Positions 1 to 64,000 of a stretch of 64,000 nt of DNA are shown here, one piece after another. Under the pieces are notes generated by a model, which worked only from the letters and a program-made list of their open reading frames with translations, searched no databases and was not told the DNA's origin. Numbering within the stretch: position 1 is the stretch's first letter; every line of letters starts with the position of its first letter. The translations under genes and the position numbers were made by a program. Location of the stretch: NCBI GenBank assembly GCA_903831575.1, contig CAIKYB010000044.1, positions 1 through 64,000 on the forward strand, read 5' to 3'. The DNA comes from an uncultured Bacteroidota bacterium (lineage in GTDB: Bacteria > Bacteroidota > Bacteroidia > Chitinophagales > Chitinophagaceae).

Positions 1-261
1 ACATTTACATATAGTGCATGGAGTAGTTGTGTATCAGGCCATCAGGCAAGAACAGTTATTGGATCAAGTCCTTTAGGCTGTACGGGAACTCCACCAGCAG
101 ACAGTCTTTCAAGAACATGTACAGCACCAACTACCTGTACCTTTACATATAGCGCATGGAGTACTTGTGTAACTGGCCATCAGGCAAGAACGGTTATTGG
201 ATCAAGTCCTGTAGGCTGTACGGGAACTCCACCAGCAGATAGTCTTTCTAGAACATGTACT
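1..261 (+). repeat. Tandem 138-bp coding repeat (46 aa), about 2 copies, first truncated by the window start
   Basis: acatttacatatagtgcatgg... at 1 and acctttacatatagcgcatgg... at 139, about 10 differences over about 123 bp. Confidence 0.85.
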
Positions 262-1020
262 TGCCCAACAATAACAGTTTCAACAACACCTATAAATCCA
301 ACAAGTGGTGCCAACGGTTCAATAAGCGCCTCTGCAACTGGAGGACTTCCTCCTTATACATATAGTATCAATGGAGGAGCTTATGGTAGTTCAACTTTCC
401 CATCACTTTCTTCTGGTATTTACAGTATTTCTGCAAAAGATGCTAATAGTTGCACTGGCACTTCAAATCAAGTGACTTTAGCCTGCCCAACAATAACAGT
501 TTCTGGAACGCCTACAAGTTCTAAAGTTAATTGTGTAAACAATTCTATTTTAATTACAGCTAGCAATGGCGTTGCTCCTTATACTTATAGTAAAGATGGT
601 ACAACTTTCCAATCTAGTGCCACCTTAACTCCGTTAGCAGGGGGTACTTATACAATAACTGCAAAAGATGCGAAAGGTTGTACAGGTACAAATACAGTAA
701 CAATTTCAGCACCTGCAACTGTTCATTTTGCGACAGATGTAAAACCTACAATTAATAGCTATTGTGGAAGTGCCAATATTAGCTGTCATAACCATAACAA
801 TAACTGGACAACTTATAGTAACATTGTAGGAAGTAGTTCAGGAAGTACATGGTCTAGTAGTCTACTTACATTTATTGGACGAATAAGAGGGACAAGTTCC
901 ACCGGTTGTGTGTATTCTTCAGGTAATCACAATATGCCACCAACAAGCGCTACTGCTTGGAATACTTTTATTCAAGGGGCTTTTACCAATTGGGTCAATC
1001 AAGGATATCCAAATAACTAA
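1..1020 (+). CDS. Partial (5' end outside window) surface protein: two TSP1-like 46-aa repeats, SprB-type repeats, C-terminal cytochrome-c-like domain (CX6CH)
   Basis: Frame 1 is open from base 1 to the TAA at 1018-1020. TFTYSAWSxC...GCTGTPPADSLSRTC is repeated; SprB-like GLPPYTYSINGG...SGIYSISAKDANSCTGT; C-terminal VHFATDVKPTINSYCGSANISCHNH. Confidence 0.75.
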   Translation, partial: TFTYSAWSSCVSGHQARTVIGSSPLGCTGTPPADSLSRTCTAPTTCTFTYSAWSTCVTGHQARTVIGSSPVGCTGTPPADSLSRTCTCPTITVSTTPINPTSGANGSISASATGGLPPYTYSINGGAYGSSTFPSLSSGIYSISAKDANSCTGTSNQVTLACPTITVSGTPTSSKVNCVNNSILITASNGVAPYTYSKDGTTFQSSATLTPLAGGTYTITAKDAKGCTGTNTVTISAPATVHFATDVKPTINSYCGSANISCHNHNNNWTTYSNIVGSSSGSTWSSSLLTFIGRIRGTSSTGCVYSSGNHNMPPTSATAWNTFIQGAFTNWVNQGYPNN

Positions 1021-1138
1021 ATGAATATCATTGCTTTTATATTATGGCTTCAATAATTTTGAAGTCATTGTATTCTTTCGAATTTATAAAAATAAAAAAT
1101 AACACAACCCATATTAATTAACCAAGAGAATCAAAATA

Positions 1139-1507
1139 ATGAGTACAAAAAAAATCATTTTATCTATTTTATTTTTAGCAGTTGTTTCTGTAGTTGTAAC
1201 TAGTTGTTATAAGGATAGAGAAGAGTTGCTTTATCAAGCGAAAGCTGCTGATTGCACTAACCCTGACGCACAGGGGCCAAAATTTGCAGCGGTAGAATTA
1301 ATCATGAAAAGCGAATGTGTCGGTTGTCACTCAGCAGGGGGCACTAGCCCAGATTTATCAACAAGCTGTAACATTTTAAGCCAATATGAAGGCATATACA
1401 ATCAATGTGTAGTTCTAAAAAGAATGCCGCAAGTAGCACCATTATCTACAGCATATCAAACAATTATTAAAGATTGGTATGACGCCGGCCATAAACTTAC
1501 AGACTAA
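1139..1507 (+). CDS. Lipoprotein c-type cytochrome-like protein (CVGCH)
   Basis: Signal peptide with lipobox VVVTSC; CYKDRE; ECVGCHSAGG heme motif. Confidence 0.75.
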   Translation: MSTKKIILSILFLAVVSVVVTSCYKDREELLYQAKAADCTNPDAQGPKFAAVELIMKSECVGCHSAGGTSPDLSTSCNILSQYEGIYNQCVVLKRMPQVAPLSTAYQTIIKDWYDAGHKLTD

Positions 1508-1522
1508 TTAAATCAACAATTT

Positions 1523-1987
1523 ATGAAAAAGTGGAAAAAAGGTTTACTTGTTCTATTTGTAGTGGGTTTAGTTACAGGAGGATATGTGTTTTATATTGTA
1601 ACCAAAAAGCCACCTACTGCAGCAGATAGTAAGCCAATTAAAGAAATGAAAGCAACTAGTCTTTTTATGGAATTGGACAGCAATTTCAAAAAGGTTGATT
1701 CCTGCTACATTAATCAAAATATTGCTGTATCTGGTAAAATAAAAGAAATAGATACAGTAAGCAAGCATGTGTTCATTGATGCCGGAACATCATGCTCCAT
1801 CAATTGCAGTTTTGATAGCACCGAATTTTCAAAATTGAAAGCATCTCTGAAAGTGGGTAATGCAATAAATATAAAAGGAATCTATTCAGGTTGCGATGGA
1901 TGTGATAAATCAGCAGCTGACGATGGAATGGATATGCTTTCCACCGATAAAATAGCCCAATTAAAAACCTGCACTTTAAACAATTAA
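1523..1987 (+). CDS. OB-fold (tRNA_anti-like) membrane-anchored protein
   Basis: N-terminal TM helix; NQNIAVSGKIKEID...INIKGIYSGCDGC pattern of OB-fold tRNA_anti-like proteins. Confidence 0.6.
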   Translation: MKKWKKGLLVLFVVGLVTGGYVFYIVTKKPPTAADSKPIKEMKATSLFMELDSNFKKVDSCYINQNIAVSGKIKEIDTVSKHVFIDAGTSCSINCSFDSTEFSKLKASLKVGNAINIKGIYSGCDGCDKSAADDGMDMLSTDKIAQLKTCTLNN

Positions 1988-2010
1988 TAACATCTAAAAA
2001 ACATACTACT

Positions 2011-2565
2011 ATGAAAAAAATCCTTCTCATTTTATTGGCTCTTTTATCTATAAATGGTATTCATGCACAAAACAAAATTTACACCACAAAAACAGGACAG
2101 GCCTGGTTTGATGCTGGTACTGGCATGGAAGACATCACAGGAACCAACAAGTCGGTATTAAGTGCATTCAATCCTGCAACTGGCGACATGCAGTTCTCTG
2201 TATTAATTAAAGGGTTTGAATTCTGGAGTGCTTTGTTAATGGAGCATTTTAATGAGAATTACATGGAGAGTGATAAATTTCCTAAATCAACTTTTAAAGG
2301 GAAGGTAACTAATATGGATAAAGTCAATATTGCAAAGGACGGCACTTATCCAGTAACGGTTAAGGGTACACTTGAAATTCATGGCGTGAAAAAAGACGTA
2401 GAGACAACTGGAACATTTAAAGTAAAAGGAGAGTCAATAGCAGCGTCTTCAGAATTTACTGTAGTTTTGGATGATTATAAAATTGCTATACCAGGTGTTG
2501 TAAAAGATAAATTATCTAAAACGGCAAAAATAAAAATCAATTGTAATTACACTTTATCAAAATAA
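2011..2565 (+). CDS. YceI family protein
   Basis: Signal peptide; MEHFNENYMESDKFPKSTFKGKVTN...VTVKGTLEIHGVKKDV typical YceI. Confidence 0.85.
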   Translation: MKKILLILLALLSINGIHAQNKIYTTKTGQAWFDAGTGMEDITGTNKSVLSAFNPATGDMQFSVLIKGFEFWSALLMEHFNENYMESDKFPKSTFKGKVTNMDKVNIAKDGTYPVTVKGTLEIHGVKKDVETTGTFKVKGESIAASSEFTVVLDDYKIAIPGVVKDKLSKTAKIKINCNYTLSK

Positions 2566-2570
2566 AAACA

Positions 2571-3467
2571 ATGACTATTAAAAAAACTAAGACAATTTTA
2601 TTTGCATTTGCTTTAAGTGTTTCATCTTCACTTTTTGCACAAGATGATATGTTAGCTGGAATGGATAAAGAAACACCTAGACAATATGTGACTAATGCCT
2701 TCAAATCAAGCAGGGTAATCAATGGCCACTCTATGGAATTTATAGGGAAGGGTGTATTGGATGTAAGAATCTTGCATCGTTTTGGATATGTGAATTCAGG
2801 GTTTGAGAATTTGTTTGGATTAGATCAAGCGTCTATGCGTTTTGGTTTTGATTACGGCGTAACTAAAGATCTTACCATAGGTATTGGAAGAAGTACATTT
2901 GACAAAGAGTACGATGGATTTATTAAGTACAGAGCTATTCCTCAAACTACAGGAGGGAAGCACCCTTCTCCCGTATCGGTGGTATTGGTAACAGGATCTA
3001 CAATCATTGGTACAAAATGGGCTGATCCTTCAAGAAAAAATTATTTTTCCAGCAGAATGGGATATTACAATGAAGTAATTGTAGGTAGAAAATTCAATGA
3101 AAATTTTAGTGCTCAAATTGCGCCTACACATGTACATGTTAATTTAGTTTCTGGGAAAGATTATACTAATGATTTCTTCGCCATAGGCCTAGGTGCGAGA
3201 TATAAAATATCTAAGCGTACAGCCTTTGTAGTAGACTATCACTATCTTATTAAATCAGGGAAAGACCAAACACAATTTGACCTGATGAAAAATCCATTAG
3301 CCATTGGATTTGATATTGAAACAGGGGGGCACGTTTTCCAATTGCATTTCTCTAATTCCAATGGGATGAATGAAAAAGCATTTATCACCAATACAACACA
3401 TAGCTGGGGTAAAGGAGAAATAAGTTTTGGATTTAATTTATCTAGAGTATTTACGGTGAAAAAATAA
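2571..3467 (+). CDS. DUF5777 family outer-membrane beta-barrel protein
   Basis: LDVRILHRFGYVNSGFENLFGLDQASMRFGFDYG; paralogous to 56044-56943. Confidence 0.75.
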   Translation: MTIKKTKTILFAFALSVSSSLFAQDDMLAGMDKETPRQYVTNAFKSSRVINGHSMEFIGKGVLDVRILHRFGYVNSGFENLFGLDQASMRFGFDYGVTKDLTIGIGRSTFDKEYDGFIKYRAIPQTTGGKHPSPVSVVLVTGSTIIGTKWADPSRKNYFSSRMGYYNEVIVGRKFNENFSAQIAPTHVHVNLVSGKDYTNDFFAIGLGARYKISKRTAFVVDYHYLIKSGKDQTQFDLMKNPLAIGFDIETGGHVFQLHFSNSNGMNEKAFITNTTHSWGKGEISFGFNLSRVFTVKK

Positions 3468-3493
3468 GTATCTCATCAAACTTAATTACTTAG

Positions 3494-3523
3494 AATGCCT
3501 GCTTTTATAGCGGGCATTTTTTA
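3494..3523 (+). terminator. Rho-independent terminator
   Basis: aatgcctgc-ttttata-gcgggcatt followed by T run. Confidence 0.75.
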
Positions 3524-3910
3524 TTCTTATACAACAGGAGTTATCTCGTCGTTGTGGTTTGTACCATCAGTTACCAACAAAACCGCCAAAGCTAGTTTTA
3601 GGTTGCTTGGAAAGAGGCTCCGTTGTTGTGTTACGAACCACATATAAAATTCCCCGCTAATAATAAGGCATTGGTAGACGAACCCAATTTTTTTTCTAAG
3701 TCAATTAACCAAGGTTTAACGAGAATGAATACCATAATTTTTTTTAGGTACCCATAGTAGATATTTTACCCTGTTCAATTTGCGAATAATTTGAAGTTTG
3801 AACGAAAGGATAGAATCACTCTGATTGTATTTCACGTGATTCATGCGGACATACGTAACATTTTTTTGTATGTACTGCTATTCAATTAAAGTAAGGATAT
3901 TGCCCTAAAT

Positions 3911-3940
3911 AAAAAACCTCCGATACTTCGGAGGTTTTTT
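3911..3940. terminator. Bidirectional terminator hairpin (3' of gldJ-like gene)
   Basis: aaaaaacctccga-tact-tcggaggtttttt perfect stem. Confidence 0.85.
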
Positions 3941-3950
3941 ATAAGTTATT

Positions 3951-5513
3951 TTATTTTCTTTTTGATTTGCTCTTCTGTTTTCTTTTTCCAAAGATATTAC
4001 CTTCTTGGAATCCAGGTCCTTCAGGTGGTCCAAGATAACTTTGGGCACATCTGAAACCTACTGTACTCGCACCTTGATCTTCTTGCATGTAACGACGAGA
4101 ACCTGGAGTTAACCAATAAGCTCTGTCATTCCAACTACCGCCTTTTATTACTCTTGATTTATCGTTGATCAGTGTAGTTGAACCATAGCCATATGAAGCA
4201 CCACTAGCTGAATCTCCATCTAAATAGTTGATAACATTATTACGTTGGTAATTGGTTCTGTTTTTAACCTCTTCATCAGAGATGTCAACTTTCTTTAAAC
4301 GGCCCATGCTGTCTCTTTCATATTCTCCACTACTGTTTTTGTAAAACTTCTGGAATCTGTTACCACGGAAATAGTTGAAATCTTGTCCATCAACAGGAGT
4401 TAAAGGTCTGTAAACATCACCAACCCACTCACTCACATTACCACACATATTATATAAGCCAAACGCATTAGGATAAAAAGCTTTCACATTTCCAGGTATC
4501 GCCGCACGATCATTCAAGCCTCCTGCAACACCCATATTATCTCCACTAGTACGCTTGAAGTTAGCTAAGAATTTCCCCTGGAATGTACCATGTCTGTTAT
4601 CTCTTAAACCATTGATGTTTTTACTCCAAGAATATAACAACTGATTTGAACGTAATTCCTCTCCACTTTTACTTTCGCTTTTACGGGGAGAAGGATTCTG
4701 ATCAACCAAACCATATGCAGCATATTCCCACTCTGCTTCTGTTGGTAAACGATAGCTCATACCAAGAACGCCATCATCCATACGAACCGTACTTCTTGGT
4801 TTATTGTTGATGTCCTTAAGAACTGATTTTTTTGGTTTTGCTTTTCCCTGAATCATTTCAGGATTAGATAAATAAGCATCTGTATTAAAGGAACCATCTG
4901 CACCAGCACCTTTCATCTCTTTTTTTGCAGCATCTTTTTTCAAATATCCTTTCTTAATAAGAGTAAGTTCGTTAACGCGATCTGTTCTCCAAATACAAAA
5001 ATCATGCGCTTGCTGCCAGCTAACACCTACAACTGGGTAATAGTTGTAAGATGGATACCTGAAATAAAACTCTACATATGGTTCATTGTAAGCTAACTCT
5101 TCTCTCCAGCAAAGTGAATCTGGCAAAGCTTTTCTAACGATTGCAGTATCGTTATTGAAAGTGTTTTCCAGCCAATACAAATATTCTCTGTAATGTACAT
5201 TTGCTACTTCTGTTTCATCTATAAAAAATGAAGGAACGGTTACTCTGCGTGGAGTATTGTTCCAATCACCCATAACATCTTCTTCTTTTGCACCCATTAC
5301 AAATGAGCCGCCCTGAACAAAAACAAGCCCAGGACCAGCTTTAGGGTATTTAATTTTGGTAACATGGAAATTCCCCATGTTCTTGTCATCGTAATTCCAT
5401 CCGGTTACAGACGATTGCGCCTTTTTCTTACCCCCAGAACAGGAGATTAAGATTACGGTAGTTAACGATACGATTAAAATGTTCTTGAAACTCATTGTTT
5501 TCTGCATGTGCAT
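3951..5513 (-). CDS. gldJ: Gliding motility/T9SS lipoprotein GldJ-like (FGE-sulfatase domain)
   Basis: Lipobox ILISC; GPGLVFVQGGSFVMG...WNNTPRRVTVPSFFIDETEVANVHYREYLYWL...WRTDRVNE...GFRCAQ. Confidence 0.85.
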   Translation of the reverse strand: MHMQKTMSFKNILIVSLTTVILISCSGGKKKAQSSVTGWNYDDKNMGNFHVTKIKYPKAGPGLVFVQGGSFVMGAKEEDVMGDWNNTPRRVTVPSFFIDETEVANVHYREYLYWLENTFNNDTAIVRKALPDSLCWREELAYNEPYVEFYFRYPSYNYYPVVGVSWQQAHDFCIWRTDRVNELTLIKKGYLKKDAAKKEMKGAGADGSFNTDAYLSNPEMIQGKAKPKKSVLKDINNKPRSTVRMDDGVLGMSYRLPTEAEWEYAAYGLVDQNPSPRKSESKSGEELRSNQLLYSWSKNINGLRDNRHGTFQGKFLANFKRTSGDNMGVAGGLNDRAAIPGNVKAFYPNAFGLYNMCGNVSEWVGDVYRPLTPVDGQDFNYFRGNRFQKFYKNSSGEYERDSMGRLKKVDISDEEVKNRTNYQRNNVINYLDGDSASGASYGYGSTTLINDKSRVIKGGSWNDRAYWLTPGSRRYMQEDQGASTVGFRCAQSYLGPPEGPGFQEGNIFGKRKQKSKSKRK

Positions 5514-5913
5514 CCTTTTTGCAAATTGGTTAACGAAAGCTTTTATAGTTTATTGTAAACAGTTGGCTCACAATATCCGCGAATATATAAACTTTACTTT
5601 GAACCAACCTCAATTTTGCAAAAAAAATAAGCATGTTTTATTATTTTATTAACATGCAACTTTTTTATTTGTATTCTTGTCTTAACGAAGACATTTAAGT
5701 TTTTTACACCAAACAGGCAATATAAATTGTAACCTACCGTTTTGGAAGCCTTAACTGGTAAAATAGATAATTAAAGAGTAATTTCAAGTTTTTAAAGGAA
5801 GTTTTAAAAAAATCTTGGTGATTTCGATAAATCAGCTATTTTTACACCCTGTTTAATTAAAAAGTATTCAACTATAGAGAAAAACTCTACCTAACCAAGA
5901 CAATTAAATTAGC

Positions 5914-7032
5914 ATGAAACAAGCAACTTTGAAGCTAACTGCTTTAGTTTTATTATTAGCAGGATCTATTACTGCGAGCCAGGCACAAACAATTAATGTT
6001 GTTACAACAGCAGTGCCATTTTTACGTATTTCTCCAGACGCAAGAGCTGGGGCTATGGGAGATGTAGGTATCGCAACAGCTGCAGATGCAAATGCGGGAT
6101 TTTGGAATTTAGCAAAAACGCCTTTTGCAAGCCAAAAAACGAGTATATCATTATCGTATACTCCATGGTTGAGCGACTTAAAATTAAATGATGTTTATTT
6201 TGTAGCATTAGCAGGTTACCATCAATTAGATGAAACACAAGCTATATCTGCTTCATTGAGATATTTTAGTTTGGGAAATATTGAATTCACAGACGCAAAT
6301 GCGAGTCCTCTTGGAAGTTACAGACCACGCGAGTTTGCATTTGATGCAGGATATTCTAGAAAACTATCTAAAAAAATGGGATTAGGTATAGCTTTACGTT
6401 ATATAAATTCGAGTTTAGCTTCAGGAGCGATTGGAACAACAACATACAAAGCTGGAACTTCAGTAGCAGGAGATGTTCATTTCTACTACAAAGGAACCAA
6501 TGCAAGTGGCAACGGTTTTGATTATGGTGCTACATTAAGTAACTTGGGATCTAAAATATCTTACACAAGTAACGCCAATCAAAAAGATTATATTCCTGCT
6601 AACCTTGGTTTAGGTGTAGCTTACAACAAAGTTTTTGATGCAGATAGTAAAATTACTTTTGCATTGGATTTGAATAAATTATTGGTGCCAACACCTCCAA
6701 GTTCTGGAGATTCTTTAGCAATGGTTTCTTATCATACCAAGAGCGTAGTATCTAGCTGGTTCAGCTCTCTAGGTGATGGTGATGACATGAAAGAAATTGC
6801 TGTTGCTGTTGGTGCTGAATATTGGTACAAAGACCAGTTTGCTTTCAGAGCTGGATATTTCAATGAAAATAAGCAAAAAGGAGATCGTAGATTCTTTACT
6901 TTAGGTGCTGGTTTAAAATATAACACTTATGGATTAAACTTCTCTTACCTATTGCCTTCAGGTTCTGGAGTAAGTCGTAATCCACTTTCAAATACAATGC
7001 GTTTCAGTTTAGTGTTTGATTTGGCTAAATAA
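5914..7032 (+). CDS. porV: Type IX secretion outer membrane channel/shuttle protein PorV
   Basis: TAVPFLRISPDARAGAMGDVGIATAADANAGFWNLAKTPF...PSGSGVSRNPLSNTMRFSLVFDL. Confidence 0.88.
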   Translation: MKQATLKLTALVLLLAGSITASQAQTINVVTTAVPFLRISPDARAGAMGDVGIATAADANAGFWNLAKTPFASQKTSISLSYTPWLSDLKLNDVYFVALAGYHQLDETQAISASLRYFSLGNIEFTDANASPLGSYRPREFAFDAGYSRKLSKKMGLGIALRYINSSLASGAIGTTTYKAGTSVAGDVHFYYKGTNASGNGFDYGATLSNLGSKISYTSNANQKDYIPANLGLGVAYNKVFDADSKITFALDLNKLLVPTPPSSGDSLAMVSYHTKSVVSSWFSSLGDGDDMKEIAVAVGAEYWYKDQFAFRAGYFNENKQKGDRRFFTLGAGLKYNTYGLNFSYLLPSGSGVSRNPLSNTMRFSLVFDLAK

Positions 7033-7050
7033 TTTTTAATAACATTATGA

Positions 7051-7083
7051 AAAAGCGTTTCTTTAACCGGAAACGCTTTTTTA
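7051..7083 (+). terminator. Terminator 3' of porV
   Basis: aaaagcgtttc...gaaacgctttttta hairpin plus T tract. Confidence 0.8.
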
Positions 7084-7131
7084 TTTTTGCAACGTAAATG
7101 TTATTTCAAAGGTTCAATATGTACCAAATAT

Positions 7132-7163
7132 TATTAGCCCACGGTTTAAACCGTGGGCTAATA
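7132..7163. repeat. 32-bp perfect palindrome (REP-like element)
   Basis: tattagcccacggtttaaaccgtgggctaata, exact self-complement. Confidence 0.85.
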
Positions 7164-7219
7164 TAAAAATAACCTTTTAAACCTATTGAACAGATTCAAC
7201 CTATTAAACCTTAAATACC

Positions 7220-7702
7220 ATGTCATACAGAATTGGTTCCGGAGTAGATTTTCACCAGCTGGCAGAAGGCAGAGGTCTTTGGATTGGCGGCGTTTGCATA
7301 CCTCACCACAAAGGATCGCTGGGTCATAGCGATGGAGATGTATTGCTTCATGCTATTTGCGATGGCCTTTTGGGTGCTTTATGTTTGGGAGATATTGGCG
7401 TTCATTTTCCCGATACCAATAATGACTATAAAAATATTGACAGCAAAATATTATTGCAACGTACTTTCGAATTGATACAATCAAAAGGATACGAGGTTGT
7501 AAATATAGATAGTACTTTATGTTTGCAGGCGCCTAAGATTGCAGGCTTCATTCCATCAATGCAACAAGCTATTTCCACAATTTTAAAAATAGCTATCACA
7601 GACATTTCAATAAAGGCAACTACTACAGAGAAAATGGGTTTTGTGGGCAGAGAAGAGGGACTCGTTGCGTATGCCACCGTTTTATTAAAACAAGCATCAT
7701 AA
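7220..7702 (+). CDS. ispF: 2-C-methyl-D-erythritol 2,4-cyclodiphosphate synthase
   Basis: RIGSGVDFHQLAEGR...LGHSDGDVLLHAICDGLLGAL.LGDIGVHFPD. Confidence 0.95.
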   Translation: MSYRIGSGVDFHQLAEGRGLWIGGVCIPHHKGSLGHSDGDVLLHAICDGLLGALCLGDIGVHFPDTNNDYKNIDSKILLQRTFELIQSKGYEVVNIDSTLCLQAPKIAGFIPSMQQAISTILKIAITDISIKATTTEKMGFVGREEGLVAYATVLLKQAS

Positions 7703-7708
7703 ATACCA

Positions 7709-8149
7709 ATGGAAGCCATAAGCATTAATATTATTAATCTTTCAGCAAATGAACTTCCTGCATATGCTACTGTAGGATCTGCTGGAATGGATATCAGAGC
7801 GTTTTTAAATGACCCTGTAACACTCCAGCCAATGGAAAGGGCCTTGATTCCCACAGGATTATTTGTAGAACTTCCTGACAACTTTGAAATACAAATCAGA
7901 CCCAGAAGTGGTTTGGCATTAAAGCAAGGCATAACTTGTCTGAATACACCTGGTACTATCGACAGCGACTACAGAGGTGAAATAAAAGTGTTGCTTATCA
8001 ATTTAAGTAATGAAAATCAAGTCATTCAAAATAATGACCGAATTGCACAAATGGTTGTAGCAAAAACAGAAAAAGCCCTATTTAATCTTGTTGACAAAAT
8101 TGATGAAACCAAACGTGGAGCCGGAGGATTTGGTCACACTGGAAAATAA
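7709..8149 (+). CDS. dut: dUTP diphosphatase
   Basis: [17 protein letters not shown]...[13 protein letters not shown]...[11 protein letters not shown]...[11 protein letters not shown]. Confidence 0.95.
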
Positions 8150-8169
8150 AATAGAATATCAATATTACT

Positions 8170-8988
8170 ATGGGAAACAAAATATTTATAGGAGGCAGCT
8201 TGATCATCATATTGTTGACAATTGGATGCACTACTACAAAAAAAATAAATAAAGCCATTTCAACTAAACCCAATAGTTCTCTAGTTGCTCAAAAAAATGC
8301 GGCAGATTCTATAAGAATAATTAAAGATGCCTATACTGAATTCAGAAAGCATGAAATTAATTTTTCTACTTTCAATGCGAAAATAAAAGTAGAATCATCG
8401 GGTAAGAATGGAAAAAATCCCGATATCACTGCCGTTGTAAAAATCATAAAAGATTCTGCCATCTGGATTTCATTATCCGCAACATTTTTGAATGTAGAAG
8501 TATTCAGGGTGTTGATTACCAAAGACAGTGTTTTTTTAATCAACAAACAGGAAAAAGAAATTCAACTTCGTTCGCTGGATTATTTGCAAGAAGTAACCGA
8601 AATCCCTTTTGATTATAAAACAGTAGAGAATTTAATTGTGGGTAATCCAATTTTTGTAAGTGATAGTATTTCCTCATACAAGACTTTTGAGAATTATATT
8701 GCCATTTCTACTATAGACAAATTCTTTAAAAATTTACTTACTCTTTCTTCTGATAACAAATTAATGCTGCATAGCAAGATGGACGATGTAGATGCTGCGA
8801 GAAGCCGAACAGCACAAATCGCTTACGGCGATTATCAAAATTACAATGGCTTTCTATTTTCAACGTATCGAGAAATTGATGTTGCGGAAAAAAATAAATT
8901 GAATGTCAAGCTTAATTACAAACAATACGATTTCAATAAAGAGGTGTCGATGGGATTTAATCTCCCCAAAAATTACAAAAGAAAATAA
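8170..8988 (+). CDS. DUF4292 family lipoprotein
   Basis: Lipobox LLTIGC; FSTFNAKIKVES...DITAVVKIIKDSAIWISLSA; position between dut and an envC-like gene. Confidence 0.7.
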   Translation: MGNKIFIGGSLIIILLTIGCTTTKKINKAISTKPNSSLVAQKNAADSIRIIKDAYTEFRKHEINFSTFNAKIKVESSGKNGKNPDITAVVKIIKDSAIWISLSATFLNVEVFRVLITKDSVFLINKQEKEIQLRSLDYLQEVTEIPFDYKTVENLIVGNPIFVSDSISSYKTFENYIAISTIDKFFKNLLTLSSDNKLMLHSKMDDVDAARSRTAQIAYGDYQNYNGFLFSTYREIDVAEKNKLNVKLNYKQYDFNKEVSMGFNLPKNYKRK

Positions 8989-9089
8989 TTGTGAGTTATA
9001 ATTCAGGTGGGGGTTGTATTTTTGTCTGCCTATTATAACAAAATCAGTTAGACTAAAAATATAAATCAACCTGTTCTTAAATCCTATAC

Positions 9090-10415
9090 ATGACAAGACT
9101 TATTCTCGTTACTTTTCTTTTTATGACAGTTTCGCTTACTACTTTTGCTCAGCCCCAAACCAGGGAAGAGCTTGAAAAGCAACGATTACAGTTGAAAAAA
9201 GAAATAGAAGAAACCGAAAATCTTCTAAATAGCAATAAGGTCAAGACCAAAGAAAATTTACTTCAATTCAACCTTATTTCGCGAAAAGTTAATTTACAAG
9301 ACCGGGTTATTGACAATATCAACAGAGACCTTGACAGGCTTGATAATAGCATGTTTGTGATTTCTAAAGACATTCATCGGTACAATCGTCTTTTAGACAC
9401 CTTGAAACAAGAGTATGCTAAAAGTATGATTTATGCTTACAAGAATAGAAGTAGTTATGATTTTTTAAATTTCATTTTCTCTGCTTCTAATTTTAATGAT
9501 GCCATCAAGCGGATTACTTATTTAAAAAGCTATCGAACCTATCGAGAAATGCAAGGGGATAACATTACCCGAACTCAGGAATTAAGAAAAAACAGAATCG
9601 TTGATCTAGGTGAAACTAAACAAGAGAAGAATCAAGTTCTGGATGTACAGAGTAAAGAAATGGCCATTCTTCAAACCCAGCAAAAAGAAAAAGATCGAAT
9701 CATAGCGGATTTAAAAAAACAGGGCAAACAATTGAACAAGCAAATTGCAGCCAAGCAGAAACAAATGCAGAAGGTAAATACTGCTATAGCGTCAGCCATT
9801 AAACGTGCTCAGGAAGAAGCCAAAAAAGAAGCCATAGCAAAAGCTGCAGCAGAGAAAGAAAGATTAAGAAAAGAAGCTGAAAAAGCGGAGAAATCTTCCA
9901 CTGGAGATAAGCCCAATACACCAGTAAAATCTGTGCCAATAACTCCTGTAAAAACAACTGCCCCTGCAAGATCTGAGAGTGTATTGTTGAATGCTGATAA
10001 CATTGCACTCAATGCAAGCTTTGAAAAAAATCGCGGCTCCTTGCCATGGCCGTTAGACAGAGGCATTGTGCTGATGCATTATGGCACCAACTCCTTGCCA
10101 AGCGGCACTATTATGGACGTCACCTCAGTAACCATATCTTCTGACATTGGCACATCAGTAAAAGCGGTATTTGATGGAACAGTAAGTGCTGTTCAGCCGG
10201 TAGAAGACATGATAGTGGTGATTATTCAGCATGGTCGATATTTTACCACTTATAGCAATTTGACTGGCGTTACTGTTAAAAAAGGACAGGATATTAGAAC
10301 AGGTCAAACTTTGGGAAGAGTCGCTTCCAATTTTGATGGAATCGGTGCAATTGATTTTTACATCAGCAATGAGTCGAGTAATTACGATCCGGAGAAATGG
10401 TTGAGGAGAAGGTGA
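9090..10415 (+). CDS. EnvC-like coiled-coil protein with degenerate LytM (M23) domain; amidase activator candidate
   Basis: Signal peptide; long coiled coil; LPWPLDRGIVLMHYG...VIIQHGRYFTTYSNLTGVTVKKGQDIRTGQTLG. Confidence 0.85.
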   Translation: MTRLILVTFLFMTVSLTTFAQPQTREELEKQRLQLKKEIEETENLLNSNKVKTKENLLQFNLISRKVNLQDRVIDNINRDLDRLDNSMFVISKDIHRYNRLLDTLKQEYAKSMIYAYKNRSSYDFLNFIFSASNFNDAIKRITYLKSYRTYREMQGDNITRTQELRKNRIVDLGETKQEKNQVLDVQSKEMAILQTQQKEKDRIIADLKKQGKQLNKQIAAKQKQMQKVNTAIASAIKRAQEEAKKEAIAKAAAEKERLRKEAEKAEKSSTGDKPNTPVKSVPITPVKTTAPARSESVLLNADNIALNASFEKNRGSLPWPLDRGIVLMHYGTNSLPSGTIMDVTSVTISSDIGTSVKAVFDGTVSAVQPVEDMIVVIIQHGRYFTTYSNLTGVTVKKGQDIRTGQTLGRVASNFDGIGAIDFYISNESSNYDPEKWLRRR

Positions 10416-10503
10416 TGGGTTGGTTGGTTGGTTGATTGGTTGATTAGTTGGTTAGGAGAGTGGAGAGTAATTAAAACTTAACTCATTAAACCAGTGAAGC
10501 GAT

Positions 10504-11634
10504 TTAAACTATTAAACTTTTATACAGGGCTTCATATTTCGGCACTATTTTATTAATACCAAACTTTTTTGCTTGTGCTAAGGCATTAGACTTGAAAGTC
10601 AGATAGGTTGATTCATCAGATAATATTCGGACTGCATTTTCACTCATTTCATGAACATCTCCAACATTACTCATATAGCCAGTAACGCCATTGATATTAA
10701 TTTCCGGCAACCCTCCAGCATTTGTAGAAATGACGGGAACTTCAGCCGCCATAGCTTCAAGAGCCGCGAGTCCGAAACTTTCATATTCACTGGGCAAAAG
10801 AAATAAGTCTGCAATAGGAAGAATGTCTTCTATTTGCTCTTGCTTTCCTAAAAATTTAATTTCTCCACAATCATCACAAGAACGAGTAAACGCTTCAATT
10901 TCTGATCTCTCAGGGCCATCTCCAATTAATAAAAGTTTGGAAGGAATTTTTTTATTTAACAACATAAAAATCTCTACCACATCTTTTACCCTTTTTAGTT
11001 TCCTGAAATTTGAAGCATGCACAATTATTTTTTCATGGTTGGGTGCAATTAATTTCTTGAATGCAGCAACCGGTTTTTTGTTAAATCTATGGATGTCTAC
11101 AAAATTATGTATCACTTCAATGGGCTTAGTGATCTTGAAGTTTCGGTAAGTTTCTTCTTTGAGGTTTTCGGATACAGCAGTTAGCACATCACTTTCTTCC
11201 ATAGAAAAAGTAACTACGGGGCTATAAGTTTTATCTCTTCCTACTAAAGTAATATCTGTTCCGTGAAGAGTCGTTATGACAGGGAGTTTTTTTCCTTGCT
11301 TGGCTAAAATTTGTTTTGCCATGTAAGCGGCTGAGGCATGAGGAATGGCATAATGTACATGAAGTAAATCAATATTATTATTGTTCACAACATCTACCAT
11401 TGCACTAGCTAATGCTGTTTCGTAAGGAGGAAAATCAAAAAGGGGATAGGTCGGCACCCTTACTTCATGATAAAAAATATTGGCATGAAATCCACTTAAT
11501 CGAACGGGTTGCTGGTAGGTAATAAAATGTATATTATGCCCTTTTTCTGCTAAAGCTTTTCCAAGTTCTGTAGCTAATACACCACTTCCTCCAAATGTTG
11601 GGTAACAAACGATTGCAATATTCATACTTGCCAA
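10504..11634 (-). CDS. bshA: N-acetyl-alpha-D-glucosaminyl L-malate synthase (bacillithiol), GT4
   Basis: MNIAIVCYPTFGGSGVLATELGKALAEKGHNIHFITYQQPVRL; EYESFGLAALEAMAAEVPVISTNAGGLPE. Confidence 0.92.
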   Translation of the reverse strand: MASMNIAIVCYPTFGGSGVLATELGKALAEKGHNIHFITYQQPVRLSGFHANIFYHEVRVPTYPLFDFPPYETALASAMVDVVNNNNIDLLHVHYAIPHASAAYMAKQILAKQGKKLPVITTLHGTDITLVGRDKTYSPVVTFSMEESDVLTAVSENLKEETYRNFKITKPIEVIHNFVDIHRFNKKPVAAFKKLIAPNHEKIIVHASNFRKLKRVKDVVEIFMLLNKKIPSKLLLIGDGPERSEIEAFTRSCDDCGEIKFLGKQEQIEDILPIADLFLLPSEYESFGLAALEAMAAEVPVISTNAGGLPEININGVTGYMSNVGDVHEMSENAVRILSDESTYLTFKSNALAQAKKFGINKIVPKYEALYKSLIV

Positions 11635-11718
11635 TTAATTGTGTTGTGCAATTTACTGATAATAAATACAAACTCATTAATACTGTTCACGGCATAAAAA
11701 TTGTTCAGCATTGATGGT

Positions 11719-12420
11719 TTATTTTCCTGCATAAATTAAAAAGATGGCAGGTTCTTTCGGTAATTCAGGTTTTTTTTGTTTCCACTCTGCAATCGATTTG
11801 GTTTTAATAGTTTCGTTTGAAGAAGTGAGGTTAAAGGCAATGCATAATTGTGTTGTATTGTTGCAATGATTGATAAGACTTTCGAGGAGTTGGTTATTTC
11901 GATAAGGTGTTTCAATGAAGATCTTAGTGCTGTTGTTTTTCATTGAACTAGTTTCCAGTTCCTTTATTTTTTTTATTCGCTCACTGTTATCGATAGGGAT
12001 ATAGCCAATGAATTCAAATTGTTGCCCGTTCATTCCAGAAGCCATCAAGGCAAGCAAAATAGAACTTGGTCCTACAAGTGGTTTTATGCTACAATTTAAT
12101 TGCTGTGCTATTGCCACCAACTCCTGACCAGGATCGGCAACGCCTGGACATCCTGCCTCACTCATGATAGCAATGTTTTTATTGGCTGCAATCGCGGATT
12201 TGAAATTCGTAATTTGTTCCCCTTCAACTTTATGAATAGTATGCCATTCAAAGGAATCAATGATGATAGACTTGTCCATTGATTTTAAAAATCTTCTTGC
12301 AGTTCTTTCATTTTCAGCAAAGATTACGGTGCAATTTTTTACAGCATCCATAACATAGGCAGGAATGGTTTCAATGGCCTGTTCAGCTAAAAAAGTAGGT
12401 ATGAGATATACGCTAGACAT
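11719..12420 (-). CDS. Tetrapyrrole-methylase/RsmI-like SAM-dependent methyltransferase
   Basis: MSSVYLIPTFLAE...SEAGCPGVADPGQELVAIAQQ...VGPSSILLALMASGMNGQQFEFIGYIP; start chosen at 12420. Confidence 0.82.
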   Translation of the reverse strand: MSSVYLIPTFLAEQAIETIPAYVMDAVKNCTVIFAENERTARRFLKSMDKSIIIDSFEWHTIHKVEGEQITNFKSAIAANKNIAIMSEAGCPGVADPGQELVAIAQQLNCSIKPLVGPSSILLALMASGMNGQQFEFIGYIPIDNSERIKKIKELETSSMKNNSTKIFIETPYRNNQLLESLINHCNNTTQLCIAFNLTSSNETIKTKSIAEWKQKKPELPKEPAIFLIYAGK

Positions 12421-12421
12421 G

Positions 12422-13195
12422 TTATAATGCAATGATTTTATTTTTCTTGGCATGATGCAAACTAAGTGTAGCAGCAATTACTGCATAGCTTGGTGCGAAT
12501 ACCCAACCAATAAAGGGTAATGCATGAAACAAATAAAACACGACTCCATTTCCAATAGCTAATCCACGGTGGTGACTAATTACATCTACGCTATTTGCTA
12601 CGCTTAATTTATTTCTTTCCATACTGTAATCCAGCATAGAAAATCCTAAATAAAAACAATCAATAAACAACACAAACATTGGCGCTGCCCATCCAATGAT
12701 TGGAATAAATGAAAAAAGAAATAAGGCAAGAACATAAACGGTTTGCCATGAAAAATTCCGAAATGCCATTTTTGACCCGCGTATGATGTCTTTTAGCAGT
12801 TGAGCATAATCTAGGTTGAATGTTTTATTTTCAATGATGCTTTCCGTTTTTTCACTTAAATAAGCAAATACAGGCGAACCAATAATTAAGAAAATAAATT
12901 TAAAAAGAGAGAAGTAGAAAAACAAGAGCAGCAATCGAATAAAAATTTGTCCGACAATAAAAAAGAAACTCAGCCAGGTGTCTTGCATTTTTTCAAGCCA
13001 GGATTTTGCGCCGGAGTTAATCAACATCCATTCTATTGCTGAATTGCTGGATGTCCAAAAGAAAGATATTCCTGTGATAAATAAAAACGTATAAATTAAT
13101 CCGGGAATCAAAATCCATTTCCACAATTTGTGTTTTTTGATAAATTGATGTGCATCAAAGTAAGATTGTACAGCTATTATGATTTCTTTCAGCAT
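12422..13195 (-). CDS. EI24 domain-containing membrane protein (CysZ-like)
   Basis: Multi-TM; SPVFAYLSEKTE...FIPIIGWAAPMFVLFIDCFYLGFSMLDY. Confidence 0.75.
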   Translation of the reverse strand: MLKEIIIAVQSYFDAHQFIKKHKLWKWILIPGLIYTFLFITGISFFWTSSNSAIEWMLINSGAKSWLEKMQDTWLSFFFIVGQIFIRLLLLFFYFSLFKFIFLIIGSPVFAYLSEKTESIIENKTFNLDYAQLLKDIIRGSKMAFRNFSWQTVYVLALFLFSFIPIIGWAAPMFVLFIDCFYLGFSMLDYSMERNKLSVANSVDVISHHRGLAIGNGVVFYLFHALPFIGWVFAPSYAVIAATLSLHHAKKNKIIAL

Positions 13196-13269
13196 GAATC
13201 GTTGTTTAAAAGAATACTGGTTCTGCCATACAGAAGACCAACTGTATATCTCAATTAGTTTCTCAACAG

Positions 13270-14286
13270 TTAAAATTTAGGACAAGGGATGCCTTTATTA
13301 TCGGGAGGTCGTTGGATGTAAATGATGGAGAATTCAGTACCACCTTTTGATAATGATGCTGATTTTAAACCACTGGTATTGATGTCATAGGTTGCACCTA
13401 TTCTTAATCCGCCAATTTCAAGGCCAACATAAGGAATGATGGCATCTTTTAATCTCATCCAAGATCCTAAATAAACACTTGTTGGTGTTTCTGATTTTGA
13501 ATTGACATTGTAAGCTATTGCACCACCTAAAACAGTCTCACTTGATTTACTTTGAGATTGATGAATTACGGAAACATTCAAATCTAAGGCGTCTGAAAGA
13601 GGGAAAGTACCACCACCATGAACGGTTACACGACTCGACAAGTTCCAATTATTATCTTTAAAACTTACTTTAGGTTTGTTGATATGGTACATAGAAAATC
13701 CAAAGTAGAAATTATTTTCTCCATTGCTGGAACCAGAATATAAAAGGCCCGCATTTACATCCACATAGCTTCTGTTCTTTCCAGTCAGTGGATTTACACC
13801 GATATATTCTCCTGAAGTTCCCTGAGCAAATCCATTTTGCTGCAATTCATCTTCAAAAGTAAGTTTTGTGATATCCAGTGACATGCTAGAGTAAGAGGCC
13901 TGGAATCCTGCTCCAATGGTATTCCATCCATCTTCATCAAGAGCTTTATGATAAGAAAGGGAAAGCGAACCATAGTTGAGCTTTAGTGCATTATTGGCAC
14001 TAGCATCAGATAATCCGGAAACACCTACTCCAAAAATATCTCCCTGAGGCAACATTTTTTGCATAATGGGAAAATCAATTGATGCACTTGTGGTTACATA
14101 TGCTTTTGGTATAGAAGGCCATTGATCTCTATGATTGGCAGCTAATCTCCATAGTCCATCAAACTTACCGGTGAATGCAGGATTCAGAGTTAAAGGTGAG
14201 GCAAAGAATTGAGAAAAGTGTGGATCCTGAGCCGATGCGCTAATAGAAAGCAAGCTGAAACAAAATAGTTGTAATAGTTTTTTCAT
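13270..14286 (-). CDS. PorP/SprF family type IX secretion system membrane protein
   Basis: AQDPHFSQFFASPLTLNPAFTGKFDGLWRLAANHRDQWPSI. Confidence 0.88.
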   Translation of the reverse strand: MKKLLQLFCFSLLSISASAQDPHFSQFFASPLTLNPAFTGKFDGLWRLAANHRDQWPSIPKAYVTTSASIDFPIMQKMLPQGDIFGVGVSGLSDASANNALKLNYGSLSLSYHKALDEDGWNTIGAGFQASYSSMSLDITKLTFEDELQQNGFAQGTSGEYIGVNPLTGKNRSYVDVNAGLLYSGSSNGENNFYFGFSMYHINKPKVSFKDNNWNLSSRVTVHGGGTFPLSDALDLNVSVIHQSQSKSSETVLGGAIAYNVNSKSETPTSVYLGSWMRLKDAIIPYVGLEIGGLRIGATYDINTSGLKSASLSKGGTEFSIIYIQRPPDNKGIPCPKF

Positions 14287-14412
14287 TGTCTTAAAAAATC
14301 AAGTCAGTAAAGATAGTCAAATAGCCTTAAATCTATAGCATATTAATGGAAATTTGGATGTAAAGTCTATTGTTATGGTACGAACCAGGTACGAACCATG
14401 GCATGGTACTAT

Positions 14413-15063
14413 TTATTGTTGAATTTTACTTCCATAGGCCAAATCCCCTGCATCACCCAATCCTGGTACAATATAGCCTTTGGAAGTAAGCTCCTCATCT
14501 ATATCTCCACACCAGATAATCGCCTCAGGGAAAGATTTTTGAACGTGTTCAATGCCCACTGTACATGCGATGGCACAGGCAATATGGAGTTCTTTAAATT
14601 GACCGACTTCTTTCAAATGTTGAATTGATTTTACAAGTGAGGCACCTGTAGCTAACATTGGGTCACTTATAATAATAACCCTGTTTTCCAGATTAGGGCA
14701 ACTTAAATATTCCAGACTGATATCAAAGCTTCCATCTGGATTATGTTTTCTGTAAGCACTCAAAAAAGCATTATCTGCTTTATCGAAATAATTAAGTAAT
14801 CCGTTGTGCATCGCCAATCCTGCTCTTAAAATAGTAGCCAAAACGGGCTGTTGCTTAATAATTTTTGATTTATTTTCTCCTAAGGGTGTCTTGACAATCT
14901 TTTCGGTAGATTCCAGTTTTTTACTGATTTCGTATCCAATCACTTCTGCAATTCTTTCCAGGTTTCTTCTAAAACGAAGTCTGTCATGTTGAACTTCAAC
15001 ATCTCTTAACTCACTTACCCAATTACTTACCAATGAATGCTGAGCGCTTAAATTTATGATCAT
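14413..15063 (-). CDS. upp: Uracil phosphoribosyltransferase
   Basis: ATILRAGLAMHNGLLNYFD...VIIISDPMLATGASLVKSI...YIVPGLGDAGDLAYG. Confidence 0.93.
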   Translation of the reverse strand: MIINLSAQHSLVSNWVSELRDVEVQHDRLRFRRNLERIAEVIGYEISKKLESTEKIVKTPLGENKSKIIKQQPVLATILRAGLAMHNGLLNYFDKADNAFLSAYRKHNPDGSFDISLEYLSCPNLENRVIIISDPMLATGASLVKSIQHLKEVGQFKELHIACAIACTVGIEHVQKSFPEAIIWCGDIDEELTSKGYIVPGLGDAGDLAYGSKIQQ

Positions 15064-15419
15064 TATTTATGATTTACTTAGTTGACTATTTATTTGTGTA
15101 ATTAGAGTTTTAGCGATCAATTATGATTCGTTGAATGTTATCACACGAAATAGCCATCGGAGTTGGCTCCTGCCAACATAGAACGATAAAAAAGGCTATA
15201 ACATGTGACTAAACTTTAAAAACTATATTAACACATGACTATATTGTAAATGCTTTAAGAGGGTATAAATCAACAAACAAATCTAAAATAAATAAGTTAG
15301 TATTTTCAATTTTGATTCCTTTTTTCAGAAATTATTTTAGCTGAAATAGCCTTGAGTGAATACGTGCAACAAATCAAATACGATAATCAGGGCTAAAACA
15401 GTCTATAAGAACTATATGA

Positions 15420-17048
15420 TTATATAAAACAAAACTCATCTCCATTAAATAATCCCTTATCGCTTAATTTTAAATGAGGGATTACCAATAAAGCCATAAA
15501 AGATAATGTCATAAAAGGAGCACTCAATTGACTTCCCAGCTCTTTTTTAGAAAACTCATCAATGGCGGTATAAGCTGCGGCAACATCATACCCATTATCT
15601 GTGCTCATTAGCCCTGCGACTGGCAATCCTAATACTTTTTCTGAATGGTTGTCAACAGCACTCACACCACCACCACATTTTATCACTGCATTTATAGCTT
15701 TGCAAAGACTTTCATCATCTGCTCCTACCGCCACAATATTATGACTGTCATGCGCAACAGAGGAGGCCAACGCGCCCTTTTTTATTCCAATATTTTTTAT
15801 AAAAGCCTTAGCGACAGGAGCATTATGGTATCGATTCACTACCACTATTTTTAAAATATCATGTTCAATATCCGACACAATAAAATCATTAATTACTTTA
15901 GGTTTGACCATTAATTTGTTGGTAATGAGTTGACCATCCAACGCTTCAATTACAGGTATTTCTTTTTCGCCATTATAGGGTATTTCGAAATCAGTTATTT
16001 CTTTTTCATTGCAATCAAATTGATTGATGATGCTAGCTGCTTCTGGATTAAGGAATGAAGTGCCATTTTCAGCAACCAGTATTCCATTGATGAAAGTTTT
16101 CTTTACTTCAAAATCCGTAAGATTTTTGATTACAATAAAATCAGCGGGATCATTGGGTTGTAAAAGACCGACCTCCATTTTGTAATGTTCCACTGGATTG
16201 ATGCAAGCAGCTTTTAAAACTTTAAAAACATTGATTCCTTTTTTTATGGCTCTTGCACAAAGCTGATTGATATGTCCAGCAGCAAGACTGTCAGGATGTT
16301 TGTCATCGCTGCAAAACATCATTACATCTGAATATTCGTTCATCAAATCAATTAAGGCTTCAAAGTTTTTAGCGGCACTTCCTTCTCTGATGAGAATTTT
16401 CATACCATATTTTAATTTATCCAAAGCTTCTTCTGCCGTAAAACATTCATGGTCGGTGCTAATTCCTGCGCTGATATATTTTTTAGCAGCATCGCCTCTT
16501 AATCCAGGAGCATGGCCATCTACAGGCTTATTGTATTTTTTCGCGCTAGCAATTTTTTTCATAACCACTTCGTCATCATGCAGCACACCAGGGAAGTTCA
16601 TCATTTCACTCAGGTATTTTATTTCCGGCATTTGCAAAAGCGTATCAATATCTTCAGTATCAATTGTCGCACCTGCAGTTTCAAAAACAGTTGCAGGTAC
16701 ACAACTAGGAGCGCCAAAAGTACATTTGAAAGGAACAGTTTTACTGTTTTCAATCATGTAACGTACGCCTTCCATACCGCATACATTCGCTATTTCGTGA
16801 GGATCACTGATTGTTCCTACTGTGCCATGTACAACTGCAAGTCTTGCAAATTCAGAAGGTACGAGCATGGAACTTTCAATGTGAACATGGCTGTCTATAA
16901 AGCCAGGCAGAATAAAATGTTCTTCTTTTTTTTCTTCTCCTTCTTTTGAAATCGAAACAATTATGCCATCAGCGACTTGTACAGTCCCCCAAAAAATCGT
17001 TTTGGATTTGATATCTACAATATTGCCTTGAATTGAAAAGGTAGTCAT
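15420..17048 (-). CDS. ade: Adenine deaminase
   Basis: [44 protein letters not shown]...[10 protein letters not shown]; start chosen at MTTFSIQ. Confidence 0.92.
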
Positions 17049-17190
17049 GGTTTGTTTTTTTATAAATACAATGTTAATTGATTTTCGCATTTACTTTATG
17101 AAAAATATTGCTGAACCAGTATAATTGTTTCTTGAATAATTATATTTGCCATTAACAAAGTCATAATAATGGCTTCAATACTCCTGAAAA

Positions 17191-17847
17191 ATGAAACTAA
17201 AGGCTTTTGCATCAACATTTGTATCCAAAATTTCTTTTCTCCAAAAGTCATTTGGCGGCAAATCATTTAGATTATTGGATATTGGAGCCGGAAATCATTC
17301 TGCTACAAAAATAAAAAGTGTTTTTTCGAATTGCGAATACCATGGAGTGGATCTAGAACGTAATTACAATAACAACGACGCTGACTTTGCGTTAATGACT
17401 GGATTTTACGAAATGGATTTAACCAAGCTCGACATGTCTTCTATACCTGATAATTATTTTGATGGCATCTGGATGGTTCATGTCATTGAGCATTTGTATA
17501 ATGGAGACAAAGTAATTGAAGCGCTTTTGCCAAAGTTAGTTTCAGGGGGTTTTTTATATATTGAATATCCTGGCATAAAGAGTACAACATTACCTTCGAT
17601 GCATGGCACGTTGAATTTTAAGGATGATGATACTCATGTAAGGGTTTATTCGGTGAAAGAACTCACTGAATTATTTGAAAAAAATAATTGCAAAGTAATA
17701 AAGGGAGGAATAAGAAGAAATATTTGGTTCATGATGGCCATGCCTTTTAGAATCATTAGCCATATGTTTAGAGGGAAAAAACTACAAGGAAATATTTTCT
17801 GGGATCTTTTAGGATTTGCGGAATATGTATGGGTTCGTAAAAACTAA
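17191..17847 (+). CDS. Class I SAM-dependent methyltransferase
   Basis: [17 protein letters not shown]...[38 protein letters not shown]. Confidence 0.8.
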
Positions 17848-18518
17848 TCGAGTAAATCAGGTCTTCTTTGTTTTGTGCGCAGCACAGATTGTTCATAGCG
17901 CCATTCTTCAATGATTTTATGATTGCCACTCATCAATACTTCCGGCACTTTCCACTCTCTGAATACTTCCGGTCTGGTGAATACTGGCGGCGCTAATAAA
18001 TTATCCTGAAAGGAATCACTTAATGCAGAACTTTCATCATTTAAGACGCCTGGAATTAATCGTCCAATCGCATCCGTTAGTACCGCCGCTGCCAATTCTC
18101 CGCCACTTAATACATAATCACCAATTGAAATTTCTTTTGTTACAAAATGGTCTCTAAAACGTTGATCAACACCTTTATAATGCCCGCAAATTAGAAGCAG
18201 GTTATTCTTTAAGGAAAGATGGTTGGCCATTTTTTGATTGAAAGTTTCACCATCAGGGGTCAAAAAAATAATTTCATCATACTTGTTTTTACTTTGTAAA
18301 GCTTCAACAGCATTTACCAAAGGTTCCACCATCATTACCATTCCTGCTCCTCCACCAAATTGATAATCATCCACCTGAGCGCGTGGGTAGGTCGTGTATG
18401 CTCTGAGATTTATCACATTTACTTTAAGCAACTCTTTGTCCTGAGCACGTTTCATAATAGAATGAGAAAATGGCCCACTCAATAAATCAGGAACAACGGT
18501 GATGATATCAATTGTCAT
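17844..18518 (-). CDS. trmD: tRNA (guanosine(37)-N1)-methyltransferase
   Basis: [13 protein letters not shown]...[16 protein letters not shown]...[49 protein letters not shown]. Confidence 0.96.
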
Positions 18519-18569
18519 TTTTATTTTTTTAGGTTGAAATAGTTTGATGATTTATAAATAATCATCTTG

Positions 18570-18971
18570 TCAAATCTCCAAAAAATCATCTAAATCTCTT
18601 TTGTTCTTTTTTGTTGGTCTGCCTGATTTGCTCAATCGTTTTCCTGTATGAAATACTGCAGCCTCAAATTTTATTCTGTTCAGTTCTTCAATAGGAGTCA
18701 AATCTGTATAGAAATTAACGGCTTCAGCATACTGAACCCTATTGTGTAAAAGTCCATTTACTTTTATTACCCATTTTTTATTTGGTGTTCTGACTTCATA
18801 TTCATCTCCAACTGCAACATTTCTCGATGCCTTACAACTTTCTTCTTTTAATTTCACTCTTCCTTTTTCACAGGCTTCTGAAGCTATTGTTCTGCTTTTA
18901 AACAAGCGGATTGACCATAAATATTTATCTAAACGAAGTTTTACTTTTTCCATTTTACTGTAGCTTGACAA
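18570..18971 (-). CDS. S4-domain RNA-binding protein (HslR-like)
   Basis: RLDKYLWSIRLFKSRTIASEACEKGRVKL...SGRPTKKNKRDLDDF. Confidence 0.88.
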   Translation of the reverse strand: MSSYSKMEKVKLRLDKYLWSIRLFKSRTIASEACEKGRVKLKEESCKASRNVAVGDEYEVRTPNKKWVIKVNGLLHNRVQYAEAVNFYTDLTPIEELNRIKFEAAVFHTGKRLSKSGRPTKKNKRDLDDFLEI

Positions 18972-19057
18972 AAATAAGTTTCTTTTTATAGTTAATCGGT
19001 GTTTAAGAAATACTATTTCTTACTTTAGCAATTAATATTAACATCAAATATTGCGTT

Positions 19058-21244
19058 ATGAGATATTGTAAAAGCATAGTATTAATAATTGCCTTCATAA
19101 TTGTTCAACAAGGCGTTGCACAACGAAATAATTTTGTCTGGACCTCAGATGGCTTAGGATATACGAAGATGCTTGATGGCAACTTGGTAAAAATAGATCC
19201 CAAAAAAGAAGCCCAGACTATTTTAATTAAAAAAGAGCAATTGACACCGAATAGTACAAGCAAGCCCTTAAATCCAAAGTCCTATTCCTTTAGCACTGAC
19301 AATGGAAAGTTGCTTCTTTTTGTAAATACGGCGAAGGTCTGGAGGTATAATACCAGAGGAGATTATTGGATTTTTGATGTGGCCAAAAATCAACTTCGTC
19401 AAATAGGAAAAGGGTTGCCTTCTCAATCATTGATGTTTGCCAAATTTTCCCCAAACAGCAAGCTTGTTGCTTATGTAAGTGAACACAATATTTATGCGGA
19501 AGATCTTGAAACCGGCAATATCAAAAAACTAACGGTTGATGGTACACGTAAATTAATTAATGGAACTTTTGATTGGGTTTATGAAGAAGAATTTGGTTGT
19601 AGAGATGGATTCAGATGGTCGCCAGACAGCAGACAAATCGCCTATTGGCAAGTAGATGCCACAAAAACAAGAGACTATTATATGTTGAATAGCACAGATT
19701 CAGTTTATTCCAAAATTATTCCAGTAGAATATCCTAAAGTTGGTGAGTCTCCTTCATCGGTGAGAATTGGTGTAGTATCTCTGGTAAATTTATTTACAAA
19801 GTGGATGAGGATTGAAGGAGATGCACGTCAACATTATTTACCACGAATGGAGTGGAGTAATAATGATGAGTTAATTGTTCAGCAATTGGATAGAAAACAA
19901 CAAGAAAGCAGGTTGATTTATTGCAATACCTTAGATGCAAATTGTCATACTTTTTGGGCAGAAAATGATCTTGCATGGGTAGATTTAAATGCGGAAGATC
20001 CTTCTGGATGGAATTGGATTAACAATAAACAAGATTTTCTTTGGGTGAGTGAAAAAGATGGCTGGCGACATATTTACAAAATCAGCAGAGATGGAAAAAC
20101 TGTTACCAATCTGACAAAAGGTGATTATGATATTGCTCAAATAAAAGCCATAGATGAAGTCAATAATTATATTTATTTTTCCACTACTTCACCTTCAAGT
20201 GCTACCCAGCTCTATTTATCAAGAGTTCATATTAATAATTTAATAAAATCAGCCAAAGAAGAACCAGCTGAATTATTAAGTGCTGCCAACTTGATAGGTA
20301 CACACCATTATACTATTTCTCCAAATGCAAAAATCGCCCTTCATCAGTTTAGTAATCATAACACACCTGAAGTTTCAGAATGGATGAGCTTTCCTGAAAA
20401 TTTGCCTTTAAATAAAGATAATGTCATTACCAAGAACATCAAGACGGATCCAAGTATCAATGTAGAATATCTAAAAATCCAAACAGTCGATAATATTATT
20501 TTAGATGCATGGATACGCAAGCCTAATAATTTTGACCCAACGAAAAAATATCCTTTGGTAGTTTATGTTTATGGAGACCCTGGAGCGACTACGGTTGATG
20601 ATGTTTATGGGAGCCATGATAATTTTTTATTTAATGGAGATATGAGTGAGGAAGGCTACATTCAGTTGGCTCTTGATAATCGCGGAACTCCTTCATTAAG
20701 AGGTGCAGCATGGCGAAAATCAATATATAGAAGAGATGGTCAGATTAATATTAGAGATATGGCAATGGGCGTACGAAAGGTATTAGAAGCGTCCTATATA
20801 GACAAAGATCGAGTAGCCGTTTGGGGATGGAGTGGCGGAGGTTCATCAACACTTCATTTGTTATTTCAATTTCCTGATTTATTTAAAACAGGAGTTTCTA
20901 TCGCACCTATTTCAAATCTGTTATTCTATGATAATATTTATACAGAAAGATATATGGGATTGCCAGAAGCGAATATGGATGATTTTATAAAAGGCTCTGC
21001 ATTGAATTTTGCGAAGAATCTGCAGGGAAATTTATTGCTGATTCACGGAAGCGGAGATGATAATGTGCATTACAGCAATACAGAAGCTTTGGTAAATGAG
21101 TTGGTCAAATACAATAAACAATTTCAATTGATGGAATACCCTAATCGAACACACAATATATCAGAAGGTGAGGGTACGTCGAAGCATTTGTCAACGCTTT
21201 ACTCCAGCTATATCAGAACAAATTGTCCTCCTGGAGCGAGATAA
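19058..21244 (+). CDS. S9 family peptidase (dipeptidyl peptidase IV type)
   Basis: DPPIV N-domain FDWVYEEEFGCRDGFRWSPDSRQIAYW; catalytic GWSGGGS; C-terminal HGSGDDNVHY and NRTHNI. Confidence 0.92.
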   Translation: MRYCKSIVLIIAFIIVQQGVAQRNNFVWTSDGLGYTKMLDGNLVKIDPKKEAQTILIKKEQLTPNSTSKPLNPKSYSFSTDNGKLLLFVNTAKVWRYNTRGDYWIFDVAKNQLRQIGKGLPSQSLMFAKFSPNSKLVAYVSEHNIYAEDLETGNIKKLTVDGTRKLINGTFDWVYEEEFGCRDGFRWSPDSRQIAYWQVDATKTRDYYMLNSTDSVYSKIIPVEYPKVGESPSSVRIGVVSLVNLFTKWMRIEGDARQHYLPRMEWSNNDELIVQQLDRKQQESRLIYCNTLDANCHTFWAENDLAWVDLNAEDPSGWNWINNKQDFLWVSEKDGWRHIYKISRDGKTVTNLTKGDYDIAQIKAIDEVNNYIYFSTTSPSSATQLYLSRVHINNLIKSAKEEPAELLSAANLIGTHHYTISPNAKIALHQFSNHNTPEVSEWMSFPENLPLNKDNVITKNIKTDPSINVEYLKIQTVDNIILDAWIRKPNNFDPTKKYPLVVYVYGDPGATTVDDVYGSHDNFLFNGDMSEEGYIQLALDNRGTPSLRGAAWRKSIYRRDGQINIRDMAMGVRKVLEASYIDKDRVAVWGWSGGGSSTLHLLFQFPDLFKTGVSIAPISNLLFYDNIYTERYMGLPEANMDDFIKGSALNFAKNLQGNLLLIHGSGDDNVHYSNTEALVNELVKYNKQFQLMEYPNRTHNISEGEGTSKHLSTLYSSYIRTNCPPGAR

Positions 21245-22438
21245 TTAACACCTGCCAGGATATACTTTCAATGCAGCTTCCAGGCAATCCATTGCTTGAT
21301 TAATAGCTTCTGCATTCAATACATAGGCAAGACGAACTTCATTTATACCAAGTCCTTTCGTACTGTAAAATCCTGTTGCTGGAGCAAGCATTATAGTTGC
21401 GCCATTGTGAGAAAATGATTCTAATAGCCACTGGCAAAATTTATCACTGTCGTCTATGGGTAAACGTGCCATTGCATAGAATGCTCCCCCCGGATTAGGA
21501 CAAAAAACACCTGGTATATTATTGAGTCTCTTTACGATAGTATCTCTTCTTAATTTGTATTCCTTTTTTGTGACATCAAAATAATCATCAGGCAAATCGA
21601 CTGCAGCCTCTCCTAATACTTGTGCATAGTATGGAGGACTTAATCTTGCTTGTGCAAATTTCATTGCGGTGTCGAGCACTTGCTTGTTTTTTGTAACAAA
21701 AGCTCCAATTCTTCCACCACAAGCACTGTATCTTTTACTGATGGTGTCCATTAAAACAACATGTTGTTCAGCTCCTTTTAGGTGCATGGCGCTGGTATGT
21801 TTTCCCTCATAGCAAAACTCTCTATATGCTTCATCTGCAAAAAGAAATAAATTATGTTTGATGACAATCTGCATTAAAGTTTCCATTTCTGTTGCACTAT
21901 ACAAATAGCCTGTTGGATTATTTGGGTTGCAGACTACAATTGCTTTTGTTTTTGCAGTTATAGCTTTTTCGAAATCCTCTATAGGCGGCAGGGAAAAACC
22001 CGTTTTGATTTTACTTCCGATGGGTACCACTTTTACATCTGATTGAATCGCAAACCCATTATAATTGGCATAAAATGGTTCAGGTATAATCACTTCGTCT
22101 CCTGCATCCAGACAAGCCATGAAACCGAATAAGATGGCTTCACTGCCTCCGGTAGTTACGATGATTTCATTAGGGGAAACTTGAATATTATTTTTGGCAT
22201 AATATTCAGTTAGTTTTTTTCGATAAGATTCATTTCCTGCGCTGTGGCTATATTCAAGTACGTTGAAGTGGGCATTTCTAACTGCGTCCAAACAAGCTTT
22301 TGGCGTTTCTATATCTGGTTGCCCAATATTTAAATGATAAACATGGACGCCTTTTTTCTTTGCCGCTTCTGCGAAGGGCACCAATTTTCGAATAGGTGAG
22401 GCGGGCATGTCCAGTCCTCTTTTGCTTATTGATAACAT
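21245..22438 (-). CDS. Pyridoxal phosphate-dependent aminotransferase (class I/II)
   Basis: IGQPDIETPKAC...NPNNPTGYLYS...DEAYREFCY...SKRYSACGGRIG. Confidence 0.92.
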   Translation of the reverse strand: MLSISKRGLDMPASPIRKLVPFAEAAKKKGVHVYHLNIGQPDIETPKACLDAVRNAHFNVLEYSHSAGNESYRKKLTEYYAKNNIQVSPNEIIVTTGGSEAILFGFMACLDAGDEVIIPEPFYANYNGFAIQSDVKVVPIGSKIKTGFSLPPIEDFEKAITAKTKAIVVCNPNNPTGYLYSATEMETLMQIVIKHNLFLFADEAYREFCYEGKHTSAMHLKGAEQHVVLMDTISKRYSACGGRIGAFVTKNKQVLDTAMKFAQARLSPPYYAQVLGEAAVDLPDDYFDVTKKEYKLRRDTIVKRLNNIPGVFCPNPGGAFYAMARLPIDDSDKFCQWLLESFSHNGATIMLAPATGFYSTKGLGINEVRLAYVLNAEAINQAMDCLEAALKVYPGRC

Positions 22439-22510
22439 CCCGCAAATATAGCATTATGTATTTACTCAAGAAGGCTTACGAGAAGAGAATCTCTGATGCA
22501 TACAAAAAAT

Positions 22511-22536
22511 AAAACCCTGCAAAATGGCAGGGTTTT
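22511..22536. terminator. Bidirectional terminator hairpin
   Basis: aaaaccctgc-aaaatg-gcagggtttt. Confidence 0.8.
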
Positions 22537-22560
22537 ATTAAAATTATGGTTGTACTTATA

Positions 22561-23109
22561 TTATGGTTTTTTTGTTGGAGCGGCTTTTTTAGCAGGAGCA
22601 GCTTTTTTTACTGGCGTAGTTGTTGCTTTTTCAGCTACTACTTCTTTTTTGGGTTCAGCTACAACAGCAGCAGGAGCTGTAGCTTCAGCTGCAGCAGGAG
22701 TTTCTTCTTTTTTTATTACTTCTCCTTTGATAGTAATGCTTTTCATTCCTTCAATGCCGGCAAATTTAACAGTAAGGTGTTTTTCAAACATCCCTACATT
22801 TTTTGCATTATAAGTAGCTTTGATGGTACCTGATTGACCTGGAGCTATTGGCTCTTTCGTGTAATCACTAATGGTACAACCACACGTTGGGTTAGCTTGT
22901 TCAATCAATAAGGGTTCTTTACTAATGTTAGTTACTTCAAAAACTCCAGCAGAAGGATTATCTTGCATGATTTTACCAAGATCTAAAGTTTCAGATTTGA
23001 ATTTGGCAACATCTTCAGTAGTTTTTTTCGGAGCTTCAGCAGTTTTTTCCTGAGCAAAAATTCCAGTTGTTAAAGCTAGAGCTGTAATTGATAAGAGTAG
23101 TTTTTTCAT
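22561..23109 (-). CDS. DUF1573 domain protein with Ala/Lys/Pro-rich C-terminus
   Basis: TLDLGKIMQDNPSAGVFEVTNISKEPLLIEQANPTCGCTISDY. Confidence 0.85.
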   Translation of the reverse strand: MKKLLLSITALALTTGIFAQEKTAEAPKKTTEDVAKFKSETLDLGKIMQDNPSAGVFEVTNISKEPLLIEQANPTCGCTISDYTKEPIAPGQSGTIKATYNAKNVGMFEKHLTVKFAGIEGMKSITIKGEVIKKEETPAAAEATAPAAVVAEPKKEVVAEKATTTPVKKAAPAKKAAPTKKP

Positions 23110-23147
23110 TTTTTTATTTTTTTTAGTTTAAGTGTATAATTGTTTGT

Positions 23148-23621
23148 TTAATCTTTTAATTCATTGGTTCCTGAATTTGCCGGAGCACTTGCTGCAGGAG
23201 TTTTCCATACTTCACCTTTAATTACTATTTGTTTATTTAAATCCTCACCATAAGTAATGGTAATATTTTTTGTAAAAACACCCTCAGCGGCGGCGTTATA
23301 TCCAACTGTTATCGTACTTGTTTCTCCAGGTGAGATTTCTTTTTCTCTTTCCCATTCAGGAGTAGTACAGCCACAGCTAGCTTGAACATTGATTAGTTTA
23401 AAACTTGTATTGCCAGAATTTTGAATTTCAAAATTGTGATGAACAGGTTTGCCTTGTGGAATTTTTCCGAAATTAAACATTTCTTCTTTCAATGTCAATA
23501 CTGGTGCAGCATTGTTTTTTGCAAGGGTGTCAATTTTTGAAACATTACCAGCACTTTGCTTTTGAGCGAAAGATGCGGTAATCAAAAATAAAGCAAATGC
23601 TGTAGCAATTAAGTTTTTCAT
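23148..23621 (-). CDS. DUF1573 domain protein (tandem paralog)
   Basis: MFNFGKIPQGKPVHHNFEIQNSGNTSFKLINVQASCGCTTPEW; start chosen at MKNLIATAF. Confidence 0.85.
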   Translation of the reverse strand: MKNLIATAFALFLITASFAQKQSAGNVSKIDTLAKNNAAPVLTLKEEMFNFGKIPQGKPVHHNFEIQNSGNTSFKLINVQASCGCTTPEWEREKEISPGETSTITVGYNAAAEGVFTKNITITYGEDLNKQIVIKGEVWKTPAASAPANSGTNELKD

Positions 23622-23747
23622 ATGAATTCCTTCCATAAAACGGAGGTAAATATACAAAATCCTTTTTTAAACAATTATTTTTGCAACTAGTTCACAGTTT
23701 TTTAACAATCAGCTACTAAAATCATATTTTTGAGTAATATTTTTTTT

Positions 23748-26132
23748 ATGGATCCAATGATAAACGAAATCGATGAGCAGGAAAAACTCAGTTTTGATAA
23801 TTTTAGGCAAGCTGTTTTATTAGATTATCAAACTAGTTGTGAAAGCAGGGAAACGAGTCTTTTAGGCCGCAAAGAAGTACTCACGGGCAAGGCAAAGTTT
23901 GGAATTTTTGGTGATGGCAAAGAAGTTGCTCAGGTCGCTATGTCTAAATTTTTTAAGCCTGGTGATTTCAGGGCAGGCTATTATCGAGATCAAACCTTTA
24001 TGTTTTCAAGTGGTTTGTCGACTATTGAACAATTTTTTTCTCAATTATATGCCGATTCTGATGTGAACAATGATCCATTTAGTGCTGGTAGGCAAATGAA
24101 TGCTCATTTCGCATCAAAATTCGTAGATGAGAAGGGCAAATGGCTTGATCTTGCAAATTTAAAAAATGTTTCAAGCGATATCTCCCCAACAGCAGGACAA
24201 ATGGTGCGAGCGCTTGGATTGGCTTCAGCTTCAAAAATATTTAGAAATATTGAACAATTACATCATCTTAAGGAGTTAAGCGATAAGGGTAATGAAATTT
24301 GTTTTTGTACTATCGGTGATGCTTCCACGAGTGAAGGTCATTTTTGGGAAACGATGAATGCGGCAGGTGTGCTTCAGGTCCCTCTAGCAGTGTTTGTTTG
24401 GGATGATGGATATGGCATTTCGGTGCCTAAAAAATACCAGACTACAAAAGGGTCTATTTCAGAAGCGTTAAGCGGTATGCAAAAAAATGAGGATTCCAAT
24501 GGTATAGATATTTACAAATTAAAAGGATGGGATTATGCAGGGATGTGCGAAGTGCTTGAACATGCTATTCAAAAAATAAGAGACACTCATACGCCAGCAC
24601 TTTTTCATGTAGAAGAACTTACACAGCCTCAGGGACATTCCACTTCAGGTAGCCATGAACGTTATAAAGGAGAAGACAGGCTGAATTGGGAAAAGGAATG
24701 GGATTGTCTTAAACAAATGCGCGAGTGGGTTTTAAAAAATGGATTGGCGGAAGAAGGGGAGTTGAATAAAATAGAACAAACAGCAATTGATTTTGTAAAA
24801 GAAAGCAAACAAACAGCATGGAATAAATACCACCAGCCATTAAAACAATTGGTAGCTGAAACGGTTCAGTTATTAAAAGAAGTAAAAAATAGCCATAGCA
24901 GTATTTCAGTGATTGTTGATGAATTGGTGTTGATTCGTGAACCTATGCTAAGAGATGTGATGAAGGCATTGGCTACAATCATTGATTTGCTGGAAAATGC
25001 CAGAGATTCAAATGTAGCATTAATCAAAAATTATTATCATAAACTTAAGCAAGACGGAGAATTGAAGTACGATTCCTTTCTTTATAATGAAGGCCCAAAG
25101 TCAGCACTTAAAGTTGTTCCAATACCTGCTTATTATGAAAATGAAAGCCTAATTTTAAATGGGTATGAGGTATTAAATAATTATTTCGATCAATTATTTG
25201 AAGCTAATCCCAGCGTTGTTGCATTTGGAGAAGACCTGGGTCATATCGGTGATGTTAATCAAGGATTTAGTGGGCTTCAGGAAAAGTATGGCATTCAGCG
25301 TATATTCGATACCGGTATTAGAGAGCTGACTATTATGGGACAAGGAATAGGCATGGCATTAAGGGGATTGAGGCCAATTGCAGAAATACAATATCTTGAT
25401 TATTTACTTTATGGTTTGCAACCTTTAAGTGATGATGTCGCGACTACACATTTCAGAACTTTCGGTCAGCAAAGTTGTCCGCTCATTGTAAGAACGCGAG
25501 GCCACAGACTTGAAGGCATTTGGCATAGTGGGTCACCGATGGGCGTTATTGTAAATGCATTAAGGGGGATGTATGTTTGCGTTCCTAGAAATATGACCCA
25601 GGCAGTTGGGATGTATAATACATTGCTTCAAAGTAATGATCCTGGATTGGTAATTGAGTGTTTGAATGGGTATCGTCTCAAAGAAAAATTACCTTCTAAT
25701 TTATTAGCATATACAGTAGCGTTAGGTGTACCCGAAATCGTTCAGGAAGGAGAGGATATTACTATTGTCAGCTATGGTTCTACACTTCGTATTGTTCAGG
25801 AAGCGGCAGAAAAACTAGCATTAATAGGAATATCCTGTGAAGTGGTAGATGTGCAAACCTTACTTCCTTTTGATATCAACCATCTTATCTCAACATCATT
25901 AAGTAAAACCAATCGTATCTTATTTGTTGATGAAGATGTGCCTGGAGGCGGTGCCGCATACATGTATAACAAAGTAATGGAAGAGCAAAATGGGTATCGT
26001 TTGCTTGATGTAGGTCCAAGAACTTTACATGCAAAAGCCCATCGACCAAGTTATGGCAGTGATGGAGATTATTTCTCCAAACCAAATACCGAAGATGTGA
26101 TTAGAGTAGTGAAAGAAATGATGGCAGAATAA
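23748..26132 (+). CDS. Fused alpha/beta E1 component of 2-oxo acid dehydrogenase (thiamine-PP dependent)
   Basis: E1alpha GDASTSEGHFWETMNAAGVLQVPLAVFVWDDGYGISVP; E1beta FGEDLGHIGDVNQGFSGLQEKYG...TVALGVPEIVQEG.DITIVSYG. Confidence 0.9.
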   Translation: MDPMINEIDEQEKLSFDNFRQAVLLDYQTSCESRETSLLGRKEVLTGKAKFGIFGDGKEVAQVAMSKFFKPGDFRAGYYRDQTFMFSSGLSTIEQFFSQLYADSDVNNDPFSAGRQMNAHFASKFVDEKGKWLDLANLKNVSSDISPTAGQMVRALGLASASKIFRNIEQLHHLKELSDKGNEICFCTIGDASTSEGHFWETMNAAGVLQVPLAVFVWDDGYGISVPKKYQTTKGSISEALSGMQKNEDSNGIDIYKLKGWDYAGMCEVLEHAIQKIRDTHTPALFHVEELTQPQGHSTSGSHERYKGEDRLNWEKEWDCLKQMREWVLKNGLAEEGELNKIEQTAIDFVKESKQTAWNKYHQPLKQLVAETVQLLKEVKNSHSSISVIVDELVLIREPMLRDVMKALATIIDLLENARDSNVALIKNYYHKLKQDGELKYDSFLYNEGPKSALKVVPIPAYYENESLILNGYEVLNNYFDQLFEANPSVVAFGEDLGHIGDVNQGFSGLQEKYGIQRIFDTGIRELTIMGQGIGMALRGLRPIAEIQYLDYLLYGLQPLSDDVATTHFRTFGQQSCPLIVRTRGHRLEGIWHSGSPMGVIVNALRGMYVCVPRNMTQAVGMYNTLLQSNDPGLVIECLNGYRLKEKLPSNLLAYTVALGVPEIVQEGEDITIVSYGSTLRIVQEAAEKLALIGISCEVVDVQTLLPFDINHLISTSLSKTNRILFVDEDVPGGGAAYMYNKVMEEQNGYRLLDVGPRTLHAKAHRPSYGSDGDYFSKPNTEDVIRVVKEMMAE

Positions 26133-26141
26133 TAGACAATC

Positions 26142-26852
26142 TTACTTTAAATTGTGATATACTTTTTGTACATCTTCATCCTGTTCTAATTTGTCTACGA
26201 GTTTTAAAACATCCTGAGCGCCTTCTTCGCTTAAATCTACTGTGTTCGTTGGGATGCGTGTAAGCTCTGCCGTTATGGCTTCTATTCCTCTTTCTTCAAG
26301 AGCTTTATTCATATTACCGAATTCATTGAAGGCAGTACGAATGATAATGTTTCCTTCGCTGTCTTCTCCGATTTCTTCCAGCCCAAAATCAATTAATTCC
26401 AGTTCAAGATCCTCTATAACTAATCCATTATTCTTTACTTTAAATTCGCCCATTCTGGTAAAACCAAAAGCTACACTTCCACTTGTTCCTAAAGTGCCGC
26501 CACTTTTTGTAAAGTGCATACGTACGTTGGCTACAGTTCTTGTTGAGTTATCTGTTGCAGTTTCTACAAGCAATGCAACACCATGCGGGGCATATCCTTC
26601 ATAAACAATTTCTTCATAATTGGTGGTGTCTTTGCCCATCGCTCTTTTTATAGCAGCTTCCACTCTGTCTTTTGGCATATTACATGCCTTTGCATTCAGG
26701 TAACACCTTCTCAACGCAGGATTATTGTCGGGCTCAGGACCCGCAGCCTTTACAGCAATCGCTATTTCCTTTCCAATACGGGTAAAATTTTTTGCCATTT
26801 TATCCCAGCGGGCAAACATGGCACTTTTACGAACTTCAAATATCCTTCCCAT
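26142..26852 (-). CDS. YebC/PmpR family transcriptional regulator
   Basis: [71 protein letters not shown]. Confidence 0.94.
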
Positions 26853-26954
26853 GGTATTTTGATTTGATTTGCAGTGGGCAAATGTACGGAAATGATTTTT
26901 TTGTCTATTCTTAAAGATTTATTTTCTGAAATTTCGCTGCATTATCTTCGCAAA

Positions 26955-28031
26955 ATGGGAACAACATATTCTTATCATCAATTATTATCTTTTGCCCAAG
27001 CTGTTTTTTTGAAAATGGGCTGTAGTGAAGCCGATGCTGAAATTGCGGCTAAATCATTGTTGATTGCAGATTTGAGGGGAGTCGATAGTCATGGCGTTGC
27101 TCGCCTGAGTGGGTATGTTAGGCTTTGGGAAGTTGGCAGGATAAATGCAAGCCCATCAATAAAAATAATTCATGAAACGCCCAGCACTGGTGTTGTTGAT
27201 GGCGATAGTGGATTGGGATTGGTAGTGGCTCCATTTGCTATGAATGTGGCGATAGAAAAAGCGAACCAAGTTGGTTCGGGATGGATAAGCGTACAAAACA
27301 GTAATCATTTTGGTATTGCCGGACAGTTTGCGATGATGGCATTGGAGCATGATATGATTGGGATAGCCATGACCAATGCCTCGGCTTTAGTAGCACCAAC
27401 TTTTTCAAAAGAAAGAATGCTGGGAACCAACCCAATAGCTGTTGCCGTTCCTGCGGGAGCGGAGCCAGCCTTTGTTGCAGATTTTGCTACTACTACTGCT
27501 GCTAATGGAAAGCTGGAAATATTACAAAGAAAAAATGAGCAGGTACCAGATGGATGGGTTCAGGATAAAGAGGGATTATCGAGCAATGACGCACATGAAT
27601 TAAAAAAAGGTGGGTCCTTACTTCCACTTGGTGGCGATAGAGAACACAGCAGTCACAAAGGGTATATGCTGGGTTCAATAGTAGATATTTTTTCAGGAGT
27701 TTTAAGTGGGGCAAATTTCGGCCCTTGGGTTCCTCCATTTCCTGCTTATGTTCCAATGCCAGAAAATTTACCTGGAAAAGGAATTGGCCATTTCTTTGGT
27801 GCCATGCGTATAGATGCTTTCAGACCTGCAGAAGATTTCAAAAAAAATATGGATCAATGGATAAGGAGATTCAGATCTGCAACACCTGCCTCAGTTGATC
27901 AACCAGTTGTTGTGCCTGGAGATCCTGAAAGAGAAATAGAAAAATACCGTTTGGAAAATGGGATAGAACTTTTAGCTGATGTCGCAGAAGATTTGATTGC
28001 CTTGGGAAATAAATTTGCTGTCATGTTGTAA
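26955..28031 (+). CDS. Ldh family (malate/L-lactate/ureidoglycolate dehydrogenase-type) oxidoreductase
   Basis: LIADLRGVDSHGVARLSGYVRLWEVGRINA...NSNHFGIAGQFAMMALEHDMIGIAMTNAS...LGTNPIAVAVPAG. Confidence 0.9.
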   Translation: MGTTYSYHQLLSFAQAVFLKMGCSEADAEIAAKSLLIADLRGVDSHGVARLSGYVRLWEVGRINASPSIKIIHETPSTGVVDGDSGLGLVVAPFAMNVAIEKANQVGSGWISVQNSNHFGIAGQFAMMALEHDMIGIAMTNASALVAPTFSKERMLGTNPIAVAVPAGAEPAFVADFATTTAANGKLEILQRKNEQVPDGWVQDKEGLSSNDAHELKKGGSLLPLGGDREHSSHKGYMLGSIVDIFSGVLSGANFGPWVPPFPAYVPMPENLPGKGIGHFFGAMRIDAFRPAEDFKKNMDQWIRRFRSATPASVDQPVVVPGDPEREIEKYRLENGIELLADVAEDLIALGNKFAVML

Positions 28032-28130
28032 CTAGAAGATTTTATTTTTAAAAATAATTGCTCCTCAACACAATAAAACCAAAAAGATTGCGTTTCAGCT
28101 TTGGTTTTTCATAGGATATTGGATTAATTC

Positions 28131-28162
28131 GGACTGCGATTTCTATCACGGTCCTTTTTTTT
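28131..28162 (+). terminator. Terminator-like hairpin, copy 1 of a duplicated element
   Basis: ggactg-cgatttctatca-cggtcc + T8. Confidence 0.6.
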
Positions 28163-28317
28163 GCCTTTTTTGGTGATGAAAGCAACAGGAGTAGAGTATG
28201 CTTTGGTACGAACCATAGCGATTAGCTTCGTTTTAAAAAAATAAAATCCTTTTATGCAATAAATCATTCATAGTGTGCGTTTTACAAATGGTTTTTCATA
28301 GGATATTGGATTAATAC

Positions 28318-28349
28318 GGGCTGCGATTTCTATCATAGCCCCTTTTTTA
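28318..28349 (+). terminator. Terminator-like hairpin, copy 2 of a duplicated element
   Basis: gggct-gcgatttctatcat-agccc + T tract. Confidence 0.6.
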
Positions 28350-28382
28350 TTTTATGACCTTACCTCTTTGCAAATGGACATA

Positions 28383-28412
28383 AAAAAGCACCGATAAAGA
28401 TCAGTGCCTTAA
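28383..28412 (-). terminator. Terminator 3' of queA
   Basis: Reverse strand gcactgatctttatcggtgc followed by T6. Confidence 0.65.
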
Positions 28413-28434
28413 TGTATTTAAAATATCTGTTCGA

Positions 28435-29484
28435 TTAGATAATCAGCATCGCATCTCCATAACTGAAAAAACGGTATTTATCTTTAATGGCTTTTTGGTA
28501 AGCTTCAATCATTAAATCATATCCTGCAAATGCACAAGCCATAATCATCAAACTTGTTTTGGGTAAATGGAAGTTTGTAACCAACGCATCTGCAATATTA
28601 AAATTATAGGGAGGATGAATAAAATGATTGGTCCAGCCTTCAGATGGTTTTAATAATTTTTGAGCGGTGTAAGATGTTTCCATAGCTCTCATTGTTGTAG
28701 TTCCGATAGAGCAAATTCTGCGATGTCCTTCTTTTGCTTTATTTACAATGGCGCAGGCTGTTTCGTCAACTTTATAGTATTCTGCATCCATTTTGTGTTT
28801 ACTTAAATCTTCTACTTCAATAGGGCGAAATGTTCCTAAACCAGTATGAAGGGTTACTTCAGCAAATCGTATTCCTTGGATTTCCAAACGCTTAATCAAT
28901 TCTTTGCTAAAATGAAGACCTGCAGTTGGTGCTGCAACAGCTCCTTCATGCTTTGCATAAACGGTCTGGTATCTTTCTTTATCTTCTTCATCTGGTTTGC
29001 GCTTGATGTATTTAGGCAAAGGTGTTTCTCCCATGAAGTCGAGCATTTTTCTGAAATCTTCCTCACTACTGTCCCAAAGGAAACGAATCGTACGACCTCT
29101 GCTGGTCGTGTTGTCAATTACTTCTGCAACCAATTCATCATTTTCTCCAAAATATAATTTATTACCAACCCTGATTTTACGGGCAGGATCTACAATTACA
29201 TCCCACAATCTGTTGGTTTTATTGAGTTCTCTTAATAAAAAAACTTCAATCTTAGCACCAGTTTTTTCTTTACGGCCATACATTCTCGCAGGAAAAACTT
29301 TGGTATTGTTTACTACAAAAACATCCTTGTCATCGAAGTATTCCATGATGTCGGAGAATTGTTTGCTTTCGATCTGGCCTGTGCGACGATGGATAACCAT
29401 CAATCTGCTTTCTTCTCTTTTTTTAGTTGGATTTTGTGCAATGAGATTTAGCGGCAGATCAAAACGGAATTGAGATAATTTCAT
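28435..29484 (-). CDS. queA: S-adenosylmethionine:tRNA ribosyltransferase-isomerase
   Basis: [30 protein letters not shown]...[13 protein letters not shown]...[33 protein letters not shown]. Confidence 0.96.
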
Positions 29485-29517
29485 GTGTATAATTACTGTT
29501 TAAGTTTAATTATTTAC

Positions 29518-29596
29518 ATGCCGTAGTACAAAGAAAATGTCAGTTACCCGAGGAAAGCCCTGCCAATTGGTGAGGCACATATCATGTTACGGCATG
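29518..29596 (-). ncRNA. Candidate structured RNA/5' leader element upstream of queA (unassigned)
   Basis: Perfect 9-bp closing stem catgccgta/tacggcatg; internal hairpin cctgcc-aatt-ggt(g)agg; lies 34 nt 5' of the queA ATG. Confidence 0.4.
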
Positions 29597-29686
29597 ATTT
29601 TAAGGTGGCGAAGTTAGCTTAAAAAAAGGGAAATATTTCTTAAGCGCTCAGAAAAATTATGGAATCAAGAAAAATAGATGGTAAGA

Positions 29687-30457
29687 TTAGAATTTCAAAT
29701 GTCTAACTGTTTGTCCGTCATTGATCAATTGTTTTAAGGAATCTATTCCAATTTTCAGATGAGTTTCTACATATTTTGCAGTCACTCCAAGATCACTGGC
29801 TTCGGTTTTTACACCTTCCGGAACCATTGGAGAATCGCTTACTAATAATAAAGCTCCAGTAGGAATTTTATTGTAAAAACCAACTGAAAAAATGGTAGCA
29901 GTTTCCATGTCTATAGCATGAGCTCTTACTTTTTGAAGATAGTCTTTAAAGATTTCATCATGTTCCCACACTCTTCTGTTGGTGGTATAACACACGCCCG
30001 TCCAATAGTCGCATTCATAATCTCGTATAGTTGTGGAAATCGCCTTTTGAAGTGCAAACGCAGGTAAAGCTGGAACTTCAGGTGGAAAGTAATCATTACT
30101 GGTTCCTTCTCCTCGTATTGCAGCTATGGGTAAAATTAAATCCCCGATTTTATTTCTTTTTTTAAGTCCACCACATTTGCCAAGAAACAAGACTGCTTTA
30201 GGATTAATGGCAGTAAGCAAATCCATAATTGTTGCGGAACCTGGACTGCCCATGCCAAAATTGATGATGGTTATATTATTAGCAGTGGCGCATTGCATTG
30301 GTCTTTCTGCTCCAACAATTTCTACCTTATTCCATTCTGCGAACAATTTCACATAATTGGAAAAGTTTGTCAATAAAATATATTGACCGAAGTTGGTTAT
30401 TATTTCACCTGTATATCTTGGCAACCAATTGGAAACGATTTCTTCTTTTGTCTTCAT
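29687..30457 (-). CDS. amn: AMP nucleosidase
   Basis: INFGMGSPGSATIMDLLTAINPKAVLFLGKCGGLK...AIRGEGTSNDYFPPEVPALPAFALQ...HAIDMETATIFSVGF. Confidence 0.9.
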   Translation of the reverse strand: MKTKEEIVSNWLPRYTGEIITNFGQYILLTNFSNYVKLFAEWNKVEIVGAERPMQCATANNITIINFGMGSPGSATIMDLLTAINPKAVLFLGKCGGLKKRNKIGDLILPIAAIRGEGTSNDYFPPEVPALPAFALQKAISTTIRDYECDYWTGVCYTTNRRVWEHDEIFKDYLQKVRAHAIDMETATIFSVGFYNKIPTGALLLVSDSPMVPEGVKTEASDLGVTAKYVETHLKIGIDSLKQLINDGQTVRHLKF

Positions 30458-30743
30458 TTTGAATTATTAAATTTCGTAAAAATACAAAAAATAGCTGTGA
30501 TTCAGTTTAAATAACGATTTGATGAATAAAACCATGGCAGTTGATGGCATTTTAGCTAAGCTAAGCGTTTCCGATTTTAGATATTGCAATATTGCGAATA
30601 CGCATAAAAACAGGCCCCAATAGCTAAATCCGCAGCAGTTCAAAATCATTTAGACAAAATCATCAATCCAACTGCTATAATTTGTAGTTTTGATTCAATA
30701 GCTGAATTAGCTCGATTTCGTTTTTTGTAATAGTTGTTAAAAT

Positions 30744-31181
30744 ATGATTGCAGTAAAATATCCTGATAAGAAACCTTCGATTGCTATTAAAGATGGTACA
30801 GAAAAGATCTTTTGTTTAAGCAGAAAAAAATGGTTGGTGCTGACTCCTGAAGAGTGGGTTAGACAAAATTTTTTATTGTACTTAATAGAAATATTAAAAT
30901 ATCCGATTTCTTTGATTGCAGTTGAAAAACAGATTTCTGTAGGGGAAGTAAAAAAGCGGTTTGATATCGTAGTATTTGACAACTGCGCATTACCCATCAT
31001 TTTGATAGAATGCAAGGAAATGGACATCAACTTAACCCCTTCAGTTTTACAGCAGGCATTGAATTACCATAGTAGTTTCCAGTCTCAGTATATTATCATT
31101 ACCAATGGGCTTCATACCATTGGTTTTGAAAACAAGGGGAGTCATATAGAAGAAATTCATGAATTGGTGGCATTTCAATAG
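30744..31181 (+). CDS. HsdR N-terminal-like (HSDR_N, PD-(D/E)XK) domain protein
   Basis: [26 protein letters not shown]...[25 protein letters not shown]. Confidence 0.8.
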
Positions 31182-31296
31182 TAAAGATTCTTTTTTTTAT
31201 TTTTTTTGGTCAACTTGTAAATCCGCTTTATATTTGTCATCCCTTTTTAAAGGGGATAAACCCTATTGTTCACAACCAAGAAAATTTCTATTTTTT

Positions 31297-31830
31297 ATGG
31301 CTGTTAAAATGAGATTACAAAGACATGGTTCAAAAAAGAGACCATTCTATTTCATCGTTATTGCTGACGGACGTAGTCCTCGCGACGGAAAATTCATTCA
31401 AAAATTAGGTACTTACAATCCTTTGACTGTTCCTGCTACAATTCAGGTTGATCGTCAGAAGGCATTGGATTGGCTACAAAAAGGTGCTCAACCCACTGAT
31501 ACTGTACGTCGTATCCTTTCTTTCAAAGGAGTATTGTATCTAAAGCATCTACTTCGTGGAGTAAGCATGGGCTTATTTGATGAAGCAGCGGCAATGGAAA
31601 AATTTACAAAGTGGAGTGTAGAGCATGATGCTCTTGTTTCAAATCGTCAGAGTGCTCATAAAAAAGCACGTATGGATCGCAGAGACGTTCCTGTTGTTAA
31701 GAAAGTAGAAGCTAAAGTGGAAACACCGGTAGAAGCTGCTGCTGAAACACCAGAAGTTGAAGCACCAGAAGTTGAAGCACCTGTAGTGGAAACACCAACA
31801 ACTGAAGAAGAAACTAAAACAGCAGAATAA
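31297..31830 (+). CDS. rpsP: 30S ribosomal protein S16 with acidic repetitive C-terminal extension
   Basis: [43 protein letters not shown]; start chosen at ATG 31297. Confidence 0.95.
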
Positions 31831-31856
31831 TACCTCTGTACCGTTAATTCATTTCA

Positions 31857-31891
31857 AAAAGCCGGCTCTACATGTAGAGTCGGCTTTTTTT
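31857..31891 (+). terminator. Terminator 3' of rpsP
   Basis: gccggctctacatgtagagtcggc + T7. Confidence 0.8.
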
Positions 31892-31916
31892 ATTTCTTAA
31901 TTTATGATTTTCAGCA

Positions 31917-31946
31917 TTGTATATTAAGGTGGCTACCTTATTTTTG
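31917..31946 (+). promoter_or_regulatory. Bacteroidetes-type promoter for the nuo operon (TTG-N19-TATTTTTG)
   Basis: ttg at 31917-31919, TAnnTTTG at 31939-31946, 25 nt 5' of the nuoA ATG. Confidence 0.5.
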
Positions 31947-31971
31947 CATACCAAAATTTAAGCATTACATC

Positions 31972-32364
31972 ATGCCCTTCTATTTACTACAGGCAAATTC
32001 TAATAGTGCAGCCAATTACTTACCCATTGTAATCCAGATTATTTTTGCCTTAGGGTTGGTTTTCACCATTATTTGGGGATCAAATTTATTAGGTCCAAAA
32101 AGAGTCACTTCAGATAAATTACAAAATTTCGAAAGCGGAATTGAAATCAAAGAGAATGCACGCCAGCCAATGGCTATAAAATATTTCCTTATTGCAATTT
32201 TGTTTGTATTGTTTGATGTGGAGGTGATTTTTTTCTATCCTTATGCAGTCAATTTTTGTGAATTGGGATGGGATGGTTTTATTGCGGTAATATTTTTTGT
32301 TGCTTCTTTTTTAGCTGGGTTTATATACATCTTTAAGAAAGGAGCAATGAAGTGGGAAGACTAA
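31972..32364 (+). CDS. nuoA: NADH-quinone oxidoreductase subunit A
   Basis: FESGIEIKENARQPMAIKYFLIAILFVLFDVEVIFFYPYAV. Confidence 0.93.
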   Translation: MPFYLLQANSNSAANYLPIVIQIIFALGLVFTIIWGSNLLGPKRVTSDKLQNFESGIEIKENARQPMAIKYFLIAILFVLFDVEVIFFYPYAVNFCELGWDGFIAVIFFVASFLAGFIYIFKKGAMKWED

Positions 32365-32418
32365 TTTGATTTGAACAATTGAACACTTGAAAATTTTAAA
32401 ATTGATTAATTAAAAAAT

Positions 32419-32982
32419 ATGTCTCGTCCAGTACAATTTAATAATACTATAAAATTCGAAGGCATTCCTGAGGGCTACATGGGTGAGGGATTCATGGCAA
32501 CTAACTTTGAAAAAGTGGTGAGCCTTGCTCGAAAAAATTCTATTTGGCCTTTACCTTTTGCTACAAGTTGCTGTGGGATTGAATTCATGGCAACAATGGG
32601 GAGTCATTATGATTTAGCTCGCTTTGGTTCTGAAAGAGTTGGATTTTCTCCTCGTCAATGTGATTTATTAATGGTGATGGGTACGATTTCAAAAAAAATG
32701 GGACCGGTTTTAAAACAAGTTTATGTACAAATGGCGGAACCCCGTTGGGTAATTGCTGTTGGAGCATGTGCAAGCAGTGGCGGAATTTTTGATACTTATT
32801 CTGTTTTACAAGGAATAGATCAGGTTATTCCGGTTGATGTTTATGTGCCAGGTTGCCCACCAAGACCAGAAGCTATTTTGGATGGGTTTATGAAAATACA
32901 GGAATTGGTAAATGCAGAAGGATTGAGAAGAAGACATAGTGACCAGTATAAAGAGTTGATGAATAGTTATGGAATACAATAA
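32419..32982 (+). CDS. nuoB: NADH-quinone oxidoreductase subunit B
   Basis: SIWPLPFATSCCGIEFMATMGSHYDLARFGSERVGFSPRQCDLLMVMGT...VPGCPPRPEAIL. Confidence 0.97.
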   Translation: MSRPVQFNNTIKFEGIPEGYMGEGFMATNFEKVVSLARKNSIWPLPFATSCCGIEFMATMGSHYDLARFGSERVGFSPRQCDLLMVMGTISKKMGPVLKQVYVQMAEPRWVIAVGACASSGGIFDTYSVLQGIDQVIPVDVYVPGCPPRPEAILDGFMKIQELVNAEGLRRRHSDQYKELMNSYGIQ

Positions 32983-33088
32983 CTGTTTAATAAGTTGAAA
33001 AGGTTGAATAAGTTCAATAGGTTAAATATACACTCTGAATAACCTTTTAAACATCTTGAACTTTTTAAACACTTGAAACAAAAAAGAA

Positions 33089-33589
33089 ATGTTGACAAAC
33101 GAAATTATAAAACAAAAATTAACTGAGAAATTCGGCGAGCAATTAACGGATTGGCAAGAGCCTTATGGCATGCTTACATTTACAGCAGTAAAAGAAATTA
33201 ATTTAAAAGTGCTGCAGTTTTTATTTGATGATGCTGAATTTAAATTTAATTTTTTAACTGATTTACAAGCGGTTCATTATCCTGATAACAAAGGCGCTGA
33301 ACTTGCTGTTGTTTACCATCTGCACAACTGGACAGATAATGTACGCATTCGTTTTAAAGTGTATGCCGATATTAATCAACCCGACGTTTACAGTGCAACG
33401 GCATTGTACCAATCGGCAAATTTTATGGAAAGAGAAACCTATGATTTTTACGGGGTAAATTTTGTAGGGCATCCCAACTTAATCAGAATCCTTAACGTTG
33501 ATGAAATGGATTATTTTCCGATGAGAAAAGAATTTCCATTGGAAGATCAAACAAGAATTGATAAGGATGATGATATGTTTGGCAGATGA
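33089..33589 (+). CDS. nuoC: NADH-quinone oxidoreductase subunit C
   Basis: ADINQPDVYSATALYQSANFMERETYDFYGVNFVGHPNLIRIL...DYFPMRKEFPLED. Confidence 0.95.
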   Translation: MLTNEIIKQKLTEKFGEQLTDWQEPYGMLTFTAVKEINLKVLQFLFDDAEFKFNFLTDLQAVHYPDNKGAELAVVYHLHNWTDNVRIRFKVYADINQPDVYSATALYQSANFMERETYDFYGVNFVGHPNLIRILNVDEMDYFPMRKEFPLEDQTRIDKDDDMFGR

Positions 33590-33656
33590 TGAGTTGATTT
33601 GAAGAGCTGCAAATTTGAGAATTAATATCGAATTGCAAAATGAACAAATTGAAATT

Positions 33657-34886
33657 ATGAGTGATCACATATTATTACCGGAAGGAAGTATTGAAAAGCA
33701 AACGACCACATTAAATCTGGGTCCTACGCATCCGGCTACGCATGGTGTTTTTCAAAATATTTTGGAATTGGATGGAGAGCGCATCATGAAAGCTACTTCT
33801 ACAGTAGGTTATATCCATCGTGCCTTTGAAAAAATTGCAGAAAGGAGAAATCTTTATCAAATCACACCACTTACTGATCGTTTAAATTATTGTTCTTCGC
33901 CGCTAAATAATATTGGATGGCATTTAACTTGCGAAAAGTTGTTGGGTGTTTCCACTCCTAAACGAGTTGATTATTTAAGAATCATCATCATGGAATTGGC
34001 GCGTATTTCTGATCACTTGATTTGCAATTCAATTGTGGGTGTGGATAGTGGCGCGTACTCTGGATTTTTGTATGTAATGCAATTCAGAGAATTGATTTAT
34101 GAAATCTATGAAGAAATTTGCGGATCAAGATTAACTACAAATATTGGCCGTATCGGCGGTTTTGAAAGAAACTTCACTAATGCAGCATTTGAAAAGTTAG
34201 AAAAATTTCTTGATGAGAAAAGCGGCTATCCGGCACAGTTAAAAGAGTTTGAAAATTTATTCGCAAGGAACAGGATTTTTATGGATCGTACAATTGGTTG
34301 TGGTCCAATTACTGCCGAAAGAGCCATGAACTATGGATTTACTGGTCCAAATCTTCGTGCAGCAGGTGTTGATTATGATGTAAGAGTGCATACGCCATAT
34401 AGCAGTTATCAGGATTTTGATTTTACTGTTCCGGTAGGCACTACGGGTGACTGTTATGATCGCTTCTTGGTACGTAATCAAGAGATGTGGCAAAGCTTGA
34501 GTATTCTCAGACAAGCCTATCAAAAAGTACAGGAGTTTAAAGGTGCGGAAGCTGAAGTGTATCATGCTGATGTGCCTGCTTATTATCTTCCTGAAAAGAA
34601 AGATGTTTATACCAAGATGGAAGCGTTGATTTACCATTTCAAAATCATCATGGGAGAAACAGCTATGCCTGCTGGTGAGGTATACCATTCCATTGAAGGC
34701 GCAAACGGAGAGTTGGGTTATTATTTAATCAGTGATGGAGGAAGAACGCCGTACAGATTGCATTTCCGCCGACCTTGCTTTATTTATTACCAGGCCTATC
34801 CGGAATTAATCGAAGGAGGAATGTTGAGTGATGCTGTGATTACAATGAGTAGTTTGAATTTGATTGCAGGAGAATTGGATGCGTAA
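33657..34886 (+). CDS. nuoD: NADH-quinone oxidoreductase subunit D
   Basis: LNLGPTHPATHGVFQNILELDGERI...HRAFEKIAERRNLYQITPLTDRLNYCSS; start chosen at MSDHILL. Confidence 0.97.
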   Translation: MSDHILLPEGSIEKQTTTLNLGPTHPATHGVFQNILELDGERIMKATSTVGYIHRAFEKIAERRNLYQITPLTDRLNYCSSPLNNIGWHLTCEKLLGVSTPKRVDYLRIIIMELARISDHLICNSIVGVDSGAYSGFLYVMQFRELIYEIYEEICGSRLTTNIGRIGGFERNFTNAAFEKLEKFLDEKSGYPAQLKEFENLFARNRIFMDRTIGCGPITAERAMNYGFTGPNLRAAGVDYDVRVHTPYSSYQDFDFTVPVGTTGDCYDRFLVRNQEMWQSLSILRQAYQKVQEFKGAEAEVYHADVPAYYLPEKKDVYTKMEALIYHFKIIMGETAMPAGEVYHSIEGANGELGYYLISDGGRTPYRLHFRRPCFIYYQAYPELIEGGMLSDAVITMSSLNLIAGELDA

Positions 34887-34957
34887 GGACAATTAAAAAT
34901 TAAAAAGTAAAAGTCGAAATTTTGAATTTAAACTTTTGACTTTTGAATTATAAAAAC

Positions 34958-35449
34958 ATGGTACAGTTTAAAGAAACAAGTCTGGCAAAAGTGAAAGAGA
35001 TTATTGCTCGTTATCCGAGTGGTAAACAAAAGAGTGCCTTATTGCCCGTTCTGCATTTAGCGCAAGTTGAATTTGACGGATGGTTAGATGTTCCTGTAAT
35101 GGATTATGTTGCTGGCTTGCTGAATATTGAGCCAATCGAAGTGTATGAGGTTGCAAGTTTTTACAGCATGTACAATTTAAAGCCTGTTGGAAAATTTGTA
35201 TTCGAAGTTTGTCAAACAGGTCCTTGTATGCTTAACGGCAGCGATGATATTATTGATTACATCAAACAAAAATTAAGCATTGGAGTTGGCGAAACAACTG
35301 CTGATGGATTATTTACTTTGAAAACAGTAGAATGTTTGGGTGCTTGCGGTTATGCACCTTTGATGCAGTTTGGAAAAACGTATCGCGAACATTTAACCAA
35401 ACAAAAAGTAGATACTATTATTGAAGAGTGTAGAGCAAAAGCGAATTAA
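34958..35449 (+). CDS. nuoE: NADH-quinone oxidoreductase subunit E
   Basis: IARYPSGKQKSALLPVLHLAQ...EVYEVASFYSMYNLKPVGKF...CQTGPCML...ECLGACGYAPLMQ. Confidence 0.95.
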   Translation: MVQFKETSLAKVKEIIARYPSGKQKSALLPVLHLAQVEFDGWLDVPVMDYVAGLLNIEPIEVYEVASFYSMYNLKPVGKFVFEVCQTGPCMLNGSDDIIDYIKQKLSIGVGETTADGLFTLKTVECLGACGYAPLMQFGKTYREHLTKQKVDTIIEECRAKAN

Positions 35450-35453
35450 TATA

Positions 35454-36803
35454 ATGGGAAGAAAATTATTATTAGAAAAACAACATGTAGAAGGTATTCG
35501 TCATTACGATGTGTATCGCCGTGAAGGCGGTTATCGTAGTGTGGAGAAGGCATTGAAGATGCAACCAAATGACATAGTGGAGGAAGTGAAAAAAAGCGGC
35601 TTAAGAGGTCGTGGTGGTGCTGGATTCCCAACTGGTATGAAGTGGAGTTTTTTAGCAAAGCCTGATGGCGTTCCCCGTTATTTAGTTTGCAATGCAGATG
35701 AAAGTGAACCAGGTACTTTTAAAGACAGGTATTTAATGGAATTCATTCCACATATTTTAATTGAAGGAATGATTGTGGCATCATATGCGTTAGGCAGCAA
35801 CGTTAGTTACATTTATATCCGCGGTGAATATGATTGGATTACTGATATTTTAGATCAGGCAATTGCTGAAGCCAAACAAAATGGCTGGTTAGGAAAAAAT
35901 ATACAAGGAAGTGGATTTGATTGCGAAATGTATGTTCAGCGTGGAGCAGGTGCTTATATCTGTGGAGAAGAAACAGCTTTATTGGAATCATTGGAAGGAA
36001 AAAGAGGCAACCCCAGGATTAAACCTCCATTCCCAGCTATTAAAGGATTATGGGGATGTCCAACAGTAGTGAATAATGTAGAAACCTTAGCTGCAGTAGT
36101 TCCTATTATTAATGAAGGTGCTGAAGAATATGCAAAAATTGGCGTGGGTAAATCAACTGGTACCAAATTGATTTCTGCATGTGGAAATATTAATAAACCA
36201 GGTATCTATGAAATAGACATGACTATTTCTGTGGAAGAGTTTATTTATAGTGATGAATATTGTGGCGGCATTCCAAATGGAAAGAAATTAAAAGCTTGTA
36301 TTCCTGGAGGATCATCTGTTCCAATTTTGCCAGCTAATTTATTATTGACTACAGCCAAAGGGGAAAAGAGATTAATGAATTATGAGAGTTTAAGCGATGG
36401 CGGATTTGCCTCAGGAAGTATGATGGGTTCTGGTGGATTTATCGTTTTGGATGAAGACCAGTGTATTGTAAGACATACCTATACTTTGGCGAGATTTTAT
36501 CGTCATGAGAGTTGCGGACAATGTAGTCCTTGCAGAGAAGGAACCGGCTGGATGGAAAAAATATTATTAAGTATTGAAAAGGGAAAGGGGAAGTTGAGTG
36601 ATATTGATTTGCTTTGGGATATTCAAAGAAAGATTGAAGGGAATACGATTTGCCCATTGGGAGATGCTGCGGCTTGGCCGGTGGCAGCTGCAATTAGACA
36701 TTTCCGTGATGAGTTTGAATGGCATGTGAATAATCCTGAAAAGTGTTTGACAGAAAATTTTGGTTTGAGGCATTATGCGGATGCGATTCATGTGCCGGTG
36801 TAG
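35454..36803 (+). CDS. nuoF: NADH-quinone oxidoreductase subunit F
   Basis: GLRGRGGAGFPTGMKWSF...CNADESEPGTFKDRYLME...GAGAYICGEETALLESLEGKRGNPR...CGQCSPCREGTGW. Confidence 0.97.
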   Translation: MGRKLLLEKQHVEGIRHYDVYRREGGYRSVEKALKMQPNDIVEEVKKSGLRGRGGAGFPTGMKWSFLAKPDGVPRYLVCNADESEPGTFKDRYLMEFIPHILIEGMIVASYALGSNVSYIYIRGEYDWITDILDQAIAEAKQNGWLGKNIQGSGFDCEMYVQRGAGAYICGEETALLESLEGKRGNPRIKPPFPAIKGLWGCPTVVNNVETLAAVVPIINEGAEEYAKIGVGKSTGTKLISACGNINKPGIYEIDMTISVEEFIYSDEYCGGIPNGKKLKACIPGGSSVPILPANLLLTTAKGEKRLMNYESLSDGGFASGSMMGSGGFIVLDEDQCIVRHTYTLARFYRHESCGQCSPCREGTGWMEKILLSIEKGKGKLSDIDLLWDIQRKIEGNTICPLGDAAAWPVAAAIRHFRDEFEWHVNNPEKCLTENFGLRHYADAIHVPV

Positions 36804-36832
36804 TTTCACGCTAGGTACGCAAAGGAGCAAAG
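36804..36832 (+). repeat. Left inverted repeat of GxxExxY cassette
   Basis: TTTCACGCTAGGTACGCAAAGGAGCAAAG, 22/29 ungapped match to the reverse complement of 37277-37305; begins immediately after the nuoF stop. Confidence 0.6.
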
Positions 36833-36886
36833 TTTATTGTATTGATTTGATTTCATGCAAGGAGCAAAGTTGATTAAGTTTTGTAA

Positions 36887-37273
36887 ATGCTAAGTATGAG
36901 AGAGAACGAGATTTCGAAAATAGTATTTGAGTTGTGTTTGATGATTCATAAAAAGTATGGCCCAGGTTTATTTGAAAGTGTTTATGAGGAAATTATCTGT
37001 TTTGAGTTGCATAAACTAGATATTTCTTTTACTCGTCAGCAAGGAATACCGCTGATACATGAAGAGATAAAAATGGATGTAGGATTCAGAGCAGATGTGA
37101 TTATTGAAAATAAAGTTATACTTGAGTTGAAGTCAGTTGAAGTTTTGTCACCGCTTCATCATAAACAACTGTTGACTTATTTAAAACTGACTGATTTGAA
37201 ATTGGGTTTGCTAATTAATTTCAATGTGTCATTGTTGAAAGATGGCATTCATAGAATTGCAAATAAATTATAG
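36887..37273 (+). CDS. GxxExxY family protein (PD-(D/E)XK nuclease-like)
   Basis: KYGPGLFESVYEEIICFEL (GxxExxY); DVGFRADVIIENKVILELKSVE (D...ExK); LLTYLKLTDLKLGLLINFN. Confidence 0.9.
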   Translation: MLSMRENEISKIVFELCLMIHKKYGPGLFESVYEEIICFELHKLDISFTRQQGIPLIHEEIKMDVGFRADVIIENKVILELKSVEVLSPLHHKQLLTYLKLTDLKLGLLINFNVSLLKDGIHRIANKL

Positions 37274-37276
37274 CGC

Positions 37277-37305
37277 CATTGCTTCGTTGCGAGCTTTGCG
37301 TGAAA
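37277..37305 (-). repeat. Right inverted repeat copy A of GxxExxY cassette
   Basis: Reverse complement TTTCACGCAAAGCTCGCAACGAAGCAATG. Confidence 0.6.
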
Positions 37306-37327
37306 AATTGATAAGAGTACATAAAAA

Positions 37328-37360
37328 TGTCGTGATTTTTAAAAGTTGACATTCACGACA
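37328..37360. repeat. Inverted repeat between the two right-end repeats
   Basis: tgtcgtga (37328-37335) / tcacgaca (37353-37360), perfect 8-bp stem. Confidence 0.6.
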
Positions 37361-37364
37361 TAAT

Positions 37365-37420
37365 AAATAAATTATAGCGTCATTGCTTCATTGCGAGCTT
37401 TGCGTGAAAAATTGATAAGA
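37365..37420. repeat. Near-identical direct copy of 37261-37316, containing right inverted repeat copy B
   Basis: aaataaattatagcgYcattgcttcRttgcgagctttgcgtgaaaaattgataaga at 37261 and 37365 (104-bp period). Confidence 0.85.
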
Positions 37421-37430
37421 AAACACAATA

Positions 37431-38537
37431 ATGGAAGTTGAAATAAACACAATTAAAGTAACCATCGACAACATCACTATTGATGTTGCACCTGGTACAA
37501 CTATCCTTAATGCCGCGAGGCAAATAGGAGGAGATGTAACGCCTCCGGCTATGTGCTATTACAGCAAGCTTGAAGGAAGTGGCGGCAAATGCCGTACTTG
37601 TTTGGTGGAAGTAGCTGCTGGTTCAACGGCTGATCCTCGTCCAATGCCAAAATTGGTTGCAAGTTGCCGCACAGGTGTGATGGATGGAATGGTTGTAAAA
37701 AATATTACCAGCGAAAAAGTGACTGATGCAAGAAATGGCGTGGTGGAATTTTTATTATTAAATCATCCATTGGATTGTCCTATTTGTGATCAGGCTGGCG
37801 AATGTCATTTGCAAGATTTAGGTTACGAACATGGTAAAGAAGGAACTCGTTACCAGTTTGCCCGCAGAACTTTTAAGAAAGAAGATATTGGACCTTATAT
37901 ACAGTTACACATGACAAGATGTATTCTTTGTTATCGTTGTACGTATGTAGCCGATCAAATTACAGATAAGCGTGTACACGGTATCATTGATAGAGGCGAC
38001 CACGCTGCCATATCAACATATATTTCAAAAGCCATCGACAATGATTTTAGTGGAAATATGATTGATGTTTGTCCGGTTGGTGCTTTAACAGATAAAACTT
38101 TCCGATTTAAAAATAGGGTTTGGTTTACAAAGCCGGTAGATGCCCATCGCAATTGTACCACTCCTGGTTGTTGTGGAAAAGCAACATTATGGTTAAGAGG
38201 CGAAGAAGTATTCAGGGTTACTGCAAGAAAAGATGAGTGGGGAGAAGTGCAGAGTTATGATGGTAAGCCAGGATGGATTTGCAATACTTGCAGATTTGAA
38301 ACTAAAAAAACGGAGTCGTGGACAATAGAAGGAGTAACGAAAATTAGCCGTCACTCTGTTATTGGATTAAATAAATATCAAACACTGGAAATGCCAAAAG
38401 AAACAGTGAAAGAAGTGATGAATGGCATTGAACCTAAATTGTTGATGGATATTCACAGCGTAAGTGGCGTCAATAATCCAAAGCTGCATTTAAGCGAAAT
38501 TGAAGGACCGGCAAAATCAAGTGATTTTAAAAATTAA
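37431..38537 (+). CDS. nuoG: NADH-quinone oxidoreductase subunit G, short form lacking molybdopterin domain
   Basis: ILNAARQIGGDVTPPAMCYYSKLEGSGGKCRTCLVEV...HPLDCPICDQAGECHLQDLGYEHG; 368 aa. Confidence 0.92.
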   Translation: MEVEINTIKVTIDNITIDVAPGTTILNAARQIGGDVTPPAMCYYSKLEGSGGKCRTCLVEVAAGSTADPRPMPKLVASCRTGVMDGMVVKNITSEKVTDARNGVVEFLLLNHPLDCPICDQAGECHLQDLGYEHGKEGTRYQFARRTFKKEDIGPYIQLHMTRCILCYRCTYVADQITDKRVHGIIDRGDHAAISTYISKAIDNDFSGNMIDVCPVGALTDKTFRFKNRVWFTKPVDAHRNCTTPGCCGKATLWLRGEEVFRVTARKDEWGEVQSYDGKPGWICNTCRFETKKTESWTIEGVTKISRHSVIGLNKYQTLEMPKETVKEVMNGIEPKLLMDIHSVSGVNNPKLHLSEIEGPAKSSDFKN

Positions 38538-38538
38538 A

Positions 38539-39582
38539 ATGATGTTACTAGCAATAGATTTAGGAATGGTTATTGAAAAATTGATTTTAATAGTAGTGGT
38601 GGTATCCGCTTCTTTGGTCATAGCGATGTATACTACTTTCGCAGAAAGAAAAGTTGCAGCCATTTTACAAGACAGAAGAGGCCCCAATCGTGCAGGCCCC
38701 TTTGGATTATTACAACCTTTGGCTGATGGATTGAAATTGTTTTTCAAAGAAGAAATTATTCCAGCTTTTTCTTCAAAAACATTATTTATTCTTGGCCCCG
38801 CATTAGCTATGATCACTGCGGTGATGACAAGTGCAGTGATTCCCTGGGGAGATCATGTAGAATTGTTTGGCAGAAATATTAATCTTCAAATTGCAGATAT
38901 TAATATTGGAATTTTATATGTATTTGGTGTGGTGAGTTTGGGTGTTTATGGTATTATGATTGGAGCCTGGGCAAGTAATAATAAATTCTCGCTTCTTGGA
39001 GGCTTGAGAGCGGCCTCACAGATTATCAGTTATGAACTGGCAATGGGAATATCTTTGATTGCATTACTGATGGTAACGGGGACGCTTAGTCTAAAAGAAA
39101 TGGTGGTGCAGCAACAAGCGGGACATTGGAATGTAATTTATCAGCCACTGGGCTTTTTAATATTTCTTATTTGTGCATTTGCAGAATGTAACAGAACCCC
39201 ATTTGATTTGCCTGAAGCTGAAAATGAATTGATTGGAGGATATCATACAGAGTATTCGTCCATGAAATTAGGGTTCTATCTTTTTTCTGAATACATCAAT
39301 ATGTTTATCAGCAGTGTAATTATGGCTACCTTATTTTTCGGTGGTTATGATATGCCCTTTGTAAATGAAGTAAACCTTTCTCCTAATATTGCCGCATTGG
39401 TTGGTATTGCTGCATTAATGGCTAAAGTGATTTGTTTTATATTTTTATTTATGTGGGTACGCTGGACAATACCAAGATTCAGATATGACCAGCTGATGCA
39501 TTTGGGTTGGAGAATTTTAATTCCGCTGGCATTGTTTAATATGCTGGCAACTGGAGGAGTGATTTTATATTTTAGTAAGTAA
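38539..39582 (+). CDS. nuoH: NADH-quinone oxidoreductase subunit H
   Basis: ERKVAAILQDRRGPNRAGPFGLLQPLADGLKLFFKEEI...AECNRTPFDLPEAENELIGGYHTEYSSMKL. Confidence 0.97.
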   Translation: MMLLAIDLGMVIEKLILIVVVVSASLVIAMYTTFAERKVAAILQDRRGPNRAGPFGLLQPLADGLKLFFKEEIIPAFSSKTLFILGPALAMITAVMTSAVIPWGDHVELFGRNINLQIADINIGILYVFGVVSLGVYGIMIGAWASNNKFSLLGGLRAASQIISYELAMGISLIALLMVTGTLSLKEMVVQQQAGHWNVIYQPLGFLIFLICAFAECNRTPFDLPEAENELIGGYHTEYSSMKLGFYLFSEYINMFISSVIMATLFFGGYDMPFVNEVNLSPNIAALVGIAALMAKVICFIFLFMWVRWTIPRFRYDQLMHLGWRILIPLALFNMLATGGVILYFSK

Positions 39583-39654
39583 AAAGTAATTTTTTCTAGA
39601 AGTCATTTTTGATTTAAAATTTTGACTTTTGAATTTTTAATTTGATAAATAAAA

Positions 39655-40209
39655 ATGCAAGCATTAACAAATAAGGCAAAACAAGTTAGCAGAAAGCCCA
39701 TGAGTTTCATGGAACGTATGTACTTGCCCGCTATTTTTAAAGGCATGATGATTACATTCAGTCATATTTTTAAAAAGAAGCCTACAATAAATTATCCCGA
39801 GAAGAAGCGACCATTTAGTCCTGTATTTCGTGGGTTACAGATATTGAACAGAGATGAAGAGGGTAGAGAGAATTGTACAGCTTGTGGATTGTGCGCCGTT
39901 GCTTGTCCTGCAGAAGCCATTACTATGGAAGCAGCAGAAAGACAAGTAGGGGAAGAACATTTATATAAAGAAGAAAAATATGCAGCTAAGTATGAAATTA
40001 ATATGCTTCGTTGTATTTTTTGTGGATTGTGTGAAGATGCTTGTCCTAAAGATGCCATTTATTTAAGTGAAACATTTACGCCTGCAGATTACCAGCGCAA
40101 ACAATTTATTTATGATAAAAATGATTTGCTCATTCCGCATCCAAAAGAAAATCCAGATGCTTATAGTAAGGCATTAGGTAATAGACCAAAAAGAGAATCA
40201 GTTAATTAA
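39655..40209 (+). CDS. nuoI: NADH-quinone oxidoreductase subunit I
   Basis: Two 4Fe-4S motifs CTACGLCAVACPAEAI and CIFCGLCEDACPKDAI. Confidence 0.94.
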   Translation: MQALTNKAKQVSRKPMSFMERMYLPAIFKGMMITFSHIFKKKPTINYPEKKRPFSPVFRGLQILNRDEEGRENCTACGLCAVACPAEAITMEAAERQVGEEHLYKEEKYAAKYEINMLRCIFCGLCEDACPKDAIYLSETFTPADYQRKQFIYDKNDLLIPHPKENPDAYSKALGNRPKRESVN

Positions 40210-40217
40210 TTTATAAG

Positions 40218-40715
40218 ATGAATATTACTACACTTGTTTTTATTTTATTGTCGGTATTAGCCGTAGGAAGCGCTATCATGATGATTACGAGCAAAAGTCC
40301 TGTAAACAGTGTATTGTGGCTGATTGTTGTATTCTTTACTATATCTGGACATTATATTTTATTGAATGCTCAATTTTTGGCGATAGTAAATATCATAGTT
40401 TACGCAGGTGCAATCATGGTGTTGTTTTTGTTTGTGGTGATGTTGATGAATTTAAATAAAGAAACAGAACCTGTAAAAAATTATCGTTTACAATTAATAG
40501 GCATTGTTGCAGGAGGAGCACTTTTGTTACTTATTATTTCAGCAATAATGAAAATTGATGCTCAACAGTTAGTGCAGATGAAAGTCGGTGATGAAGGATT
40601 GATTAAATCTTTAGGTATGAATCTGTTCAAGAATTATGTATTGCCTTTTGAAATCAGCAGTGTGCTATTTTTAAGTGCAATAATTGGCGCAGTGGTCATT
40701 GGAAAAAAAGACTAA
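40218..40715 (+). CDS. nuoJ: NADH-quinone oxidoreductase subunit J
   Basis: ITSKSPVNSVLWLIVVFFTISGHYILLNAQFLAIVNIIVYAGAIMVLFLFVVMLMN. Confidence 0.93.
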   Translation: MNITTLVFILLSVLAVGSAIMMITSKSPVNSVLWLIVVFFTISGHYILLNAQFLAIVNIIVYAGAIMVLFLFVVMLMNLNKETEPVKNYRLQLIGIVAGGALLLLIISAIMKIDAQQLVQMKVGDEGLIKSLGMNLFKNYVLPFEISSVLFLSAIIGAVVIGKKD

Positions 40716-40737
40716 TTAAAAAATTGAAAAAATAAAC

Positions 40738-41070
40738 ATGGATATAAAAGCATACATAGCGCTATCGCTTACCTTATTTACAATCGGGATCATTGGCGTT
40801 TTGGTACGCAGAAATGCCATCATTATTTTTATGTGCGTAGAGTTAATGCTTAATGCAGTGAACTTGTTATTAGTGGGATTTTCAAAAATGCATGCACTGA
40901 GTCCTATAGCAAAAGCTTCTTTAACCTATGCAAGTGACGCGCAAATTTTTGTGTTCTTTATTATGGTTGTTGCAGCTGCTGAAGTGAGTGTAGGCTTGGC
41001 TATTATTGTAATGATGTATAGAAATGTACATACGGTTGATGTAAACTTTTTGAATAGATTAAAAAATTAA
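40738..41070 (+). CDS. nuoK: NADH-quinone oxidoreductase subunit K
   Basis: [30 protein letters not shown]...[17 protein letters not shown]. Confidence 0.94.
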
Positions 41071-41115
41071 AATAAAAATCAGCGTAAATAAAGTTGCGCA
41101 ATTTTTCAATTCGTT

Positions 41116-42999
41116 ATGAATAATATTTTAAAATTAGTTTGGTTGATTCCTGTCTTGCCATTGGTAGGGTTTCTTATTAATGGTCTGGGACGTAAGTTGT
41201 TGTCTAAATCAGCATCAGGGTTTGTAGGAAGTGCAGTTATTTTATTGTCATTTGTATTAAGTTTACTTGTTTTTCTGCAAGTAAAGAATGGCAATACCGC
41301 TACCATCCATCTTTTTAATTTTATCCATCTCGATTCCTTAAACATTGCATTTGATTTTAAAATAGACCAGTTGTCAACGTTGTTTTTATTGATTATTACA
41401 GGCGTTGGTTTTCTAATTCATGTTTATTCCACTGCGTATATGCATGATGAAGACGGCAAGGATTTTGCTAAGTATTTTGCTTATCTCAATTTGTTTGTGT
41501 TTTCCATGTTGTTGTTGGTAATGGGAGGTAATTATGTAATTATGTTTATTGGTTGGGAAGGTGTTGGGCTTTGTTCTTATTTATTGATTGGCTATTGGTT
41601 TAGAAATACTGATTATACAGATGCTGCAAAGAAAGCATTTGTGATGAATAGAATTGGAGATCTGGGATTTTTATTGGCTTTATTCTGGCTGATCTCTAAG
41701 ATTGGTACCGTTCAATATGACGAAGTATTTACCATAGCTAATTTGGCTAAACTTTCTCCAACGGATCTTACAGGAATTACCTTATTGATGTTTGTTGGTG
41801 CTACTGGAAAGAGTGCACAAATTCCATTGTTTACCTGGCTGCCTGATGCGATGGCGGGTCCAACTCCGGTGAGTGCGTTGATACATGCTGCTACAATGGT
41901 TACTGCTGGTATTTACATGATTGCAAGAAGTAACGCATTGTTCTCCTTAGCACCTCAAACGCAAACAATCATTACAATTGTAGGCTTGGCTACTGCTTTA
42001 TTGGCTGCTTCGATTGCCATTAAGCAAAATGATATCAAAAAAGTGCTGGCATACTCTACCGTTAGTCAGCTTGGATTTATGTTTTTGGCTTTGGGAACGG
42101 GTAATTATGTTGCAGCAGTTTTTCACGTTTTGACGCATGCCTTTTTTAAAGCCTTAATGTTCTTGGGAAGTGGTAGCGTTATCCATGCAATGGGTGGCGA
42201 ACAAGATATTCGTAAAATGGGAGGATTGCACAAACACATGAAAATCACCAGCATTACTTTCTTGATTGGATGTTTGGCCATTGCAGGTATTCCAGGGCTA
42301 TCTGGATTTTTCTCTAAAGACGAAATACTGGCAGGAGCTTTTGGACATAGTGTATTGCTTTATTCCATTGCCTTGTTTACTGCACTTTTGACCGCTTTTT
42401 ATATGTTCAGGTTGTACTTTATCACTTTTAGAGGGGAGTTTCGTGGGACACTTGATCAGAAGCACCACTTACATGAAAGTCCAAAAGCGATGACATTCCC
42501 TTTAATCATTTTAGCGATATTAAGCGTTATTGGTGGTTATATCGGTGTACCTGAGGCTTTAGGAGGATATCATGAACTAGCTGCATATCTTTCTCCGGTC
42601 GTAAAATCCGCAGAACATCATCTTACTCACGGCACAGAATACATGCTGATGGGTTTGTCTACAATATTAGTGCTCGCGACAATTTTATTTGCATGGATTA
42701 AATTTAAAAATTATAAAATTGAAGGAGAAGAAAAGGGTCTGGGTAAATTTTTGCAAAACAAATGGTATGTCGATGAATTGTACCAGACTTTGGTGGTGAA
42801 CCCATTTAAATCAGTATCAGCATTTTTTAATCATACTATAGAATCAAAAGTTATTGATGGCTCAGTAAATGGCATTGGAAAATTGGTCAACTATAGCAGC
42901 AGACAACTACGTTGGTTGCAAAGTGGACAAGTCGGAGCTTATGTATTACTGATGGTTATTGGGATGCTTTTATTATTTTTCATTCAATTGTTTTTATAA
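41116..42999 (+). CDS. nuoL: NADH-quinone oxidoreductase subunit L
   Basis: FIGWEGVGLCSYLLIGYW...FTWLPDAMAGPTPVSALIHAATMVTAGIYM...DIKKVLAYSTVSQLGFM. Confidence 0.97.
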   Translation: MNNILKLVWLIPVLPLVGFLINGLGRKLLSKSASGFVGSAVILLSFVLSLLVFLQVKNGNTATIHLFNFIHLDSLNIAFDFKIDQLSTLFLLIITGVGFLIHVYSTAYMHDEDGKDFAKYFAYLNLFVFSMLLLVMGGNYVIMFIGWEGVGLCSYLLIGYWFRNTDYTDAAKKAFVMNRIGDLGFLLALFWLISKIGTVQYDEVFTIANLAKLSPTDLTGITLLMFVGATGKSAQIPLFTWLPDAMAGPTPVSALIHAATMVTAGIYMIARSNALFSLAPQTQTIITIVGLATALLAASIAIKQNDIKKVLAYSTVSQLGFMFLALGTGNYVAAVFHVLTHAFFKALMFLGSGSVIHAMGGEQDIRKMGGLHKHMKITSITFLIGCLAIAGIPGLSGFFSKDEILAGAFGHSVLLYSIALFTALLTAFYMFRLYFITFRGEFRGTLDQKHHLHESPKAMTFPLIILAILSVIGGYIGVPEALGGYHELAAYLSPVVKSAEHHLTHGTEYMLMGLSTILVLATILFAWIKFKNYKIEGEEKGLGKFLQNKWYVDELYQTLVVNPFKSVSAFFNHTIESKVIDGSVNGIGKLVNYSSRQLRWLQSGQVGAYVLLMVIGMLLLFFIQLFL

Positions 43000-43012
43000 A
43001 AAATAGAAAATT

Positions 43013-44506
43013 TTGGGTAATTATTTTACATTTCCGGACTTGTTGATTTGGTTGCCTTTATTGGCTGCCGTTTTTTGCTTTATTGCGAAAACAGAGAAAA
43101 ATGCGAAGACAACCGCAATGTTGTTTTCACTTGTAATACTTGCTGTGTCGGTATCCACTTTGTTTTTTGCAAATGATACGAAGTACATCAATTACAATTA
43201 TGTAAATTATGTGTGGCTTAAATATTTAGGTGCGAATTATTTCATTGGGTTGGATGGTCTAGGAAGACTATTAACATTACTCTCTGCTTTAGGGTTCCCC
43301 TTAATTTTTCTTGCCACTTCAAAAAGTAATTTTAAAAATCCTGCAAAATTTTATGGGTTAATGATGTTGACACAAGCCGGTTTAATGGGTGTTTTCATGG
43401 CCTTTGATGCATTGACATTTTATTTCTTTTGGGAATTGGCATTAATACCAGTTTATTTCTTGTCGAGCCAATGGGGCGGAGAAAAAAGAATACAAGCAAC
43501 TTTCAAATTTTTCGTTTACACCTTTGCCGGATCTTTATTAATGTTAATTGGAATTATTTATGTGTATTTACATACAGATGCAAGGGTCTTCGGAGATGGA
43601 ACTATTTCTGCTCATTCTTTTTCTTTAAGTTCATTTTATTCGGCTTCACTTTCTCCTGATGAACAAAATGGGTTGTTTGTATTGTTCTTTTTGGCATTTG
43701 CCATTAAGATGCCAATATTCCCCTTCCACACCTGGCAGCCTGAGGCATATGATCAATCTCCCACGGCAGTAACAATGGTACTAAGTGGAATTATGGTTAA
43801 AATGGGATTGTTTGGTGTCATTCGATGGTTAATTCCAATCTTTCCCGCAGTTTCTCCTGAGCTGAAAAACGGTGTAATTTTCTTATCAGTTATTAGTATT
43901 GTCTATGCTAGTTGTGTCGCCATGATGCAGGATAATATAAAACGTTTGGTTGCCTATTCTTCCATTGCGCATATTGGTCTGATGTGTGCAGCTATTTTTG
44001 CAATGGATCAGATTAGTATCCAAGGTGTAATGCTGCAAATGTTTAATCATGGCATCAATATTATTGGAATGTGGATTGTAGTTGATATTATAGAAAGAAA
44101 AACCGGAGCCAAAAAGATTTCTCAACTTAGTGGACTTGCAGCTTCAGCGCCGGTGCTGACCATATTGTTTTTAATCATTGCTTTTGCAAACATTGCACTT
44201 CCTTTGACGAATGCTTTTACGGGCGAGTTTTTAATGTTTAGTGGATTATACAATTACAACAAGTGGATGGCTGCAATTGCCGGAATCGGCATTATTATTT
44301 CTGCTGTGTACACACTAAATATGGTACAGAAGGTTTTTTATGGCAGTGTTAATGCAGTTACAAAAGAAGTAAATGATGTTTCCCTGAATGAAAAAATGGC
44401 TTTGATTATTATTGTCTGTCTGATATTTTTTATAGGAATATATCCGCAGCCATTAATTGATCTAACAAAAGATGCAGTGAACAATTTGCTTTTAAGAATT
44501 AAATAG
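43013..44506 (+). CDS. nuoM: NADH-quinone oxidoreductase subunit M (apparent TTG start)
   Basis: FWELALIPVYFLSSQWGGEKR...FPFHTWQPEAYDQSPTAVTMVLSGIMVKMGLFG...NIKRLVAYSSIAHIGLM. Confidence 0.95.
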   Translation: MGNYFTFPDLLIWLPLLAAVFCFIAKTEKNAKTTAMLFSLVILAVSVSTLFFANDTKYINYNYVNYVWLKYLGANYFIGLDGLGRLLTLLSALGFPLIFLATSKSNFKNPAKFYGLMMLTQAGLMGVFMAFDALTFYFFWELALIPVYFLSSQWGGEKRIQATFKFFVYTFAGSLLMLIGIIYVYLHTDARVFGDGTISAHSFSLSSFYSASLSPDEQNGLFVLFFLAFAIKMPIFPFHTWQPEAYDQSPTAVTMVLSGIMVKMGLFGVIRWLIPIFPAVSPELKNGVIFLSVISIVYASCVAMMQDNIKRLVAYSSIAHIGLMCAAIFAMDQISIQGVMLQMFNHGINIIGMWIVVDIIERKTGAKKISQLSGLAASAPVLTILFLIIAFANIALPLTNAFTGEFLMFSGLYNYNKWMAAIAGIGIIISAVYTLNMVQKVFYGSVNAVTKEVNDVSLNEKMALIIIVCLIFFIGIYPQPLIDLTKDAVNNLLLRIK

Positions 44507-44533
44507 TTTTTATTAAATAGCTAGAATTAAATT

Positions 44534-45925
44534 ATGAATGCAATAATATTATCAGCAGTTTGGGGAGTGGTTATGATGTTCTGTGGCGTTTTTATTAAAA
44601 GCAAATCATTGCCTAAATATATTGCTGTCGCAGGGTTGAGCATCATTATTATTGTCAATATCATTGAATTGATCAGTGGGAATTCGTGCTTCCATTTCCA
44701 GACTAACGATATGATTCGTACCAATTCTTTTAATCTTTTATTTATTACTATTGCATTAGGATGTACCTTGATTTATTTTTTATTGAGTGGATCAGAGATT
44801 GAAAAGGTCGGCCCGCATGTCGGCGAATATTTTGCTTTAATCTTTTTTGTGCTTTGTGGTGTTGCTATTGCTGCAACATTCAATACTTTACTCATGCTAT
44901 TCATTGGTATCGAAATTATTTCCATCCCATTGTATATACTAACGGGTAGTGACAAACGAAATTTAAAAAGTAATGAAGCCGCTTTAAAATACTTTTTAAT
45001 GGGAGCTTTTTCCACTGGCATTTTGCTTATGGGTATTGCTTTTATATATGGAGGAAATCCCAATGCCTCTTTTTATATTGATAAAATCCAGATAGGCATG
45101 GGAGAGATGCCTGTTATGATTGCAGTTGGCCTTTTGTTTATTTTAGTTGCTATGTCTTTCAAAGTATCGGCAGCGCCTTTTCATTTTTGGACGCCGGATG
45201 TTTATGACGGAGCACCAACAGTGTTTACTTCTTTTATGAGTACTATTGTAAAAGTAGCCGGATTTTTCGCATTCATACGTTTGTTTGAATATTCATTCGG
45301 AGTTATTCAAGATCAATGGCAACGATTGATTGTGGTTATTACTATCGCAACTTTGCTCATAGGAAACATTACTGCCGTTTTTCAGCAAAGTGTAAAAAGA
45401 ATGATGGCTTATTCCAGTATTGCTCAGGCGGGCTTCATGTTATTAGCATTGTTTGCTTTGAATGACAAAGCTAAAGAGGGGATCTTATTATATTCAGCTG
45501 CATATAGTTTGGCTACAATTGGCTTCTTTGGTATTCTTACAAAAATGGAAGACTATACCATTGACGGATTTAATGGTTTGGCAAAAGAGCAGCCCTTGCT
45601 GGGTTTTGCTGCTACAATTTTTTTATTATCCCTTACAGGTATTCCGCTTACGGCAGGTTTTCAAAGTAAGTTTTTTATGTTGATGGCTGCTGTTCAAAAT
45701 GGGCATCAATTCTGGCTTGTCATTGCTGCTGTATTATTTGCTGCAATAAGTGCGTATTATTATTTCAGAGTCATTCAGGCTATATATTTTAAAGAAGCAA
45801 CGCAACCCGTTACTCAAGCCAATTCGGTAACTACACCATTTAAAATCATGTTAGTTGTCATTGTTGCCCTGATTCTTATTATCGGAATTTACCCTGAGAT
45901 TATTATTGGATGGATGTATCGTTAA
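44534..45925 (+). CDS. nuoN: NADH-quinone oxidoreductase subunit N
   Basis: IPLYILTGSDKRNLKSNEAALKYFLMGAFSTGILLMGIAFIYG...APFHFWTPDVYDGAPTVFTSFMSTIVKVAGFFAF. Confidence 0.96.
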   Translation: MNAIILSAVWGVVMMFCGVFIKSKSLPKYIAVAGLSIIIIVNIIELISGNSCFHFQTNDMIRTNSFNLLFITIALGCTLIYFLLSGSEIEKVGPHVGEYFALIFFVLCGVAIAATFNTLLMLFIGIEIISIPLYILTGSDKRNLKSNEAALKYFLMGAFSTGILLMGIAFIYGGNPNASFYIDKIQIGMGEMPVMIAVGLLFILVAMSFKVSAAPFHFWTPDVYDGAPTVFTSFMSTIVKVAGFFAFIRLFEYSFGVIQDQWQRLIVVITIATLLIGNITAVFQQSVKRMMAYSSIAQAGFMLLALFALNDKAKEGILLYSAAYSLATIGFFGILTKMEDYTIDGFNGLAKEQPLLGFAATIFLLSLTGIPLTAGFQSKFFMLMAAVQNGHQFWLVIAAVLFAAISAYYYFRVIQAIYFKEATQPVTQANSVTTPFKIMLVVIVALILIIGIYPEIIIGWMYR

Positions 45926-45997
45926 TACCAGCTGATTCTTCACACTATTGACATAAAAGCAATTTTCCTGAGCTATATTTGAGCTAATTATTGAGCT

Positions 45998-47281
45998 ATG
46001 ACTTACAGAGATTCTCTTGCCTTATCGTGGAAAAATATTACAGGAAACAAACTGCGTACCTCTATTACTGTTATTATCATCGCTTTGGGAATCTTTGCCC
46101 TCATACTCATCATTACTGCGATACAAGCTGCGAGCAACAGCCTAACGGCAAGTTTTTCTACGATGGGATCCAATTCTTTTAGTATCAGGTATAAAGAACG
46201 AAGTGTTGGCTTTGGTCACAGAAGACGCGCGAATACCATTAAGACGAATAAAAAAACATTAAATGAAAGGAAATCCAATCTTGGTATTCCTATAAGTTTG
46301 AATGATGCCAAAATGTTCAGAGACAGATTTGATTTCCCCGGATCGAGAGTTAGTATTGCGTTACGTGGTCCATCGGGCATTGTAGTTAATACAAATAGAT
46401 TAAAGACCAATCCTGAGGTAAATGTTTATGGTGGCGACGAAAATTATTTAGAATTGAATGGCTACAATATTTCTTATGGCAGAAATTTCACTAAAACTGA
46501 GATTGAGTCGGGTATAAATGTATGCATGATTGGAAGTGGAGTTGCCAGCAAGTTGTTTCCAGATAATAATGCAAAAGCCATTGATGCACTTGTGAGTGTA
46601 GACCATATTCCTTATCGTGTTATTACTGTTCTTGCAGATAAAGGGTCTAGCGCTTTTTTCAATACAAGCAAAGTGGTTATTACGCCATATAATAATGTGC
46701 GAAGATTATTTGCATCACAAAACAGCACTTATAATATAGCCGTTCAAGTTGATGATTTAAAGAAAATGGATGTAGCGGTGGGAGAGGCTACTGCGGTGTT
46801 TAGGCCAGTCAGACAATTATCCATAAAAGATGCGGATAATTTTTTTATAGACAAAAGTGACAGTATCGCGGAGAGTTTACTCACCAATTTAGGTTTTCTT
46901 GAAAAGGGTACCATTGGGATCGCATTTATTACATTAATAGGCGCAGCGATTGGCTTAATGAATATTATGTTAGTGGCAGTGAATGAACGAACGAAAGAGA
47001 TTGGATTAGCGAAAGCATTAGGAGCTACCCGGAAAACCATTCGGGCACAATTTCTGTTTGAATCCATCATCATTAGCCTAATGGGAGCTGTTGCAGGCAT
47101 TATTTCTGGTGTATTATTGGGTAATCTGGTTGCTATTTTACTACATACAGGATTTGTAATCCCATGGGCCTGGGTGATTGCAGGCATTTTCGTTTGTTTT
47201 GTGGTTGGATTACTGGCGGGTTCTTACCCTGCATACAAAGCTTCAAAACTGGATCCGATTGTCGCCTTGCGTTATGAATAA
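45998..47281 (+). CDS. ABC transporter permease (MacB/FtsX type)
   Basis: MTYRDSLALSWKNITGNKLRTSITVIIIALGI...NERTKEIGLAKALGATRKTIRAQFLFESIIISLMG...YPAYKASKLDPIVALRYE. Confidence 0.93.
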   Translation: MTYRDSLALSWKNITGNKLRTSITVIIIALGIFALILIITAIQAASNSLTASFSTMGSNSFSIRYKERSVGFGHRRRANTIKTNKKTLNERKSNLGIPISLNDAKMFRDRFDFPGSRVSIALRGPSGIVVNTNRLKTNPEVNVYGGDENYLELNGYNISYGRNFTKTEIESGINVCMIGSGVASKLFPDNNAKAIDALVSVDHIPYRVITVLADKGSSAFFNTSKVVITPYNNVRRLFASQNSTYNIAVQVDDLKKMDVAVGEATAVFRPVRQLSIKDADNFFIDKSDSIAESLLTNLGFLEKGTIGIAFITLIGAAIGLMNIMLVAVNERTKEIGLAKALGATRKTIRAQFLFESIIISLMGAVAGIISGVLLGNLVAILLHTGFVIPWAWVIAGIFVCFVVGLLAGSYPAYKASKLDPIVALRYE

Positions 47282-47388
47282 TTTTTTCCTCAAAAAGCCC
47301 TCATTTAGTGTTAACAAATTGAAAATTTAAGTTAAACTATTCATAGCTAAGTTTTTTTTATTAACTTGTTGCCTCGTTGTAAAAACCT

Positions 47389-47402
47389 ATGACTCAGGTC
47401 AT
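47389..47402. promoter_or_regulatory. Palindromic dyad ATGAC-N4-GTCAT upstream of exbB
   Basis: atgactcaggtcat, perfect 5-bp arms, 60 nt 5' of the exbB ATG. Confidence 0.35.
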
Positions 47403-47461
47403 TAATTTGCAATTTCATTATCAATAAAAATTAAAACTTAACTCATTAAAATCAGATTGTT

Positions 47462-48307
47462 ATGGCAGAAACAAAATCAACTGCAAATTCAGTACAAGAA
47501 AACAAACTCAATAGCATGATTTCATTGCTAGCACCAATTGTATGTGTACTAGCTGGTTACATCATTTGGAGATTTATTTTGGGCGCAGGGTCCAATTTTA
47601 ACGTAGGAAGTGAAAATAGTGGATTCTGGCCTGAAAGAGAAGGGCCAAAAACTGCTTTGAGTAAAATGTATTTAGGAGGTATTATTGTACCGATTCTAAT
47701 TGGAACTTTTTTAACCATGATCACTTTTGTTGTTGAAAGATACATGACGATCAAAAAAGCAAATGGAACAGGAAGCAATGCTGATTTTGTTCGTAAAGTA
47801 CAATTTCATTTAGCTAATAAAAATGTTGATGCTGCTTTGGCAGAATGCGACAAACAAAAAGGTTCTGTTGGGAATGTAATGAAAGCAGGATTACGTCGCT
47901 ACAAAGAAATGATTACTGATAATCAATTAAGCACAGAACAAAAAGTTATGGCTATTCAAAAAGAAGTGGAAGAAGCTACTTCATTGGAGTTGCCCATGCT
48001 GGAGAAGAACTTAGTTTTCTTGTCTACAATTGCTTCTATTGCTACGTTAATGGGGTTATTAGGAACTGTATTAGGGATGATTCGTTCTTTCTCGGCTTTA
48101 GGAGAAGATAGCGGTGGCGGTGCAGCAGCAAGTAAACTTTCTGTTGGGATTTCTGAGGCTTTGTATAATACAGCTTTGGGAATTGGTACTTCAGCATTTG
48201 CTATTGTATTTTATAATATTTTCACCACTAAGATTGATGGGATTACTTATGGTATTGATGAGTCAGGATTTACTTTAACACAATCATTTGCTTCTCAATA
48301 CAAATAA
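47462..48307 (+). CDS. exbB: MotA/TolQ/ExbB proton channel family protein
   Basis: LVFLSTIASIATLMGLLGTVLGMIRSFSALG...LSVGISEALYNTALGIGTSAFAIVFYN. Confidence 0.92.
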   Translation: MAETKSTANSVQENKLNSMISLLAPIVCVLAGYIIWRFILGAGSNFNVGSENSGFWPEREGPKTALSKMYLGGIIVPILIGTFLTMITFVVERYMTIKKANGTGSNADFVRKVQFHLANKNVDAALAECDKQKGSVGNVMKAGLRRYKEMITDNQLSTEQKVMAIQKEVEEATSLELPMLEKNLVFLSTIASIATLMGLLGTVLGMIRSFSALGEDSGGGAAASKLSVGISEALYNTALGIGTSAFAIVFYNIFTTKIDGITYGIDESGFTLTQSFASQYK

Positions 48308-48366
48308 TCTTTGTAAGCGAACGAAATAAGTATTTTAAAGTAACATCAAAAAAATAATTTCATCAT

Positions 48367-49017
48367 ATGCCTAAAGTAAAAATACCACGGAAGAGCACGA
48401 CTATCGATATGACTGCGATGTGTGATGTGGCGTTTTTATTGTTGTCTTTTTTCATTCTGGCAACAAAACAAAAACCACCAGAAGTGCTTTCGGTTGCACC
48501 ACCGAGTTCTATTTCTGCTAAAGCGGCTCCAGACAAATCAATATTAATCACATTGACTAAAGATGGCAGAGCTTTTATCATGTTGGGAGATGAGACAAAA
48601 AAAGCAGATATTCTCAGTAATATCAACTTGACAAAGGGCTTGAATCTTTCTCCTGCAGAATTAAAGAAATGGGAAAAATCGCCTTTCATTGGATTGCCAT
48701 TGAATCAAATAAAAAGTTCATTATCATTAATATCAGAAATCCCTGCTAATAAAATGCCGGGGATTCCTACAGACAGTTCAAGAAATGAAATGATTGATTG
48801 GGTGAAAAGTATATCTAATGTATATGCGGGTACTGATCAACGTAAGTTGCAGGAAATGCTGCTTGTTAAAGGAGATAATGAAGCGCTTTATCCTACATTT
48901 AAAAATATCAAACAAGCTTTCAAGAAAAATGAGATTTATAAATTTAGAATTGTTACGAATGGCGAAGCTGTTCCTGTTGGTTCTGAATTGTATTTAAATC
49001 CACCGAAAGCCAATTAA
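48367..49017 (+). CDS. exbD: ExbD/TolR family biopolymer transporter (1)
   Basis: IPRKSTTIDMTAMCDVAFLLLSFFILATKQK. Confidence 0.88.
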   Translation: MPKVKIPRKSTTIDMTAMCDVAFLLLSFFILATKQKPPEVLSVAPPSSISAKAAPDKSILITLTKDGRAFIMLGDETKKADILSNINLTKGLNLSPAELKKWEKSPFIGLPLNQIKSSLSLISEIPANKMPGIPTDSSRNEMIDWVKSISNVYAGTDQRKLQEMLLVKGDNEALYPTFKNIKQAFKKNEIYKFRIVTNGEAVPVGSELYLNPPKAN

Positions 49018-49040
49018 TTAATTAAAATAAACATACCGAT

Positions 49041-49592
49041 ATGGCAGAAATGGATACTTCGTCGGGTGGCGGACATCATAAGAAAGGACCCGGCGTAAAA
49101 AAAGCAAAGAAATTATCTACCAGAGTTGATTTAACTCCAATGGTTGATTTGGGATTTCTGCTTATTACGTTCTTTGTATTCACTACAACAATGAGCCAGT
49201 CTACGGCTATGAATATGAATGAACCAAAAGATGATTCCACTCAGGTAATGAAAGTAAAGAACTCTGGTGCGATGACTATCTTATTGGGCAAAGGAGATCA
49301 AGTATATTATTATTATGGTCAGTTGGAAGTAGATAAACTCAGTGAGCAATTCAAGAGCACCACATTCAAACAAATCAGAGATTTAATCGTTACAAAAAAG
49401 AAGGCTACCAACATTGACGACTTGATGTATATTATCAAATCTGATAAGCAATCAACCTTCAAAAATGCTATCGATATTCTTGATGAGATGAGTATTTGTG
49501 CAGTTCCTCCTGGTCATTATGCAGAAGTAGATATGACTGCAACAGAAGAGTTGTTAATTAGAAAAACAGAGGAAGCGAATGGTATAAAATAA
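49041..49592 (+). CDS. exbD: ExbD/TolR family biopolymer transporter (2)
   Basis: STRVDLTPMVDLGFLLITFFVFTTTMSQS. Confidence 0.9.
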   Translation: MAEMDTSSGGGHHKKGPGVKKAKKLSTRVDLTPMVDLGFLLITFFVFTTTMSQSTAMNMNEPKDDSTQVMKVKNSGAMTILLGKGDQVYYYYGQLEVDKLSEQFKSTTFKQIRDLIVTKKKATNIDDLMYIIKSDKQSTFKNAIDILDEMSICAVPPGHYAEVDMTATEELLIRKTEEANGIK

Positions 49593-49643
49593 TTTGAGAA
49601 ATAATTATTTAAAATTCCGATCTAAACAAACAAACAGATTATT

Positions 49644-50459
49644 ATGGATGTAAATAAAATTTTAAACGCCGATTTACTTGATATCATTTTTGATGGCAGG
49701 AATAAATCATACGGAGCTTATGATTTAAGGAGAAACTATAATTTAAGATTAAAAAAAGCGTTGATTTTTACTGGCGCATTATTGCTATTGATATTTCTTG
49801 GAGCAGTATTTGCAAACATTATTGATAAGTACAAAAACAAAAGCACCATAGATGTGGTAGATACACAAATGGCGGAAATTAAAAAAGACGAACCACCACC
49901 GCCACCACCGCCACCACCACCAACACCACCACCACCACCAGAAGTAAATCAGGTAAAATTCACCCCTCCAAAAATCGTAAAAGATGAAGAGGTAAAACCT
50001 GACGAAAAAATAGAAGAAATTAAGGAAGATCAGGTTATTAGTACCAAGACGGTAGAGAGTGACAATAAAGATCAAATTGTGCAGGCGCCAGTAGAGTCTA
50101 CTAATAGTGACTTACCTAGAGATGATGATGAAAATAAAATTTTTACAAAAGTAGAAGTAGATGCTGCATATCCGGGCGGTGAAGGTTCTTGGAGAAGATA
50201 CCTGTCAAATAATTTAGATAGCGAAACACCTGGGAATAATGGAGCTCCTGCAGGTACTTATACTGTTGTGATTCGATTTGTAGTTGCGAAAGATGGATCT
50301 GTAAGTGATGTGGTTGCCGAAACTTCTCATGGTTATGGAATGGAACAGGAATCAATCAGAGTAATAAAAAGATCAGGTAAGTGGACACCAGCAATACAAA
50401 ATGGTCGTAACGTCACTGCCTACAAACGCCAGCCCATTACTTGGGTTGTGCAGGAATAA
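49644..50459 (+). CDS. tonB: Energy transducer TonB
   Basis: N-terminal TM; PPPPPPPPPTPPPPP spacer; C-terminal YTVVIRFVVAKDGSVSDVVAETSHGYGMEQESIRVIKRSGKWTPAIQNGRNV. Confidence 0.93.
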   Translation: MDVNKILNADLLDIIFDGRNKSYGAYDLRRNYNLRLKKALIFTGALLLLIFLGAVFANIIDKYKNKSTIDVVDTQMAEIKKDEPPPPPPPPPPTPPPPPEVNQVKFTPPKIVKDEEVKPDEKIEEIKEDQVISTKTVESDNKDQIVQAPVESTNSDLPRDDDENKIFTKVEVDAAYPGGEGSWRRYLSNNLDSETPGNNGAPAGTYTVVIRFVVAKDGSVSDVVAETSHGYGMEQESIRVIKRSGKWTPAIQNGRNVTAYKRQPITWVVQE

Positions 50460-50480
50460 CTTTTTAAAAACTTTCAAAAG

Positions 50481-50509
50481 AAACCTCTCAATTAAATGGG
50501 AGGTTTTTT
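50481..50509 (+). terminator. Terminator 3' of tonB
   Basis: aaacctctcaattaaatgggaggtttttt. Confidence 0.75.
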
Positions 50510-50627
50510 GTTTTTGCAAGTTTAAAATTGTTTCAAAAGTTGAATAGGTTTCATTTAGTTTTGTGGCCATTGTCATTTATTTCATAATAATTTACTATGC
50601 TGTATTTATCATTTATATCTTTGACAA

Positions 50628-52001
50628 ATGAACAATAAACTATCGGGATGGGATGATACTATTGTTGCTTTGGCTACTGCCCCTGGCATTGCTGCTATTG
50701 GTGTAATTAGATTAAGTGGCAAAAACACTTTTGAAATCGTCTCCAAAATTTTCCCCTCTAAAAATATCACGGTTCAACAATCACATACTATTCATGTAGG
50801 GTTATTAAAAGATAATCACGAGGTTATTGATGAAGTTGTTTTGTCTTTATTCAGAGGGCCCAAAAGTTATACTGGTGAGGACACGATAGAAATTAGCGGT
50901 CACGGTAGTCCATATATTCAGGAGCAAATTATTAATACCTGTATAAAATATGGTGCAAGATTGGCGAAGCCAGGAGAGTTTACCCAACGTGCTTTTTTAA
51001 ATGCAAAACTTGATCTTACACAAGCAGAAGCAGTAGCTGATTTAATTGCATCTAATACAAAAGCATCGCAAAAAACAGCGTTACATAATATTAGAGGAGG
51101 ATTTTCTCATGAGTTAAAAAGCATGAGAGAACAGCTTATTCAATTTGCTTCTTTGATAGAGTTGGAGCTGGACTTTGCAACTGAGGATGTAGAGTTTGCC
51201 GATCGTACCAAGTTTTATGCTTTGATTAATGAGATAGAAAATTCAACACAACAACTCATCACTTCTTTTCAATTGGGAAATGTGATTAAAAATGGAGTAA
51301 GTGTAGCCATTATTGGCAAACCCAATGCGGGGAAATCTACCTTATTAAATTGCTTACTAAATGAAGAAAGGGCCATCGTCAGTGAGATTGCGGGAACAAC
51401 AAGAGATACAATAGAAGAAACGATTAACATTAATGGCATACTTTTTCGATTAATTGATACGGCCGGTATTAGAACACAGAGCAAGGATATTATTGAAAAT
51501 CTTGGGATAGAGAAGAGTCTTGAGAAAATGAATAGCGCTGATATTGTCTTGTATATTTTTGATAAGAATACAACATCTGCGGAAGAGTTATCAACTCAGA
51601 TAAAATTATTTGAAGATGCCGCAATCAAATATTTATTGGTTGGAAATAAAGCTGATCTAAGTAATTCTTTTTCAACAGATAAAGATGATGTAATATTGTC
51701 GATTTCAGCGAAAGGAAATATAGGCATTGAGGAACTAAAAGAAGCATTATATCAATCAACTGTTAATAAATCAGTAAATACAGACAATACTATAGTCACT
51801 AACTCCAGACATTTACAAGCGCTGCTACAAATCAGCACTTCACTGGTCTCCATAAAATCCGCTTTGGATAATAATATTTCTGGCGATTTGTTATCCATAG
51901 AAATAAGAACCTGCTTGTTTCATTTGGGAGAAATTACAGGAGAGATAACGAACGAGGATAAGTTGGATTATATTTTTTCGAAGTTTTGTATCGGAAAGTA
52001 A
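50628..52001 (+). CDS. mnmE: tRNA uridine-5-carboxymethylaminomethyl(34) synthesis GTPase
   Basis: IVALATAPGIAAIGVIRLSG...GKPNAGKSTLLNCLLNEERAIVSEIAGTTRDTIEE...IFSKFCIGK. Confidence 0.97.
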   Translation: MNNKLSGWDDTIVALATAPGIAAIGVIRLSGKNTFEIVSKIFPSKNITVQQSHTIHVGLLKDNHEVIDEVVLSLFRGPKSYTGEDTIEISGHGSPYIQEQIINTCIKYGARLAKPGEFTQRAFLNAKLDLTQAEAVADLIASNTKASQKTALHNIRGGFSHELKSMREQLIQFASLIELELDFATEDVEFADRTKFYALINEIENSTQQLITSFQLGNVIKNGVSVAIIGKPNAGKSTLLNCLLNEERAIVSEIAGTTRDTIEETININGILFRLIDTAGIRTQSKDIIENLGIEKSLEKMNSADIVLYIFDKNTTSAEELSTQIKLFEDAAIKYLLVGNKADLSNSFSTDKDDVILSISAKGNIGIEELKEALYQSTVNKSVNTDNTIVTNSRHLQALLQISTSLVSIKSALDNNISGDLLSIEIRTCLFHLGEITGEITNEDKLDYIFSKFCIGK

Positions 52002-52130
52002 TCAAAATTTTTGCTGCAAATCAATTAGAGAAATTACAATAAAAAACCGTTTATAGTTGAACCGATTTAATAAATTACTATAAAAGAAGTACTTAAAAAT
52101 ATTACAAAGTGAAGGAGGCTGCGGTCTTCT

Positions 52131-53021
52131 CTATTTTCCTATTTTTATTGTTTTAATTAATTGCAATATCAAATAAATAAGGGTGCTATAAACGCCAATA
52201 ATAATTGCATAAGCCATAAAAAGAAGCCAGTAGGGGCTTCTAAATCTTGTTGACCACAGTTCTCTTTTACTAAAAAAATCTTCGCCTGCTACTGTAGGAA
52301 CTCCCCAGCTAGCTTTTTTTTCTACAATAATATTTCCTAGGATTTCGTTATCCTCAATTTTTGCAATAAGAATGAGATTCCCCAAACTATCTCCAGGCAT
52401 ATTGATTTTTGTAAACGGCACAGTAACCAACCCCGTGGAATCCGATGTATATGTTTCTTCGTCTCCACCAGAAAGAATTCCGACAAGACGTTTTATTCCA
52501 ACTTTCATTTCAATATCAGGCGCTGCAATTAATTTCCCGTTATCGTCTTTAAAAATTTTTACACTAATATTTTTAATGTCGTCAATCGTAGCCGTGTCAA
52601 TTTCGAGTCGTGCTTTTGTAATAGAATAATCAGATGACACTTGCTCGTCTCCCTTCATTACAATAAATAAATGAGTGGAGGACTTATCCCAAATTGATTT
52701 TAAATTGGGTGGAATAAACATTTTAGCTTTTCCAGACTCATTGGTTTTTACTTCAGAAATAAAATTTCCGGAGCTTACGCTATCCAAATAGACTTTATAT
52801 GAAATGTTTTTTTGTGCAAGGAATACTTTGTTTTTCTTAGTAGAACTTTCGAGTAATAAATATTGAACACTATTATTTATATTAAAGTATTGGAGTTTTA
52901 AAATAGGTGTTCCATCCGATGCATCTTGTGCGTCAACAATATTTGGCATTAATATGCTTATTACTAAAACAAGCAATAAACTATAGCGAATGGTCTTTTT
53001 GGCTTTCTTCATTTTGTTCAA
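52131..53021 (-). CDS. Uncharacterised secreted/membrane-anchored protein (C-terminal TM) linked to NrfD module
   Basis: Signal peptide; FRSPYWLLFMAYAIIIGVYSTLIYLILQLIKTIKIGK; overlaps the nrfD-like gene. Confidence 0.6.
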   Translation of the reverse strand: MNKMKKAKKTIRYSLLLVLVISILMPNIVDAQDASDGTPILKLQYFNINNSVQYLLLESSTKKNKVFLAQKNISYKVYLDSVSSGNFISEVKTNESGKAKMFIPPNLKSIWDKSSTHLFIVMKGDEQVSSDYSITKARLEIDTATIDDIKNISVKIFKDDNGKLIAAPDIEMKVGIKRLVGILSGGDEETYTSDSTGLVTVPFTKINMPGDSLGNLILIAKIEDNEILGNIIVEKKASWGVPTVAGEDFFSKRELWSTRFRSPYWLLFMAYAIIIGVYSTLIYLILQLIKTIKIGK

Positions 53022-54363
53022 TTATTGTTTCATAGATTGGAATGATTGGTAGAATTCTCACAAAAAATGTTATAATCAATAGCGCGCCAGCTAAAGATCC
53101 GATTGCTATTGCCCATTCTTCCCAACTTGGAAAATAATGTTTATAGCTTTCTGGCACATTCTGCATTGGTAAAAAAGGGTGTAATAATGTGGGTGTTACA
53201 ATGAGATATCTTTTAAACCAGGCGCCAACAACAACCATTATTCCCGCAATAAACATGGGTAATGGCTTTCTTCCTTTTTTTGTAATGAGAATAAAAATAG
53301 GAATTAACATGCCTACAAAAATGGCGAACCAAAACATGATAGCATATGAACCCGAAAACAGTTCTCTTAAATGTTCCTCTTCTGCTTTCTTCATTTTAAA
53401 TGCAGGAATTAAATATTCATTGATGTTAAAATACAAATAAAGTAAACCAAGCATTACAACAATTTTGCCCATTTTTTCGAAATGTAATTCAGTAATGTAT
53501 TTTTCTAATTTGTAGTATCTCCTGAATACATACATTGCTACAACAACAGCGCCTGCTCCAACTAGAAATGCACCAGAAATAAAATAAGCTCCAAAGTTTG
53601 TGCTGTCCCAACCTGGTCTGTATGTGGTAGCAAAAAGCCATGAAGTAACTGTATGTATACAAAAAGCTACAGGAATAATCATCACGCAAAGAATATTTAT
53701 CGACTTGTCATTTATTCGAAATTGATCTTTGTGTCCTTTCCAGAAGGAGCCTAAAAAAACATATAGTTTATGAAATTTATTTACGGAAGGTTTTCTGTGT
53801 AATATCAATATTTTCAGATCGGGAAGCAAGGGCAAATATAGAAGGAATAAGCTAATGAGAAAATATGTGCTGATAACGGTAACATCCCAAATAATGGGTG
53901 ACTGTAATCTCCCATGTAAAAATAAATTCATGAACCTCTCTGGCCTTCCCATATCTACAATAATAATTAATGATGCGAATACAATTGCAGATACAGCAAT
54001 AATTTCTGCGATTCTGGTAAGTGGAGTGCTCCAATGTACATCTGCAAGTCTAAGTATTGCCGTTATTAAAGACCCCACTAAACTTATTGCAACAAAAAAC
54101 ACAAAATTAGAAATATAAATACCCCACGAAACATAATCTCTCATATTGGTTACAACCAAGCCTTGTGTTAGTTGTCTGTAATAAGCATATGCTCCAGCCA
54201 AACAAAAGATAATTAAAATTGAAGTCCAGATCATGCCTCGTTTCCCGAATCTTTTTGGAACAAGGTCGTTAATAATACGATCTCTTGAAATTGGATTATT
54301 GTTTTCCACGTTATAATATTTATTTGGTTTCCTTGGTTTGATTTTCCAAACCAGATTCATAAG
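52981..54363 (-). CDS. NrfD/PsrC-type polysulfide-reductase-like membrane subunit
   Basis: About 10 TM helices; LRLADVHWSTPLTRIAEIIAVSAIVFASLIIIVDMGRPERFMNLFLHGRLQSPIIWDVTVISTYF; start within MNLVWKIKPRK region. Confidence 0.85.
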   Translation of the reverse strand, partial: LMNLVWKIKPRKPNKYYNVENNNPISRDRIINDLVPKRFGKRGMIWTSILIIFCLAGAYAYYRQLTQGLVVTNMRDYVSWGIYISNFVFFVAISLVGSLITAILRLADVHWSTPLTRIAEIIAVSAIVFASLIIIVDMGRPERFMNLFLHGRLQSPIIWDVTVISTYFLISLFLLYLPLLPDLKILILHRKPSVNKFHKLYVFLGSFWKGHKDQFRINDKSINILCVMIIPVAFCIHTVTSWLFATTYRPGWDSTNFGAYFISGAFLVGAGAVVVAMYVFRRYYKLEKYITELHFEKMGKIVVMLGLLYLYFNINEYLIPAFKMKKAEEEHLRELFSGSYAIMFWFAIFVGMLIPIFILITKKGRKPLPMFIAGIMVVVGAWFKRYLIVTPTLLHPFLPMQNVPESYKHYFPSWEEWAIAIGSLAGALLIITFFVRILPIIPIYETIIEQNEESQKDHSL

Positions 54364-55258
54364 GAAAGTTTCTATTGACAGGAGGCAGATAATATACACT
54401 TGGTTTTGTTCCGAGATCTTCCATCAATCTATACCCTGCTTTATCTTTTATTAAATCACTGAATCGAAAGGTCTCAGAACCATTTGTAACAGAATCTTCA
54501 TTTAAATCGCCAAACATAAAAACACCATTAGGGCAAGCCTGAACACAATGTGGCAGTTCTCCTTTTCTACTCATATCAGGACAAAAATCACATTTACCAA
54601 CAGTTCCTTTTTTTTGAGGCATACTGGATTCGCAGGAATAATGCTGTTCTGCAACCTGAGGATCTAATTGTGGTTCTTCCCAATTAAATACCCTTGTTGA
54701 ATATGGACATGCTGCCATACAAAATCTGCATCCAATGCAACGGTCACTATCAATTAATACAATCCCATCCTGTCTTTTAAAAGTGGCATCGACCGGACAA
54801 ACTTTTACACAAGGCGGTTCGTCGCAATGCATACAAGTTGTGGGCTGCCAATAAGGAGCAGAATGAATGCTGTCTTCCATTCCTAAAACTTTTATCCAAT
54901 TTTGTCCTGGATGTACCTGATGCATATGATTACAGGCGCTCTGACATTTACGAAGATTTTTGCAACGAGCCAGATCAATAACCATTACAAATTTCTTTCC
55001 AGCAATTCCTTTCCGTTCTTCATCATTAGTCAATGTAGGCAAATCGGGAACTGGTTTTAGAAAAGCACGATCAATTTCAATAACATCACCATTAACAGAA
55101 AGTAATTTTACTTTTTCTCCAGTGAGGGCAATAGATTCTTCCGTATGGAATGGGTGGCTGTTGTCAAGACATCCGGTAAGTACAGCTGTTGTTGCTGCAA
55201 TTCCACCGAATAGAAAATTACGTCTGGAATTATTATTTTCATTATTATTTAAACTCAT
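54320..55258 (-). CDS. TAT-exported 4x(Fe-S) ferredoxin subunit (PsrB/HybA/ActB-C-term-like)
   Basis: TAT signal NSRRNFLFGGIAATTAVLTGC; CKNLRKCQSAC, CMHCDEPPCVKVCP, CIGCRFCMAACPYSTR, CDFCPDMSRKGELPHCVQACP. Confidence 0.9.
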   Translation of the reverse strand: MSLNNNENNNSRRNFLFGGIAATTAVLTGCLDNSHPFHTEESIALTGEKVKLLSVNGDVIEIDRAFLKPVPDLPTLTNDEERKGIAGKKFVMVIDLARCKNLRKCQSACNHMHQVHPGQNWIKVLGMEDSIHSAPYWQPTTCMHCDEPPCVKVCPVDATFKRQDGIVLIDSDRCIGCRFCMAACPYSTRVFNWEEPQLDPQVAEQHYSCESSMPQKKGTVGKCDFCPDMSRKGELPHCVQACPNGVFMFGDLNEDSVTNGSETFRFSDLIKDKAGYRLMEDLGTKPSVYYLPPVNRNFPYESGLENQTKETK

Positions 55259-55283
55259 TGAATGTTAATTTAAAGGGTACGGA

Positions 55284-55523
55284 CTATTTTTTCTTAACCC
55301 ATTTTTTCAATTCTTCATCTGAAATCTTCTTAGCAGAATACATATTTAAATGAGCTGCATCTATTTCAACCAGGGTTCCATCCTGAGCAAGCATTTTTAC
55401 TTTTTTATCATCCTCGCTATTTTTTTTGTTTTTCAAAAATTTAAAAAATGTTGCAGAAGCTATGGCAATCGTCCCCCAGAGCAGAAATGTTTTTCTTGAA
55501 GTATTATTTTTATAAGAGTCCAT
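55284..55523 (-). CDS. Small single-TM protein homologous to the N-terminus of the adjacent FeS subunit
   Basis: SRKTFLLWGTIAIASATFF ... KVKMLAQDGTLVEIDAAHL versus KVKLLSVNGDVIEIDRAFL in 54320-55258. Confidence 0.65.
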   Translation of the reverse strand: MDSYKNNTSRKTFLLWGTIAIASATFFKFLKNKKNSEDDKKVKMLAQDGTLVEIDAAHLNMYSAKKISDEELKKWVKKK

Positions 55524-55606
55524 TTTTATATTATTAATTAGCCGTAATCAATTACAATATTTGAATGGAGAGAAAATAACTTCGTCCAATCAAATATACC
55601 CCATGC

Positions 55607-56011
55607 TTATTTTTTTAATGTCCTGATATAACATACCAGATCCCAACGATCTTCTTCGTCAGCTATTTTCTTTTTAAAACTTGGCATATCATCACGGCCT
55701 TCAGAAAGTTTATAAAACAATGCCCCATCTGTTTGTGCTTGTACATCTGCTTTTGAAAAATCACCAGGCTCTGTTTTCAATTGAGCGGCTTTGGTGCCAT
55801 CTCCCAATCCTTTAGTCCCATGACAAGATTTACAGTGTGTTCCCCATAATATTTTACCTGCAGCGATAGACTCTGTATTATTTGCAACAGCATTTTTTTT
55901 ATTTTTTGCGGCATCTGGAACCGGCCAAGGTTTTCGGTCTTGCATTTTGATAGTGAATCCCATGATTAATAAACCTGAAATCAACGCAATTATTATTCTA
56001 TTTACTTTCAT
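55607..56011 (-). CDS. Monoheme c-type cytochrome
   Basis: AAGKILWGTHCKSCHGTKGLGDGTKAAQL...RDDMPSFKKKIADEEDRWDLVCYIRTL; start chosen at MKVNRIII. Confidence 0.88.
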   Translation of the reverse strand: MKVNRIIIALISGLLIMGFTIKMQDRKPWPVPDAAKNKKNAVANNTESIAAGKILWGTHCKSCHGTKGLGDGTKAAQLKTEPGDFSKADVQAQTDGALFYKLSEGRDDMPSFKKKIADEEDRWDLVCYIRTLKK

Positions 56012-56043
56012 CTTTTTTGTTTTATAGTTATTAAATAAATGTA

Positions 56044-56943
56044 TTAAAAATTCCAAAGTCGTGTGATGTTAAATCCTATTACGTATTGACTTTTAGTAAA
56101 ATCATTTTGATTAAACATATTATTGCTTTGTGGGACTATATTTCCGTAATTGCCAGCGAAAACCTGGAACGCATGAGAACTGGTATTTGTTTCAAATCCA
56201 AAGCAAATATTTGGGTGTGGGTTGTTTGTTGGATGTTGAGTAAGAGGCTGATCATAACCAAGAATTACAGCAGATTTCGCTGAGACTTTATATCTACCAA
56301 GTAATGAAAATGCAAGATGTCCATTATTCATTTTGTTACTGATCTCACCTTTGCTATTTACATATCCTTCAATATTATTAAACCATGAAAAGCTTGTACT
56401 TGCTTCAGCAGAAAACTTTTTATTTATTTTTCTTGCAACAATTAATTGATTAAAATATGAAAAACGATGTGCATTGTAAGTAAAGTTTGATTTATCTCTG
56501 CAATCAATAACCATGTTAGTAAAATAGGTAACACTTACAGGTATTTTTTTTGGAGCCTGTTTTAAAATAGCATACTTGGCATTAATATCAAATTGCATTC
56601 TTTCTTTTGTAATGCCAATTCCCGCAAATAAATTTTTAATTGGAGCATAGTTAATGCCAAGTCTGATATTGGATGGACCAAACAATCCATACAAATCCTT
56701 TACTCCATTATTTACTGTCCCAAATCTATGTTGGATATCAAATTCTAAGGTTCCTTTTATCGGCACCATTACAGTTTGATTATCCATTAACCAAACACTT
56801 TCAAAAGTATTTTTAACCGGCTTTACTTTCAAAGTTGGCGCCATTACTGTTGAAGAATCCTGAGCAAATAAATTATTATTAATAAGAACAAGAATCAATA
56901 AGTGAGCAACAATTAAAAACAAGTATTTTATATATTTTTTCAT
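56044..56943 (-). CDS. DUF5777 family outer-membrane beta-barrel protein
   Basis: GTLEFDIQHRFGTVNNGVKDLYGLFGPSNIRLGINYA; paralog of 2571-3467. Confidence 0.75.
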   Translation of the reverse strand: MKKYIKYLFLIVAHLLILVLINNNLFAQDSSTVMAPTLKVKPVKNTFESVWLMDNQTVMVPIKGTLEFDIQHRFGTVNNGVKDLYGLFGPSNIRLGINYAPIKNLFAGIGITKERMQFDINAKYAILKQAPKKIPVSVTYFTNMVIDCRDKSNFTYNAHRFSYFNQLIVARKINKKFSAEASTSFSWFNNIEGYVNSKGEISNKMNNGHLAFSLLGRYKVSAKSAVILGYDQPLTQHPTNNPHPNICFGFETNTSSHAFQVFAGNYGNIVPQSNNMFNQNDFTKSQYVIGFNITRLWNF

Positions 56944-57003
56944 AATATTTTTTTTAATTTTTTAATAACAAAGTGTAGCCACAGAATATCATTTCTGTTC
57001 TTG

Positions 57004-57399
57004 TCAATTATTTTTGGCGCCTTGTTTTATCCATGCAATTACAAGTGAATTATAATCTTTATTAATTCCCGTTACTGGCATTGGAGTTCCTTTTTTCCCA
57101 GTAAGTTTTAAATACAATAAACTATTTATTGCATTGTTATGATCTATATAATTTCCAATAGTTAATGATTTGAAAGCATTAGCAGGTGTCAAATCAGGCA
57201 CTTGTCCACTTTTAGCATGACAACCACTTAGGTTACAACTCTTATTGAAAATAGGGATGATATCGTTTGAGAAGCTAACTGTTCTTGTTATTTCAGGACC
57301 GGATTCCAAAATAACTGTTCTGTCTTTATAACAGCCAGACAAGAAAGCAAAACTACTCAGTAAAATTAACAGCGGAGTTTTGATTTTAATATGTAACAT
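57004..57399 (-). CDS. Lipoprotein cytochrome-c-like protein with CX4CH motif
   Basis: Lipobox SGC; VSFSNDIIPIFNKSCNLSGCHAKSGQVPDLT...GTPMPVTG...IAWIKQGAKNN. Confidence 0.7.
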   Translation of the reverse strand: MLHIKIKTPLLILLSSFAFLSGCYKDRTVILESGPEITRTVSFSNDIIPIFNKSCNLSGCHAKSGQVPDLTPANAFKSLTIGNYIDHNNAINSLLYLKLTGKKGTPMPVTGINKDYNSLVIAWIKQGAKNN

Positions 57400-57443
57400 A
57401 ATTTGATGTTTTAAAATGAATGACTTAAATACAAGACCATTGA

Positions 57444-58775
57444 TTATTTAAACTTCAAAACTAAGTTTGGCTGAATGGCATGTTGATTATTAGAACCATC
57501 CCAAATTGCAAATCCAAATGGGAAATCCTCTTTACTTGTAAAGTCAACATCTTGTTTTAAAACATCACTAGTTTTTATTAATCTTTTATATTCTACAATC
57601 CATCCAGAGCCTGTATGAACAGCTGCGCAAGTAATATCTGCTCTTCCATTTATTAGAGGAGAAGCAATGAAACTAGGAAAACATTTTGAACCTACACTAC
57701 CCGTAACAGAGTTGCCTGTTCTAAGATAATCGTTTCCTAAATTCGGATTTATTGAATCATTAACACCATAATACAAAATACCTGTTGATGATACTCCGGT
57801 TATTTTTACCACATTAGCAGCAGAAAGTGTATCCGTAGCTAAAATGTAATTGTAATTAGTTGCATTTACTTTAATCCATAATGGTACAGTTACTGTTGCT
57901 CCGGTGCCATCCAATTTCAATGATTGTCTATTGTTAGAACTTCCCTGAGTTGCTGTTGTTGAATAGACGGGTCTGTATGGCCAAGTTGCTGAATTACTTG
58001 TTACAGTAATGTCATCTACGTGTCTTCCATTAGCGTTTCCACCTGTTAAGTTTGTAATGCCAGGACCTCCTGCCCAATCCTGATAATTATCATCCATCTG
58101 ATTAAAAACTAAATCTTTGCTCAAATGTCCCCACCACATATCTATTTTTTCATTTGCTCCATTCGTATAGTGGTTACCGCTATTGGAATTAGATTTATAT
58201 ACAGAAGGTGTTACTGAATAGTCCATATAAGGTGAGAATACATGACAACTTGCATAACAAGTTTGACTTATAAATTTGGGAGTAGACTTATCAATATTCC
58301 AAAGCATGGCCATTTTATCTTCCCCAAATCCTACTCTTGTTAATGCTCCGTTTACATCATAGGTTTTACTTGACCCTTCTTGATTCCAACGTTTAGTAGT
58401 TGAATCAAAATACCATGGCGTTACATTTGTGTTTTTGGTATTATCATTATATTCTGCTAAAAAATAAACATATTGATCGTCGTACATACAACGAAGTGAT
58501 GCTTTATAAACATCACCAATATATCCGGAGAAAAGGCCGTTGCCTGGATCAGGAACTGTTGGTTGGAAATTTAATGTTGTAGCATTTTGCCATGCAGCAT
58601 CTATTGTGCCATCTATGACAGGTGCTGTACTAGCTTTACTTGCGATTAAATCTGTTGAATTGTCTGTCTGAGCTACATCTAAAATTTGATCATCTTTCGT
58701 ACAACTAACTACATAGCCAATAGCTAAAAGAAAAGTAATTGTGATCAAAGAGAGGTTTGTTTTTAAAATTTTCAT
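57444..58775 (-). CDS. Ethylbenzene-dehydrogenase-gamma-like heme-binding lipoprotein with CX3CH motif
   Basis: Lipobox VVSC; APVIDGTIDAAWQNATTLNF...YVYFLAEYNDNTKN...KMAMLWNID...SQTCYASCHVF. Confidence 0.7.
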   Translation of the reverse strand: MKILKTNLSLITITFLLAIGYVVSCTKDDQILDVAQTDNSTDLIASKASTAPVIDGTIDAAWQNATTLNFQPTVPDPGNGLFSGYIGDVYKASLRCMYDDQYVYFLAEYNDNTKNTNVTPWYFDSTTKRWNQEGSSKTYDVNGALTRVGFGEDKMAMLWNIDKSTPKFISQTCYASCHVFSPYMDYSVTPSVYKSNSNSGNHYTNGANEKIDMWWGHLSKDLVFNQMDDNYQDWAGGPGITNLTGGNANGRHVDDITVTSNSATWPYRPVYSTTATQGSSNNRQSLKLDGTGATVTVPLWIKVNATNYNYILATDTLSAANVVKITGVSSTGILYYGVNDSINPNLGNDYLRTGNSVTGSVGSKCFPSFIASPLINGRADITCAAVHTGSGWIVEYKRLIKTSDVLKQDVDFTSKEDFPFGFAIWDGSNNQHAIQPNLVLKFK

Positions 58776-59020
58776 ATGAAAGTGTTTTGGTGAGAAATAT
58801 ATTTTTAAATTAAATATGTTTCAATATATAATTGATGATCATTCTCAAAGATCATGAGTGATTAATTGCATAAGTTTTGGTTGATTTAATCAGCCTAATT
58901 GCTTGATTGTTTTTATGCTTAGAATTACAAAAACATGATATTGACAACATAACAATCGATTTATTTTACAAAACTACAAAATTAATTTAAAGATAATAAG
59001 ACTTTTTTATCTTTTATTTT

Positions 59021-59036
59021 AATGACATTAATCATT
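59021..59036. promoter_or_regulatory. CRP/FNR-like dyad AATGA-N6-TCATT upstream of electron-transfer cluster
   Basis: aatgacattaatcatt, perfect 5-bp arms. Confidence 0.35.
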
Positions 59037-59469
59037 TGGCAGATTCAAGTTTTTTTTGTAAAAGACTTTTCTCAGTAATGGCACAGAAAGAAATACTATA
59101 TGAGCTAGGGCAATATCCGTAACTTCTATGTTTTATTTATATTAGTTTGTATTAATGTAAATTGACTTTAGTAGTAAAAGTGAAAACTATTTTATCGATT
59201 TTCTGAATTGAATTTTGAAACTGATTGAGTAGCAGAATTTACATGTAATTTTTTATAAATATTTTTAAAGTTGATTAGTTGAATTAGGACAAAATCGATC
59301 CCTTTCAACAATTCAATCTCTCACAAATTAGACTTCACTTTTTATTCTTGTGCTCTATTCGTGTATCGTCGCTGAAAGTAATTCGCCTGCTTCAAAACCC
59401 ACTTCTTGCTCTTATTTGTTATTAAAACTAATGAAGAGAAAACGCGCTGCATATCAATTTATTTTTGTT

Positions 59470-59485
59470 GATGACTTTAATCATC
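59470..59485. promoter_or_regulatory. CRP/FNR-like dyad GATGA-N6-TCATC
   Basis: gatgactttaatcatc, perfect 5-bp arms; same TGACWTTAATCA core as 59021. Confidence 0.35.
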
Positions 59486-59600
59486 CGCTCTAAAAAGGCA
59501 TATCATATTGTTAAAAAAAGGAACAATTTATTTTCGCTTTTTTATGCCTCTGTGTTGTCATTTAGACTTGTCTTTTATTAATGAGTAATCAAATATAGCG

Positions 59601-60374
59601 ATGATAAAGAAGTATGCTGCAGAAATAAAGCACTTGAAATTTTATATTATTACTATTCCTTTCGTAATATTTTTTAGCTATGCTATTTATTTTTTTTGCG
59701 GAGATGTTATTATTGAAAAAATGAAAGATGAGAATCAATTTTTCGAATTAGGCACTTCTTTTTTATTTTTATTAACGTCAATATTATTTTTAAAGTCATA
59801 CCTATACAATAAAAATATTTTTCTATTGCTTTTATCTATTTTATTGTTTTTTGGAGCTGGAGAAGAATTAAGTTGGGGACAAAATTTACTAGGATTTAAA
59901 ACTCCTGTAGAATTAAGTAAAATTAATGTACAGAAAGAATTCAACTTACATAATATAGAAATATTTAACACCAATAATTTCGATCTTACTCATAAAAAGG
60001 GTTGGCATAGGTTATTGGAAATAAATTTTCTTTTTCGAATTTTTATTATGTTTTTTGGAATTGTTTTACCCTTTTCAGTAGCTCACAATACCTGGGCAAA
60101 AAATCTACTTTACAAAACTAAAATCCCTATTCCTCCGATATCCTTAGGAATATTTTTTTTAGTAAGTTGGATTGTTCTTGAAATACTTCTTAAATATCTT
60201 CCAGCAGGGAAAAGTGAGAATTATTATGCAAGTGCTGTTGAAATATTTGAATTTCTTACCTCATATGTTTTTTTTACAATAGGAATTTATTTTTTCCGAA
60301 TGAGAAAAATAAATATCATGGGATTAGGCATCATAGATTATTTAAACCACATTAATAATAGATATAAACAGTAA
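59601..60374 (+). CDS. Uncharacterised multi-TM protein with GEELSWGQ...NVQKEFNLHN motif
   Basis: Several TM helices; FFGAGEELSWGQNLLGFKTPVELSKINVQKEFNLHNIE. Confidence 0.65.
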   Translation: MIKKYAAEIKHLKFYIITIPFVIFFSYAIYFFCGDVIIEKMKDENQFFELGTSFLFLLTSILFLKSYLYNKNIFLLLLSILLFFGAGEELSWGQNLLGFKTPVELSKINVQKEFNLHNIEIFNTNNFDLTHKKGWHRLLEINFLFRIFIMFFGIVLPFSVAHNTWAKNLLYKTKIPIPPISLGIFFLVSWIVLEILLKYLPAGKSENYYASAVEIFEFLTSYVFFTIGIYFFRMRKINIMGLGIIDYLNHINNRYKQ

Positions 60375-60509
60375 TTGGAATTGAACTAATCGTTATTAAT
60401 GAAAATGTTGAATCGATTTAACATAGATAAAAACAATTTAAATTGCAACTACGGGGTACTCTAATTTATAGAATGAAAATTTATTCCCGATTTTCATTAC
60501 TTTGCAGAA

Positions 60510-61169
60510 ATGAATGATCAAGTCCTCGCTTTGTTGAAAAAAGATATTTTGCTTGAATTCAGGCAGAAACATACTTTTTATGGGATAATATTATATATAG
60601 CATCTACCATTTTTCTAATTTATCTCTCTTTACCTGAAAGTCCGGATGCACAAGTATGGAATAGTCTTTTCTGGGTAATTCAATTGTTTGTTTGTGTAAA
60701 TGCTGTAGCAAAGAGCTTTTTGCAGGAAAATAAAGGAAGAATGCTTTATTTTTATTCGATTTCAAGCCCCGTTCAATTTATTCTTGGAAAATTGATATTT
60801 AATGTGTTTTTAATGTTGTTTATGAGTGCCATTAGCTTGGTCCTCTTTTTTGTCTTTCTTGGTAACCCAACTATCAATACTTTGCAATTCCTGGGAATTG
60901 TCCTCCTAGGAGGAACTGGTATAAGTCTCGTATTTACATTAATGAGTGCTATTGCAGCAAAAGCTCAACAAAATGCTGCCCTGATTGCTATTCTGGGGTT
61001 TCCTGTCATTCTCCCTCAATTGATGTTGTTAATAAAATTGAGCAAAGCAGCATTTGCCGAGGTGTTTAGGGATGGTGCTATTACCCAATTAGTAGGGCTG
61101 ACTGCCCTTATGGATGTTTTGGTTGTTGTTCTCGCTATTGTATTGTTCCCCTATTTGTGGAAAGATTAA
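60510..61169 (+). CDS. ccmB: Heme exporter protein CcmB
   Basis: ALLKKDILLEFRQKHTFYGIILYIASTIFLIYLSL...LPQLMLLIKLS. Confidence 0.85.
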   Translation: MNDQVLALLKKDILLEFRQKHTFYGIILYIASTIFLIYLSLPESPDAQVWNSLFWVIQLFVCVNAVAKSFLQENKGRMLYFYSISSPVQFILGKLIFNVFLMLFMSAISLVLFFVFLGNPTINTLQFLGIVLLGGTGISLVFTLMSAIAAKAQQNAALIAILGFPVILPQLMLLIKLSKAAFAEVFRDGAITQLVGLTALMDVLVVVLAIVLFPYLWKD

Positions 61170-61258
61170 ATTGACAAATAGATCCCCAATTTGAATATTA
61201 TTTTTTATTGTGTGGCACACTTCTCCTTAACTTTGCGCCACTTAAATAAATACCCCGA

Positions 61259-61960
61259 TTGGTGTATAAAAACTGGTGGAAAATATTATCCTTTTTATTA
61301 TTGGTCTATACCATAACTGCAGGCTTATTGCTTGATGTTCCAAAACTGCCCATTTTAAATGAAACGATCCGCAACTTATACTTTCATGTTTGCATGTGGT
61401 TTGGCATGATGATCTTATTCATCATAAGTTTTGTTTACAGCGTTAAATACTTAAAAGACTTCAATTACCGACATGATGTTTATGCTACGAACTTTGCTGC
61501 AGTTGGCTGTTTGTTCGGCATTCTTGGTTATCTCACAGGGGTGTTATGGGTTAACGTTACTTGGCTCACTGATCAGAGACAATCTTTAGGTAGTGTATTG
61601 AAAGAACCTAAATTAATTGGAGCCGCAATTGCACTGCTTATTTATGGCGCCTATTTTGTATTGAGAGGATCTTTTACAGACATCGATAAAAGAGCAAGGG
61701 TAAGTGCGGTGTATAATATTTTTGCTTTTGCTATGCTATTTCCCAGCATATGGATTATACCAAGAATTGTAGGAAGCCTGCATCCCGGCGCCCCGGGAAG
61801 TGATAGCGGGAATCCTGCTTTGGACAGAAAAGATTTAGATGGCGCCATGAGAATGGTTTTTTATCCTGCCATAATAGGTTGGACTTTACTGGGTGTTTGG
61901 ATCGCCACTTTAAAAATCAGAATAGATTTAATTAAAAATAAAAATATAATCAATGAATAG
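61259..61960 (+). CDS. ccmC: Cytochrome c biogenesis protein CcmC/CcsA-like
   Basis: NETIRNLYFHVCMWFGMMI...GCLFGILGYLTGVLWVNVTW...NIFAFAMLFPSIWIIPRI; start TTG 61259 or GTG 61262. Confidence 0.85.
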   Translation: MVYKNWWKILSFLLLVYTITAGLLLDVPKLPILNETIRNLYFHVCMWFGMMILFIISFVYSVKYLKDFNYRHDVYATNFAAVGCLFGILGYLTGVLWVNVTWLTDQRQSLGSVLKEPKLIGAAIALLIYGAYFVLRGSFTDIDKRARVSAVYNIFAFAMLFPSIWIIPRIVGSLHPGAPGSDSGNPALDRKDLDGAMRMVFYPAIIGWTLLGVWIATLKIRIDLIKNKNIINE

Positions 61961-62165
61961 ATTATTACTTATAATAGTTGGATTGTGTTGTTCATTTATA
62001 GCTTCTGCTCAAGACAAAATAGAAATGGCAGATGTTATGCGCAGCAATGGAAAAATTTACACGGTGGTAGCTGTTTGTTTAACTATCCTAACCGGCTTAT
62101 TCATTTATGTTTTTATGATTGATAGAAAGATAAATAAATTAGAAAAAGAACATTCTATTAAGTAA
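61953..62165 (+). CDS. CcmD-like small membrane protein
   Basis: 70 aa; signal/TM then VVAVCLTILTGLFIYVFMIDRKINKLEKE; overlaps ccmC 3' end. Confidence 0.65.
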   Translation: MNRLLLIIVGLCCSFIASAQDKIEMADVMRSNGKIYTVVAVCLTILTGLFIYVFMIDRKINKLEKEHSIK

Positions 62166-62197
62166 GTATTGCCCTTGTTAAAATAAAAACCTAAAAT

Positions 62198-63619
62198 ATG
62201 TCAACAAATCAACACTACAGTTTTTTTCAAAGTGTAGAAAAAAGCTTCGACAAAGCATCAAAATTTACAAAATGGGATCTCGGCATTTTAGAACAAATAA
62301 AAGCTTGTAATAGCGTTTATCAAATGCGTTTCCCAGTAAAACTCGATAATGGAAAGATTGAAGTTATCGAAGCGTATCGTGTTCAACATAGTCAGCATAA
62401 ATCTCCTTGCAAAGGAGGTATTCGTTTTAGTGACGAAGTTAATCAGGATGAAGTGATGGCATTGGCTTCTTTAATGACTTATAAATGCGCCATTGTAAAT
62501 GTTCCTTTCGGGGGTGGTAAAGGCGGGATTAAAATTAATCCACGTAACTATTCTACTTATGAATTGGAAAAAATCACACGTCGTTATACCGCAGAGTTGG
62601 TGAAGAAAAATTTTATTGGTCCTGGTATTGATGTACCCGCTCCGGATTATGGAACAGGCCCAAGAGAAATGGCTTGGATTGTAGATACCTATGCTTCATT
62701 GAAACCAGGAGAAATTGATGCCGCTGGTTGTGTAACTGGAAAGCCGGTAACACAAGGTGGTGTTCGTGGCAGAACGGAAGCAACTGGTTTAGGTGTGTTT
62801 TTCGGTATTCGTGAAGTGTGTAATATGGAAGACATTATGAAAAAGCTAGGTCTGGCTGTTGGAATAAAAGAAAAGACTGTTGTGGTTCAAGGATTAGGAA
62901 ATGTGGGCTATCATTCTGCAAAATTTTTCAGAGAAGCAGGTGCGAAAGTTATTGCTCTTGCTGAATTTGAAGGGGCTATATATAATGCTGATGGATTAAA
63001 TGAAGATGAAGTTTTTCAACACAGAAAAAAAACAGGATCAATTTTAAATTTTCCTGGAGCCACCAATTTGGCAAAAAATTCCGATGCGCTGGAATTGGAA
63101 TGTGATATTTTAATTCCTGCTGCATTAGAGAATGTAATCAATGGAGAAAATGCGCCAAGGGTTAAAGCAAAAATAATTGGGGAAGCTGCGAACGGTCCGT
63201 GTACACCTGAAGCTGATGAAGTGTTTACACAAAAAGGAATATTGTGTGTGCCTGATATGTATCTGAATGCAGGAGGTGTTACCGTAAGTTATTTTGAGTG
63301 GTTGAAAAACCTTAGCCATGTACGTTATGGTCGTATGGAAAAACGTTTCACAGAAAATTTGAACACTCATATTCTTGGTCAGATTGAAGAATTGACAGGT
63401 AAAAGGGTAGAAGACCATGAGCGTAAATTTATCATGCATGGTCCGGATGAACAGGATTTGGTTCATAGTGGTTTGGAAGAAACAATGATCAGTGCTACAA
63501 GAGAAATTATGGATATCTGGAAAGAAAATCCGGAAATACCTGATATGCGTACTGCCGCTTATGTAAGCGCGATTAATAAAGTTGCGACCAGTTATTTGGA
63601 ACTTGGGATATTCCCATAA
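62198..63619 (+). CDS. gdhA: Glu/Leu/Phe/Val dehydrogenase
   Basis: YRVQHSQHKSPCKGGIRFSDEVNQDEVMALASLMTYKCAIVNVPFGGGKGGI...GPGIDVPAPDYGTGPREMAWI...VVQGLGNVGYHSA. Confidence 0.94.
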   Translation: MSTNQHYSFFQSVEKSFDKASKFTKWDLGILEQIKACNSVYQMRFPVKLDNGKIEVIEAYRVQHSQHKSPCKGGIRFSDEVNQDEVMALASLMTYKCAIVNVPFGGGKGGIKINPRNYSTYELEKITRRYTAELVKKNFIGPGIDVPAPDYGTGPREMAWIVDTYASLKPGEIDAAGCVTGKPVTQGGVRGRTEATGLGVFFGIREVCNMEDIMKKLGLAVGIKEKTVVVQGLGNVGYHSAKFFREAGAKVIALAEFEGAIYNADGLNEDEVFQHRKKTGSILNFPGATNLAKNSDALELECDILIPAALENVINGENAPRVKAKIIGEAANGPCTPEADEVFTQKGILCVPDMYLNAGGVTVSYFEWLKNLSHVRYGRMEKRFTENLNTHILGQIEELTGKRVEDHERKFIMHGPDEQDLVHSGLEETMISATREIMDIWKENPEIPDMRTAAYVSAINKVATSYLELGIFP

Positions 63620-63694
63620 TCAGAGCTGATTCATTGGCCATTGTTGTTGTTACCAACGGTAATAAGAAAGATTTACTCTAGATCCTTTATAACT

Positions 63695-63720
63695 CATTGT
63701 TGGTCTTAATACCAACAATG
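63695..63720. repeat. Perfect 10-bp hairpin 3' of gdhA
   Basis: cattgttggt-cttaat-accaacaatg. Confidence 0.6.
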
Positions 63721-63738
63721 GTAAAATTCATTAAAATA

Positions 63739-63774
63739 CAAAAAATGGCTGCTCGTTTGAGTAGCCATTTTTTA
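63739..63774. terminator. Bidirectional terminator hairpin
   Basis: aaaaaatggct-gctcgtttgag-tagccatttttt. Confidence 0.75.
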
Positions 63775-63799
63775 TGTATTCAAGTACTGATATTTTTTG

Positions 63800-64000
63800 T
63801 TAAGGTTTTGTTGGTTGTTTTGTTGCTGGAACTTTTTTAGGAGGATTTTTCGGATCGTTTTTCATAATAAAATCCTTATTGGTAATCATTTGTGTATCAG
63901 TAGGATCTAATGCCATGGCTTTGTCTACATAGATAAGTGCATTTTCCTGGTCTTTCATTTTGTTGTAATAATACTCAATCAAATATTGATAAGAGCCCAT
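63800..64000 (-). CDS. Partial TPR-repeat protein (continues beyond the window)
   Basis: LIEYYYNKMKDQENALIYVDKAMALDPTD; Lys/Pro-rich C-terminus. Confidence 0.6.
   Translation of the reverse strand: MGSYQYLIEYYYNKMKDQENALIYVDKAMALDPTDTQMITNKDFIMKNDPKNPPKKVPATKQPTKP

Follow-up and report, generated by a model that had tools for sequence, protein, structure and literature searches.

A GxxExxY gene between iterated inverted ends at the nuoF/nuoG junction of a Chitinophagaceae bacterium is a probable selfish element

The window analysed here, a stretch of 64,000 nucleotides from an uncultured Bacteroidota bacterium, raises the question of why an otherwise ordinary row of nuo genes carries an open reading frame of 128 codons that belongs to the GxxExxY family. 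An earlier note made from these letters placed this gene between nuoF and nuoG and took it for a foreign gene, part of a mobile unit with inverted ends. The ORF and the TIGR04256 and PF13366 profiles confirm the gene and its position; it is foreign in the sense that many relatives have no GxxExxY gene at nuoF/nuoG, and in no further sense. The explanation that we favour, with moderate confidence, is that positions 36804-37305 form a selfish element of roughly 0.5 kb, whose own nuclease would recognise its iterated ends.

The element adjoins nuoF (35421-36803, + strand), a host gene taken from the ORF list and used as the probe of the junction survey. Its left end, or outer arm, TTTCACGCTAGGTACGCAAAGGAGCAAAG, occupies 36804-36832 on the + strand and starts, as the earlier note had read it, at the first base after the nuoF stop codon, which finishes at 36803. 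A truncated second copy of this end, TTTCATGCAAGGAGCAAAGTTGATT, lies 37 bp downstream of the first (36851-36875, + strand; repeat families D3/D4, spacing 37). The GxxExxY gene was delimited at 36887-37273 on the + strand; since its homologues open with 'M-x-E-N-E', the true start is more likely the ATG at 36896. After the gene stop, the expected inverted counterpart was recovered by repeat and consensus matches at 37277-37305 (− strand), identical to the left end at 22 of 29 positions. The boundaries of the unit are shown by comparison with other loci, at the level of sequence.

A second inverted right end (37381-37409, − strand) follows 104 bp beyond the first, 21 nt before the ATG of nuoG, the host gene of the right flank (37431-38537, + strand; ORF list and homologues), in agreement with the earlier description. 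This copy is part of a tandem duplicate on the + strand: segments 37228-37329 and 37332-37433 (family D1) are 82% identical over 102 nt and make up a repeat of 102-104 bp. Since the duplicate includes the decayed last codons of the gene (..ANKL-stop), it represents a duplicated gene tail plus an end. The earlier note offered a second event or a recombination scar as the origin of the extra right end; this is corrected here to a tandem duplication with a decayed gene tail, and not clearly a second insertion. The 8-bp inverted repeat noticed in the spacer is indeed present, around 37328 and 37354, but inside the decayed duplicate, and was given no weight.

This is the only GxxExxY gene of the 2.44-Mb host genome, whose nuoG relatives are Ferruginibacter-like Chitinophagaceae. 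Taken alone, the locus is a degenerate, worn example, with an arm score of 12.0, narrowly below the cut-off of 13 used in the survey described below. The end consensus first proposed, TTTCACGC, has 3 matches in the window against 0.00 expected, a count made with a consensus derived from those same matches. In an independent test, 9 end matches at no more than 3 mismatches were found in the rest of the genome, against 0 for the reversed control; these copies are solitary, unpaired and without a neighbouring GxxExxY gene. Elsewhere in the window, a small stand-alone HSDR_N_2 gene of 145 aa, similar to the N terminus of type I restriction proteins, is located at 30744-31181.

The encoded protein is a clear member of its family, which is described merely as a protein of unknown function (TIGR04256, E 1.2e-37 and 128.8 bits versus a curated cut-off of 35; PF13366, PDDEXK_3, E 4.8e-36). 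Profiles, motif and fold model predict a Cas4/RecB-like PD-(D/E)XK nuclease. In an alignment of 71 sequences, the eponymous residues G27, E30 and Y33 are invariant; so are D70 and K82, which together with E30 and the nearly invariant E80, Q94 and Y98 compose the motif E..D..ExK..QxxxY. The AlphaFold (AF2) model has a pLDDT of 96, and the nearest solved folds retrieved by Foldseek, all weak matches with a TM of about 0.5, are Cas4 SSO0001 (4ic1, E 1e-3), LHK-Exo and lambda exonuclease. The predicted protein would thus be like the Cas4, lambda-exonuclease and RecB nucleases in fold and motif, but would differ from them as a minimal core of about 128 aa. Sequence search of the PDB returned no relatives of the GxxExxY protein, and the PADLOC defence models gave no match to the one in the window. 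For GxxExxY genes of the nuo site dN/dS is about 0.06-0.08, which shows, as far as sequence comparison goes, that the protein is under selection.

An entire RecQ helicase (DEAD, Helicase_C, RQC and HRDC; L333:1715-4363), at a locus without arms, was also seen to bear at its N terminus a GxxExxY domain whose nuclease motif is intact; judging by their 883-aa frames, L331 and L332 carry the same fusion, all within one family-level group (f41). This fusion links the domain to DNA processing. The conserved catalytic residues, the confident fold model, the low dN/dS and the RecQ fusion together point to GxxExxY as a probable active DNA nuclease. Matches to the family are widespread, occurring in 39 of 80 Bacteroidota genomes across the phylum, with up to 12 per genome. 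In the literature searched, with preprints and most subscription papers outside its scope, we found no description of arms or mobility for this family and no published GxxExxY gene-plus-ends element.

To extend the observation beyond the window, GxxExxY genes were gathered from 60 related genomes, giving 98 loci; most of the genomes compared are MAGs. For each gene, the 300 nt upstream were aligned with the reverse complement of the 300 nt downstream, and a score of at least 13 was taken as the cut-off. Such arms were found at 66% of the 98 loci; among 444 control ORFs the share was 5.4%, and with swapped flanks it was 8%. With the same cut-off, a phylum-wide set gave 65% of 48 GxxExxY loci versus 6% of 32 controls; about a third of GxxExxY genes are without clear arms. 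The comparison shows an association of the ends with the gene, and the proposal of a mobile unit that landed in nuo is supported and generalises to other GxxExxY loci. That GxxExxY loci so far exceed the controls in both sets stands against the view that the window gene is an ordinary, vertically inherited operon gene whose repeats are unrelated filler, operators or terminators for instance. That view draws on the facts that iterated repeats are common in the intergenic regions of these genomes and that the nuo-site copies form nearly one clade.

The arms themselves are tandem arrays of a short word. The 7-nt word CRCNDAK occurs 1.44 times per arm versus 0.07 in shuffled arms, and its copies are spaced 8-10 nt and confined to one strand. 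The word varies by locus, with CGCAAAG, CACAAAG, CGCAGAT, CACGAAT, CACATAG, CGGGAAG and others being found; that of the window locus is CGCAAAG-like. The exact consensus TTTCACGC is valid only for the clade of the window locus; other GxxExxY clades display the same architecture with different words. Likeness of arms was examined in one set of loci sharing a site, those at nuo, where the two arms of a single locus are more alike (mean 18.5) than left arms taken from different loci (13.7).

Terminal inverted repeats, degenerate at the window locus, are shared by the GxxExxY family with insertion sequences and DDE transposons. No target-site duplication was detected among the loci (2.33 versus 2.28 +/- 0.16 in permutations), and therefore the unit is not a standard cut-and-paste transposon. 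Assignment to insertion sequences was rejected on this ground and on its gene content, the only ORF of the unit being GxxExxY, with no transposase gene.

The outline of the unit also matches that of the Coxiella intervening sequence (IVS), which measures roughly 0.43 kb and has inverted ends and one small ORF (PMC4990558). One could imagine from this likeness an element acting at the RNA level, with arms that pair and RNase III excising the gene from the nuo mRNA, and it agrees with such a scheme that a four-helix-bundle family (Pfam 23S_rRNA_IVP) is found at the same nuoF|nuoG junction. On the other hand, arm differences at 81 loci comprise 129 G-U-compatible and 126 A-C type changes, with no bias on the transcript strand; RNA pairing of GxxExxY arms is therefore not under visible selection. 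Moreover, no examined locus lies in rRNA. We consider the RNA-level scheme very unlikely. Identity with a 23S rRNA IVS was likewise rejected for the window unit, which lies between protein genes and whose arms are without RNA-stem signal.

The word carried by the ends follows the clade of the protein. Among copies from different genomes and non-homologous sites, arm similarity climbs with protein identity, and a correlation as strong as the observed one arose in 0 of 300 permutations. Pairs share an arm in 41-57% of cases at 60% protein identity or more, and in 0.5-1.7% of cases below 40%. Within one genome, an arm is common to 1.25% of the pairs of GxxExxY copies. This match of arm and protein, together with the rarity of sharing within a genome, indicates that gene and ends travel together and that the host does not determine the word. 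For instance, L022 is 80-84% identical to L070 and L034 and has CGGGAAG ends in common with them, and their neighbouring genes differ. Similarly, L075 and L080, at a preT|preA-like site as judged by flanking proteins, group with the nuo-site copies, and the end class of the window recurs at both. From these cases we infer that the gene-plus-ends unit moves between sites. Another GxxExxY clade, with TGTCTGAA-type ends, was seen in or beside apparent type I restriction operons (L021, L025, L027, L031, L057), and the restriction-operon-like flanks (hsdM/hsdS/hsdR) of this clade span several families.

Ends are also present on their own. Genome-wide counts made by pattern searches gave, for ends of the CGCAAAG class, 67 copies in G029, 15 in G016, 13 in G000, 9 in G047, 8 in G005 and none in most other genomes. 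G016, G005 and G011 contain ends of this class and no GxxExxY gene; G000 has one such gene. Single ends in G000, G029 and G016 form a unit of about 45 bp, unpaired and often in tandem. Gene-less palindromic units, composed of a left and a right end, were seen in tandem beside the GxxExxY gene at L019 and L035, and only there.

A solitary end may be what is left of an element, or a copy that spread in trans. The latter possibility leads to a scheme in which GxxExxY is a cargo or a stabiliser, and the ends are moved by a RAYT, an IS transposase or host recombination. The excess of gene-less ends over genes in G029, G000 and G016 and the short, unpaired, often tandem form of the solitary unit argue for it. 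The arms match the GxxExxY clade, however, and the genomes richest in the CGCAGAT word, G013 first and then G055, as well as G008, hold GxxExxY genes from the clade with this word. Solitary ends can, besides, be remnants, as is seen at L146, where only the last GxxExxY codons and the right end remain. We regard movement of the ends by other factors as unlikely, and the earlier suggestion of mobilisation in trans is weakly supported: unpaired ends do exist in genomes without GxxExxY, but loss of the gene would leave the same trace.

Like REP/RAYT systems, the GxxExxY ends are small dispersed intergenic repeats tied to a single-gene family; they differ in being asymmetric word arrays rather than palindromes, with a PD-(D/E)XK protein in place of an HUH/Y1 one. 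Mobilisation by RAYT is not supported in this genome, both Y1 genes of which are flanked by other repeats with no such ends nearby. These Y1/RAYT-type genes (L351 and L352; G000:C34 and G000:C31) have repeats of their own, TAGCCCACGGTTTAAACCGTGGGCTA and CAATCCCATCGGGATGAAATTATTCT.

The junction that holds the window unit was then compared in 77 distinct relatives. It is empty in 29 of them and occupied by GxxExxY in 14, by a four-helix-bundle gene (PF05635) in 14 and by an AAA_21 ATPase in 7, while the others have remnants or other inserts. Occupancy is therefore patchy, rather than constant with non-repetitive flanks across related genera. Isolates exist in both states, since the junction is empty in Ferruginibacter paludis CECT 8366 (L167) and occupied in Terrimonas pollutisoli H1YJ31 (L193); the genomes compared include no two nearly identical strains that differ cleanly in having and lacking the insert. 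At L131, the GxxExxY cassette adjoins an apparent left-over arm of a four-helix-bundle unit. This turnover, which the comparison shows, makes nuoF|nuoG an insertion hot spot, as judged from sequence. The ATPases at this junction are AAA_21/AAA_15 proteins of AbiEii/OLD-like type with 330-376 aa (L151, L158, L162, L172, L173, L174, L182); at L158 and L173, a single CGCAAAG-type end precedes the ATPase gene. One locus of the survey, L123, comes from a record titled Streptomyces griseus (a MAG), yet its nuo locus is of Chitinophagaceae (93% NuoG identity), and the bin is likely mislabelled.

Mapped on the nuoG tree, the presence of GxxExxY at nuoF|nuoG requires 14 changes, against a shuffled mean of 14.0, and the starred branches alone force 8. 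On the GxxExxY tree, the nuo-site genes form nearly one clade, with 3 changes versus 13.4 when shuffled. A single clade for them is not rejected (p 0.16), whereas the AU test rejects congruence with nuoG (p 0.008), imposed by grouping the six GxxExxY genes that come from one nuoG clade. Vertical descent accompanied by losses and repeated entry into the same gap therefore both contribute.

The same trees could be read in favour of a homing-type, free-standing nuclease: it would cut empty junctions of the nuoF|nuoG kind, recombination would copy its gene into them, so that one site is entered again in different species, and the arms would be secondary. Near-unity of the nuo-site genes despite their patchiness on the nuoG tree would suit it, as would the habit of other GxxExxY clades to favour one site within a genus; the conflict with the nuoG history is compatible with homing and not specific to it. 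However, vertical inheritance with many losses likewise yields one clade per site. Related GxxExxY copies with the same arms are found at unrelated sites, unrelated four-helix-bundle and ATPase genes occupy the same junction, and homing leaves the clade-following arms unexplained. We accordingly give this possibility little credence.

Loci with arms lie between two co-oriented genes in 46 of 65 cases. In 61% of these co-oriented cases the left end is at most 10 nt from the upstream stop codon, versus 3.8% for uniform intergenic insertion. With the element subtracted, the junction has a median length of 18.5 nt, versus 74 nt for other co-directional gaps. We infer that the surviving insertions are those which are harmless to genes and transcribed with the operon. 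This position hard against stop codons, the patchy occupancy with its remnants and the arm-clade match across unrelated sites all contradict the ordinary operon gene, a reading that is extremely improbable and, on sequence comparison, effectively refuted.

Small ORFs between inverted arms are common to the GxxExxY unit and to the 23S rRNA IVS/PF05635 elements, and the PF05635 and GxxExxY families both occupy nuoF|nuoG. The four-helix-bundle genes are related to the ORFs of 23S rRNA intervening sequences. Iterated inverted arms scoring at least 13 flank 30 of 45 four-helix-bundle loci. These arms have a sharp 7-nt period (self-match 0.67 versus 0.38 shuffled) and contain 6% C, and they were observed at L231-L260 and at nuoF|nuoG loci such as L145, L153 and L169. 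The GxxExxY arms, in contrast, peak at a period of 8-10 nt, and the two proteins are unrelated. Thus, the period goes with the protein family and the word with the protein clade. The word-clade link of the four-helix-bundle genes (1 of 300 permutations, few close pairs) is weaker than that of GxxExxY.

Iterated 7-nt intergenic words near start and stop codons have been described as TAACTGA heptamer direct repeats, Bacteroidetes included (MacGregor 2015, PMC4679880). The description covers a single word, without a gene enclosed by inverted arms and without an identified protein; their 7-nt period resembles that of the four-helix-bundle arms, which we mention as a lead only.

The favoured explanation, a selfish element recognised by its own nuclease, can be laid out as follows. 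The element would consist of one GxxExxY gene between two inverted ends in which the CRCNDAK word recurs every 8-10 nt, and its sole protein would be the 128-aa Cas4/RecB-like nuclease. This protein would recognise the word arrays that enclose its gene and cut or trim the DNA there, and host repair would complete the move by carrying gene and ends to new places. Insertions would persist where they fall into the very short gap that separates a stop codon from the following operon gene, leaving host genes intact, and the GxxExxY gene would be transcribed along with the host operon, here nuo. The element may later be lost, leaving single ends able to multiply in tandem. More tentatively, it is possible, though rather doubtful, that GxxExxY belongs to a general class of selfish genes with word-iterated ends, which would owe their mobility to one tiny protein alone, its family setting the period (8-10 nt for GxxExxY, 7 nt for the four-helix bundle) and its clade setting the word. 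Such a class would amount to a natural protein-to-DNA-word recognition code.

The link between clade and word offers the GxxExxY proteins a direct and testable function, namely recognition and processing of that word. The ends may also lie behind much of the unusual intergenic repetition seen in these genomes, and the general class, if it holds, would account for many short intergenic repeats of Bacteroidota. Furthermore, comparison of GxxExxY with the four-helix-bundle family suggests that two unrelated proteins live in the same manner within the same gaps of operons; this has a bearing on the intervening sequences of 23S rRNA, themselves still without explanation.
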